Assembly (NCBI GenBank): GCA_005791575.1
Contig: SXWA01000266.1
Span: 1-49,661 of the forward strand
DNA from: Planctomycetaceae bacterium
Lineage (GTDB): Bacteria; Planctomycetota; Planctomycetia; Pirellulales; UBA1268
Length of the DNA stretch: 49,661 bases
Direction: 5' to 3'
The notes beneath the pieces were generated by a model, which saw nothing but the letters and a program-made list of their open reading frames with translations, ran no database searches and was not told the origin of the DNA. Positions 1 through 49,661 of this stretch are shown one piece after another. Each line of letters begins with the position of its first letter. Position 1 is the stretch's first letter. Position numbers and translations under genes: made by a program.

Positions 1-199
1 CCCCAGAAGGGGGATCGCCCAAGGGTCTCTCTGGAAAAATTACGCTTTTAAATTGTTAGCCCGTTGAATTGACAATTGAAATAACGTAGTGTTAGCCCTC
101 TTGATGAGGTAGTGTCACAATAGGGTTCAGATTAGACATTAAGAATTCAGAAGACTCCTTGTCTGGTGTCATTACCACAACTTGCACAAAACGTCAAAT

Positions 200-1285
200 A
201 TGCTGAGGTCACTAAGAATTGAGAATTTTCGTTGTTTCCAAATGTTCGAGCTTCAGCAGCTTGGCAAGTTAAACTTGCTTGTTGGAACTAACAATAGTGG
301 TAAAACTTCAATTTTGGAAGCTGTACAACTTCTTAACGCTCAATCTAATCTTGAATCATTACGAGAAGTCATGATCGGTCGTGGTGAATATATTTTAAGT
401 GATGAACGAGGGAGTGGTCAAGAGCTAGATGTTCGTCACCTTTTTTATGGTCATGAAATTGATGAAGGCAGTAAGTTTTCAATCTTTGGTAATAATTATA
501 ATGACAATGAGAGAGAGGAAATCACGGTATCTATAAAGAAGACAGAACAACTGAACTTCTTTGAGGACTTACGGGAGTTTGTATTTGTCATTAAATGGTT
601 AGGGCTGAAGAATGAAAGTATTAAGCTACCCTTATCTTCTAAAGAAGGCTTGCCCTTAGATTACATGAAACGTGTTCGCAGGGACTTTAAAAATTTAGGC
701 TCAAAAACTCAATTTGTAACCTCTTCTTCTTTAACCAGTGAGAAAATGATCGAGATGTTTGATCAAGTTGTTTTAACACCAGAGGAAAATCTTGTTACAG
801 AAGCACTTCAGACGATCGAGCCAATGATTGAACGTATTGCTTCCGTTGGCTCTGAAACCTATAGGTCTAAAGGGTCTACAGGCTCACGTAGCGGTTTTGT
901 TGTCAGGCTCACCGATGGCGATCAACGCATACCGATTGGCAGTATGGGGGATGGAATATGGCGAATGCTAGGACTCACGTTAGCCATTGTTAATGCACAA
1001 AATGGTGTTTTATTAGTTGATGAAATTGATACCGGGCTTCACTTTCGTGCAATGTCTAATATGTGGAAGTTAATATGGGAAACTGCTAAACGGCTTAATG
1101 TTCAGATTTTTGCTACAACTCATAACAGTGATTGCTGGACAAGCCTTGCTGCAATTGCAAGTAATGACAACCCAAGTGAAGAGGGGATTACAATTCAGAG
1201 GATTGAAAAAGGTAAAAAAAGCAGTATTGTTTTTACGGAAAGACAAGTTTTAATTGCTGCTGAACGAGGAATTGAGGTGCGGTAG
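200..1285 (+). CDS. AAA family ATPase (AAA_15/AAA_21, OLD/RecF-like ABC ATPase)
   Basis: Walker A GTNNSGKTSILE, Walker B VLLVDEIDTGLHF, H-loop-like IFATTHNSDCW; N-terminal LRIENFRCF typical of RecF/OLD ATPases. The ORF track begins at TTG 182; ATG at 200 is the likelier start. Confidence 0.85.
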   Translation: MLRSLRIENFRCFQMFELQQLGKLNLLVGTNNSGKTSILEAVQLLNAQSNLESLREVMIGRGEYILSDERGSGQELDVRHLFYGHEIDEGSKFSIFGNNYNDNEREEITVSIKKTEQLNFFEDLREFVFVIKWLGLKNESIKLPLSSKEGLPLDYMKRVRRDFKNLGSKTQFVTSSSLTSEKMIEMFDQVVLTPEENLVTEALQTIEPMIERIASVGSETYRSKGSTGSRSGFVVRLTDGDQRIPIGSMGDGIWRMLGLTLAIVNAQNGVLLVDEIDTGLHFRAMSNMWKLIWETAKRLNVQIFATTHNSDCWTSLAAIASNDNPSEEGITIQRIEKGKKSSIVFTERQVLIAAERGIEVR

Positions 1286-1288
1286 ATC

Positions 1289-1939
1289 ATGGTTGATAAT
1301 TACTCAAGAGTTCTTCTCGTAGAGGGAAAATACGATCGTTTTGTTATACCAGAACTCATGGAAGCCAATGGTGTGAATTGGGGAACTCGGAAAAAAACGA
1401 TCGTTTTTATTCGCGATTATGAGGGTTATCAAAATTTAGTCGATCCAGAGGTAATCTCAACTGAACTACAAGCTTCTGGGCTTTCTGCGCTTGGAATAAT
1501 GATTGATGCTGATGATAACCCTACAGGACGTTGGCAAAGCGTTAGAAACGCAAGCTTGAAAAGCATTCCTGATCTTCCAGAAACTTTACCTGAAGATGGT
1601 TTGATACAGACTACGCCTACCGGAATCCGATTTGGAATTTGGATAATGCCTGATAACAAGATGCGTGGTATGTTGGAAACCTTCCTGATCTATATGATTC
1701 CAACAGATAGTGCAACACTCTGGCAGTTTGCCCAAGCAGTAACCCAAGAGGCTAAAAGTCAAGGTGCCGTATTTACAGACTCTCATCTTGATAAAGCTAA
1801 CATTTATACCTGGTTAGCTTGGCAGAATCCTCCAGGACGGCAACTACATCAAGCAATTATGGAACACATTTTGCATCCTAATCACCCTAATGCTCAGAAA
1901 TTTGTGATTTGGTTTAAGACTTTGTATGGTTTGATTTAA
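1289..1939 (+). CDS. TOPRIM-like protein (DUF3226-type), partner of the upstream ATPase
   Basis: N-terminal LLVEGKYDRFVIPELMEANG and IMIDADDNPTGRW resemble the E and DxD motifs of TOPRIM folds; starts 3 nt after the ATPase stop codon. Confidence 0.7.
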   Translation: MVDNYSRVLLVEGKYDRFVIPELMEANGVNWGTRKKTIVFIRDYEGYQNLVDPEVISTELQASGLSALGIMIDADDNPTGRWQSVRNASLKSIPDLPETLPEDGLIQTTPTGIRFGIWIMPDNKMRGMLETFLIYMIPTDSATLWQFAQAVTQEAKSQGAVFTDSHLDKANIYTWLAWQNPPGRQLHQAIMEHILHPNHPNAQKFVIWFKTLYGLI

Positions 1940-2092
1940 GGCGTTTTTTGAGTCAATGGTCTTCACCTGAAGGAAATATCTCTGCGTACCGAAACGGAAG
2001 AGTAGGGGCTAACCTTGAATAATTTGCAAATCGATCGCTTAAGCGTGTTGAATAGGCAAGGAAGTCTCTAGAACTCACTCCTTCCCCAAAAG

Positions 2093-3373
2093 TTGTGTTC
2101 TAGAGGTATTCTGTCCATTGAAGAAGAAGTTGAGGACTTAACCTTGAACCGTCGTTATCTCTTTACCTCGGAATCCGTAACTGAAGGACATCCCGACAAA
2201 ATCTGCGATCAAATTTCCGACACTATTTTAGATACCCTCTTGGCTGGCGATCCGGCCAGCCGCGTGGCAGCGGAAGTGGTGGTCAATACGGGTTTGGTGT
2301 TGATCACGGGTGAAATTACCTCTAAAACCAAGGTCAACTATATTGATCTAGCACGGGAAAAAATCAAAGAAATTGGCTATGTGGGCGAAGACAGTGGTTT
2401 TTCCGCTAACAGTTGCTCGGTCTTGATTGCGTTAGATGCCCAATCCCCGGACATTGCTCAAGGGGTTGATTCCGCCCAAGAACAGCGCCATCAGTTGAGC
2501 GAAGAAGAGTTGGATGCGATCGGCGCAGGCGACCAAGGTTTGATTTTTGGTTTTGCTTGCAATGAAACCCCTGAATTGATGCCCTTGCCCATTAGTTTGG
2601 CTCACCGGGTTGCTCGGCAACTCTCCGTGGTACGGAAAAATGGGACTCTCCCTTACCTTCGTCCTGATGGTAAAAGTCAAGTGACGATCGCCTATGAGAA
2701 TGGGCTACCCGTAGCGATCGATACGATTTTGATCTCTACCCAACACGCCCCTAGTATTGGAGACATTACTGGAGAGGCCGAAGTGCAAGCCAAAATCAAA
2801 GCGGATCTCTGGGAAGAGGTGGTCAAGCCTGTCTTTGGGGATATTTCCATCAAACCCGATGATGCTACGCGCTTTTTAGTCAATCCCACGGGCAAATTTG
2901 TCGTAGGCGGTCCCCAGGGGGATGCAGGGCTGACAGGACGCAAGATCATTGTGGATACCTACGGTGGCTATTCTCGACATGGGGGTGGCGCTTTTTCCGG
3001 TAAGGATCCCACCAAGGTCGATCGCAGTGCCGCCTACATGGCCCGCCACGTCGCCAAGACGATCGTCGCTTCGGGTCTCGCCGACCGCTGCGAGGTGCAG
3101 TTGGCCTATGCGATCGGCGTCAGCGCGCCGGTCAGCGTGCGGGTCGACACCGAAGGCACCGGCAAGGTGAGCGACGAGGCGCTGTGCACGCTGGCCCGCG
3201 AGTTCTTCCCGCTCACCCCGCGCGGGATCATCGACTACCTCGACCTGCGGCGGCCGATCTACCGGCGGACCGCGGCGGGGGGCCACTTTGGCCGCAGCGA
3301 GTTCTCCTGGGAGAAGACCGACCGGGCGGCAGCCCTCGCCGATGCCGCCCGTGGCACCGGTCGGGTCAGCTGA
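2093..3373 (+). CDS. metK: S-adenosylmethionine synthetase (apparently chimeric ORF: cyanobacterial 5' part, planctomycete 3' part)
   Basis: [54 protein letters not shown] motifs; abrupt composition change inside the ORF near 3,000-3,045. The true start is probably a few codons downstream (before [10 protein letters not shown]). Confidence 0.9.
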
Positions 3374-3435
3374 CCCCGGGCGGTGGGACCGTGCGGTTCG
3401 GTAGCCATGGCGATCGTCAGCGTGACCGGGGGCCG

Positions 3436-4479
3436 ATGAAACGGGGCCGAAGACCCACAGGTGCGCTGGCGATGGATCGTCAGGAGCCCGACGAGATCGC
3501 GACGGCGTTGACCGCGGTGACGCGGGTGCTTGTCGGCGTGGTGCCGTTGGCCTGCGCCATGATCCTGTGTGGCCGGCGGTTGGCTGGTGCACTTGCCGGC
3601 AGCAGCCAACCGGGCGCCTTGATCCTGGCCACGCTCGTCGGCCTGCTCCTCGTGCTGGCCGCCGACACCACGGTGCGGATCAGGCGCAGACGGGGGACAT
3701 GGGAATGGCAGCCGCTCGCTGCCCGCCTCGCGATGGCCTGCGGCGTCGCGGCGCTCGTGCCTCCTTTGCCCTGGCCGGCACGGTGGTGGCCAGCAGTCGC
3801 CATCGCCGGCACGGGATTGGCGGCCACGGCCGGCCCGGGCCGCCTGGCGACGGCCGGCACCGGCTTGATCGGCATCGCCCGCCGCGTCGTCAGGGGAGTC
3901 CGCGTCGTCAGGAGAGTCCGCGTCGTCAGGGGAGTCAGGGGAATGGGACTGCCCCCTGCCGGCGCGCCCAAACCGCCGCGGCGGTCGGCGCGGAGGAGCC
4001 GCGACGCCATGCCCACCCCAGCCGACCATCCGCTGGCTCCTTCGCGCTTCGCATCCGCCGCCCCTACCCCATCCGATCCACGCGACGATGCCCGGGGCGA
4101 GGCGTCTGCGGACGAGGCCCTGTCGGAGATCACACCCCCGCACCCTGCCGATCTCCCCGTCGGTGCCGCGGTGTCGCAGTGGCTCGCACGATTCCGGCGC
4201 GGCGACGATGGAGCCGACTGCCTCCGGGGGCGGCTGACCATCGGCCTGCCGATCGGCGAACGGACCGGCCACGGCCATGTCGCGTTCTGCCCTCCGTTCG
4301 CCGCCACACCGCGGATCGACCTGACGGCGACGGCCGAGGCCGCCGAGGTCGAGGTGACGGCGGTCGAGATCCTCCCCTGGGGGGCGCGGATCGAGTGTCG
4401 GCTCGAGCAGGCCGCCGACGAACCGGTCACGGTGATCGTGTCGTTCGCCGCCGTGGATGCGGTTGCCCCGGCCGCGTGA
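3436..4479 (+). CDS. Hypothetical membrane-associated protein with low-complexity linker
   Basis: ORF 3184..4479 with internal ATG at 3436; hydrophobic segments LVGVVPLACAMILC and GALILATLVGLLLVLAA; 18-bp tandem repeat in the linker. Confidence 0.5.
   Translation: MKRGRRPTGALAMDRQEPDEIATALTAVTRVLVGVVPLACAMILCGRRLAGALAGSSQPGALILATLVGLLLVLAADTTVRIRRRRGTWEWQPLAARLAMACGVAALVPPLPWPARWWPAVAIAGTGLAATAGPGRLATAGTGLIGIARRVVRGVRVVRRVRVVRGVRGMGLPPAGAPKPPRRSARRSRDAMPTPADHPLAPSRFASAAPTPSDPRDDARGEASADEALSEITPPHPADLPVGAAVSQWLARFRRGDDGADCLRGRLTIGLPIGERTGHGHVAFCPPFAATPRIDLTATAEAAEVEVTAVEILPWGARIECRLEQAADEPVTVIVSFAAVDAVAPAA
3883..3936 (+). repeat. 18-bp tandem repeat x3 (CGCGTCGTCAGGGGAGTC)
   Basis: Three adjacent copies read directly, one mismatch in the middle copy. 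Confidence 0.95.
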
Positions 4480-4513
4480 CCGCTTCCGCCTGACCCCACA
4501 GGTTGCAATCCCG

Positions 4514-4627
4514 ATGGCACGCTGGCCCCAACGCCTGTGGACGACGCTGTTCACCTACGGGGTGATCTTCGCCGGCTTTCCCTTGCTGGCGTGGTTGCTC
4601 TACCGCTGGGTGCGTGGAGGAGGGTGA
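4514..4627 (+). CDS. 37-aa single-TM small protein (MARWPQRLWTTLFTYGVIFAGFPLLAWLLYRWVRGGG)
   Basis: Stop overlaps the ATG of the next gene (TGATG); strong hydrophobic helix. Confidence 0.5.
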   Translation: MARWPQRLWTTLFTYGVIFAGFPLLAWLLYRWVRGGG

Positions 4628-6129
4628 TGGCAGTGGATCCTTTTGCGAACAGTGATGCCGAACCACCGTCCGCTCCGCCTCCCGCCGCGGTCGCCGTGAC
4701 GCGCGCCGCCGGTCAGCGGCACCTGTTCGCCCACTGGGACCGGCTCGACACGACGGCCCGGCGCCGCTTGCTCGGGCAACTCGCCGCGATCGACTGGCCG
4801 CTCGTCGGCGCGCTCACCGGCCGCGTCCGCGACGGGGCGCTGGCCCTCCCGGCGGCCGAATCGGCCTTCGACCTGAAGACGGCGATCACCCCCCCCTGCC
4901 GTCGGCTCCACGGGGCCGATCGGGCTGACGGCCGCGCCGTGGGCGACCGCGGCCGGGAGGCACTCGCAGCCGGTGCCGTGGGGGCGATCCTCGTCGCCGG
5001 TGGGCAGGGAACACGGCTGGGCTGCACCGGCCCCAAAGGGCTGTGCGCGGTGGGCCCGCTCTCCGGGGCGACGCTCTTCGAGGTGCTCCTCGGCCGCCTC
5101 GTGGCAATCCGCCGCCGGTATGGCCGTGGCGTGCCGCTGGCGATCATGACCAGTTCCGCGACCGATGCAGAGACGCGCCACTACCTCGAGACCCACGCCT
5201 GGTGCGGGCTCGAGCCGGATCAGGTGCTGCTCTTCCGCCAGCAGGATCTTCCCGCCTTCGATGCCGCTTCCGCCGACATCCTCCTCGATGCCCCGGATCA
5301 TGTCGCCCTCGCGCCCGACGGCCACGGCGGCATGCTCAGCGCGCTGGCCGCCATCGGCGGCCTCGACTGGTTCCGCCGTCGGGGAGTCGCCCACGTGGCG
5401 AGCTTCCAGGTGGACAATCCGCTGGCGATGCCGCTCGACCCCGGGTTCCTCGGTGAGCACCTCCGTGCCGACGCCGAATTCACGCTTCAGGTCGTCCGCA
5501 AGCGCGAGCCCGGAGAGAAGGTGGGCGTGGTGGCGACCAGTGGCGGAGTCACGCAGGTGGTCGAATACAGCGATCTGCCCACGGATGCCGCCGCCGCCCG
5601 CCTTCCCGACGGCACCCTGCGCCTCCACGCCGGCAGCATCGCCGTCCATGCGTTCGCACTCGACTTCCTCGCGCGCTGTGCGGGGCGTGCCGACGCCCTC
5701 CCGCTCCATGCCGCCCGCAAGGTGGTCGCCTGCCTGGATGCCGAGGGGCTTCGCTTCACCCCTGTCAGCCCGAATGCCGTCAAGTTCGAACGCTTCATCT
5801 TCGATCTCCTGCCACTCGCGACCCGCGTCTGCCTCGTGGAGATCGATCCCGCCGAGGGCTTCGCACCGCTGAAGAACCCGAGCGGATCGACCGCCGACTC
5901 ACCGGAGCACGTCCGGGCGGCACTCCTGGCCCGGGCGCGGGTGCTGCTCGCCGAAGCCGGCGTGGCCGTCGCCGACGGTGTCGCCGTCGAGCTCGACGCC
6001 GCCACCGTGCTCGACGCGGAAGACATCGCGGCTGTCGTTCCCCGCGGCCAATTGATCGACACGCCCACCGTCGTGGTGGGCCCATCCCGGCACACGGCGG
6101 GAGCCCGACACACACAGGGAGGTGAATGA
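4627..6129 (+). CDS. UDPGP-family nucleotidyltransferase (UTP--sugar-1-phosphate uridylyltransferase / UDP-N-acetylglucosamine pyrophosphorylase-like)
   Basis: AILVAGGQGTRLGCTGPKGLCAVGPLSGATLFEVL motif; FQVDNPLAMPLDPGFLGEH; KFERFIFDLLPLA. Confidence 0.9.
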   Translation: MAVDPFANSDAEPPSAPPPAAVAVTRAAGQRHLFAHWDRLDTTARRRLLGQLAAIDWPLVGALTGRVRDGALALPAAESAFDLKTAITPPCRRLHGADRADGRAVGDRGREALAAGAVGAILVAGGQGTRLGCTGPKGLCAVGPLSGATLFEVLLGRLVAIRRRYGRGVPLAIMTSSATDAETRHYLETHAWCGLEPDQVLLFRQQDLPAFDAASADILLDAPDHVALAPDGHGGMLSALAAIGGLDWFRRRGVAHVASFQVDNPLAMPLDPGFLGEHLRADAEFTLQVVRKREPGEKVGVVATSGGVTQVVEYSDLPTDAAAARLPDGTLRLHAGSIAVHAFALDFLARCAGRADALPLHAARKVVACLDAEGLRFTPVSPNAVKFERFIFDLLPLATRVCLVEIDPAEGFAPLKNPSGSTADSPEHVRAALLARARVLLAEAGVAVADGVAVELDAATVLDAEDIAAVVPRGQLIDTPTVVVGPSRHTAGARHTQGGE

Positions 6130-7205
6130 TGCTGCATGTGGTGATCATGGCCGGCGGTTCCGGCACCCGTTTCTGGCCGGCGAGCCGCGCGGCGCAGCCG
6201 AAGCAGTTGCTGCAGTTGGCCGGGCCGCGGACCCTGCTCCAGGCCACGGTCGACCGGCTGGACGGACTCGTCCCCCGCGAATCGATCCTCGTGGTCACCG
6301 CGGAACGGCTCCTTCCGGCCGTACGGCAGCAGCTCCCTGAGGTTCCGGAGAGTGGGCTGGTGGGGGAGCCCTGCAAGCGCGACACCGCCCCGTGCATCGG
6401 ACTGGCGGCCCTGCTCGTGGCCCGGCACGACCCGGACGCAACGCTGGCGGTGATGCCCTCCGACCATGTCATCGATCCGGCCGCCGCGTTCCGCGATGCG
6501 ATCCGCCAGGCGGCCGCCCTCGTCGACGAGGATCCCGCCCGTCTCGTGACCTTCGGCATCAAGCCCACCTATCCCGCCGAGGGATTCGGCTACATCCAAC
6601 AGGGGCAACGCCTCCCCGGCGCAGGTGCCGCGGTGCACCGGGTGGCCCGGTTCAAGGAGAAGCCCCCGGCGGCGGTCGCTGCCGAGTACCTCGCCGCCGG
6701 CACCTACCTGTGGAATGCCGGCATCTTCGTCTGGAAGGCGCGGACGATCATCGCCGCCCTCGCCGAGCGCCAGCCGGAGTGCCTGGCCCACCTCCATGCG
6801 ATCGTGGCCGCCTGGGACGGTCCCGACCGTGCCACCGTGTTCGCGCGTGAGTTCGCCGCCATCCGCGGCATCTCCATCGACTACGCGGTTCTCGAACATG
6901 CCCACGACGTGCTCGTGGTGGAGGCGCCGTTCGGGTGGGACGATCTCGGCGGCTGGTCGGCGGTGGCCCGGCAGCGGGGCGCCGATGCCGACGGCAACAC
7001 CGTGGTGGGCCGGCACCTTGCCATCGACTCCGTGCGGACCATCATCCATGCCGACGGCGACCATCTCGTGGTCACGATGGGGCTGGAGGATATGCTGGTG
7101 GTGCACACGGCCGATGCCACCCTCGTGGCCGATCGTTCCCACGAGGAATCGGTGCGACGGGTGGTGGCGGAACTCGAGAAACGGGGCTGGCGGGAGTTTC
7201 TCTGA
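6126..7205 (+). CDS. manC: Mannose-1-phosphate guanylyltransferase
   Basis: VIMAGGSGTRFWPASRAAQPKQLL; PSDHVIDP; RFKEKP; WNAGIFVWKA; DDLGGWSA. Confidence 0.92.
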   Translation: MMLHVVIMAGGSGTRFWPASRAAQPKQLLQLAGPRTLLQATVDRLDGLVPRESILVVTAERLLPAVRQQLPEVPESGLVGEPCKRDTAPCIGLAALLVARHDPDATLAVMPSDHVIDPAAAFRDAIRQAAALVDEDPARLVTFGIKPTYPAEGFGYIQQGQRLPGAGAAVHRVARFKEKPPAAVAAEYLAAGTYLWNAGIFVWKARTIIAALAERQPECLAHLHAIVAAWDGPDRATVFAREFAAIRGISIDYAVLEHAHDVLVVEAPFGWDDLGGWSAVARQRGADADGNTVVGRHLAIDSVRTIIHADGDHLVVTMGLEDMLVVHTADATLVADRSHEESVRRVVAELEKRGWREFL

Positions 7206-7207
7206 CC

Positions 7208-8347
7208 ATGCTCCGGGTTGCCACGGAAGACGACGGGTTCACGCAGCCGGCCGGACCACCGGACCGGCTGTTCGGTGCCGTGACGGCCGCGCTCGTCGGT
7301 CTCACCCTGCCATTCCTCGCGGCGTCATTCACGGGGGTGGCGAAAGCCACGGAGCCGTCCGTGCCGTCGGAACATTCCGGGCAGACCGTGCCTTCCGGGC
7401 AGACCGTGCCGACCGCCCCCGACGGCGCGGATGCCCAGCGCCCGGCACCCGGGAGCCCCGTCTGGGTGGAGGCGGTGCGGCGGGCCGCCGAAGCCCTCGA
7501 ATGGTCCGACGAGGTCATCCGTCACGATTGGCGGATCCAGCGCCGGCCAGGCAGCGAAGCCTGCCGGATCCTCGACCCCACCGAGCAGATCGTGACCAGC
7601 GGAACCCCGGCCGAATGCCGCGCGCGTTTCGAGGCTCTCGCAGCCGCCGGCACGATCCCGCCGCAGCACGGCCCGACTGTGGTCGTGCTCCACGGGCTCG
7701 GCGAGGGGCGCTCGTCGATGCGGCCGCTCGTGGAGCACCTCCGCGAGCGTGTCGACGGCACCGTGGTGGCATTCGGCTACGCGAGCCCACGGGCCGGTCT
7801 CGCCGACCACGGAACGGCATTGGCGCGCGTCGTCGCCGCGCTCCCGGCCGGGGAGCCGGTGAGCTTCGTCGGCCACAGCCTCGGCAATCTCGTCGTCCGT
7901 CGCTGGATGCGCTCGGCGCCGGCGGACGATCTCGCCCGGGTGCGGCGGATGGTGATGCTCGGCGCCCCCAACCAGGGATCGGAATTGGCCCGGCTCGCCT
8001 CGCGTGTGTGGCTCCTGACGGCGCTCTCCGACGGCGCTGCCCGTGAACTGGTGGTGGATTGGGCGCGGGTGGCCCCCGATCTGGCGGTGCCCCCCTGCTC
8101 GTTCGGCATCATCGCCGGAGGCCGGGGGGACGGCCGCGGGTTCAGTACGCTGCTCGAGGGTGACGACGACGCCGTGGTGCGGGTCGATGAAACTCGCCTC
8201 GACGGCGCCGATGACTTTCTCGTCGTGCCCGTCCACCACGCCGCCATGATGCGCCATCCCGCCGTGCAGCGGGCGACCGTGTCGTTCCTGACCCACGGGC
8301 GGTTCGCTGCCGACGCCTCTCCGCCACCGGTCATTCCCGCTCCATGA
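7208..8347 (+). CDS. Alpha/beta hydrolase (lipase-like, secreted)
   Basis: VVVLHGLGEGRSSM and nucleophile elbow GHSLGNLVVR; N-terminal hydrophobic segment. Confidence 0.8.
   Translation: MLRVATEDDGFTQPAGPPDRLFGAVTAALVGLTLPFLAASFTGVAKATEPSVPSEHSGQTVPSGQTVPTAPDGADAQRPAPGSPVWVEAVRRAAEALEWSDEVIRHDWRIQRRPGSEACRILDPTEQIVTSGTPAECRARFEALAAAGTIPPQHGPTVVVLHGLGEGRSSMRPLVEHLRERVDGTVVAFGYASPRAGLADHGTALARVVAALPAGEPVSFVGHSLGNLVVRRWMRSAPADDLARVRRMVMLGAPNQGSELARLASRVWLLTALSDGAARELVVDWARVAPDLAVPPCSFGIIAGGRGDGRGFSTLLEGDDDAVVRVDETRLDGADDFLVVPVHHAAMMRHPAVQRATVSFLTHGRFAADASPPPVIPAP
7375..7410 (+). repeat. 18-bp direct repeat x2 (TTCCGGGCAGACCGTGCC)
   Basis: Two adjacent identical copies encoding SGQTVPSGQTVP. 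Confidence 0.9.
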
Positions 8348-8826
8348 CCAATCGTCCTACGGATCGGCTCCCCGCCACCGGCCGACTGGCGGCGATCGAC
8401 TACGGCCGACGCCGCATCGGCATCGCCATCTGCGACTCCGAGCGAATCATCGCCAGCCCTCACGAGGTGCATCAGCCGGTGGCCGATCCGACCGTTGAAG
8501 CGGCCTACTTCGTCCGGTTGGTCCGCTCCGAGGAGGTGGTTGGCTTCGTGGTCGGACTGCCGGTCCACGCCGACGGCAATGCCAGCCGGATGTCGGCGGA
8601 GGTGGAACGGTTCGCAGCGTGGCTCCGTGACGTGACCGGCCTGCCGGTGGTCTTCCAGGACGAACGCTACTCATCCGTGGAGGCGACCGGGATGCTGGCC
8701 CGCGCCGGCATGACCCGCGGTCGGCGGAAGAGCCGGACCGATGCAGTCGCCGCCCAGATCATCCTCACGTCGTGGCTCGAGTCGGCACGCGACGGCCGAC
8801 TTCCCCCGGGGGCCCTCGACGCATGA
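8344..8826 (+). CDS. ruvX: Putative pre-16S rRNA nuclease / Holliday junction resolvase YqgF family
   Basis: AIDYGRRRIGIAICD, VVGLPVHADGNAS, DERYSSVEA, RKSRTDAVAAQIIL. Confidence 0.93.
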   Translation: MTNRPTDRLPATGRLAAIDYGRRRIGIAICDSERIIASPHEVHQPVADPTVEAAYFVRLVRSEEVVGFVVGLPVHADGNASRMSAEVERFAAWLRDVTGLPVVFQDERYSSVEATGMLARAGMTRGRRKSRTDAVAAQIILTSWLESARDGRLPPGALDA

Positions 8827-9722
8827 CGCAGCCCCACGCTCACGGCACCGAACCCTCTGCTGACCGGTCGGCGGGGCGCCGCCGGCTGGTGGTCGGATGC
8901 GGGTACCTCGGTCGCCGTGTCGCCGCGGCCTGGCGCGCTGGTGGCGACGCGGTCTGGGCCATCACCCGGTCACCGCAGCGGGCCACGGTTCTCGCCGCCG
9001 CCGGCCTCGAGCCGCTGGTCATCGACCTGACCGGCCCCTATCCGCTCGCTCCCCTCCCCGCTGTCGATACCGTGCTCTGGTCGGTGAGCCCCGATCCGGC
9101 CACCGGCACCGGCCACCACGCCCTCCACGTGGTCGGCATGGGAGCGTTGCTCGACGCCCTGCCGGGCACGCCGCGGATCCTGTTCACGAGTTCCACCGGA
9201 GTCTACGGCGAGGCAGCCGGCGGCATCGTCACCGAAGCCACGCCACCACGGCCCGACCGCCCGGCCGGCGTCGCCATCCTCGAGGCGGAGGAGAACCTCG
9301 CGGCGCGCTGCCCGGATCGATCGGTCGTGCTGCGGCTGGCGGGGCTCTACGGCCCCGGAAGACTCCCCCGCCTCGACGACCTCCGCGCAGGGCGTCCACT
9401 CGCCGGTGATCCCGACACCTGGCTCAATCTGATCCATGCCGACGACGCGACGGCGGTCGTCACTGCCGTGGCTGACCACCCCGCCCCGGGACCGCTGTAC
9501 GTGGTCAGCGACGGGCAACCGGTCCGCCGCCGCGAGTGGTATGCGGCGCTGGCACGGCTGGTCGGTGCCCCCTCCCCGTCGTGGGACACGACCACGCAGC
9601 GTCCGCGGGGCGGCGACAAACGCGTCGATCCCGCGAAGCTGTTCCGCGAGATCGCCCCGGTGCTGCGCTTTCCCGATCCCTATCAGGCTCTGGACAAACA
9701 GCCTGCCGCACCTCAGGGATGA
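8823..9722 (+). CDS. NAD(P)-dependent epimerase/dehydratase family protein
   Basis: GCGYLGRRVAAAWRAGG nucleotide-binding motif, FTSSTGVYGEAAGG, LIHADDAT. The C-terminal ~13 codons lie inside a repeat element. Confidence 0.85.
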   Translation: MTQPHAHGTEPSADRSAGRRRLVVGCGYLGRRVAAAWRAGGDAVWAITRSPQRATVLAAAGLEPLVIDLTGPYPLAPLPAVDTVLWSVSPDPATGTGHHALHVVGMGALLDALPGTPRILFTSSTGVYGEAAGGIVTEATPPRPDRPAGVAILEAEENLAARCPDRSVVLRLAGLYGPGRLPRLDDLRAGRPLAGDPDTWLNLIHADDATAVVTAVADHPAPGPLYVVSDGQPVRRREWYAALARLVGAPSPSWDTTTQRPRGGDKRVDPAKLFREIAPVLRFPDPYQALDKQPAAPQG

Positions 9723-9762
9723 GGTGCCGGGAGTGCAACTCCCGTGAAAAGCGCAGCTTTTC
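9684..9762 (+). repeat. Four-hairpin dispersed element, copy 1
   Basis: CAGGCTCTG-GACA-AACAGCCTG (imperfect); GCACCTCA-GGGA-TGAGGTGC; CGGGAGT-GCA-ACTCCCG; GAAAAGC-GCA-GCTTTTC. Near-identical to 40238..40316. Confidence 0.95.
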
Positions 9763-9835
9763 GAGTGGCCAAAGGCCATGGATGGACCTTGGCCACGGGC
9801 TGCTATGCCGGCCTGGAGGATGCCTGCCGGCCGCC

Positions 9836-9892
9836 CCCGTGAGCCAGGTACCCGTGAGCCAGGTACCCGTGAGCCAGGTACCCGTGAGCCAG
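9836..9892 (+). repeat. 15-bp tandem repeat x3.8 (CCCGTGAGCCAGGTA)
   Basis: Read directly; perfect copies. Confidence 0.97.
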
Positions 9893-9939
9893 CCGGCTGG
9901 GAGGAAACGGAGCCCCGCGGCAGCGTGCCCCCGCGACGA

Positions 9940-12192
9940 TCACTGCAGGGCGGGGGCAGGGTTCGCGTTTGGGGGATCGATGCCGACCCGGGCGAGGCTG
10001 GCCACGCCTCCGGCGAGCGCCTGGAGATAGTCGACCGTCACGTTCATCGCCTCGCTGAAGTAGAAGTCCTTCTTCACGATCGGTCGGCGTGCATCGCCAC
10101 CTTCCTCTTCCGCCTGCTCCTCGGCCTCGGCAGCCTTGCCCTCGTTCCATTGCCGGACGAACTCCTCCTCGACGAGGGAGATCGTCTTCTCGCTCTTCCG
10201 TTTCTTGTAGCGCGTGATGTCGTCCTGCACCTTCTGGAACTCCGCGTTGGCGCCCACGCGGGCGGCCGAACGCTCGCGCAGCGTGCGCACGAGATCCTCG
10301 TTGACGCGACCGGTGTCGCGAAATTCGGCTGCCGGCACCTTGTCGACAGTGATCGCGTAGTCGAGATCCGCCTCGCCAACCGGCAGGTGGGTACTGATGC
10401 TCGGCAGTTCGACGTCGCTCTTCACCCCCTCGAGCTGCGTGCTGAGCCCGCCCGGCCGGTAGAACTGCTGCATGGTGATCTTGATCGCCCCGAGGGAGGG
10501 GGCGTTGGGCATCCGTTGGAACAATTGACGCCCCAGATCGAGCAGGCTCTGCACCGTCCCCTTCCCGTGGGTCGATTCGTCGCCGATCACCAAGCCACGG
10601 CGGTAGTCCTGGATCGCCCCGGCCACGATCTCGCTGGCGCTGGCGCTGAACTTGCTGGTCAGCAGCACCAGCGGCCCGTCCCAGACCACGCCCGGCTCGG
10701 GATCCTCGAACTTCTGCACCAGCTTGTTGGGATCCTTGATCTGGACCACGGGGCCAGAGTCGATGAACAGGCCGGTGAGTGAAATCGCCTCCGGCAGCGA
10801 TCCACCGCCGTTGCTCCGCAGGTCGAGGGCGATGCAGTCCACCCCTTGGCGCCGGAAATCCTCGATCAGCCGCCGGCAATCGCGTGTGCTGCTCTTGTAT
10901 TCGGCCTGTCCCTGCCGGGCCCCCGCCATGTCCATGTAGAAGCTCGGCAGGTTGATGAACCCGATGCGAAAGGGGGTGCCGTCGGGCTTGAGCCCGGCCT
11001 CGATCAACTCCCCACGCGCCTCGCTGTCGGTGAGTTCGATCTTGGCGCGGGTGATGTCGTAGATCTTCGGGGCGTTCTGCCCGACCGGGATCACCTTGAG
11101 CCTGACGATCGTCCCGCGTTTGCCGCGGATCAGCTTCACCACCTCGTTGATGTTGAGGTCGACGACATCGACGACCTCGCCCTCGGTCCCCTGACCGACA
11201 CCCACGACGCGGTCCTTCTTCTGCAGGCGACCGTCGCGATCGGCCGCACCACCGGGCACCAGTTCGGCCACGGTCGTATAGCCGTCCTCGTTCCTGAGCG
11301 AGGCCCCGATGCCGTCGAGCTGGAGCCGCATGCCGATCTCGAAGTTCTCCAGCGTGCCCGGCGACATGAAGCTCGTGTGCGGATCGAGGCTGCTGGTGAG
11401 CGACGAGAGGTAGGTCTCGAGCAGTTCATCGGATGTCATCTGGTGCATCCGCTTGGAGAACGAACGGTACCTCCGGTGGAGCTTGTCCTTCGCCTCGTCG
11501 TCGGGCGTCTTCTCCATCTTCTGCACGAGCAGGTCGTATTTGATCCGCTTCCTCCAGATGTCCTCCGCCTCGGCCTCGTTGCGTGCCCAGGCCGTCTCGT
11601 CACGATCGATGACCATCGTCTCGGCGACGGTGAAATCCTGTGCGCCGTCGATCAGCCGCTCGATGAGCGGCAGTCGGGAATCGACCCGCTCGAGGAATCG
11701 CCGGAAAACTTCGTAGGCGAACGACACGTCGCCACGTTTCACCATGTCGTCGAGGGATTCACGCTTCTGCATGAAGCCATCGATGTCGCTCTGCAGGAAA
11801 TAGACCTTCATCGGGTCGAGGGCCTCGAAGAAGGTCGCAAACCAGCGCCGGGCGATCTCGTCGTCGATGCCGCGCCGGGTGAAATGCTCCCGCTCGAGCA
11901 GGTTGCGGACTGCAAGCGTGATCTGCCGGTCGTTCGGGCCCGGTTTCTGGGCCGCGATCGGGGCCGTGGCCTCCTGGGCACGCGCCGGGACAACGACGAG
12001 GGCGGCGACAAGCAGGATCAGGCCGTGGACCAAGGGCCTGGCGCACCGCGGCAGGGGGGGGCAGATCCGGTCCGCTCCGGGCATCCCGGTGGCGGTCGGC
12101 CGATTGCCACCGGACCACCTTGGCGTCTCGCTGACGGCTGCCACGGCTTCCTGACCCAGGCGTCCCCTCGACCCTTCGATGTTCGTCTTCAC
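9940..12192 (-). CDS. prc: Carboxy-terminal (tail-specific) processing protease, S41 family
   Basis: PDZ region GIGASLRNEDGYTTVAELVPGGAADRDGRLQ; catalytic KFSASASEIVAGAIQDYRRGLVIGDESTHGKGTVQSL; N-terminal Tsp-type domain and signal-like segment. Confidence 0.93.
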   Translation of the reverse strand: MKTNIEGSRGRLGQEAVAAVSETPRWSGGNRPTATGMPGADRICPPLPRCARPLVHGLILLVAALVVVPARAQEATAPIAAQKPGPNDRQITLAVRNLLEREHFTRRGIDDEIARRWFATFFEALDPMKVYFLQSDIDGFMQKRESLDDMVKRGDVSFAYEVFRRFLERVDSRLPLIERLIDGAQDFTVAETMVIDRDETAWARNEAEAEDIWRKRIKYDLLVQKMEKTPDDEAKDKLHRRYRSFSKRMHQMTSDELLETYLSSLTSSLDPHTSFMSPGTLENFEIGMRLQLDGIGASLRNEDGYTTVAELVPGGAADRDGRLQKKDRVVGVGQGTEGEVVDVVDLNINEVVKLIRGKRGTIVRLKVIPVGQNAPKIYDITRAKIELTDSEARGELIEAGLKPDGTPFRIGFINLPSFYMDMAGARQGQAEYKSSTRDCRRLIEDFRRQGVDCIALDLRSNGGGSLPEAISLTGLFIDSGPVVQIKDPNKLVQKFEDPEPGVVWDGPLVLLTSKFSASASEIVAGAIQDYRRGLVIGDESTHGKGTVQSLLDLGRQLFQRMPNAPSLGAIKITMQQFYRPGGLSTQLEGVKSDVELPSISTHLPVGEADLDYAITVDKVPAAEFRDTGRVNEDLVRTLRERSAARVGANAEFQKVQDDITRYKKRKSEKTISLVEEEFVRQWNEGKAAEAEEQAEEEGGDARRPIVKKDFYFSEAMNVTVDYLQALAGGVASLARVGIDPPNANPAPALQ

Positions 12193-12360
12193 GCGTCAGC
12201 TCCTGCACACGACGATCGCCCGCACACCGCCCCGATCCGGCCCGACCACCACATTCTGCCAAGTCTGCCGCGCCGTGACGAGGCGGGCTGGGGCCTGACG
12301 TGGAAGATCGACGATCTCCGGATCGGCCCGCAGTCGTTCCCGATGCGTGGTTCCCCCAGC

Positions 12361-13194
12361 TTACGGCAATGGCGACGGCATGTCGCCCGTCGGGAGTGGG
12401 CCGGCGGCGGCGATCCGCGCCTGGAGGGCCTCGGCCACCAACGGATCGGCCCCGAGCCGCGACACGAGCACCCACTCGATCTCCGGATGCCCGGCCCGGG
12501 CCGTCGCCACGGCGGCCTCCACGTCCTGCTCGACCCGCCCACTGAACAGCAGATGCGGCTGCACCACGATCCGCCGCGGGCCGTCCGCTGCCGCCCGCTG
12601 GAGTGCCTCGGCCACGGTCGGCCGCGAGGCGGCCACGAAGCCGAACTCGGTCCGCAACGCGTGGGCACCACCACGATGGCGGTCGATCGCGGCGACCAGT
12701 TCGCCGAGACGGCTGAGCGCTCCGCCGTCGCTCGCCCCGCGCCCGACGACGACGTCGATGGTGTCGGCGACGGCGACGGGCCCACGCGAACCGACGGCTT
12801 CCTGACGACGATGGACCGCCAGCGCCACGATCGCCGGATGCACACCGAGGGGGTCGGCCTGGACGACCCGGGATCCGAGCCGCTTCGCCGCCGCCGCCAG
12901 GGCGGCAGGGACGTCCCGCCGGGCATGGCCGGCGGGAAAGAGGAGAAGTGGTGCGGCGATCACGTCGCGACAGCCCCGGGCGTGGAGGCGCTCGAGCGCC
13001 GTGTCGATCGAGGGTTCGAGCAGCTCGAGAAACGCGAGTTCGACCGCCATCGTGGGGTCGTCCGCCGCGACCTGGGCAGCCACGGCGCGGGTCTCCGCCG
13101 CCCCCACCGGATCGGTCGTGCCGTGACCGATCACGAGAACCCCCCACGAAGGCTCTGGACCGGACTGTTCACGGGGCGGGAAGAGAAGGTTCAT
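12361..13194 (-). CDS. cbiX: Sirohydrochlorin chelatase (CbiX family)
   Basis: GVLVIGHGTTDPVG, LEPSIDTALERL, APLLLFPAGHARRDVPAAL, VVQPHLLFSGRVEQDV. Start placed at MNLLFPP inside the longer ORF. Confidence 0.85.
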   Translation of the reverse strand: MNLLFPPREQSGPEPSWGVLVIGHGTTDPVGAAETRAVAAQVAADDPTMAVELAFLELLEPSIDTALERLHARGCRDVIAAPLLLFPAGHARRDVPAALAAAAKRLGSRVVQADPLGVHPAIVALAVHRRQEAVGSRGPVAVADTIDVVVGRGASDGGALSRLGELVAAIDRHRGGAHALRTEFGFVAASRPTVAEALQRAAADGPRRIVVQPHLLFSGRVEQDVEAAVATARAGHPEIEWVLVSRLGADPLVAEALQARIAAAGPLPTGDMPSPLP

Positions 13195-13279
13195 CGGGTC
13201 ACCCTCGAGGCATCGTCCGGCAACGGCATCGTAGCCATCGGCAGGGGTATAGTGGCCGGGGTTTTGCCCGACCGTCGCC

Positions 13280-14377
13280 GTGCGCCTCCCCCGGTCGGAC
13301 CACCGCTGTTCCCCGCTGCCCCGTGCCGTGCCCACTCCAGCCACCGAACCGCCGCCAATCGACGGATCCACCGCGGTCCTCGAACTCCTCGTCGCGGACC
13401 GACGGGGCCCCTGCTTCGCGCTGCCGAGCGACCGGGCCACCACCCTCGGTCGGTCGTCGGACGCCGACATCCCCCTCGGCGACCGGCTCGTCAGCCGCCT
13501 CCACGCGAGCATCCGGCTCGAGCCAAGCGGCTGGACACTGCGGGATCTCGGCAGCCGGAACGGGACGCGGCTCGACGGTGCCGCCGTCGGCAGCAGCCCG
13601 CTCCACGCCGGAGCGCTGATCGGCATCGGCACCTTCACGTTGGTGTTCCACACGCCCTCACCAGCGGCCCGGCCGACGCTGCCGGAGGGGTGGCAGGCCC
13701 TGCGCCGGTGCACGACGGCCGAACTCGTGGGAGACGCCTTGCAGCGCCGCGCCGCCCCCACCGAACAGGCTGCCCGGCTGCTTGCCCGGCACGTGGCGGC
13801 GCTGCGGCTCCTGGGGTGCGCCAGCGCGGAGGAGACCGCCACCGCGGTGGTGGAACTGGCACTGGCACACTGCGCGCTCGGCGCGGTCGCTTGGTTCGCC
13901 GCGGAACCGGCCGCCGCGCCGCTGTGCAGCGCGCCGGAGGGCAATCGGCTGACCAGCATCTTCACGCCGCAGCTCCATCGCGCGATCCTCGACGGGGGCC
14001 TCGCGGTGTGGCTCACCCCGGCCACGGCGGCCAGCGGCCCGACACCACGCGGGGATCTGCTCTGCATCCCCGCGGGCCCGTCCCCGGCACCGCTGCTGGT
14101 GGCGTATTGCCCCGACACGCCGCTGCGTTCCGCCGACGGCGAGTTCCTCGCGGTGGTGGCCTCGCTCGCAGCGGCGCGCCACCAGGCCCCTCCGGCCACC
14201 GACGGGATCGCCGCCTCGGTGGCCACGGCCCGGACCCTCGACGTCGCCGCCTGGCAACGGGCGCTGATCGCCGAAGCGGTGCGGCGTCACGATGGCAACG
14301 TCATCGCCGCCGCACGGGCACTGGGCATGAGCCGGGCCACGCTCTACCGGCGCCTCGGTCGCGTGCCGAAGGCATGA
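13280..14377 (+). CDS. FHA domain protein with C-terminal Fis-type helix-turn-helix (possible GAF-like middle)
   Basis: FHA: TTLGRSSDADIPLGDRLVSRLHASI...LRDLGSRNGTRLDG; C-terminal AVRRHDGNVIAAARALGMSRATLYRRLGRV. Confidence 0.85.
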   Translation: MRLPRSDHRCSPLPRAVPTPATEPPPIDGSTAVLELLVADRRGPCFALPSDRATTLGRSSDADIPLGDRLVSRLHASIRLEPSGWTLRDLGSRNGTRLDGAAVGSSPLHAGALIGIGTFTLVFHTPSPAARPTLPEGWQALRRCTTAELVGDALQRRAAPTEQAARLLARHVAALRLLGCASAEETATAVVELALAHCALGAVAWFAAEPAAAPLCSAPEGNRLTSIFTPQLHRAILDGGLAVWLTPATAASGPTPRGDLLCIPAGPSPAPLLVAYCPDTPLRSADGEFLAVVASLAAARHQAPPATDGIAASVATARTLDVAAWQRALIAEAVRRHDGNVIAAARALGMSRATLYRRLGRVPKA

Positions 14378-14432
14378 GCCACTGGCCAGCCTCCGCCATC
14401 CATTCGCCATCCATTCGACGGCGCGGTGACGC

Positions 14433-15788
14433 TCAGTGGAGCGACGCCCCCCCAGCCGGCGTGTCACCGGCGGAGACCGACGCCCGGAGGCGCACCGCCA
14501 GGAACGCCACCACCACGAGCACCGCGACCGCGACCACGAAGGGGAGCACGTGCGAGGGGTGCAGTCCGAAGAGGAACGAACCGCAAAACGGCCCGATGAT
14601 CCGCCCCAGGGAGGCGAACGACTGATTCACCCCCAGGACCTCCCCCTGGCGCGCCGCGTCGGCCTGGCGTGAGATCAGCGCCGACACCGAGGGATTGACG
14701 CAGGCGAAACCGGTCACGGCCACCGCGGCCGCCACGTAGAACAACACCATCAACCCCCGGCTGCTTCCCGCGGCCGGGTCGCGATAGACCCACCAGGCGA
14801 TGAGCCCGAGCAGACCGAGACCGACGATCAACAGGCCGATCCCGGCGGCGAGCATCCGCTGTTCGGGAAACCGTTTCGCCAGCGGACGGTAGGCGCCGCC
14901 TGCCAAAAGAAGCATCAGGCCGATGAAGGCGAACACGAGGAAGTTGTCGTTGTCGTTCATGCCGAAGGCCGACTCCGTGAGCCGCGCGAGCGTGGCCTCG
15001 AAGTTGGCGAACGCGACGATCGAGAGGAAGTAGACGAGCACGAGGCTGCCGACGGCCGGCATGGCGAGGACTGACGCCATCCGGCCCAGTCCCGAACGCC
15101 GCCGCTCGCCCGCAGCCCCTGCCGGCCGCGTCTCGCGGAACACCGCGATCGCGATCAGCAGCGCCACCAGCGACAGCGCCGAGGCGATCGCCCCCACGCC
15201 CCACGGCTGCTGCCGGAAGAGGGCCAGACCGAAGTAGGCGATCAGAGGACCGAGCGTGAATCCGCCGCCGAAGGCGATCCCGATCAGAGCCATGCCGCGG
15301 GCGCGGTTCTGCGGCGTGGTGCAGTCGGCGATCACCGCCGCCGCCGTGCCGACGCTCGCACCGGCGATCCCGGCGCCGATCCGCGAAAGGAGCATCAACC
15401 CGATGGCGAGGGCCGCCCGCTCGCGGGACGGAACCGGATCGGTGGGGACCGTCACGGCGACCGCGTAGAGCGCGTAGAAGACCACCGACCCCGCGAGGCT
15501 CAGCAGCAGCAGCGGGCGGCGCCCCACCCGATCCGAGAGCCGGCCCCAGAGTGGGCTGAAGAGGAACTGCATCAGCGAGAACGTCGAGAACAGCACGCCG
15601 ATCACCGCCCCGATGGCCAGCGGCGAGAGCCCCAGTGCCACGAGATAGGGCTCCGCCTGGCGGGGCATCACCGGGAGCACGATCCCGAAGCCGAGCAGAT
15701 CGATGAACACGGTGAGAAAGATCACCAGCAGCGCCGCCCGGCCGGTGGCCGGCGAAATGGCGACTGGGCTGGTAGACTGCTCGGGCAT
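14433..15788 (-). CDS. MFS transporter (TCR/Tet-like)
   Basis: FLTVFIDLLGFGIVLPVMP, PLWGRLSDRVGRRPLLLLSL, multiple TM segments; start placed at MPEQSTS. Confidence 0.88.
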   Translation of the reverse strand: MPEQSTSPVAISPATGRAALLVIFLTVFIDLLGFGIVLPVMPRQAEPYLVALGLSPLAIGAVIGVLFSTFSLMQFLFSPLWGRLSDRVGRRPLLLLSLAGSVVFYALYAVAVTVPTDPVPSRERAALAIGLMLLSRIGAGIAGASVGTAAAVIADCTTPQNRARGMALIGIAFGGGFTLGPLIAYFGLALFRQQPWGVGAIASALSLVALLIAIAVFRETRPAGAAGERRRSGLGRMASVLAMPAVGSLVLVYFLSIVAFANFEATLARLTESAFGMNDNDNFLVFAFIGLMLLLAGGAYRPLAKRFPEQRMLAAGIGLLIVGLGLLGLIAWWVYRDPAAGSSRGLMVLFYVAAAVAVTGFACVNPSVSALISRQADAARQGEVLGVNQSFASLGRIIGPFCGSFLFGLHPSHVLPFVVAVAVLVVVAFLAVRLRASVSAGDTPAGGASLH

Positions 15789-17121
15789 GAAGGGGATCCA
15801 GCTCACCGGCGGCCGTGTTCCACCGGCGGCCATGAGCGTGTCGGAGCTGAGTGCCCGCGTCAAGGACCGGATCGAGCCTGCCTTCGCCGACGTCTGGGTG
15901 GCGGGCGAGGTGTCGAACGTCGTCCGGGCGTCGTCGGGCCACGTCTACCTGTCGCTCAAAGACGATGAGGCGGTGCTCCGGGCGGTGGTCTGGCGCGGGA
16001 CGGTGTCGACCCTGGCGATCGAACCCGCCGACGGACTGGCGGTGGTCTGCCATGGGCGTCTCGAGGTCTACCCACCGCGTGGCAGCTACCAGCTCACCAT
16101 CGACCGGCTCCATGCGGTCGGCACCGGGGGGCTCGAGGCCCGGCTCCGGCAGCTGCACGCCCGCCTCGCCGCCGAGGGACTGTTCGCGGCGGAGCGCAAA
16201 CGACCCCTGCCCGCGGTGCCGCAGCGGATCGCCGTCGTCACCAGCCCCGCCGGGGCGGCGATCGCCGACTTCCTCCAGACACTCGCCAACCGCTGGCCGG
16301 CGTGCGCGGTGGTGGTCGTGCCGGCCCGCGTGCAGGGGGCCGGCGCCGCCGAGGAGGTGGCGACGGCCATCGCCCGGGCCGCTCACCTGACTCCACCCGT
16401 GGAGGTGATCGCCGTGATCCGCGGCGGTGGCAGCCTGGAGGATCTGTGGGCCTTCAACGAGGAGCCGCTGGTGCGCGCGGTGGCCGCCTCCCCGGTGCCG
16501 GTGGTTTCGGGGGTCGGTCACGAGACCGACGTCTCGCTGTGCGATCTGGTGGCCGACGTCCGCGCGCTCACGCCGACCGACGCCGCCGTGCGGATCAGCC
16601 CCGACCGGCAGGCGCTCCTCGCCCAGGTGGCGCTGGTGCAGCCGCGGCTGTCGATGTTGATGACGCGGCAGTTGGCGACCGCCCGGGAACGGCTCGAGCG
16701 GCTCGCTGCCTCCCGCGCGTTGACGATGCCCGAACGGCTCGTCGCCGGGCGCCGCGACCTGGTCTGCGAGCGCGCCGCGCGGCTCGACCGTCTGATCCGG
16801 ACCCTCGTCCGGCACGCCGGTGACCGGCTCGCCGCCGTCGCCGGCCGGGTCGAGGCGGCCAGCCCGCTCCAGATCCTCTCGCGCGGCTATTCGGTGACGA
16901 TCCGCGATGCTGGATCCGCCGACGGGATGGCGGTGCGCGACGCGGCCGAAGTGGAACCGGGTCAGCGCCTGCTGACACGGCTGGCACGCGGCCGGGTGTG
17001 GAGCATCGTGGAGCGCAGCGCCGCCGACCCGGAGCCGCGCGTGGACGATCCGCCCGCCGGCGCCGCGGCGCCCCGGCCCGTCACCTCCGGCCAACGCCCC
17101 TCAGGAGATCCGTCACGATGA
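15787..17121 (+). CDS. xseA: Exodeoxyribonuclease VII large subunit
   Basis: VWVAGEVSNVVRASSGHVYLSLKD, RIAVVTSPAGAAIADFLQTL, VIRGGGSLEDLWAFNEE, GVGHETDVSLCDLVADVRALTPTDAA. Alternative ATG at 15832. Confidence 0.95.
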   Translation: MKGIQLTGGRVPPAAMSVSELSARVKDRIEPAFADVWVAGEVSNVVRASSGHVYLSLKDDEAVLRAVVWRGTVSTLAIEPADGLAVVCHGRLEVYPPRGSYQLTIDRLHAVGTGGLEARLRQLHARLAAEGLFAAERKRPLPAVPQRIAVVTSPAGAAIADFLQTLANRWPACAVVVVPARVQGAGAAEEVATAIARAAHLTPPVEVIAVIRGGGSLEDLWAFNEEPLVRAVAASPVPVVSGVGHETDVSLCDLVADVRALTPTDAAVRISPDRQALLAQVALVQPRLSMLMTRQLATARERLERLAASRALTMPERLVAGRRDLVCERAARLDRLIRTLVRHAGDRLAAVAGRVEAASPLQILSRGYSVTIRDAGSADGMAVRDAAEVEPGQRLLTRLARGRVWSIVERSAADPEPRVDDPPAGAAAPRPVTSGQRPSGDPSR

Positions 17122-17567
17122 CCCGTCGCGAGCCGGGCGGCCGTCCGCACCGCCCCACCGAGCCGAACACTCCCCACCCTGCGTCAGGCACGCCATCCCC
17201 CCGACACGCAGACCCTTCCACGACGGTGTCGTTCGAGGACGGGCTCGACCACCTCGGCCGGATCGTCGACCGACTCGAGACCGGTGAACTCGGCCTGGCC
17301 GATGCGATCGGAGCGTACGAGGAGGGCATCGCCCTCGTCCGGAGGCTCCATGGGCAGCTGGCGGAATGCGAGCAGCGGGTGGAGATGCTCGCGGCCAATG
17401 CCGCCTCACCCGCCGACACCACGCCAAACGTCGCGGACACGGCCGGGGGAATGGGCGACGAGCGGTGGGGAGGGGGCCAACGGCCCGCACACCGCCCCCC
17501 TGCGCCCCCCCGACCAGGCCGCCCACGACGGCTCCCCGGGATGGACGATCCCGGTCACGGCGTCTAA
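17118..17567 (+). CDS. xseB: Exodeoxyribonuclease VII small subunit
   Basis: SFEDGLDHLGRIVDRLETGELGLADAIGAYEEGIALVRRLHGQLAECEQRVEML; 4-nt overlap with xseA. Confidence 0.92.
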   Translation: MTRREPGGRPHRPTEPNTPHPASGTPSPRHADPSTTVSFEDGLDHLGRIVDRLETGELGLADAIGAYEEGIALVRRLHGQLAECEQRVEMLAANAASPADTTPNVADTAGGMGDERWGGGQRPAHRPPAPPRPGRPRRLPGMDDPGHGV

Positions 17568-17673
17568 ACTTCCCGAACTCGGGGGACGGACGTTTACCCA
17601 CTGTTTTCCCGCGGTCAGACGCGACTCTTCGGCGTGCGGGACCCCACGTTCCGATCTTCGTGAGCATCCGGTC

Positions 17674-18636
17674 ATGGCAGCGGTCGAAGGAGCGTCGATC
17701 GCCACGATGACCGAACCACCGCTGGCACTCGAGGAGGTCCGGGCGTTCATCGACCCCCGGCTCGACGCGGCGTTGGCACCGTCCCCCGACGCCTCCCCGC
17801 GGCTTCTCGAATCGATCCGCTACGCCCTGCTCGCGCCGGGCAAACGGTTGCGCCCCGCGCTTGCCCTCTGGGCGGCCGAGGCGGTCGCGCCGGTGGGTAT
17901 GGCTCGGGAAACCGCCTGGGAGGCAGCGGCGGCGGCGGCAATCGCCGTCGAGATGATCCACGCCTACTCACTGGTCCACGACGATCTCCCGGCGATGGAT
18001 GACGACGACCTCCGTCGCGGTCGCCCCACCTGCCACCGGGCCTTCGACGAGGCGACCGCGATCCTCTGCGGCGATGCCCTGCAGGCGCTCGCCTTCACCA
18101 CGCTCGCGGCCGGGATGCCGGCGGCAACCGCGACGCGGTCCGTGCTCGTGCTGGCGCAGGCATCCGGCCCCGACTCCCTCGTCGGCGGCCAAGCCGACGA
18201 CCTGGCGGTCGAGCGTGGCTGGCAGCCCGACCTTTTGTCCGCGCCGGCGGACGAGCAGGTGCGCTGGCTGGAACGGGTCCACCGCCGGAAGACCGGCGAA
18301 CTGTTCCGGGCGGCGGTCGCCCTCGGTGGCCTCGCGGTGCAGGCCACCGATGAGCGTTTGGCCCTTCTCGACACCTATGCCCGTCACTTCGGCCTTGCCT
18401 TCCAGATCGCCGACGACCTTCTCGATGCCGAAGGCAACGAGGCGGTCGTGGGAAAGCGCGTCGGCAAGGACGCGGAACGGGGCAAGCTCACGTTCCCCAC
18501 CGTGGCGGGACACGAGGCCAGCCGCCGGCGGGCCGGAGACCTTGCCGCATCGGCACGATCCGCCACCGACACCCTCGGCCCGGCGGCTGCGCCGCTGGGC
18601 CGACTGGCCAGTTGGATCGTGGACCGCGATCATTGA
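17674..18636 (+). CDS. ispA: Polyprenyl (farnesyl/geranylgeranyl) diphosphate synthase
   Basis: LLAPGKRLRPAL, HAYSLVHDDLPAMDDDDLRRGRPTCH (DDxxD), FQIADDLLDAEG. Alternative start 17707. Confidence 0.93.
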   Translation: MAAVEGASIATMTEPPLALEEVRAFIDPRLDAALAPSPDASPRLLESIRYALLAPGKRLRPALALWAAEAVAPVGMARETAWEAAAAAAIAVEMIHAYSLVHDDLPAMDDDDLRRGRPTCHRAFDEATAILCGDALQALAFTTLAAGMPAATATRSVLVLAQASGPDSLVGGQADDLAVERGWQPDLLSAPADEQVRWLERVHRRKTGELFRAAVALGGLAVQATDERLALLDTYARHFGLAFQIADDLLDAEGNEAVVGKRVGKDAERGKLTFPTVAGHEASRRRAGDLAASARSATDTLGPAAAPLGRLASWIVDRDH

Positions 18637-18724
18637 CCCGTCGATCCCCGCGCCGGCGACCGCCGGCCGGTGACCTCGACCCACTTGCTGCCCCGCCAAT
18701 CGCAGTCACAAGGACGTACCGGCC

Positions 18725-20656
18725 ATGACGCGGATCCTCCCGTCCATCATGTCACCGCGGGATCTCGCCGACTTGTCGGTCGAGCAACTGGAGCAACTCG
18801 CCAACGAGATGCGCCGGTCGCTGTGCGAGGTGGCGACCACCCGGACCGCACATTTCGCCTCGAATCTCGGCGTCGTCGAACTCTGCCTGGCGCTCCACAA
18901 GGTGTTCGATTTCAGCCGCGACCGGCTCATCTGGGACACCGGTCACCAGATCTACCCGCACAAGCTGATCACCGGCCGGTTCGCCCGGTTCGCCACGATC
19001 CGCACCCGGGGCGGCCTGATGGGCTACCCCAACCCCGACGAGAGCCCCTACGACCTGTTCATGACCGGCCACGCCGGCTCGAGTGTGTCGACCGCGCTGG
19101 GATTGGCCAGCGGTGACGACCTCTGCGGCCGCGGCGACCGGCGGGCAGTGGCGGTGATCGGCGACGGCGCCCTTCCCTCCGGCATCGTCTTCGAGGCGCT
19201 CAACAACGCCGGCTTCCTCAAGAAGCGCCTGTTGATCATCCTCAACGACAACAAGATGTCGATCTGCCCGCGTGTCGGCGCCCTGGCGGAGTATCTCGAC
19301 GTCATCCGCACCAACCCCTGGTACCGCGGCATCAAGCACCAGGCCGGCGAGATCATCAAGGGCGTGCCGATGGTCGGCGAGTCGGTCGAGCGGATGCTGC
19401 TCAACGTCAAGGATTCCCTCAAAGCCACGCTCCACGGCGGCATGCTCTTCCAGTCACTCGGGGTGCGCTATTTCGGCCCGGTCGACGGCCATTCGCTGCC
19501 GGGCCTGATCCGCTACCTGGAATTGGTGAAGGACGAGGAGGGACCGATCCTCCTCCACGTGCTCACCGAGAAGGGGCACGGCTTCAAGCCGGCGGCCGAC
19601 GACCCGGTGTTCTTCCACACCCCTGCCCCGTTCGAGTGCGACGACGACGATTGCGTGATCGCCATCAAGAAGTCGTCGGCCCGCACCTACACAGACGTCG
19701 CCAGCGAGTCGATCGGCCGCGCGATGCGCCGTGACCCGAGCGTGACGGTGATCACGGCGGCGATGTGCCAGGGCAACAAGCTGGAACCGGTGCGGGGGGA
19801 GTTTCCCGACCGGTTCTTCGATGTCGGCATCTGCGAATCCCACGCGGTGGCGTTCGCGGCCGGCCAGGCGAAGGTCGGCTGCCGGCCGATCGTCGACATC
19901 TACAGCACGTTCCTCCAGCGGTCGTACGACCAGATCTTCCAGGAGGTGAGTCTGCAGAACCTGCCGGTGGTCTTCATGCTCGACCGCGCCGGCCTCACCG
20001 GGCCCGACGGCCCCACGCACCACGGCTCCTACGATCTCGGCTACCTCCGTTTGTTCCCCAATTTGGCCGTGCTCGCCCCCGGCGACGAGCATGATCTGGC
20101 GGCGATGCTCGACTGGGCCCTCACGCAGCCCGGCCCGGTGGCGATCCGCTATCCCAAGGCGGTGGTCGACCTCCATCCCGGCCAGCGGCCACCCATCGAG
20201 ATGGGTATGGCCGAGATGATGCGCGGCGGCAACGACGGCCTGATCGTCGCCTGCGGCACCCAGCTCGGGGCGAGCCTCGCCGCCGCCAAGACCCTCGCCG
20301 ACGAGGGCCTCGACGTGGCGGTCATCAATGCCCGATTCGTGAAGCCGCTCGATCCGCGGATCGTGGAACGGATCGAGGCGGCTCCCTGGGTGGTGACGGT
20401 CGAGGAGAATGCCCTGCCCACCGGTTTCGGCAGCGCCGTGCTCGAGGCGTGTGCCGACGCCCGTATGGCCGAACACCGCAGCCCGATGCCGCCGCTCGTC
20501 CGCCTCGGCCTGCCGGACAGGTTCGTGGAACACGGCGAACGGGGCGAACTCCTCGCCGAGATCAGCCTCGACGCCGCCGGCATCGCCGCCGCCTGCCGTT
20601 CGCTGGCCTCACGCCAGCCCCTGTCGGTCACCGTTGGCCAGACGGCGAACCGCTGA
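18725..20656 (+). CDS. dxs: 1-deoxy-D-xylulose-5-phosphate synthase
   Basis: IWDTGHQIYPHKLITGR, TGHAGSSVSTALGLA, ILNDNKMSI, ICESHAVAFAAG, DRAGLTGPDGPTHHG. Confidence 0.95.
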   Translation: MTRILPSIMSPRDLADLSVEQLEQLANEMRRSLCEVATTRTAHFASNLGVVELCLALHKVFDFSRDRLIWDTGHQIYPHKLITGRFARFATIRTRGGLMGYPNPDESPYDLFMTGHAGSSVSTALGLASGDDLCGRGDRRAVAVIGDGALPSGIVFEALNNAGFLKKRLLIILNDNKMSICPRVGALAEYLDVIRTNPWYRGIKHQAGEIIKGVPMVGESVERMLLNVKDSLKATLHGGMLFQSLGVRYFGPVDGHSLPGLIRYLELVKDEEGPILLHVLTEKGHGFKPAADDPVFFHTPAPFECDDDDCVIAIKKSSARTYTDVASESIGRAMRRDPSVTVITAAMCQGNKLEPVRGEFPDRFFDVGICESHAVAFAAGQAKVGCRPIVDIYSTFLQRSYDQIFQEVSLQNLPVVFMLDRAGLTGPDGPTHHGSYDLGYLRLFPNLAVLAPGDEHDLAAMLDWALTQPGPVAIRYPKAVVDLHPGQRPPIEMGMAEMMRGGNDGLIVACGTQLGASLAAAKTLADEGLDVAVINARFVKPLDPRIVERIEAAPWVVTVEENALPTGFGSAVLEACADARMAEHRSPMPPLVRLGLPDRFVEHGERGELLAEISLDAAGIAAACRSLASRQPLSVTVGQTANR

Positions 20657-20675
20657 CCTTCCCGCGGAGTCCCCG

Positions 20676-21626
20676 ATGCCATCGCCCTGTCGGCTGCGCC
20701 CCGACCGGACCGCACCCGCCGACCTCGGCATCGCGATCGTCGGATCGTCCGCCCTGGAGCCGATCGCCGCGGAGGCGGCCCGGCTGGCGACCCGGCTGGC
20801 GGGCCGCGGACACCGCGTGTGGACTGCCGAGGTGCCACGGCGCGATGCGGCGGACGGGACGCCCGTGCCCGACGACGCACCCGTGCTTCCGGGCGCCGAC
20901 CTCGTGATCGTGCTCGGCGGGGACGGCACGATCCTCCACACCGCGCGGTGGATGGCCTACCACCAGGTGCCCGTGCTCGGGGTCAACCTCGGCACGCTCG
21001 GCTTCCTTGCAGACCACCCGCGGGAAGAGATCGACGCGGCGATCACCGACATCGAAGCCGGGCGATTCCGTCTCGTCGATCACATGCTCTTCGAGTGCCA
21101 GGTGCTCCGTGGCGGCACGACGGTGTGCCGGGAACTGGGGATGAACGACGTCTCCGTCCTCGCCGGACCACCGTTTTCGATGATCGAGATCCGGCTCCAC
21201 GTGGACGGTGAATTCGCGACCACCTACCGGGGCGACGGCCTGATCGTCAGCACGCCGGTGGGATCGACCGCCTACAACCTTTCCGCCGGCGGCCCGATCG
21301 TCCGCAAGGATCTCGACGCCTTCATCTTCACGCCGCTCAATCCCCATGCGCTCACCAACCGTCCGGTGGTCGATTCCGCCGAGCGCACCTACGACCTGTT
21401 CGTCCCCCGGCCGAACGCCGGCTCGGCCTGCGTGGTCGATGGCCGGATGATGATGGCGCTCATGGAGGGGGATTGCGTGGCGGTGCGGCGTGCGACACCG
21501 CGATTCACGCTCGTCGAAACCAGCCACCACGGCTACTATCGAACCCTGCGGGACAAGCTCCACTGGGGGGGCGGATTCCAACCCACCGGCCCACAGACCA
21601 CCCGCGGGGGACCTTCGACATGCTGA
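20676..21626 (+). CDS. nadK: NAD(+)/NADH kinase
   Basis: VIVLGGDGTILHTAR, GVNLGTLGFLAD, GDGLIVSTPVGSTAYNLSAGGPIV. Confidence 0.95.
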   Translation: MPSPCRLRPDRTAPADLGIAIVGSSALEPIAAEAARLATRLAGRGHRVWTAEVPRRDAADGTPVPDDAPVLPGADLVIVLGGDGTILHTARWMAYHQVPVLGVNLGTLGFLADHPREEIDAAITDIEAGRFRLVDHMLFECQVLRGGTTVCRELGMNDVSVLAGPPFSMIEIRLHVDGEFATTYRGDGLIVSTPVGSTAYNLSAGGPIVRKDLDAFIFTPLNPHALTNRPVVDSAERTYDLFVPRPNAGSACVVDGRMMMALMEGDCVAVRRATPRFTLVETSHHGYYRTLRDKLHWGGGFQPTGPQTTRGGPSTC

Positions 21627-22465
21627 TCCGACCTGCCGGTGTCGGTGGCGTGCTGACCGCGATGCTGCTGGGTGGAGGAGTGCTCGCTGCGGCCGGGGCC
21701 GAGCCGGTCCGGCTCGAATACCGCTTCCGCCAGGGGGAGGAGATCCCGATGGCGGTGGCCCACCGGGCCCTCACCGAGACGACCGTGGCCGGCACGCGGC
21801 AGACGGTCGAAACCGCCACCGATTCGACGCGCCGCTGGAAGGTCATGGCGGTCGATGCGGCCGGTCGGGCGACGATCGAGAGCTCCGTGCACGATGTGAC
21901 GATGACGTCGCGGACGAGCGACCGCGGCGAGGTTCGTTGGAGCAGCCGCGACTCCGCCCCACCGCCGCCGGGCTACGAAACCCTGCCGGAGAGCCTCGGT
22001 GTGCCCCTGTCGCGGCTGGTGATCGACCAGGCCGGGCGGGTGATCGAGCGCCGTGATCTCCGCCCGCAGCCCCCACCCGCCACCGGCGATCTGATGGTGG
22101 TGCCGCTGCCGGATGGTGCCGTCGCCGTGGGGGCGGAGTGGACGGTGCCTCAGGAAGTGGTGATCGAGGTCCCGGGGGGACCGCGGCGGGCCTTCCGCAC
22201 GCGGCTCCGCTACCGCCTCGACGACCTCCGCGACGGGATCGCGACCATCCATGTCGACACCACCGTCCTCACCCCCGTCGATGATGCGCGGCTCGAGGCC
22301 CGGCTGCTCGAACGGATCTGGGACGGCACGATCCGCTTCGACGTCGAACGCGGTCGGGTGGTCAGCCGCGCCACCGGCATCGACCGGCGTGTGGTGGGAT
22401 TCAGTGGCGCGGAGTCGAGCCTTCGCTACAAAGCCAGCCTCGAGGAACGGCTCGCGCCGCAATGA
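21620..22465 (+). CDS. Hypothetical secreted protein
   Basis: Signal-peptide-like N-terminus GGVLTAMLLGGGVLAAAGA; start overlaps the nadK stop. Confidence 0.7.
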   Translation: MLIRPAGVGGVLTAMLLGGGVLAAAGAEPVRLEYRFRQGEEIPMAVAHRALTETTVAGTRQTVETATDSTRRWKVMAVDAAGRATIESSVHDVTMTSRTSDRGEVRWSSRDSAPPPPGYETLPESLGVPLSRLVIDQAGRVIERRDLRPQPPPATGDLMVVPLPDGAVAVGAEWTVPQEVVIEVPGGPRRAFRTRLRYRLDDLRDGIATIHVDTTVLTPVDDARLEARLLERIWDGTIRFDVERGRVVSRATGIDRRVVGFSGAESSLRYKASLEERLAPQ

Positions 22466-22486
22466 TTGCGGATCGGATTCGCGGCC

Positions 22487-22574
22487 GTTTCCTGACCGAC
22501 TGCGCTGGGTTTCCTGACCGACTGCGCTGGGTTTCCTGACCGACTGCGCTGGGTTTCCTGACCGACTGCACGGT
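22487..22574 (+). repeat. 22-bp tandem repeat x4 (GTTTCCTGACCGACTGCGCTGG)
   Basis: Three perfect copies plus one degenerate copy, read directly. Confidence 0.97.
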
Positions 22575-22600
22575 TGACAGGCACGTCGCCGTGTGATAAT
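22574..22600 (+). promoter_or_regulatory. Sigma70-type extended -10 promoter upstream of the rbfA leader
   Basis: TTGACA (22574-22579), 15-nt spacer, TGT-GATAAT (22592-22600). Confidence 0.6.
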
Positions 22601-22608
22601 CACCTGGA

Positions 22609-22639
22609 AGACGGAATCCCATCAGGGATTGAACCGTCT
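22609..22639 (+). promoter_or_regulatory. 5'-UTR hairpin AGACGG-AATCCC-ATCA-GGGATT-gaa-CCGTCT
   Basis: 12 paired positions with a 3-nt bulge, placed just downstream of the predicted -10. Confidence 0.6.
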
Positions 22640-22672
22640 CTGTTGTTTCTCTCGTCCGGCAGGAGGTTAGCC

Positions 22673-22729
22673 ATGCACCCGTTCATTCGGATTGCTGTTG
22701 CGACTGCCCTGCCGCTGGTCGCGGCCTGA
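22673..22729 (+). CDS. Putative 18-aa leader peptide MHPFIRIAVATALPLVAA
   Basis: ATG preceded by AGGAGG at suitable spacing; stop codon embedded in a small hairpin GAGCC-AGTC-GGCTC. Confidence 0.4.
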   Translation: MHPFIRIAVATALPLVAA

Positions 22730-22925
22730 GCCAGTCGGCTCCGTCGGCCACGGGCGCTCCCGTCTCCCTGACGGGCTGACGCGCCCGTTCCCGCCCTCGG
22801 CCCCCCCGCCCGTCCGGGGCCCTGTCGTGCCCGTCCGGTTCCGCCACACGCGGACCGGCGCAGTCGGCGCATGCCTTCATCCCTCCATCCGCCGTGCTTT
22901 CCCCACCCTTTTTCCCGGAACCATC

Positions 22926-23327
22926 ATGGCCACCCGCCGTCGCTCCTTCGATCGTCGCCATCTCCACGAACAGGATGGTGATGAACACCCCAGTCGCCCC
23001 GGTCCCACCGCGCACCGCAAGGACCTGCAACTCTGTCGCCAGGTGGCGGAACGGTTGCAACTCACCCTCGGTGATTGCGGTGACGACCTGCTCCGCGATC
23101 TCCACGTGGTGCAGGTCGTGCCCGCCCCCGATGCCACACAACTCCTCGTGATCGTCGGCCCTGGTCCCGGCGAGTCGGGCGCCGATCCGCACGAGGTCGT
23201 CGCCCGCCTCAAAGCGCGGGCGGGGGCGCTGCGCGCCGAGGTCGCGCGGGCGATCACGCGCACGCGTGCGCCGGCCCTCCTCTTCGACTGTGCCATCCCG
23301 ACCCCACGCGTGGAGGACGACCGATGA
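22926..23327 (+). CDS. rbfA: Ribosome-binding factor A-like protein
   Basis: KDLQLCRQVAERLQLTLGDCGDDLLRDLHVVQVVPAPDATQLLVIV; RTRAPALLFDCAI. Confidence 0.75.
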   Translation: MATRRRSFDRRHLHEQDGDEHPSRPGPTAHRKDLQLCRQVAERLQLTLGDCGDDLLRDLHVVQVVPAPDATQLLVIVGPGPGESGADPHEVVARLKARAGALRAEVARAITRTRAPALLFDCAIPTPRVEDDR

Positions 23328-24487
23328 ATGCCGACGAACCGGCGGTCGAACCCTGCATGTGGCTCGTCGCCCCCCTTCCCGGCGACGTCCGGCGCTCGCT
23401 CGACAGGCTGGCACGTGCCCCAGGCGTGCGGCACCTCGCCGTCATGCCCGACGTGCATCTGTCGCGCGAGGTGTGCGTCGGTGTCGCGCTCGGGACCGAC
23501 GGGCTCGCCTACCCCGCAGCCGTCGGTGGCGACATCGGGTGCGGCATGGCCGCCCTCCGCTGCACCGGCTCCGCCGCCGCGCTGGCCGACCCCCACGCGG
23601 CCGCGGAGATCCTCCGTCGCCTCCGCCAGGCCGTGCCCGCGCTCAAACGGCGCGGTGCGGCCACCGGAGAGCCGGCTGGTGATCCTCCCGATCCCGGCCT
23701 GCTCTCAGCCGCGGTGCTCGAGCGAACGGCCCGTCGCGACGGCGTGTGGCAGCTCGGCACGCTGGGGCGGGGAAACCACTTCCTCGAAATCCAGGCCGAC
23801 CAAGCCGGGGCGCTGTGGATCATGGTCCACAGCGGCTCCCGGGGCATCGGCGCGGCGATCGCCGCCGGGCACCGCCGCGCCGCCGATCGGCCCGCTGCCG
23901 GCACATCGACCGCTGCGGAGCTCGGGGCGCTCGACGTGGCGACAGCCGCCGGCCGTGACTACCTCGCCGATGTCGGCTGGGCCCGCGCCTGGGCGCGGGC
24001 GAATCGGGCACGCATCGTCGGCGCGACGGTGGAGGTGCTCCGCGCGGTGTGTGGGGTCGATGCCGACTGGGCCACGCTCGTCGACTGCGATCACAACCAC
24101 GTGCGTGAGGAACGGCACGCCGACCGGAACCTGCTCGTGCACCGCAAGGGGGCGTTGCCGGCCGCCGCTGGCGAGCCGGGGCTCGTGCCCGGCTCGATGG
24201 GCACCGCGAGCTTCCACACGGTGGGCCGCGGCTGCCCCGCGGCGCTGGCCTCGAGCTCGCACGGCGCGGGGCGTGCCCTGCCCCGGGGCGAAGCGGCGCA
24301 GCGCATCGACGCGCGCCGTGTCGTCCGGGAGATGCACGGCGTGTGGTTCGATACGCGGCGTGCCGGCCTGCTCCGCGACGAGGCGCCGTCGGCGTACAAG
24401 GACATCCGTGCAGTGATGCGCGTGCAGCGCGAGCTCACGGCGATCGAGCGCGAACTCCGCCCCCTGCTCTCCTACAAGGCGGTCTGA
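23324..24487 (+). CDS. rtcB: RtcB-family RNA ligase
   Basis: MPDVHLSREVCVGVALGTDG, GGDIGCGMAA, GRGNHFLEIQ, VHSGSRGIG, LVHRKGALPA, VPGSMGTASFH; 4-nt overlap with rbfA. Confidence 0.9.
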   Translation: MNADEPAVEPCMWLVAPLPGDVRRSLDRLARAPGVRHLAVMPDVHLSREVCVGVALGTDGLAYPAAVGGDIGCGMAALRCTGSAAALADPHAAAEILRRLRQAVPALKRRGAATGEPAGDPPDPGLLSAAVLERTARRDGVWQLGTLGRGNHFLEIQADQAGALWIMVHSGSRGIGAAIAAGHRRAADRPAAGTSTAAELGALDVATAAGRDYLADVGWARAWARANRARIVGATVEVLRAVCGVDADWATLVDCDHNHVREERHADRNLLVHRKGALPAAAGEPGLVPGSMGTASFHTVGRGCPAALASSSHGAGRALPRGEAAQRIDARRVVREMHGVWFDTRRAGLLRDEAPSAYKDIRAVMRVQRELTAIERELRPLLSYKAV

Positions 24488-24506
24488 CCACGGCAAGGCT
24501 CCGCGG

Positions 24507-26174
24507 TCACCCGCCGAGCAGCACCTCTTCGACACGCCCGATGGCGTCGGCGATCCGCCAGGTGGCGTCGGCGAGGACGATCGGACGATCGGCGGCAAGC
24601 CAGCCGGCGACCGTCTTCTGCGCCGAGAGCACGGTGGAGTGGCTGCGGCGCCCGAAGTAGTCGCCGATCTCCGTCAACGCAGCCGCGGTGTGGCGCCGCG
24701 CGAGGAACATGGCGAGCATCCGGGGATGATTCACGGCCCGCCCCCGGGAACGGGCCTGCAGGGTTCCGGGCGTCAGGCCCAGGCCGGTGCAGACCGCGCG
24801 ATCGACGTCGGCCAAACGGATGCCCCGTCCACAGGACCGCACCAGATCGGCGAGGGCCTCCTCGGCGAGGCCGAGCGTGATCGGCACACCGAGCATCAGG
24901 CTGGTGGCCTCGAGGCGGTTGACCGCACCGGCGAGTTCGCGCGGATGGCGCACGAGGCGTGAGGCGACGAATGCCACCACCTCCGGCGGCAGGTCGATCC
25001 CGCGCCGCCGCGCCATCGATCCCACGATCCCCACCCGCAACTCCTCGTCGGCCGGAAGGAGCCGCGCCGTCATACCGCCGCGGAGCCGCGCGAGCAGATC
25101 GGGGCCCAGTTCGACGATCGTATCGACGTCGCGGTCGGCCGCGAGCACCACCTGCCGGCCGCGGCGCAACACCGCCTCGACGGTGTGGAGCAGCTCCGTC
25201 ACGGTGACTCGGGCGTTGCGCCCGGCGAAGAACTGGAGGTCGTCAACGACCAGCAGGTCGGCCCCTCGGCACCCACGGCGGAACGATGCCGCTCCACCTC
25301 CGTGGAGCGACTGGAGGAATGCGGTGGTGAACTGCTCGGCACTGAAGAAAGCGACCCCGCCAGCTCCGCGGCGGTCACGGACGCGTTGGACGAGTCCTTC
25401 CAGCAGATGGGTTTTCCCGCATCCGCCCGGACCGACGATCACCAAGGGGGAAACCTGACCGGGGCGTTCGAGCGCCATCTCGATCGCGGTGCAGGCCATG
25501 CGAGTGCCGGCCCCCACGACGAAGTCGTCGAGCCGCATCGGGGGGCGGGTCCCGACCCGCGGCACCGAGCCCACGGGATGCGGGGTGCCGGAGGCCGCTT
25601 CGGCAGCAACGACCGCTGGAACAGTCGCGCGCAAGCCGCCCGTCGAAGCCGCCGATGCGGGGCCGATCATCGACTGGGCCAGCCCCGCGGTCGGGACACT
25701 CAAGCCCGTGTCAGCCGTGACGATGGGGCCCGTGCCGCCGGCGGGCCGGGGGGGCATGTCCGCCGGACGGTCACCCGGTGGCGTGCCGGGGGTTCCCGAT
25801 TCCGCCACGCGCCCGCCACCATCGGCGGGCTCCGTGGCCCGGAGCCAGCAGACACCGGTGATCGTGCCACATGCTTCCCGCGCCGCGGCGACGATGTCTG
25901 ACTGGAAGCTACGTTGCAGCCATTCGAGGGCGAATGCCCCCTGGACCACGACCCGCACCTCGGTGCCCGCTGCTCCGCCGTCGTGGACCTCGACCGCAGC
26001 ACCTTCGGCGAACCACAAGTCGAACCGCTGGGCGCCGATCCGATCGCGGAGAACCCCCTCGAGCCGCTGGGAGAGCTCGCTCGACCGGCGGGCTTCGCCC
26101 GACCGATGACCCACCTGCACGGTCGAACAGCCGGCCGGTGATGACGCAGGAGCGTGTCTGGCAGTCCGTGCCAT
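24507..26174 (-). CDS. dnaA: Chromosomal replication initiator protein DnaA
   Basis: GPGGCGKTHLLEGL, ADLLVVDDLQFFAG, domain IV ARRHTAAALTEIGDYFGRRSHSTVLSAQKTV. Confidence 0.93.
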   Translation of the reverse strand: MARTARHAPASSPAGCSTVQVGHRSGEARRSSELSQRLEGVLRDRIGAQRFDLWFAEGAAVEVHDGGAAGTEVRVVVQGAFALEWLQRSFQSDIVAAAREACGTITGVCWLRATEPADGGGRVAESGTPGTPPGDRPADMPPRPAGGTGPIVTADTGLSVPTAGLAQSMIGPASAASTGGLRATVPAVVAAEAASGTPHPVGSVPRVGTRPPMRLDDFVVGAGTRMACTAIEMALERPGQVSPLVIVGPGGCGKTHLLEGLVQRVRDRRGAGGVAFFSAEQFTTAFLQSLHGGGAASFRRGCRGADLLVVDDLQFFAGRNARVTVTELLHTVEAVLRRGRQVVLAADRDVDTIVELGPDLLARLRGGMTARLLPADEELRVGIVGSMARRRGIDLPPEVVAFVASRLVRHPRELAGAVNRLEATSLMLGVPITLGLAEEALADLVRSCGRGIRLADVDRAVCTGLGLTPGTLQARSRGRAVNHPRMLAMFLARRHTAAALTEIGDYFGRRSHSTVLSAQKTVAGWLAADRPIVLADATWRIADAIGRVEEVLLGG

Positions 26175-26262
26175 GGCGTCATTCCGAATGGGCCACCCGC
26201 GCATCCATCTGGCAGGTGCTGCAACCGGCGGAACAGGATCCATCCGGCAGCGAACGAGGCGG

Positions 26263-26290
26263 AGTATAGGGGGGCATGAAGTGCTGTCAA
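26263..26290 (-). promoter_or_regulatory. Predicted sigma70 promoter for dnaA
   Basis: On the minus strand TTGACA (26285-26290), 16-nt spacer, TATACT (26263-26268). Confidence 0.65.
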
Positions 26291-26302
26291 TTCATGACAG
26301 CA
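26282..26302. promoter_or_regulatory. Perfect 8-5-8 inverted repeat TGCTGTCA-ATTCA-TGACAGCA (candidate operator)
   Basis: Read directly; one arm overlaps the predicted dnaA -35. Confidence 0.7.
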
Positions 26303-26408
26303 TCCGCTCGGCTTCACGACAAAAAACCGTGGCGCGCTGGCATTCGAGCCCGCACCACCAGCGTCCTATACTCGCCGCCACGCACAACCCCTGCGAGGGA
26401 GATCGCTG

Positions 26409-27677
26409 ATGAATGGGCACTCGTCGGCTGGCTGGTGGATGGGACGTGGCCGCAGCGAGCGATTCGCCCCCGGCGGCGAGCGTGCCGTGCGATGTCGACG
26501 GGGCGGCGCCGTGCCGCTGATCGCGGCCCTGCTTGCAGCTGTCCTGCTGGGGTGCCTTCCGCTCGAACAGGTGGCGCTGGCTGACGAAGCCGCACCATTC
26601 GTTCCCGGCGAGATTTCGATCGGCGAACCGCTGCCGCTGCCGGCCCGCGGTGCTGCCACCCCGGCGACACCACCATTCGCTCCCGCGGCGCCGTTTTCCA
26701 CTCCCGCCGCTCCCACCGCCCCCACTGCTCCCGCGGAGCCCGTAATGCCCGCGCGAAACGCGCCGCCAGCGGCGGCGGGATGGTTCGGGTGGACCCTCGA
26801 CGACAGTGTCGTCACTGGCCGGTTGGTTGTGGCCGAGGTCACGGCCGACGGCCCTGCAGCCCGGGCCGGAGTCCGCCCGCAGGACATCCTCCTCGCGATC
26901 GACGGGCATCGCCTGTCATCGGCCGACGAAATTGCAGCCGCTCTCGCCGCAATTCCCGCCGGGCGCGCGGTCCCGGCTTCGGTGGCGCGGGCCAGTGGCA
27001 TCGAGGAAGTGGTGATCACGCCGCAGATGCGGCCCAAACCTGGCGCGACGGGGCGTGTCGCTGCCGTGAGGGAAGCCCCGACCGGTGCCGTGACCCAAGC
27101 GGCCGATTGGCAGCCCCTGAGTGGTGCAGCCGCGATCAAGGACACGCCTGCCGCGGACGGGAGCCGTTCCGTACTCGCCCCTCCGTCGAGCCCCCTCCGC
27201 CGGTCACCCCCCCCCAGCCTGCCGTCCGCCGCGGCCCCCGCCACGGCGCCGGCGCTCGCCTCCAGCCCGATGGCGCCGCCCCGTCGCCTCGATGCGGGCG
27301 GCCCCGTGGGGGGGCGTCCGGCCCTCGGCGTGCGAACGCTGCCCGTCGATCAGGCCACGCAGTCAAGGTTCGCGCTGCCCCATGCCTCCGGGGCCCTCGT
27401 GATCGGCGTGATCCATGAACTTCCCGCGGCGCGGGCCGGCGTCCCTCCTGGAGCGGTCATCGTGGCCCTCGACGAGCGACCGGTCGAATCGCCCGAGGAC
27501 CTGTCCCGGCTCGTCGCCGACGGGCCGGTGGGGACGCCGCTGACTGTGCGATACGTCCTGCCGGGCGGTCGCACCCAGGAGGCGGAGGTGGCGCTGGAAC
27601 GGCTGGCACCGGCGATCGAACGGGCGTTGGCCCAGCCGGCGACGCTCGTGCCGGCACCGTCCACTGCCGATGAGTGA
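26409..27677 (+). CDS. Secreted protein with two PDZ-like domains
   Basis: VVAEVTADGPAARAGVRPQDILLAIDGHRLSSADEI and GVIHELPAARAGVPPGAVIVALDERPVESPEDL; N-terminal hydrophobic signal. Confidence 0.85.
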   Translation: MNGHSSAGWWMGRGRSERFAPGGERAVRCRRGGAVPLIAALLAAVLLGCLPLEQVALADEAAPFVPGEISIGEPLPLPARGAATPATPPFAPAAPFSTPAAPTAPTAPAEPVMPARNAPPAAAGWFGWTLDDSVVTGRLVVAEVTADGPAARAGVRPQDILLAIDGHRLSSADEIAAALAAIPAGRAVPASVARASGIEEVVITPQMRPKPGATGRVAAVREAPTGAVTQAADWQPLSGAAAIKDTPAADGSRSVLAPPSSPLRRSPPPSLPSAAAPATAPALASSPMAPPRRLDAGGPVGGRPALGVRTLPVDQATQSRFALPHASGALVIGVIHELPAARAGVPPGAVIVALDERPVESPEDLSRLVADGPVGTPLTVRYVLPGGRTQEAEVALERLAPAIERALAQPATLVPAPSTADE

Positions 27678-27763
27678 CACGGCGGGCAACGACTCGGCAT
27701 CGGTGGCGTTGCGCGGAGCGCTGCGATCCGACCGGGCCGACTGACCGCTCGCGCTTCAGCCGG

Positions 27764-28579
27764 TCAGGCAGCGGGCGCGGCATCGACCCAGGCGCCTGGC
27801 AACCCGACCCGGTCGAGCTCGTCCGCCAGGGCCACACCGGGTGGCCCGGGCAGGGCGGCAGCCCACTGGGCGACGCGGGACGGCTCACGGCGCGCGGGCG
27901 ACTCACCGGGGCGATGGCCACCGGCAGTGGCCCAAGCCTCCGCAGTGTCGGAGAGATGCACCAGGAGCCGCTCGATGCCGACGCGGTGCCATTCGATTCC
28001 GGCGCGGTCGAGCCCGGCCGGCACCTGGATCGGCCGACTGACCACGGCGCGGGCCCGCGAGAAGGGGCGTGGCACCGCGAAACGATCCCACGTGCCCAGG
28101 CGCCACGGCCGCTGGTAGCCGAGCCCCATCGCCACGAGGGGGATTCCCAGCGACCCGGCGAGGTAGACGCACCCCGCCGCCAGCCGGCGCCGGGGCCCGC
28201 GGGGGCCATCGGGGGTGATCGTCAGGTTGCCGTGCCGCGCCCTGTCGGCGAGTTGCCGCAGCACCACCGATCCGCCGTGGAACGTGCTGCCGCGGACCAC
28301 CCCGAAGCCCATCATCCGCGCCACCTTGTCGAGCACGTTGGCATCCCAGTGCCGGGAGAGCAGCATCGAGATGTTGGAATGCCCGCGGAGGTAGAGCGGC
28401 AGGAGGATGGCCTCGTGCCAGAAGACGTAGATCTTCGCCCCGCGGTAGTCGGGGTGCACGGGATCGGCGGTGGGGTCGCCGAACTCGACCCGGTAGTCGA
28501 GCGTGCCCATCCAGTGACGGATGGCGGTCGTGGCGACCAACGACGAACCGCCGATGGCCAATGGCGAGGTGATTTTCAC
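27764..28579 (-). CDS. DUF374/lysophospholipid acyltransferase-like protein
   Basis: IYVFWHEAILLPLYL, LLSRHWDANVLDKVARMMGFGVVRGST, NLTITPDGPRGPRRRL. Confidence 0.85.
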   Translation of the reverse strand: MKITSPLAIGGSSLVATTAIRHWMGTLDYRVEFGDPTADPVHPDYRGAKIYVFWHEAILLPLYLRGHSNISMLLSRHWDANVLDKVARMMGFGVVRGSTFHGGSVVLRQLADRARHGNLTITPDGPRGPRRRLAAGCVYLAGSLGIPLVAMGLGYQRPWRLGTWDRFAVPRPFSRARAVVSRPIQVPAGLDRAGIEWHRVGIERLLVHLSDTAEAWATAGGHRPGESPARREPSRVAQWAAALPGPPGVALADELDRVGLPGAWVDAAPAA

Positions 28580-28617
28580 CGCGTCGCGCTCCCTCCGTGG
28601 ATCGGATCCGGCCGGCC

Positions 28618-29526
28618 TCAGGCGCCGAACCAGACCCCTTCAAACACCTCCTCGGCCGGACCTGTCATCGCCACCCCGGCAGCGGCGCTCCATTCGAGTT
28701 CGAGATCGCCACCGGGCAGTTCGGCGACGACGCGCCGCTCGGTCCGCCCCCCGAGCACACCCGCCACGCACACCGCCGAGGCCCCGGTGCCGCACGCCTG
28801 GGTGATCCCGCTGCCCCGCTCCCAGGTCCGCATCCGCACCCGGCCGCGGTCGAGGACCTGCACGAAGTGGACGTTGGTCCGTTGGGGAAAGAGCGGATGC
28901 CGCTCGACGCGCGGGCCGATCGTCTCCAACGGCACCGCCGCCACGTCGCGGCACCAATAGATCGCGTGCGGGTTGCCCATCGAGACCGCCGTGAGCCGGG
29001 GGTCGAGGCCCGCCCGCTCCCACCAGGCCTCGGGCTCACCGAGGGTGACGGTCGCCTCGTCGACGACCGGCTCGCCCCGGGCCACGGGAGCCCCCGGAGA
29101 CGGCTCCGGCAGCACCGGGATCGCGGCCGGGGCGAGGATCGGCGCGCCCATGTCGACCCTGACACGCGAGAGCCGCGGGCCGATCCGCTCCACCACGACC
29201 GTGAGCAGACCGCGCCCGGTCTCGATCGTGACCGGCCCCGGCGCCGCATGGCCGCGGGAGACCACCAGGTGCGCTACGCAGCGGATGCCGTTGCCGCACA
29301 TCTCCGACTCGCTGCCATCGGCGTTGAACATCCGCATCCGGGCCTGGCCCCGCGCCGAGGGGAGGACGAGGATCAGACCGTCGCCACCGACCCCACGGTG
29401 CCGGTCGGAGATGACCGGCGCGAGTGCCGCCGGGTCGTCCGGCGCCCGATCGCGGAAGCCATCGACGTAGACATAGTCGTTGCCGGCGCCGTGCATCTTC
29501 ACGAACGGCAGCGCTGCTGCTGACAT
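28618..29526 (-). CDS. dapF: Diaminopimelate epimerase
   Basis: FVKMHGAGNDYVYVDGF, EMCGNGIRCVAH, MGNPHAIYW, QACGTGASAV. Confidence 0.95.
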   Translation of the reverse strand: MSAAALPFVKMHGAGNDYVYVDGFRDRAPDDPAALAPVISDRHRGVGGDGLILVLPSARGQARMRMFNADGSESEMCGNGIRCVAHLVVSRGHAAPGPVTIETGRGLLTVVVERIGPRLSRVRVDMGAPILAPAAIPVLPEPSPGAPVARGEPVVDEATVTLGEPEAWWERAGLDPRLTAVSMGNPHAIYWCRDVAAVPLETIGPRVERHPLFPQRTNVHFVQVLDRGRVRMRTWERGSGITQACGTGASAVCVAGVLGGRTERRVVAELPGGDLELEWSAAAGVAMTGPAEEVFEGVWFGA

Positions 29527-29626
29527 GGTCTCATGACTCCCTGATCGATCCGCCCGGACGGCGGCCATCTCCCTTCCCGACACCCCGTTCCCGTGAACCC
29601 TCCACCGCGTCAGCGCCGGGACCCGT

Positions 29627-32600
29627 TCACCGCACCGTTCCCTGCGTTGCAGCGGCGGTTCGTGACGGTTGCCGCGACTGGAGTTGCTGCAGCGCCGCCG
29701 TGAGGGTCGGAAACGCCTCGGTGGTGATCTCCGGCTGGGCGAGCGTGCCGTCGACGTGGACGAGCATGAACTGCCCGCTGGCCCCCCCGAGCATACGCTT
29801 CATCGCCGGAAGCTGGGCCTCCGAGTCGCCCATGATCGAGCGCAGCGTGAGGTGGACCCGGGAATCGAAATCGAGTTCGCCGTTGCCGACGAGACTGATC
29901 GCATCACCCGCCAACTCGATCGTGTCGAGGTAGGCATGCGGGCCCTCGACCCGGAAGTCGACGACGCTGGAGCTGAATGCCTTCCGATCGGGCAGCTTGA
30001 CCTGCAGCACCTTGAGCAGGGCGACCATGACGGGCAGTTCGTAGATGTCGGCATCGCGGAGCCGCACCTGCCCGCGCCCCATCAGCGAATGCGGCCCGGC
30101 CCGCGACCCGGTCAACTCGGCGACGGCGTAGATCCGCCCCCGGTAGGGCGGCGCCCCGCCGGCCACTGGCCCGGCCGCATCGGCCGCGAGCCGCTCCAGG
30201 TCGGCCTCTCCCAATGCCAACGACACGCTGAAGCCGCCCGCCGGCGAGGAGGCCACCGAGCCGTCGAGCGCGAGCGTCCCGCCGGCGAGCCGTGCGGTGA
30301 GCCGACGCGGTGCGGCCTCGGCCGTCGCCGCCGCCGCCGCGCCGAAGCGGACCCCATCGGCGTCGGCGACGAGCGGGCCGGAGAGGGCGGTGATCTGGTG
30401 GCCGCGCCACTGGGCGCTGTCGATGTCGACCTCGCCGCTCGACTGCCAACGGCGGCCATCGCTCTGCCCGACGAGCCGCAGCCCGCCATGGACGTGCTCC
30501 AGCGGCACCCCGACATCGAGCGCCCCCTGCTCGACATCGAAGCGCATGTCCCACGAGGCGGCGGCGGGGCCCGGCCGGCCGTCCGGTCCGGCGGCGGTGG
30601 AATAGAGGTCGAGCGTCCCGTCGAGGGAGAGCAAGCCACGGGGGCGCACGGCGTTGATCGCCGTCCGCAACCCGGCGGGCATCGCCTGGAGGAGATCCTG
30701 ATCGGCACGGAAGCGATCGGCGGAGAGGCGCTGGAACGACACGTGCCAGCCACCGTCGGGGGTGAAGCGGCAGGTGCCCGCCGCAGCCACGCTCGTCCGC
30801 GCGTGGGCACCGCGGACGTCGTCGAACCGCAGCCAGCCGTTCTCCCACGACAGCCGCCCCTGGAGCCGCTCGAGCCGGTAGGGGAACCAGGCGGGCTCGA
30901 TCGACACGGTGTCCCCCTCCGGCCGGGCCTCGAGCTTCACGCTGGTCTGCCGGCTCTTCACCCGGTGCCGCACGGTGGCGGTGAACTGCGCGTTGCCGCG
31001 CGGATCGAGGTCGTCCCACACCGTCTGCACGCCGCGCGGGAGGGCATCGCGCAGCTCGCGCTCGAGGACCACCCCGGTGCCGGTCAACTGGAGGGTCAGC
31101 TCGCCGTCGCCATCGGCGAGGGGGAGGAGCTGGCCGGAGCAGCGGACGGTGCCGGTGTCGTTGACCCCGCTGATGTCGCGGATCATCCAGTGGCCGTCGT
31201 CCATCCGCACGTGCCCCGTGACCCGGGAGAGCGGATAGGGAAACCCCGCATAGCGCAGGCTGCAATCGACGAGCCGGATCCCCAGCCGGTTGGCCTGGCC
31301 CCCGGGCAACGACGGCGAACGCTCGTGCTGGAAAACGAAATCGAAGGTCCCCTCCGCCTGCAGCGCGCGGACGATGCCGCTGCTCCGCGGCGGCAGGGCC
31401 GCCAGGAGGGCGTCGTCGATGCGCATCGCGTCGCCGCGCACCTCCAACAGCCCGACGGTGCCGGCCGCCTGGCTGCGGAACGACCCCTCCACGTGCACCG
31501 GGTGCCCGCCGGCCTGGCCGGTGAGGTGGATCGACACCGACTGGCTGTCGAGGATCACCGTGCCGACGGTGCGGTCGATGCGGTAGGGAAAGCGGTAGTG
31601 GGTGAGCGAGGCGTTGCGGCAGCGGATGGAGACCTGCGGATCGATCCGGCCGGCGCGGCGGGCGAGCTGGGCGCGGAGATCGATCTCGCCGCTGGGAAGC
31701 AGCTTGCACCACTGGGCCGCCCACGATTCCGGGAGCAGCCCTTCCCACTGGCGCCCCACCGTGAGCCGGTCGGCCTCGACCACGAGATCGAAGTCGGCGG
31801 CCGCCGACCATCCGGCCAGCCGGCCGCTGCCCCGGACGAGGGTCGTGCCCGAATGGGCGTCGAGCTGCTGCACGACGAGGCCCGCACGGTCGGCGGTGAA
31901 GGTGGCCACCGCGCCCGAGAGGGGAAAGGGGATCGCCGGATGCTCGAACCGGCCGCCATCGAGTTGGCCGGTGACCGCGACCGCGGCACTTCCCGGGGCG
32001 GAGAGCGTGCCGCTGGCCCGCCAGTCGAATCCGACACGGCCGCGGACGCCGGACACCCAGTCGGCACCGGCGGTGGCGCCCGGGGGCACGGGCAGCAGGG
32101 CCATCAGCCGCGGGCCGACATCGAGCCCGTCGATCCGTCCGCTGAGGGAGAAGGCATCGGTGGCGGGGGCGATCTCCATCTCGATGCCCCCGCGCTCGAA
32201 GACGTCCCCCGCGCAGCTGGCGCGCACCCGCGCGGTGCCGTCGGGCCGCGGCGCGAGATCGCCCACGACCTGCCGGAGCGTGAACCGTGATGCGTTGCCG
32301 ACGCCGTCGAGCAGGAGGGTGGCATCATCCACCGTGACCGGCACGAGCGCCATGCCCCCGGCCTGGCGCCGCAGCAGACGGGCGACGCTCCACTCGCCGC
32401 CGCGGCAGACGGCGTGCACGACGGGGCGGCGGAGATGGACAGCGGTGATCCGTGGGGTACCACGGGCCAGTTCGGCGAGGCTCGTCCCGCAGGACAGCCG
32501 CAGTTCCTCGACCCAGACCAGCTGCCGCCACTGCTGCGGCAGGGTCGGGTCGACCACCGACACGCCACGGACGACGATCCCCCGGCCGTCGGTGACCGCG

Positions 32601-32779
32601 GCGGCCTGCACGGTGACGACGAGACCGGGCCAGGTCGCGGCCAGACGTTCCTCGACCCGGCGCCTCACCTCGCCATCGAGGCGTGCCGGCCCGAGCGCGC
32701 CGACGGCGATCACCGCCGCCACCGCCAGTGGCACCGACCACCGCACGAGCGTCCAGAGCGTGTCGTTGACCGTGGTCAC
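29627..32779 (-). CDS. Large AsmA-like / intermembrane-transport-type protein
   Basis: N-terminal TM VPLAVAAVIAVGAL, repetitive beta-rich body, C-terminal AsmA-like region (GRGQVRLRDADIYELPVMVALLKVLQV). GTG start at 32779 proposed; ORF extends to 32905. Confidence 0.75.
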   Translation of the reverse strand: MTTVNDTLWTLVRWSVPLAVAAVIAVGALGPARLDGEVRRRVEERLAATWPGLVVTVQAAAVTDGRGIVVRGVSVVDPTLPQQWRQLVWVEELRLSCGTSLAELARGTPRITAVHLRRPVVHAVCRGGEWSVARLLRRQAGGMALVPVTVDDATLLLDGVGNASRFTLRQVVGDLAPRPDGTARVRASCAGDVFERGGIEMEIAPATDAFSLSGRIDGLDVGPRLMALLPVPPGATAGADWVSGVRGRVGFDWRASGTLSAPGSAAVAVTGQLDGGRFEHPAIPFPLSGAVATFTADRAGLVVQQLDAHSGTTLVRGSGRLAGWSAAADFDLVVEADRLTVGRQWEGLLPESWAAQWCKLLPSGEIDLRAQLARRAGRIDPQVSIRCRNASLTHYRFPYRIDRTVGTVILDSQSVSIHLTGQAGGHPVHVEGSFRSQAAGTVGLLEVRGDAMRIDDALLAALPPRSSGIVRALQAEGTFDFVFQHERSPSLPGGQANRLGIRLVDCSLRYAGFPYPLSRVTGHVRMDDGHWMIRDISGVNDTGTVRCSGQLLPLADGDGELTLQLTGTGVVLERELRDALPRGVQTVWDDLDPRGNAQFTATVRHRVKSRQTSVKLEARPEGDTVSIEPAWFPYRLERLQGRLSWENGWLRFDDVRGAHARTSVAAAGTCRFTPDGGWHVSFQRLSADRFRADQDLLQAMPAGLRTAINAVRPRGLLSLDGTLDLYSTAAGPDGRPGPAAASWDMRFDVEQGALDVGVPLEHVHGGLRLVGQSDGRRWQSSGEVDIDSAQWRGHQITALSGPLVADADGVRFGAAAAATAEAAPRRLTARLAGGTLALDGSVASSPAGGFSVSLALGEADLERLAADAAGPVAGGAPPYRGRIYAVAELTGSRAGPHSLMGRGQVRLRDADIYELPVMVALLKVLQVKLPDRKAFSSSVVDFRVEGPHAYLDTIELAGDAISLVGNGELDFDSRVHLTLRSIMGDSEAQLPAMKRMLGGASGQFMLVHVDGTLAQPEITTEAFPTLTAALQQLQSRQPSRTAAATQGTVR

Positions 32780-33066
32780 GGATGGGGGTCGCGGGATGAA
32801 ACGGCGCGGCGTGGCAGGCGGAGGCGCATGCCCCGCATCGACGCGCGGGGACAGCCTGAGGAGGAACTGCAAATCGGGGCGGGAACGTACGGATGCGCCG
32901 CGCACGGGGTCAAGTCGGCCCGCCCGCCCCGCCCCGCCTGCCCCGGTTTCCCCGCCTCTGCCAGCTTGCTATAGTGTCCGCTCGCGCAGGCTGTCGCTGC
33001 GGGGGAGGACGACGGCCACCCGATTCGCGCAGCCCCCCTCGTTCCGCAGGCTGGAGGAGCACCGCC

Positions 33067-34797
33067 ATGGACACCTCGTCCACCACGACACACGACCATG
33101 GTTCCGCGGCGGGTGGCGTCGACGCCCAGCGTCTGCTGTGGGCCGGATTCATGGCGATCCTCGCCGCCGGCGTGGGCTTTTCCATCCGTGCCGGCATCCT
33201 CGGCCAATGGGCCGAGCAGTACGGCTTCACGCAGACCGAACTCGGTGCCATCACCGGTGGCGGCCTCACCGGATTCGGCATCATCATTCTCCTTTCGAGC
33301 CTGATCGCCGACCGGATCGGTTTCGGTCCGCTGATGTTCGCCGCTTTCGTCATGCACCTGATCAGTGCCGCCCTGACGCTCGCAACAGGTGCGGCATTCC
33401 AGGCCGGCGGCAAGCCGCTCGCCTTCCAGTGCCTGTTTTGGGGCATGTTTCTCTTCGCGATCGGCAACGGGATCGCCGAGGCGGTCGTCAACCCGCTGGT
33501 GGCCACGCTGTTCCCGAAGAACAAGACCCACTACCTCAATATCCTCCACGCCGGGTGGCCGGGCGGGCTGATCCTCGGTGGTCTGGCGAGCTTTTGCATG
33601 TCCGGTGGCCTGGCGAGCTTTTTCATGGCCGGCAGTGAAGGGGTGAAGCCGGTGGCCTGGCAGATTCAGATCTCGCTGTTCCTCATCCCGGTGGTCCTCT
33701 ACGGTCTGATGGTGCTCGGCCAGCGGTTCCCCCGCAGCGAGGCGAGTACGTCGGGCGTGTCGTACCGCGACATGCTCGGCGAACTGGGGCTCGTCGGTGC
33801 CGCGGTGATCTGCGGACTACTGGCCCTGTTTTTCAAGAGCGACCTCGGCCTCTCCCCGGTCGTGTCGGCGGGAATCGCCGCCGGGCTCCTCGCCCTGTTC
33901 GGGGCCGCCACCGGGTTCCGCCTCGGCCACCTGCTCCTCGCCGCCCTGCTGGTGATTCACGCGATGGTGGGCTACGTCGAACTGGGCACCGATTCCTGGA
34001 TTTCGAAGATCACCGGCGCGATCATGGCGAGCCCCGCCAACGGCCTGCTGCTGTTCGTCTACACCTCGGCCCTGATGTTCGCCCTCCGGTTCTTCGCCGG
34101 GCCGATCGTCGAGAGGATCTCCCCGCTCGGGCTGCTGGCCCTCTCCGCCCTGTTCGGCTCGCTCGGCCTCTGGCTTCTCGGCAACGCCGAAGGGGCGGTG
34201 ATGTGCATCGTGGCGGCCACGATCTACGGGATCGGCAAGACCTTCCTCTGGCCGACGATGCTCGCGGTCGTCAGCGAGCAGTTCCCCAAGGGGGGAGCGA
34301 TCACGATCGGTGCAGCCGGTGGCGTGGGCATGCTTTCGGCCGGCCTCCTCGGCGGTCCGGGCATCGGGTTCCTCCAGGATCAAAACGCCTCGCAGCACCT
34401 CCAGCGCGCCGATCAGGCGGTCTACGAACGCTACAAGTCGCCGAAGGAAAACGAGTTTCTCTGGATGAAGACCGCCGGGCTCGACGGTTCCAAGGTGGGT
34501 GTGCTCGCCGACGGGGGCAAGGAGGCGGAGCGGGCCCTCAAGCTGCTCGAGCAGGAGAACGCCAAGCCGGAGGCGATCGCCGCCCAACGGACGCTCGTCG
34601 ATTGGTGGACCGGTTCCGCCAGCGCCACGGCGGCCGCCGACAAGACGCTCGTCGATGCGGCGGGACTGTTTGGTGGACGGCGGGCACTGATCCTCACCGC
34701 CCTGGTGCCCGCGACGATGTTCGCCTGTTACTCGCTCCTGCTGGCCTGGTTCCGCGCCCGCGGCGGATACCAGGCGCGCGGCATGCACGGGCACTGA
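33067..34797 (+). CDS. MFS transporter with ~100-aa soluble insertion before the last TM helix
   Basis: Multiple TM segments; FRAG: ILGQWAEQYGFTQTELGAITGGGLTGFG; start at ATG 33067 with upstream GGAGGAG. Confidence 0.85.
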   Translation: MDTSSTTTHDHGSAAGGVDAQRLLWAGFMAILAAGVGFSIRAGILGQWAEQYGFTQTELGAITGGGLTGFGIIILLSSLIADRIGFGPLMFAAFVMHLISAALTLATGAAFQAGGKPLAFQCLFWGMFLFAIGNGIAEAVVNPLVATLFPKNKTHYLNILHAGWPGGLILGGLASFCMSGGLASFFMAGSEGVKPVAWQIQISLFLIPVVLYGLMVLGQRFPRSEASTSGVSYRDMLGELGLVGAAVICGLLALFFKSDLGLSPVVSAGIAAGLLALFGAATGFRLGHLLLAALLVIHAMVGYVELGTDSWISKITGAIMASPANGLLLFVYTSALMFALRFFAGPIVERISPLGLLALSALFGSLGLWLLGNAEGAVMCIVAATIYGIGKTFLWPTMLAVVSEQFPKGGAITIGAAGGVGMLSAGLLGGPGIGFLQDQNASQHLQRADQAVYERYKSPKENEFLWMKTAGLDGSKVGVLADGGKEAERALKLLEQENAKPEAIAAQRTLVDWWTGSASATAAADKTLVDAAGLFGGRRALILTALVPATMFACYSLLLAWFRARGGYQARGMHGH

Positions 34798-34857
34798 CAC
34801 GAACCGCCGCCCCGGTCGCTGCGGCGCGGCAAACGTGGCACCGTCGTCGCCGTGTCG

Positions 34858-35922
34858 TCACTTCGTGCGCGGTGGCTGGACGACCACGACCGTCGCTCCG
34901 GATCGGTGCGTGACCGCCACGCGGATCGCTGCTGGGTAGTCGGTGTCGCCATGCCGTTCACCGGCCGCGGTGGCGGCGAGCAGGCTGGTCAACGCCCGGT
35001 AGTGCCGCTCGGTCATGTCCCGGAGCGGCCATCCCTCACGTCGCCACAGCGTGACGAAGACCTCCGCGATGACGTGCGGGTGGTGGCTGGCCAGCGCCGC
35101 GGCATCGATCTCCACGGCACCATCAGCGCGCTTCGTGGCATGCGCCGCAAGCAGCTTCTCGGCGACCGCCGCCAACGCCGCGGCGGCCGCTGCCGCCTGT
35201 CGGCCGAGACGGACGAGCGACTCGGCCGCCGCCGGATACGGGCCGGAGGTGAGCAGCGGCAGCACCTCGTGGCGGAGGAAGTTGCGGGCGAAGCGCCGGT
35301 CGGCATTCGACTCGTCCTCGCACCAGGCCTGCCCCGTCGAGCGGAGATACCCCCGCGCCGCCGCCCCCGACACGCCGAGCAGCGGGCGCACAAGCGCGAC
35401 ACCGGCCGCGAGGCGGCGCCGGTCGGACATCCCCGCCAGCCCCGCCACCCCGGTTCCGCGGACGATCCGGTGGAGGATCGTCTCCGCCTGATCGTCGGCG
35501 GTGTGGGCCACGACCACCGTCACGGCACCGCGCTCACGCGCCACGTCGAGGAGTCGCTGGTAGCGCAGGCGACGCGCGCGCCCCTCCAGCCCCTCGCTTC
35601 CGTGCGCGACCGCGCGGACCGCCACGGCCGCGACCCGACTGGGCAGACCGACGCGCTCCGCGAGGGCGGCCACGAACAAGGCATCGCTGCCGGCGGAAGG
35701 CCGCAGGTCGTGGACCACATGCGCCACGGTCATGGCGGGACGGCTGCCGCGCTCCGCCGCGACCGCGACGATTCCCATCAGGAGGGCCACGCTGTCAGCC
35801 CCCCCGGACACGCCGATCACCGCCGGCCCTTCCCAGAACCCCACGGCATCGAGGCCCGCCCTCAGGCCCGGGAGGTAGGCTGCGGCGTCGCCCGGGAAAT
35901 CGGCTGGTGGCTTGGGGGACAT
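34858..35922 (-). CDS. tilS: tRNA(Ile)-lysidine synthase
   Basis: VIGVSGGADSVALLMGI, VVVAHTADDQAETILHRIVRGTGVAGLAGM, RPLLGVSGAAARGYL. Confidence 0.93.
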   Translation of the reverse strand: MSPKPPADFPGDAAAYLPGLRAGLDAVGFWEGPAVIGVSGGADSVALLMGIVAVAAERGSRPAMTVAHVVHDLRPSAGSDALFVAALAERVGLPSRVAAVAVRAVAHGSEGLEGRARRLRYQRLLDVARERGAVTVVVAHTADDQAETILHRIVRGTGVAGLAGMSDRRRLAAGVALVRPLLGVSGAAARGYLRSTGQAWCEDESNADRRFARNFLRHEVLPLLTSGPYPAAAESLVRLGRQAAAAAAALAAVAEKLLAAHATKRADGAVEIDAAALASHHPHVIAEVFVTLWRREGWPLRDMTERHYRALTSLLAATAAGERHGDTDYPAAIRVAVTHRSGATVVVVQPPRTK

Positions 35923-36037
35923 GCCCCGATTGTGCACCAGCCCGACCGCGGTGGCGAACCGGCCGCCAAGCGGCATTGAGCCCCCGGGGGACGGTCGGTA
36001 CCCTCCGCCCACCCACGGTCCCCCGGAGACCATCCAC

Positions 36038-36682
36038 ATGCGCCCCTGTCCGACCCCCAGTGCGACGATCCTGCTGCTGCTTGCCACCCTCCTGCCCGGC
36101 CTCGGTGGCTGTTCGGCACTGGGCACGCTGACCTACATGGTGATGCCCAAGGACGTGCCGGCGGAGTTCCCGGGCCTCAAGGGCATGCATGTCGCGGTGG
36201 TCTGCAAGCCGATCGTCGAGTTGGAATTCAGCGACGCCGGCAGTGCCCGTGAACTCGCCTCGTCGGTGGGCAGCCTCGTCGAGCGCCAGGTCCGTCAGGC
36301 ACGGGTCATCCCCCAGGACGAAGTCGCCCGCTGGGTCGACGAAAACACCTGGGTCGACTACCGGGCGATCGGCAAGTCGCTCGACGCCGACATGGTGGTC
36401 GGGATCGACCTCGAGGAGTTCCGCCTCCACGAGGGCTCGACCCTCTTCCGTGGACGGGCCACCGTCAATGTCCGCGTCTACGACATCGCCAAGGACAAGC
36501 TGGTGTTCGAGAAGCGGCTCGACGACTTCACCTTCCCGAAGAACGGTGCGATCCCGGCAACCGACCGGCCGGAGTCGCAGTTCCGTGGCATGTTCCTCCA
36601 GTTGCTCTCGCAGCGGATCGCGCGCTGCTTCTTCGCCTACGACAGCCGAGAGCAATTCGCCGACGACAACCTCACGTTCTGA
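36038..36682 (+). CDS. Hypothetical lipoprotein
   Basis: Signal peptide with lipobox-like LPGLGGC. Confidence 0.7.
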   Translation: MRPCPTPSATILLLLATLLPGLGGCSALGTLTYMVMPKDVPAEFPGLKGMHVAVVCKPIVELEFSDAGSARELASSVGSLVERQVRQARVIPQDEVARWVDENTWVDYRAIGKSLDADMVVGIDLEEFRLHEGSTLFRGRATVNVRVYDIAKDKLVFEKRLDDFTFPKNGAIPATDRPESQFRGMFLQLLSQRIARCFFAYDSREQFADDNLTF

Positions 36683-36821
36683 CACCCGCCGGGGAAGGGT
36701 CGGGGCGCGACCGTGACGTGGATTGCAACCCCGCGGCAGGCGGTCGGTGCCGGGAACGGATGCCGCACAGGCCACGGTCGGGGCCGACCGGTCGTCACCG
36801 CCCCGGCTTGGGCATCGGCCA

Positions 36822-38840
36822 TCAGAGCCGCTTGAGGTCGCGCTTCGGCTTCGGCGGAGCGAGCTTTCGCTTCTTGTCGTCACTCGGGGCGGTGGGATTG
36901 TTGTTCCCGTTGCCGTCCTGCATCTTCGGATCGTTGACACCGGTGTGTGATTCCGTCCACCGGTATCCGAGCGGGATCCTCAGTTCCTCCCCGGCCACCA
37001 GGGCCCACGGCGTGCCGTCGTGCTCGACCACGACCCGCTCGAGCAGCTCCCGTGCCTGCTTGGCGAGCTTCTCCGTCTGCGAGCCGACGGTGACCTCGTC
37101 GCTGGGCTCGAGCGTCCAGGTGTCGCTGGTCTGGTTCTTGAATTTCATCCCCAGCTTGGCCTGGGCCAGCATCTGGTTGTAGGCATCGGTCCGCACCTTT
37201 CCGGCCAGGACCCGGCCGAGCGCCAGGTCGAACGCCGCCTGCCAGCGCCGCTCACTGATCTTCGCCCGATCGGGCAGGCCGGCGGAGAGCTTGCCGTAGA
37301 GTTCATCGAGCCGCGGGGCGGTGATCGCGGCGGTCCGCTGGGCCTCGGTGAGCAGCTGGGCGAGGGTGCCTTCGTCCTGCCGTGGAAACACCATCCGCGG
37401 GGCGGCCATCGGGTCGATCTGCGACGACCGGGCGGCCTCCACGAGTGCCTGCTTGGCCCGGTTGTTCTCGATGTCGTGCTGCTGCTTGGCGACCGAACGG
37501 TAGTCGGGCTGGTAGGCGAGCATCACCTGGGGGTCGAAGAAATACCGGAGTTGTGCCTGCATCGCCGGCGTCATCGCGTTGGTGACCCGGCCGCGTTCAC
37601 CGCTGTTGCCATGGACACGGAAATAGATGCCGCCCGTGTCGGCACAGAGCTTCGACAGACGGAACGGGCCGAAGCCGGAATCGATCGCCTCGTCGGCGAG
37701 ACGGTCGGAGCGGATGTGGATCACTTCGGGAACCAGCGTTTCGGGGCCCTGCTCGATCACGGCCCACTGCTCCCCCTGGTCGTACTGGGGGTCGAACTCG
37801 ACGTACTTCATCCGCACCTCGCGGATCCCGAACGGCGCCGGCACCCCGACCACGTAGACCGGAATGCCCAGCGTGAGGCACTCCTTGGTCGCCTGATCGG
37901 CCATGTCGACGTCGTTGCCCACCTCGTCAGTGAACACCACGATCATCACGTTGCGCTTCGGCGCCGACGTGCGGAAGATCCGCGCGGCCTCGGCCGCGGA
38001 GCGGATCGCCCGGAAGGTCATCTCGACCCCCGAATCGTCGACGGGAACGGAGTTGATCGCCTCGATCACCTCGGCCACCTCGGTGGTCGGCTTGGGGGTC
38101 AGCAAGGTGACGTCCTTGCCGAAGGCGACGACGAGATTGGAGAGATCAGGCCGGTTGCGCCGCGAACGATTCGCCCCCAATTCGTGGAACACCCGATCGA
38201 GGCGGGCGGCGATCTCCTTGCGCTGGGCCGAGAGGCTCACTGACCGGTCGAAGACCCAGCACACGACCGTCGCACGCTGGTCGAGCGAGGCGGCAATCTC
38301 GGCTGTCAACCGGTCGACCGCGCCGGTGGCCCCGGTGGTGGACACACCGACGGCACCGCGGACGACGATCCGTTCGTCGAACGCCTGGGCCGTCGGAAGG
38401 GCGTCGAGCGGCTCGAGTTGCACGTCTCCGAGCGGATCGGTCTCGGTCACCGGGGTCACCGACACATCGGCGAGCACCGGTGCCAGCGCCTGCGCCACCC
38501 CATCGGACCGGTCCGTGCCCGCACCGGTCGCCTCCGGCGGATTCTCGGCGACAACCATCTCCTGCGGCTCGAGGGGCACATCCTCGTCGACCACGGCCGG
38601 CGACTCGATCACCGTCACGGTCCGGGCCGGGATCGGTGGATCGATGACCACGAGCCCGAGCGCCAGAAGCACGATCACGTGCACCAGCAGGCTCGTCAGC
38701 AGCGCCGGCATGTCGCTGGCATGGACGGCCCAAGCCGTTGGCAGGCCCGCCGGCACCGGCATCGCCGACGCGGAATTGGCAGCCAACGGGCGGCGGATGG
38801 CTTCGGTCGACACGGCGGAGGCACCTCTCCAGGAAATCAT
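36822..38840 (-). CDS. VWA-domain protein with N-terminal TM
   Basis: VVCWVFDRSVSLSAQRKEIAARL (MIDAS-like DRSVS), MIVVFTDEVGNDVD; TM LLTSLLVHVIVLLALGLVV. Confidence 0.8.
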   Translation of the reverse strand: MISWRGASAVSTEAIRRPLAANSASAMPVPAGLPTAWAVHASDMPALLTSLLVHVIVLLALGLVVIDPPIPARTVTVIESPAVVDEDVPLEPQEMVVAENPPEATGAGTDRSDGVAQALAPVLADVSVTPVTETDPLGDVQLEPLDALPTAQAFDERIVVRGAVGVSTTGATGAVDRLTAEIAASLDQRATVVCWVFDRSVSLSAQRKEIAARLDRVFHELGANRSRRNRPDLSNLVVAFGKDVTLLTPKPTTEVAEVIEAINSVPVDDSGVEMTFRAIRSAAEAARIFRTSAPKRNVMIVVFTDEVGNDVDMADQATKECLTLGIPVYVVGVPAPFGIREVRMKYVEFDPQYDQGEQWAVIEQGPETLVPEVIHIRSDRLADEAIDSGFGPFRLSKLCADTGGIYFRVHGNSGERGRVTNAMTPAMQAQLRYFFDPQVMLAYQPDYRSVAKQQHDIENNRAKQALVEAARSSQIDPMAAPRMVFPRQDEGTLAQLLTEAQRTAAITAPRLDELYGKLSAGLPDRAKISERRWQAAFDLALGRVLAGKVRTDAYNQMLAQAKLGMKFKNQTSDTWTLEPSDEVTVGSQTEKLAKQARELLERVVVEHDGTPWALVAGEELRIPLGYRWTESHTGVNDPKMQDGNGNNNPTAPSDDKKRKLAPPKPKRDLKRL

Positions 38841-39036
38841 AGTCTATTGATCGGCTCTTGCACGACCGGAGCCCAAGCAGGACATTGAGTCGAGGTGGGG
38901 GTGTGCTGCGGTTCCCGCACCTTGTTTTCCGGCCAGATCGGGAAGTCGGCGCGCACGTGTCGGCGGTTTTCCGGGCGGTGTCGACAGGGACAGATCGTTC
39001 CTGCCATCCCGGACGGTCGGGCCGGATTCCCCTGAC

Positions 39037-39090
39037 GGCATCCCCTGTCAGCACGGCTTCCCCTGTCAGCACGGCATCCCTTTCAGCATT
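39037..39090 (+). repeat. 18-bp tandem repeat x3 (GGCATCCCCTGTCAGCAC)
   Basis: Two near-identical copies plus one degenerate copy, upstream of the ATG at 39122. Confidence 0.9.
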
Positions 39091-39121
39091 GTCTCCCTTC
39101 TCCCGAGTCGCGGGTCGCACG

Positions 39122-40237
39122 ATGGATACTCTGCGGTCTTCAAGTCGTCTGGTCGCCCGGTCGTTCACCGGGATCGTGCCTCTGTTCCGCTCCGCGGTGA
39201 CCGACTCGCGCTCCGGAGCAGCCGCGCTCGTCCTCTGGACGGCGATCGCCGGCGGTGGCCGCGCACAACCGCCTGCCCCACCGACCACCGCGGCCCAGCC
39301 GCCCCGACCGCCGGTGGCCGTGCCCGCCGCGGAGTCGATGGAGCTGCAGACCTCCGACGGAGTCCAGTTGACCGTCTGGTTCTACCGCTGCCCGCAGGAC
39401 GACCCCGGTCGTGCCGGCGCCGCCCCGGCCGGTCCCCCCCGGCTTCGTTCCGCCACCAAGACCACGGTGATCCTCCTCCACGATCTCGGCGGCTCGCACA
39501 AGTCCGTCGAACCGCTGGCCCTCGGTCTGCAGCGGAGCGGATGCCACGTGCTCGTGCCCGATCTGCGTGGCCACGGCGCGAGCACGACACGCGTCGATGC
39601 CGCCGGCCGGAGTGACGAGATCGATGCCAAACTGTTCAAACGCGCCGACCTGGAAGCGATCGCCGCCTCGGCGGGGGGTACAGTCCGTGATCAAGGCACG
39701 GCGCGCGGCGACATCGAGGCGATCCGTGCATTCCTCCATGGAAATACCGAGGCGGGCGGTCCAGGACTGGGCCGGTTGGTGGTGGCCGGAGTCGGGACCG
39801 GCGCGACCCTCGCCGCACTGTGGACGGCCGCCGATGCCTCATGGCCACCGATCGCCACCGGGCCCCAGGGTCGCCAGGTCCAAGCGCTGGTCCTCGTCAG
39901 CCCGGCATGGACGCCGCGCGGCCTGCAGATCCTGCCCGCCTTGGGTCAGGAAGTCGTGAAACGCGATCTGCCCATCCTCGTGGTCGCCGGTCGTGGTGAT
40001 CGCGAGGCGATCCGCGTGTTCGATCAACTCAAACGGAACCGCCCGCAGGAGTGGTTCGAACAACGGGCCGGGCAGAAACCGACGCAGGCTCCGAAGCTGG
40101 AGAAGGCCGCCGACGCGACGGCCGTGCTGCTCCAGCTCGACACCGAGGATTCGGGCGAGAAGTTGCTCGCGGGCCGGACGAATCCGACGGAGATGGTCCG
40201 CGGCGTCCTCGGCGCCGTGCTCCCCACTGAACGCTAG
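39122..40237 (+). CDS. Alpha/beta hydrolase-fold protein (secreted)
   Basis: VILLHDLGGSHKSVEPLALGLQRSGCHVLVPDLRGHGAS; VVAGVGTGATLA; ILVVAGRGD. Confidence 0.8.
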   Translation: MDTLRSSSRLVARSFTGIVPLFRSAVTDSRSGAAALVLWTAIAGGGRAQPPAPPTTAAQPPRPPVAVPAAESMELQTSDGVQLTVWFYRCPQDDPGRAGAAPAGPPRLRSATKTTVILLHDLGGSHKSVEPLALGLQRSGCHVLVPDLRGHGASTTRVDAAGRSDEIDAKLFKRADLEAIAASAGGTVRDQGTARGDIEAIRAFLHGNTEAGGPGLGRLVVAGVGTGATLAALWTAADASWPPIATGPQGRQVQALVLVSPAWTPRGLQILPALGQEVVKRDLPILVVAGRGDREAIRVFDQLKRNRPQEWFEQRAGQKPTQAPKLEKAADATAVLLQLDTEDSGEKLLAGRTNPTEMVRGVLGAVLPTER

Positions 40238-40316
40238 CAGGCTGTGGACACACAGCCTGCTGCACCTCAGGGATGAGGTGCCGGGAGCGCAGCTCCCGTG
40301 AAACGCGCAGCGTTTC
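40238..40316 (+). repeat. Four-hairpin dispersed element, copy 2
   Basis: CAGGCTGTG-GACA-CACAGCCTG; GCACCTCA-GGGA-TGAGGTGC; CGGGAGC-GCA-GCTCCCG; GAAACGC-GCA-GCGTTTC. Confidence 0.97.
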
Positions 40317-40322
40317 CCATCG

Positions 40323-41150
40323 TCAGGGGAGCCGCAGCTCGGTGCCCTGGGTGAGCAGCGCGGGCGAGCGGACCACGTCGCGGTTTGCCTCGAAGAGCAT
40401 CCCGGCGTACCGCGGATCACCATAGAACCGCCCGGCCAGAGACTCAAACGACTCGCCCGGCCCGACCACGACCCGGGCGGGGCGCTGCGGCGGGGCGATC
40501 ACCGGCGCTGCGGCCACGGCCTCACCCTGAGGATTCCAGGAGGGAGGGACCCGCAACGGCACTCCGACCGGCAGCAGGGCCGGGTCGGTGATCCGATCAC
40601 GATTGACCGCGAGGATCGCCGCCGCGGCCCCGGGATGCCCGTAGACGCGCAGCGCGATCCTCGTCAGATCGTCTCCATCGCGGATCACGTCGCTCGACAC
40701 CGCCGCCGGCCATTCACGCGCCGCGGGCGGTGCCGGCCCGCCTGCTCCCGCCACCGGCATCAAGGCCGATCCGGGTGGCGGCGGTGCCGCGTCGAGCAAC
40801 GGAGGAGGCGGCAGCGCCAGCGTCGATCGATAGGCCAGGTCCAGTGGTGGCGGCCCGGGCCATGCTCCGGCGGCCGCCTGGGGAAGCGGCGTGGGGGGCG
40901 GCAGGACGGGCGCGACCTCAGCCGGTGCGGGCGGCGGCGGCGGAGTCGGCACGTCGACCGGCCCCTGCGGATCGGGAATGGCGTGGTTCGCCACCGTCGG
41001 GGGCGCGGCGGCCGCGTTGCCACCGGTCATCGCAAGCATCGGCGGCTGCCGGTCGAGGAACTCCCTGATGCGCGGCGCCGCGACCGCCGTTCCGGCGGTC
41101 ACGAGAGCGACCCCCACCACGAAGCGGAGACCTCGGAACATTCCCCCCAT
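40323..41150 (-). CDS. LysM-domain protein (two LysM repeats)
   Basis: VIRDGDDLTRIALRVYGHPGAAAAILAVNRDRITDPALLPVGVPLRVP and VVVGPGESFESLAGRFYGDPRYAGMLFEANRDVVRSPALLTQGTELRLP. Confidence 0.9.
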   Translation of the reverse strand: MGGMFRGLRFVVGVALVTAGTAVAAPRIREFLDRQPPMLAMTGGNAAAAPPTVANHAIPDPQGPVDVPTPPPPPAPAEVAPVLPPPTPLPQAAAGAWPGPPPLDLAYRSTLALPPPPLLDAAPPPPGSALMPVAGAGGPAPPAAREWPAAVSSDVIRDGDDLTRIALRVYGHPGAAAAILAVNRDRITDPALLPVGVPLRVPPSWNPQGEAVAAAPVIAPPQRPARVVVGPGESFESLAGRFYGDPRYAGMLFEANRDVVRSPALLTQGTELRLP

Positions 41151-41307
41151 GTCGTCCCCCGGGCGGCAGCCGGTGCGGCCCCGGGCCGTCCGCGGCGCGT
41201 GATGCGCCCGGGCCACCGGCACGGAGCCGTTCAACTATGCCCGCGCCCGGAGAAGGATGAGGGCCCCGCCGCGAAAACGTCCGCCCCGTTCGGCGCCCGG
41301 GAGCGAA

Positions 41308-44300
41308 TCAGCCGGCCCGGGCCACCGTCCGCATACCGGCGGGGCTGGGGGACGCCCCGAACCGCTCCTGCAGCCAGAGCACGATCGGCGAGGCGATGTA
41401 CACCGTGCTGTAGGTACCGGTGATGATGCCGACGAGCATCGTGAACGCGAACGCATGGATCCCCTGCCCACCGAAGAGGTAGAGGATCAGCGTCGCCACG
41501 AGGACCGTACCGGAGGTGAGGATCGTGCGGCTGAGGGTCTGATTGACGGCCTTGTCGACCATGGCGGCGGAGACGAATTGCTGCTTGCCGCGGAGTTCCC
41601 GGATCCGGTCGAAGATCACGATCGTGTCGTTGATCGAGAAACCGACGATCGTCAGCAGGGCCGCGACCACGTCGAGGCTGATCTTGAAGTCGTCCACCAG
41701 GGCCCAGCCGAGAAACGGCGACACGAACCGGCTGATCGCCAGGCAGCCGATCGCCACCAGCACGTCGTGGGCGAGCGCCACGACGGCCGCGACACCGAAG
41801 GCCACGTTCTGGAACCTTAGCCAGACGTAGAGCACGATCATCAGGAGGCTCGCCAGCAGGGCATAGACGGCGGTGACCTTCGTGTTGCCGGCGACCTTGC
41901 CGCCGATGCTGTTGGCGGAGAGATACACCGGGGTGTCGGCGAGTTTGCCCGCCACACGGTCGAGCACCTTGCGGGTGGTATCGGCGTCGAGGCCGGTGTC
42001 GAGCGTCCAGGCGCTGGCGGGCTTGGTGCGGCTCGTCAGGCCGGGCGACTCCAGCGTGAACGCGGCACCCGCCGACCCTTCGGCCGCCAGTGCATCCTCG
42101 AGCGTCGCCTCGAGGGTCGGCTGGTTGATCCGTTCGGGGAACGTGAGCGGCACGGTGGTGGGGAGCGCGGCCGCTGTACCGTCGGCGGCCGGCGGCCGGC
42201 TGCCGATCTGCCCGTACTGCATCGAATAGGTGGCCAGACGCCCTGGGAAGACGTCGCGGAGCGTCTTCTCCACCTCCCCCTCCCCCTCGCCGGCACTACG
42301 GAGCGAGGTGTCGATCTTGTAGCGGCTGCCCGGCGCGATGTCGGCACCGCTGATGGCGCTGACGGCGACGTCGGGGAGCGCCGACACCTTCTGCCGGACC
42401 GATGCCACGTCGAGCTCCTGGCCCGGCTTGAACGCCACCTGCACGCTCGTGCCGCCGGTGAAGTCGATGTCGAATAACCCCTGACCACGCTGCCAGGCAG
42501 CCAGCAACCCGAGCAGGATGAAGGCCGCCGAGCCGATGACCGCCGGCCGCATCCAGGCGACGAACGGGAAGTTCGTCTCGCCGAACACCCGGGCCATCGA
42601 GAGCCGCTTGATCCACCGGCAGCGTTCCGCCAGATCGAACATCACCCGGGCACAGAACACGGCGGTGAAGAGGTTGAGCGTCAGGCCGAGGATCAGCGTG
42701 ACCGCGAATCCCTTGAGCTGGTCGGTGCCGATGGCAAACAGCACCAGGCCGGTGATCAGCGTGGTGAGATTGGAATCGACGATCGTCGAGAAGGCGCGCT
42801 GGAACCCGTTGCGGATCGCCGTCCGCAACGAGGCGCCGCGCTCCTGTTCCTCGCGCATCCGCTCGTAGATGAGCACGTTGGCATCGACCGCCATGCCCAC
42901 CGAGAGCACGAGGCCGGCCAACCCGGCGAGCGTGAACGCGGCCTTGATCGAGATCATCACCGCGACGACCAAGAGGATGTTGAGGAGCACCGCCAGGTCC
43001 GCCACGAGGCCGGCGAACCGGTAGTAGACGAGCATGAACAGCAGCACCAGCGCCGTCGCCACGATCATCGCCCAGGCACCGGAGCGGATCGTATCGGCAC
43101 CGAGCTGGGGGCTGATCTTCTGCTCACTGATCGGCTCACTCACCAGAGCCGCCGGCAGGCTGCCGGCGTTGAGAATGCCGACGAGGAAGTCGATGTCCGA
43201 CTTCTTGAAGTCGCCGGTGATCTGACCGTTGCCGCTGATCGCCTCGCGGATCCGCGGCGCCGACAGGAGGACGTCGTCGAGCACGATGCCCAACCGCCTC
43301 TCGAGGCCGTTGGCCGGATCGGGCAGGTTGTTGCCGGTGAGGGCGCCGAAGAGGGTGGAACCGGCGGTGTTGAAGGCGAAATTGACGCAGGGCTGGAGGC
43401 TCTGATCGAGGCTCGACATCGCCCGCACGAGATAGCCGCCGTTGACGTTGAACGTGTCGAGTACCACGAGCACCTCGGTGGTGCCGTCGGGCCCGGGGCG
43501 GGTGACGAGCCCCTGCGGGTCGAGCTGCGCGGTGTCGAGGCGGATCCAGCGACCGACCTGCCCGCCGCTGCCGTTGATCACGGTCGTTCCCGGTGTGCGC
43601 GACCGCTCGATCACGTCGGCGTGCTTGGAATCGAATTCGTTGGCTGTGATCCGGAACTCGAGCACGCCAGCGCTCGAAACGATCCGCTTGATGAGATCGA
43701 CCTCCGCCTGGTCGACCTCGGGCACGATCACCTCGATCTGGTCGAGACCGAAGCGCCGGACCGTGACCTCCTTCTGTCCGCCCGGATTGACACGGCGGCT
43801 GACGGCAGCGACGAGCTTGTCCATGTCGATCGGATCGGTCTGCCCACGGACCTCGAAGAGGAGCTCATCCCCTGCCCCGCGGCCCGAGACGGGCACGAGG
43901 CTGGTGTCGCCGAGGTCGAGCCCCCCGATCTCCTCCACCAGCGTCTGACGGGCCGCCGCATCGGTCGTCCCGGGGCGCACCGCGATCCGGCCGTTGGCCG
44001 TGCGGGTCACACTCGCCCCCTCCCGACGGGCCACGAGTTGCTGGACGCGGCCGACGCACTCGTCAACCCGGTCGGCCACCTGCTTCGACCGGTCGATCTC
44101 GTAGACGAGGATCACCCCCCCTTTAAGATCGATTCCGAGGCGCGGTGGCCACCCGAGGGCCACGACCACCGCGCCGGCGGCGGCCGCGACCAGCACCGCA
44201 GCCAGGCGCGCCCACATGTCGCCGACCCGCAGCTGCTTCGCGAGCACCCAGGAGATGAACGTCGGCACGGCCACGGTGGCAATGGTCAACAGCCAACTGA

Positions 44301-44388
44301 ACCAACTCTCGCGCCACCATTCCACCGCGGGCCCGGCGGCCCCTGCGGCCTGAGCGATGCTGGAGACGACGGCCAGGAGCGTGTGCAT
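41308..44388 (-). CDS. secDF: Protein translocase SecDF fusion
   Basis: LGIDLKGGVILVYEID, AFTLAGLAGLVLSVGMAVDANVLIYERMREE, DFTGGTSVQVAF, GFSINDTIVIFDRIREL. Confidence 0.96.
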   Translation of the reverse strand: MHTLLAVVSSIAQAAGAAGPAVEWWRESWFSWLLTIATVAVPTFISWVLAKQLRVGDMWARLAAVLVAAAAGAVVVALGWPPRLGIDLKGGVILVYEIDRSKQVADRVDECVGRVQQLVARREGASVTRTANGRIAVRPGTTDAAARQTLVEEIGGLDLGDTSLVPVSGRGAGDELLFEVRGQTDPIDMDKLVAAVSRRVNPGGQKEVTVRRFGLDQIEVIVPEVDQAEVDLIKRIVSSAGVLEFRITANEFDSKHADVIERSRTPGTTVINGSGGQVGRWIRLDTAQLDPQGLVTRPGPDGTTEVLVVLDTFNVNGGYLVRAMSSLDQSLQPCVNFAFNTAGSTLFGALTGNNLPDPANGLERRLGIVLDDVLLSAPRIREAISGNGQITGDFKKSDIDFLVGILNAGSLPAALVSEPISEQKISPQLGADTIRSGAWAMIVATALVLLFMLVYYRFAGLVADLAVLLNILLVVAVMISIKAAFTLAGLAGLVLSVGMAVDANVLIYERMREEQERGASLRTAIRNGFQRAFSTIVDSNLTTLITGLVLFAIGTDQLKGFAVTLILGLTLNLFTAVFCARVMFDLAERCRWIKRLSMARVFGETNFPFVAWMRPAVIGSAAFILLGLLAAWQRGQGLFDIDFTGGTSVQVAFKPGQELDVASVRQKVSALPDVAVSAISGADIAPGSRYKIDTSLRSAGEGEGEVEKTLRDVFPGRLATYSMQYGQIGSRPPAADGTAAALPTTVPLTFPERINQPTLEATLEDALAAEGSAGAAFTLESPGLTSRTKPASAWTLDTGLDADTTRKVLDRVAGKLADTPVYLSANSIGGKVAGNTKVTAVYALLASLLMIVLYVWLRFQNVAFGVAAVVALAHDVLVAIGCLAISRFVSPFLGWALVDDFKISLDVVAALLTIVGFSINDTIVIFDRIRELRGKQQFVSAAMVDKAVNQTLSRTILTSGTVLVATLILYLFGGQGIHAFAFTMLVGIITGTYSTVYIASPIVLWLQERFGASPSPAGMRTVARAG

Positions 44389-44436
44389 GGAAGTGGTTCC
44401 GATGGAGCGGCTGCGGCGACCGGCTGGCGCGGGGTG

Positions 44437-44832
44437 TCAATCTCCCGACGGCGCCCCGGCTTCCGTGGTGGGGTCGAGCACCCGGGCGATGCTCGACAGC
44501 GTGACCATGATCTTCACCGACCCGGTGTCGTCGATCTTCAGCGACACGCGTTGCCCGTCGCGATCGACATTGGCCACGGTGCCGTACATTCCCGCGGTGG
44601 TGAGCACGCGGTCGTTCTTCTTCAGGCCCGCGAGAAGCTGATCCTGTTTGCGTTGGCGCTCACGCTCCGGCCGCAGCACCATGAACCAGCCGAGGAGGAG
44701 GATGAGCGGCAGCGTCACCCAGGGAAACATCTGCTCGGCGGCTCCACCGCCGCCTGCGGGCGGCCCGGCCACCTGGGCCAGCAGCATGGCCGGGGAGGGA
44801 ACGAACGGATTGGCGACGTGAAGTGGCGACAT
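44437..44832 (-). CDS. yajC: Preprotein translocase subunit YajC
   Basis: LPLILLLGWFMVLRPERERQRKQDQLLAGLKKNDRVLTTAGMYGTVANVD; located between tgt and secDF. Confidence 0.93.
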   Translation of the reverse strand: MSPLHVANPFVPSPAMLLAQVAGPPAGGGGAAEQMFPWVTLPLILLLGWFMVLRPERERQRKQDQLLAGLKKNDRVLTTAGMYGTVANVDRDGQRVSLKIDDTGSVKIMVTLSSIARVLDPTTEAGAPSGD

Positions 44833-44980
44833 GGGACTGGACCTGGTCAGGCATGGAGCCGGACCGGCCTGACGATGCGGACACGAGGAAAACCGCCCAA
44901 TGTAGTGGGCACCGCGAACTGTGGACAAGCCCGGCGTGTTCCGGGCTGGCACAACCGCTGGCGCCCCCTCCCACCCGGGG

Positions 44981-46105
44981 TCAGTCGCCGCCCGCGGTTG
45001 GTCCATCGAGGGTGGCGAGGAGCCGGTCGTGCTCCTCCCGGAACCGGTCCGCGAGGATCGCGGTTCGGAGCCGGGCCAGCAGACGCTGGTAGAAGGTGAG
45101 GTTGTGGATGGACAGGAGGATCGGCCCCAGCATCTCGCCGGCGATGAACAAATGCCTCAGGTAGCCACGTCCGTGGCGGCATGCCGGGCAGGGGCAGTCC
45201 GGTTCCAATGGGCGGTCGTCGCCGACGTACCGGGCATTGCGGAGCCGAACCTGGCCATGGGAGGTGAAGGCGAGTGAATTGCGGCCGCAGCGCGTGGGGA
45301 GGACGCAGTCGAACATGTCGATGCCCTCCGCGACGGCGGCGACGATGTCGGTCGGACGGCCCACCCCCATCAGGTATCGGGGGCGGTCCTCGGGGAGGTG
45401 GGGGACCGTCACCCGGAGCGCGGCGAGCATCGCCTCCGGCCCCTCCCCCACCGAGAGCCCTCCCACCGCATACCCCGGGAGGTCGAGCGCCCTGAGCCGC
45501 TCGGCGCTCTCCGCCCGGAGATCGGGCTCGAGCCCCCCCTGGACGATCCCGAACAACGCCTGGTCGGTGCGGCGGTGCGCCTCCCGGCAGCGTTCCGCCC
45601 AGGCGAGCGACCGGCGCATCGCGATCGCCACGTCACCCCGCGGTGCCGGCAGCGCCACGACATGGTCGAGCTGCATGGCGATGTCGGCACCGAGCCGCTC
45701 CTGGATCCGGACCGCGGCCTCGGGGGTGAGATCGATCACCGCGCCGTCGAGATGCGAGCGGAAGCGTGCCCCGGCATCGGTGACTTTCACCTGCTTCGCG
45801 AGGCTGAACACCTGGAAGCCGCCGCTGTCGGTGAGGGTGGGCCCGTCCCACCCCATGAAGCGGGCCAGCCCGCCGGCCGCCCCCACCACCTCCTCGCCCG
45901 GTCGGAGATGGAGATGGTAGGTATTGGCGAGGAGCATGCCGGCCCCCGTGCCGGCGACGCGCCCGATGTCCACACCCTTCACCGTCGCCGCCGTCCCGAC
46001 CGGCATGAACAGCGGCGTCGGAACCGGGCCGTGGGGTGTATCGAGGATCCCTGCCCGGGCACGGCCGCTGGTGGCATCGATGCGCAGGGTGACGGCGGCG
46101 GACAC
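44981..46105 (-). CDS. tgt: tRNA-guanine transglycosylase
   Basis: [64 protein letters not shown]-terminal zinc motif [16 protein letters not shown]. Confidence 0.96.
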
Positions 46106-46114
46106 GGCAGCCCG

Positions 46115-47446
46115 TCAGCTCCCGCCCACCGTCGGCGCGAGCACAGGCTGCTTGCCGATCGCCAGGTAGGTGAATCCCCGTGCCCGCATGTCGGCGGATG
46201 AATAGAGGTTGCGGCCGTCGATGATCACGCAGTTCTTCATCCGCCGTGCCATGTCGTCGAAGTCGGGTCGCCGGAAGTCGCCCCATTCGGTCACGATCAC
46301 GAGGCACTCCGCGCCGTCGAGGGCTTCCATCGGGCCGGCGGCATACCGGATCCGATCTCCGTAGATCGCCTGCACGTTGGGCATCGCCTCGGGATCGAAC
46401 ACCGTGAGGCGGGCATCGGCGGCGAGGAGCCGCTCGATGAGGTCGATGGCGGGGGCGTCACGGACGTCGTCGGTGCGCGGCTTGAAGGCCAGCCCCCAGA
46501 TGGCGATGGGGCGCCCCGCGAGCCGACCGCCGAAATGCTGGGCGACCTTCTCGCCGAGCACCTGCTTCTGCGCGAGATTGGTGTCGTGCACGGCCGACAG
46601 GATCCGTGGCGGCACCCCCTTGTCGCGCGCCATCGAGGCGAGGGCCTGGACATCCTTGGGGAAGCAGCTCCCGCCGTAGCCCGCTCCCGGGAAGAGGAAG
46701 GCGAAACCGATCCGGCTGTCGTGGCCGATGCCGCGGCGGACGTCGTCGATGTCGGCCTCCATCCGCTCACAGAGGTTGGCGACCTCGTTGATGAAGCTGA
46801 TCTTCGTGGCCAGCAGCGCATTGGCGACGTACTTCGTCATCTCGGAACTTTCCGGCGACATCACCAGGAACGGATTCTCGGTCCGGAGGAACGGGGCATA
46901 GAGCGACCGGAGCCGCTCGCCGACATCCGCCGACCGCACCCCGACGACGACACGGTCGGGCTTCTGGAAGTCGTCGATCGCCGCCCCCTCCTTGAGGAAC
47001 TCGGGGTTGCTCGCCACCCGGCACTGCCGGCCGGTCCGTTCGAGGAGGCGGCGCTCGATACCCGCGCACGTGCCGACCGGCACGGTGCTCTTGGTCACCA
47101 CCACCGCATCGGGGTGGAGGTGCGGGGCGATCGAATCGACCACGCTCCACAGGGCGGAGAGATCGGCCGAGCCATCGGCCGCAGGCGGCGTGCCCACAGC
47201 GAGAAAGACGATCTCGGCGTTCGCCACGGCTGCGGCGGTGTCGGTCGTGAAGTGCAATCGGCCCGCCCGCGCATTGCGCGTGACGAGATCCTCGAGGCCC
47301 GGCTCGTAGATCGGGATCTCACCCCGCTTCAACCTGGCGACCTTGTCGGCATTGATGTCGATGCAGGTGACGGCGTTGCCGCTGTCGGCGAAGCAGGTGC
47401 CGGTGACGAGCCCCACGTACCCTGTGCCGACGACCGCGATCCTCAT
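46115..47446 (-). CDS. ugd: UDP-glucose 6-dehydrogenase
   Basis: [72 protein letters not shown]. Confidence 0.96.
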
Positions 47447-47540
47447 GGTGTGTTCCTCGTGGCTGCAGTCGGGGACTGGTCACGCCATCGGCATGACCGG
47501 CCCATCAGAACAGTTTCTCCGCCCGGTCCCCAGCCCCGGG

Positions 47541-49661
47541 TCATGCTCCGGGGGGAGGCACCACTGCATCGGCTTCTTCCGTCTCCCCGGGCGGCACCGG
47601 GACGACGGCCGCCAGGGAATCACCGTCATCGAGCCGCATGATCCGCACCCCCTGGGTGTTGCGGCCGATCGACTTGATCTCCTTGACGTTGACCCGCTGG
47701 ATCTTGCCCCGCGCGGTCATCATCAGCACCTGATCCTCGTCGCCCACCGAGACGACCGAGACCACTTCACCGTTGCGGTTGGTGGCTTTGATGTCGCGGA
47801 CCCCCTTGCCGCCCCGGTGCTGGGTGCGGTAGCGCATGCCGCTGGAGGTGCCGTCCCCCTCGCTCACCTCGGATTCGCCGTCGTCGGTCTCGGCCTCGCC
47901 AGGCTCGGCGTCGCCGGAAGCCGACTCGTCGGGAGGAGGTCCGGAGAGGGGCGTGCCGGCCCCGAACGGGGTCCGCTTGCCGTAGCCGTTGGCACAGACG
48001 GTGAGCAGGGTGGCGGCAGGATCGGCGACGACCATCCCCACGAGCCTGTCGCCGGATCCGAGCTTGATGCCGCGCACGCCACTCGTGTCGCGCCCCATCG
48101 GCCGGGCGTCGGACTCCGGGAAGCGGATCGCCATCCCCTTGGCGGTCGCGAGCACCACTTCGTCACCCGGGCGCGCGATGACCGCATCGACCAGTTCGTC
48201 GCCCTCGCGGAGCTTGACGGCGATCAGTCCCTTGGTCCGTCGGCGGCGGTATTGCTCGAGCGCCGTTTTCTTCACTATCCCGCCGCGGGTGGCGAGGAGG
48301 AGGAACTGATCGGGATCCTCGAACCCCGAGACGGCGCGGCAGTCGGCGACCTTCTCGCCGGCCTCGAACTCGAGCAGATTGACCAGCGCCCGCCCCTTGG
48401 CGTCGCGGGCCAACTCCGGAAGCTCGAACACGCGCAGCGAGAACACCTTCCCCAGCGTGGTGAAGACCAGGAGCCAATCGTGGGTGCTGGCCACGAAGAG
48501 GTGCTCGATCGGGTCCTCCTCGTCGGTCCGGGCGCCCGTCAGCCCTTTTCCGCCGCGGCGCTGGGCACGGTAGGTATCGGCGGCGGTCCGCTTCACGTAG
48601 CCGGCCCGGCTGATCGTGACCACCATCGTCGCCTCGGTGATCAGCTCCGCCATGTCGCGGATGTCGCCCGCCTCGCCGCTGATCTCGGTGCGCCGCTCAT
48701 CGGCGTGGCGATCGGCGACCTCGACCAGCTCCTGGCGGATCAGCGCCCTGATGCCGGCATCGCTGGAGAGGATGCGTTTGAACTCACCGATCCGGGCGAG
48801 GAGTTCGCGGTGTTCACCGGCGAGCTTCTCCTGCTCCAGGTTGACGAGCTGACCGAGGGTGAGCCGGAGGATCGCATCGGCCTGGACGGGGGAGAGGCCG
48901 TAGGTGTCGCTCACCCCCCGCTCCTCCTGCAGCGCGGCGAAGCCGTCGGCCCCGAGCGCCCGTTCAAGCAGCGCTGCCGGCGCCTGGAGCTGGCAGAGCC
49001 GCTCCTTCGCCTCGGCCTGCGACTTCGAGCTGCGGATGATCCGGATCACCTCGTCGATGTTGGCCAGCGCGACGAGCAGTCCCTCGAGGGTGTGCTTGCG
49101 GCTGCGGGCCTTCTGGAGGAGGTGCTGCGTCCGGCGGCGGATGACCGCCATCCGGTGCCGGAGGAACTCCTCCAGCATGTTCTTGAAGGAGAGGATCCGC
49201 GGCTTCCCGTCGACCAGCGCCAGGAAGATCAGCGAGAAGGAGGTCTGCAGCGGCGAGAACTGGTAGAGCTGGTTGAGCACGACGTCGGGATCGGCATCGC
49301 GCTTCAGCTCGAGGATCAACCGCACCGGCTCCTTCAGATCGCTCTCGTTGCGGATCGCCGAGATGCCCTTGATGCGATCCTCGTTGACCAGGTCGGCGAT
49401 CTTCTCCTCGATGGCGTCGCGCGTCTGCTGATAGGGGATCTCGGTGACGACGATCCGGTTGCGGTTCTTGCCGAACTCCTCGACGTGGGCCCGGGCGCGG
49501 AGCGTGATCGTGCTCCGCCCCGTGAGGTAGCCGCGGATCAGGGCCTCGCGCCCCATGACGATCCCGCCGGGGGGGACATCCGGTCCGTGGGGCAGATGGC
49601 TTCAAGCGGAGCCCTGCAATCAGCACGGCATCGAGGCCGTCGGTCACGGCGTCCACTACTA
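47541..49661 (-). CDS. gyrA: DNA gyrase subunit A (N-terminus outside window; apparent 1-nt frameshift near 49598)
   Basis: GPDVPPGGIVMGREALIRGYLTGRSTITLRARAHVEEF..TEIPYQQTRDAIEEKIADLV; C-terminal beta-propeller repeats (QYRRRRTKGLIAVKL, RTQHRGGKGVRDIKATNRNG). ORF track shows only 47541..49556. Confidence 0.92.

Follow-up and report, generated by a model that had tools for sequence, protein, structure and literature searches.

We have recognised, in the genome of a planctomycete and in its relatives, a family of short, dispersed, hairpin-rich repeats that is best read, with a probability of roughly 0.6, as an IS1182-mobilised MITE carrying paired CsrA-type hairpins. The family consensus is a 119-bp non-coding element of five hairpins, bordered on each side by 4 bp. 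From its sequence, it is very probably an IS1182-type MITE, with a 4-bp target duplication and IS1182-like ends. The paired CsrA-type hairpins are favoured by the match of two hairpin loops to the A-N-GGA-X consensus, by the distance that separates them, and by the presence of CsrA in all genomes checked.

The window, the whole 49,661-nucleotide stretch of DNA that was analysed, holds two copies, both on the + strand. The complete copy occupies 9680-9806, its 119-bp element (9684-9802) lying between a left (9680-9683) and a right (9803-9806) CTAT target duplication. The left terminal inverted repeat (9684-9693) reads CAGGCTCTGG at this locus, where the family form is CAGGCTGTGG; the right one (9793-9802) reads CCACGGGCTG, as does the right end of the family consensus, and its reverse complement CAGCCCGTGG recurs in an IS1182-like element of a congener (L185). 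These 10-bp repeats are imperfect, the family form CAGGCTGTGG and CAGCCCGTGG being identical at 8/10 positions. Hairpins 2 (9708-9727) and 5 (9765-9796) carry the loops AGGGAT (9715-9720) and ATGGAT (9778-9783), both of the CsrA-type form A-N-GGA-X. Between them, hairpin 3 (9728-9744) has a T(GCA)A loop, a compensatory change relative to the other window copy, and hairpin 4 (9746-9762) has the triloop C(GCA)G. Tandem repeats were also seen in the window: a 15-bp unit (CCCGTGAGCCAGGTA) stands four times in a row at 9836-9892, immediately downstream of the complete copy, and a 22-bp unit (GTTTCCTGACCGACTGCGCTGG) is repeated at 22487-22569, directly past a gene end.

The other copy (40234-40316) is truncated on its 3' side, retaining the left end and hairpins 1-4 without hairpin 5 and the right end. 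It begins with the border CTAG (40234-40237), which includes the TAG stop of a hydrolase ORF, and continues with hairpin 1 (40238-40259; the left terminal repeat CAGGCTGTGG and its inverted copy), hairpin 2 (40262-40281; loop AGGGAT at 40269-40274, again A-N-GGA-X) and hairpins 3 (40282-40298) and 4 (40300-40316), each with a C(GCA)G triloop. An initial annotation had described 40238-40316 as four consecutive hairpins, and their arms and loops are as it gave them; the minimum free energy of this segment is -56.7 kcal/mol (z = -6.95 against dinucleotide shuffles). Its count of seven differences between two 79-bp copies, two compensatory pairs among them, also stands. The second copy that it reported does exist, but runs from 9680 to 9806, not from 9684 to 9762. 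The 79-bp unit itself was mistaken: the consensus is 4 + 119 + 4 bp with hairpin 5, of which the copy at 40234-40316 is a truncated form. The annotation had overlooked hairpin 5 as well as the target duplication and GGA loops.

The gene ends around the truncated copy are as first noted, the hydrolase TAG stop extending to 40237 and the convergent ORF to 40323. The exact filling of a convergent gap is, however, no property of the family. Copies sit in all gap types; among 60 sampled copies with genes on both sides, as called with a home-made gene caller, 38 lie in co-directional, 13 in divergent and 9 in convergent gaps, and in 12 of the 60 a stop codon falls exactly within the 4-bp target duplication. 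The element abuts the hydrolase stop because the TAG of this gene is part of the duplicated CTAG. As CTAG, TTAG, CTGA and TTAA are all targets with stop codons inside, insertion at a gene end would regenerate the stop and thus be tolerated. The co-directional copies show no sense bias (14 sense, 24 antisense). The truncated copy is missing from the equivalent gene gap in three congeners, where the flanks are too diverged for the gap to be aligned and a precise empty site to be shown.

The source MAG (3.84 Mb in 274 contigs, 74.5% complete) contains at least 150 copies found by a covariance model (R1), all with E < 1e-19. A 22-bp family pattern, with at most three mismatches allowed, has 192 matches there versus 0 for the reversed control pattern, and chance is therefore excluded; we put the total at about 190 copies. 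Each of three congeners carries at least 40 copies, and the element model matches 31 of 60 relatives, across 13 of the 35 sampled genera; one genome from another family (G039) also matches. Named records matched by a congener's element are the planctomycete MAGs WB4_3_0930 and REEB424. The additional copies on which the initial annotation had made its proposal depend thus exist, forming a family whose differences do not break the pairing.

Copies also form tandem arrays, seen for instance in C248, C129 and C120, with a period of 123 bp (119 bp plus a single 4-bp border), and a target at each border would allow copies to stack in this way. Many contigs of the source MAG terminate within such arrays (among them C42, C43, C57, C75, C129, C251 and C260), so that the element is a likely cause of assembly breaks. 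A second MITE subfamily was seen in two congeners (L238-L254 in G001 and G002), with identical ends, a different interior dominated by a long central hairpin, and the GGCCANGGAGGGC apex kept. On one source contig (C73; L160, 1560-1690) there is a distinct tandem end in which CTACTGGCAGGCCGTGG is repeated, perhaps a composite or an unrelated repeat.

The borders of 32 of 66 isolated copies are identical. Matches of borders other than CTAG number 27, versus an expectation of 3.0 from shuffling and a maximum of 10 over 10,000 shuffles, and border agreement exceeds expectation at offsets 0-3 only. The borders are a 4-bp target duplication with a preference for YTAG/CTRR (YTAR-like) sites. A DDE_Tnp_1 search of the congeners led to an IS1182-like transposase gene (L185, in G003) that ends beside CTAG followed by CAGCCCGTGGCCCAAG, the right end of the MITE; this insertion sequence is cut by a contig end and a single end is visible. 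The best NCBIfam match of the transposase is IS1182 (E = 1.2e-33; 116.7 bits, below the 270-bit cut-off, for a contig-truncated 341-aa protein), and its DDE_Tnp_1 score exceeds the cut-off of that model. Other DDE_Tnp_1 loci of this congener (L181, L183 and L186) were considered as partners and rejected, being without shared ends. Of 118 relatives, 32 carry related insertion sequences, whose left ends resemble CTAG followed by CAGGCYGTGGATAAAG and whose right ends resemble CTAG followed by CAGCCCGTGGCCCAAG; the complete ones L199 and L205 have CTAG on both borders. A 4-bp duplication is also made by ISPse1, a published IS1182 element (PMC3281130). No IS1182-type transposase was found in the fragmented, 74.5%-complete source MAG, nor in the 97%-complete congener G002. 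The most likely mover of the MITE is an IS1182-family DDE transposase acting in trans, and the element would insert at YTAR-like 4-bp targets, which are duplicated in the process.

Pairing has been maintained while the hairpin arms changed. Across 34 aligned copies, every covariation measure lies above all slid controls and above each of 500 shuffles. Of the double changes seen among 97 copies, 55 restore a pair and a single one fails to, where independent changes would give 11.7 doubles; shared ancestry of copies inflates such counts. Between genera, the arms of hairpins 2-5 change almost wholly and pairing stays at 91-96%, with covariation above all 500 shuffles; conservation of hairpin 1 is mainly confined to the source genus. 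The pairing-preserving changes first noticed between the two window copies are therefore borne out both within the genome and across genera, as are the C(GNA)G triloops of hairpins 3 and 4, which other genera also have, the middle base being free. In hairpin 5 a mismatch or bulge beneath the apex is kept across genera. Rfam yielded no match at the gathering threshold, and chance-level matches only at E up to 10. Complementarity of the arms could also result from template switching in quasi-palindromes, so that arm covariation alone is no proof of selection. Template switching spares loops, however, and the loops thus provide the clearest signal.

The loops of hairpins 2 and 5 have the form C[A-N-GGA-X]G, with A-N-GGA-X intact in 93 of 95 copies for hairpin 2, in 89 of 95 for hairpin 5 and in 87 of 95 for both. 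The N positions of the two loops are the most variable of the whole element (55% and 63% across the 95 copies). GGA is its least variable part, with 0.7% variant cells (4/570, versus 250/8360 in stems and 42/1900 in terminal repeats), cells that share ancestry, so that p-values are only indicative. A36 varies in 1 of 95 copies and X41 in 9. In other genera and one other family, an A(N)GGA hairpin loop is present on the + strand in 46 of 57 elements, 19 of which have two; the corresponding figures are 3 of 57 for the reverse strand and 12% for base shuffles. Subfamily g7, with a different interior, carries C[AGGAT]G plus C[ATGGAT]G, a subfamily in G001 has the GGCCANGGAGGGC apex, and hairpin 2 in G039, from the second family, reads C[AGGAX]G with X being C, A or G. 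GGA is lost from hairpin 2 in genera g5 and g8, and from hairpin 5 in G039.

GGA loops were also observed in other repeats. A 69-bp tandem unit (L260, 1473-1655, in G011; also L085) has alternating GCAGGCAGGATGCCTGC and AAAGGCCATGGATGGCTTT hairpins, both with GGA loops, and its ends are unlike those of the IS1182-type MITE. At L080 (1560-1660) and L081 (350-450), three successive hairpins, all with GGA in the loop and identical between two genera, lie antisense within an ORF that presumably resembles the C-terminal part of an IS91-type transposase.

Alternatively, the element may be an ordinary IS1182-type MITE, with hairpins kept by replication or by DNA-level structure and not by RNA-protein binding. 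Template switching would then keep the arms complementary, and compact GNA-like DNA loops would ease cruciform or single-strand folding. For many double changes, such as that from TC..GA to GG..CC in hairpin 2, no intermediates are seen, which suits such a process, as does the absence of orientation bias. The C(GNA)G kept in hairpins 3 and 4 belongs to a class of very stable DNA mini-hairpins, and GGA is itself a GNA triplet. Yet intermediates do occur at other pairs (16 mismatched copies at 71-79 and 13 at 55-59), and correction of arms should erase the sub-apical mismatch or bulge that hairpin 5 has kept across genera. Correction also spares loops, whereas it is within the loops that GGA is least and N most variable. 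Pairing alone predicts no contrast between a fixed A and a variable X, and the A(N)GGA loop shows strand specificity (46 versus 3). We consider an ordinary MITE a rather unlikely explanation, though one of some weight.

There are two further explanations. At transcript ends the hairpins could act as a bidirectional terminator or as a BIME-like stabiliser of mRNA 3' ends, which would suit the strong folding energy and the several copies that begin at stop codons. The stop-codon fit follows from the target site, however, and 13 copies lie in divergent gaps. Neither window copy has a U-tract terminator, so that the bidirectional termination raised in the initial annotation lacks sequence support, and the loop signature would be left unexplained; a transcript-end role therefore seems improbable. 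A terminator-driven preference for convergent gaps was likewise rejected, given copies in all gap types and no orientation bias. The same annotation had envisaged a REP/REPIN-type element that a RAYT (TnpA_REP) tyrosine transposase would recognise and move in single-stranded form. Hairpins, high copy number and gene-end positions do recall such elements, which are likewise dispersed palindromes near gene ends, with a four-letter tag at the hairpin foot, and GTAG-tagged REPs have been reported in planctomycetes (PMC3733652). But Y1_Tnp (PF01797) was not found in the source or in three congeners (G000-G003, with 97%- and 92%-complete congeners among them), and without a Y1/RAYT gene in these four genomes the proposal fails. 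The exact 4-bp target duplication also argues against it, as Y1 elements make none, as do the terminal repeats in common with a DDE insertion sequence and a unit of 119 bp, versus 20-40 bp for a REP. We regard mobilisation by a RAYT as extremely unlikely.

For the IS1182-type MITE with paired CsrA-type hairpins, CsrA recognition is probably the reason for loop conservation, judging from the sequence of the loops. The high-affinity site of CsrA/RsmE consists of A-N-GGA-X borne on a stem, with both N and X variable and looped out; N may also be absent, at lower affinity (PMC4005645). Sites of this type usually work in pairs (PMC4333381), and one CsrA dimer bridges sites 10-63 nt apart (PMC7652899). 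The GGA motifs of hairpins 2 and 5 are 60 nt apart, inside this bridgeable range. A CsrA gene is present in 60 of 60 genomes checked, with three copies in the source, and the RNA-contact residues L4, R6 and R44 are kept. Several observations count against CsrA recognition: no promoter-like site was found for the element, there is no orientation bias, and one site is lost in some genera. Compared with the short stems of strong SELEX CsrA hairpins (PMC7652899), the 8-bp stem of hairpin 2 is long. The consensus match was recognised after the loops had been seen, making the hypothesis post hoc; partly independent tests of it come from the reverse-strand control and from the contrast between N and GGA in other genera.

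Known systems resemble the element in part. The CsrA/RsmA-sequestering sRNAs CsrB and RsmX/Y/Z and the candidates TwoAYGGAY and Bacillaceae-1 (PMC4333381) also have several hairpins with paired A(N)GGA loops, and some MITE subfamilies share the loop C[AGGAX]G with the CsrB repeat. Those RNAs are products of single-locus sRNA genes, whereas the MITE is dispersed and mobile, with no promoter found and no Rfam family match. The bacterial MITEs ERIC, NEMIS/Correia, RUP, Bcr1 and YPAL, which have internal structure, are likewise short non-coding repeats with terminal inverted repeats and short target duplications, present in hundreds of copies, folding at the RNA level and mobilised in trans. Most descriptions of them are of a single long palindrome with TA duplications, in contrast to the five separate hairpins, 4-bp YTAR duplication, IS1182-like ends and paired A-N-GGA-X loops of the planctomycete element. 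Insertion sequences of the IS1182 family, such as ISPse1 (PMC3281130), match it in their ends, CTAG-like target and 4-bp duplication; unlike them, the MITE lacks a transposase gene, and the insertion-sequence ends seen do not include its internal hairpins. It differs from REP/REPIN elements in its longer unit, in its true target duplication and DDE-type terminal repeats, and in lacking a RAYT. No earlier description of IS1182 MITEs, or of CsrA together with MITEs, was found in the open-licence literature.

Read-through transcription of the + strand would give a five-hairpin RNA, which could bind CsrA through hairpins 2 and 5 and, once bound, act as a dispersed decoy or as a CsrA site in a 3'-UTR or leader. 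That these MITEs have kept paired CsrA-type hairpins despite turnover elsewhere, and that hundreds of copies titrate CsrA or rewire genes, is conceivable but doubtful, and an actual titration effect, with the copies serving as a cellular sponge, is speculative. If CsrA does bind, the sites of a global post-transcriptional regulator would have been copied around the genome by a transposon, and the element would be a candidate CsrA-sequestering RNA in a phylum for which we found none described in the open-licence literature. Even without CsrA, the family represents a large, well-dated case of compensatory evolution of hairpin arms in a MITE. The element makes it possible to test whether regulatory RNA is carried by selfish repeats.
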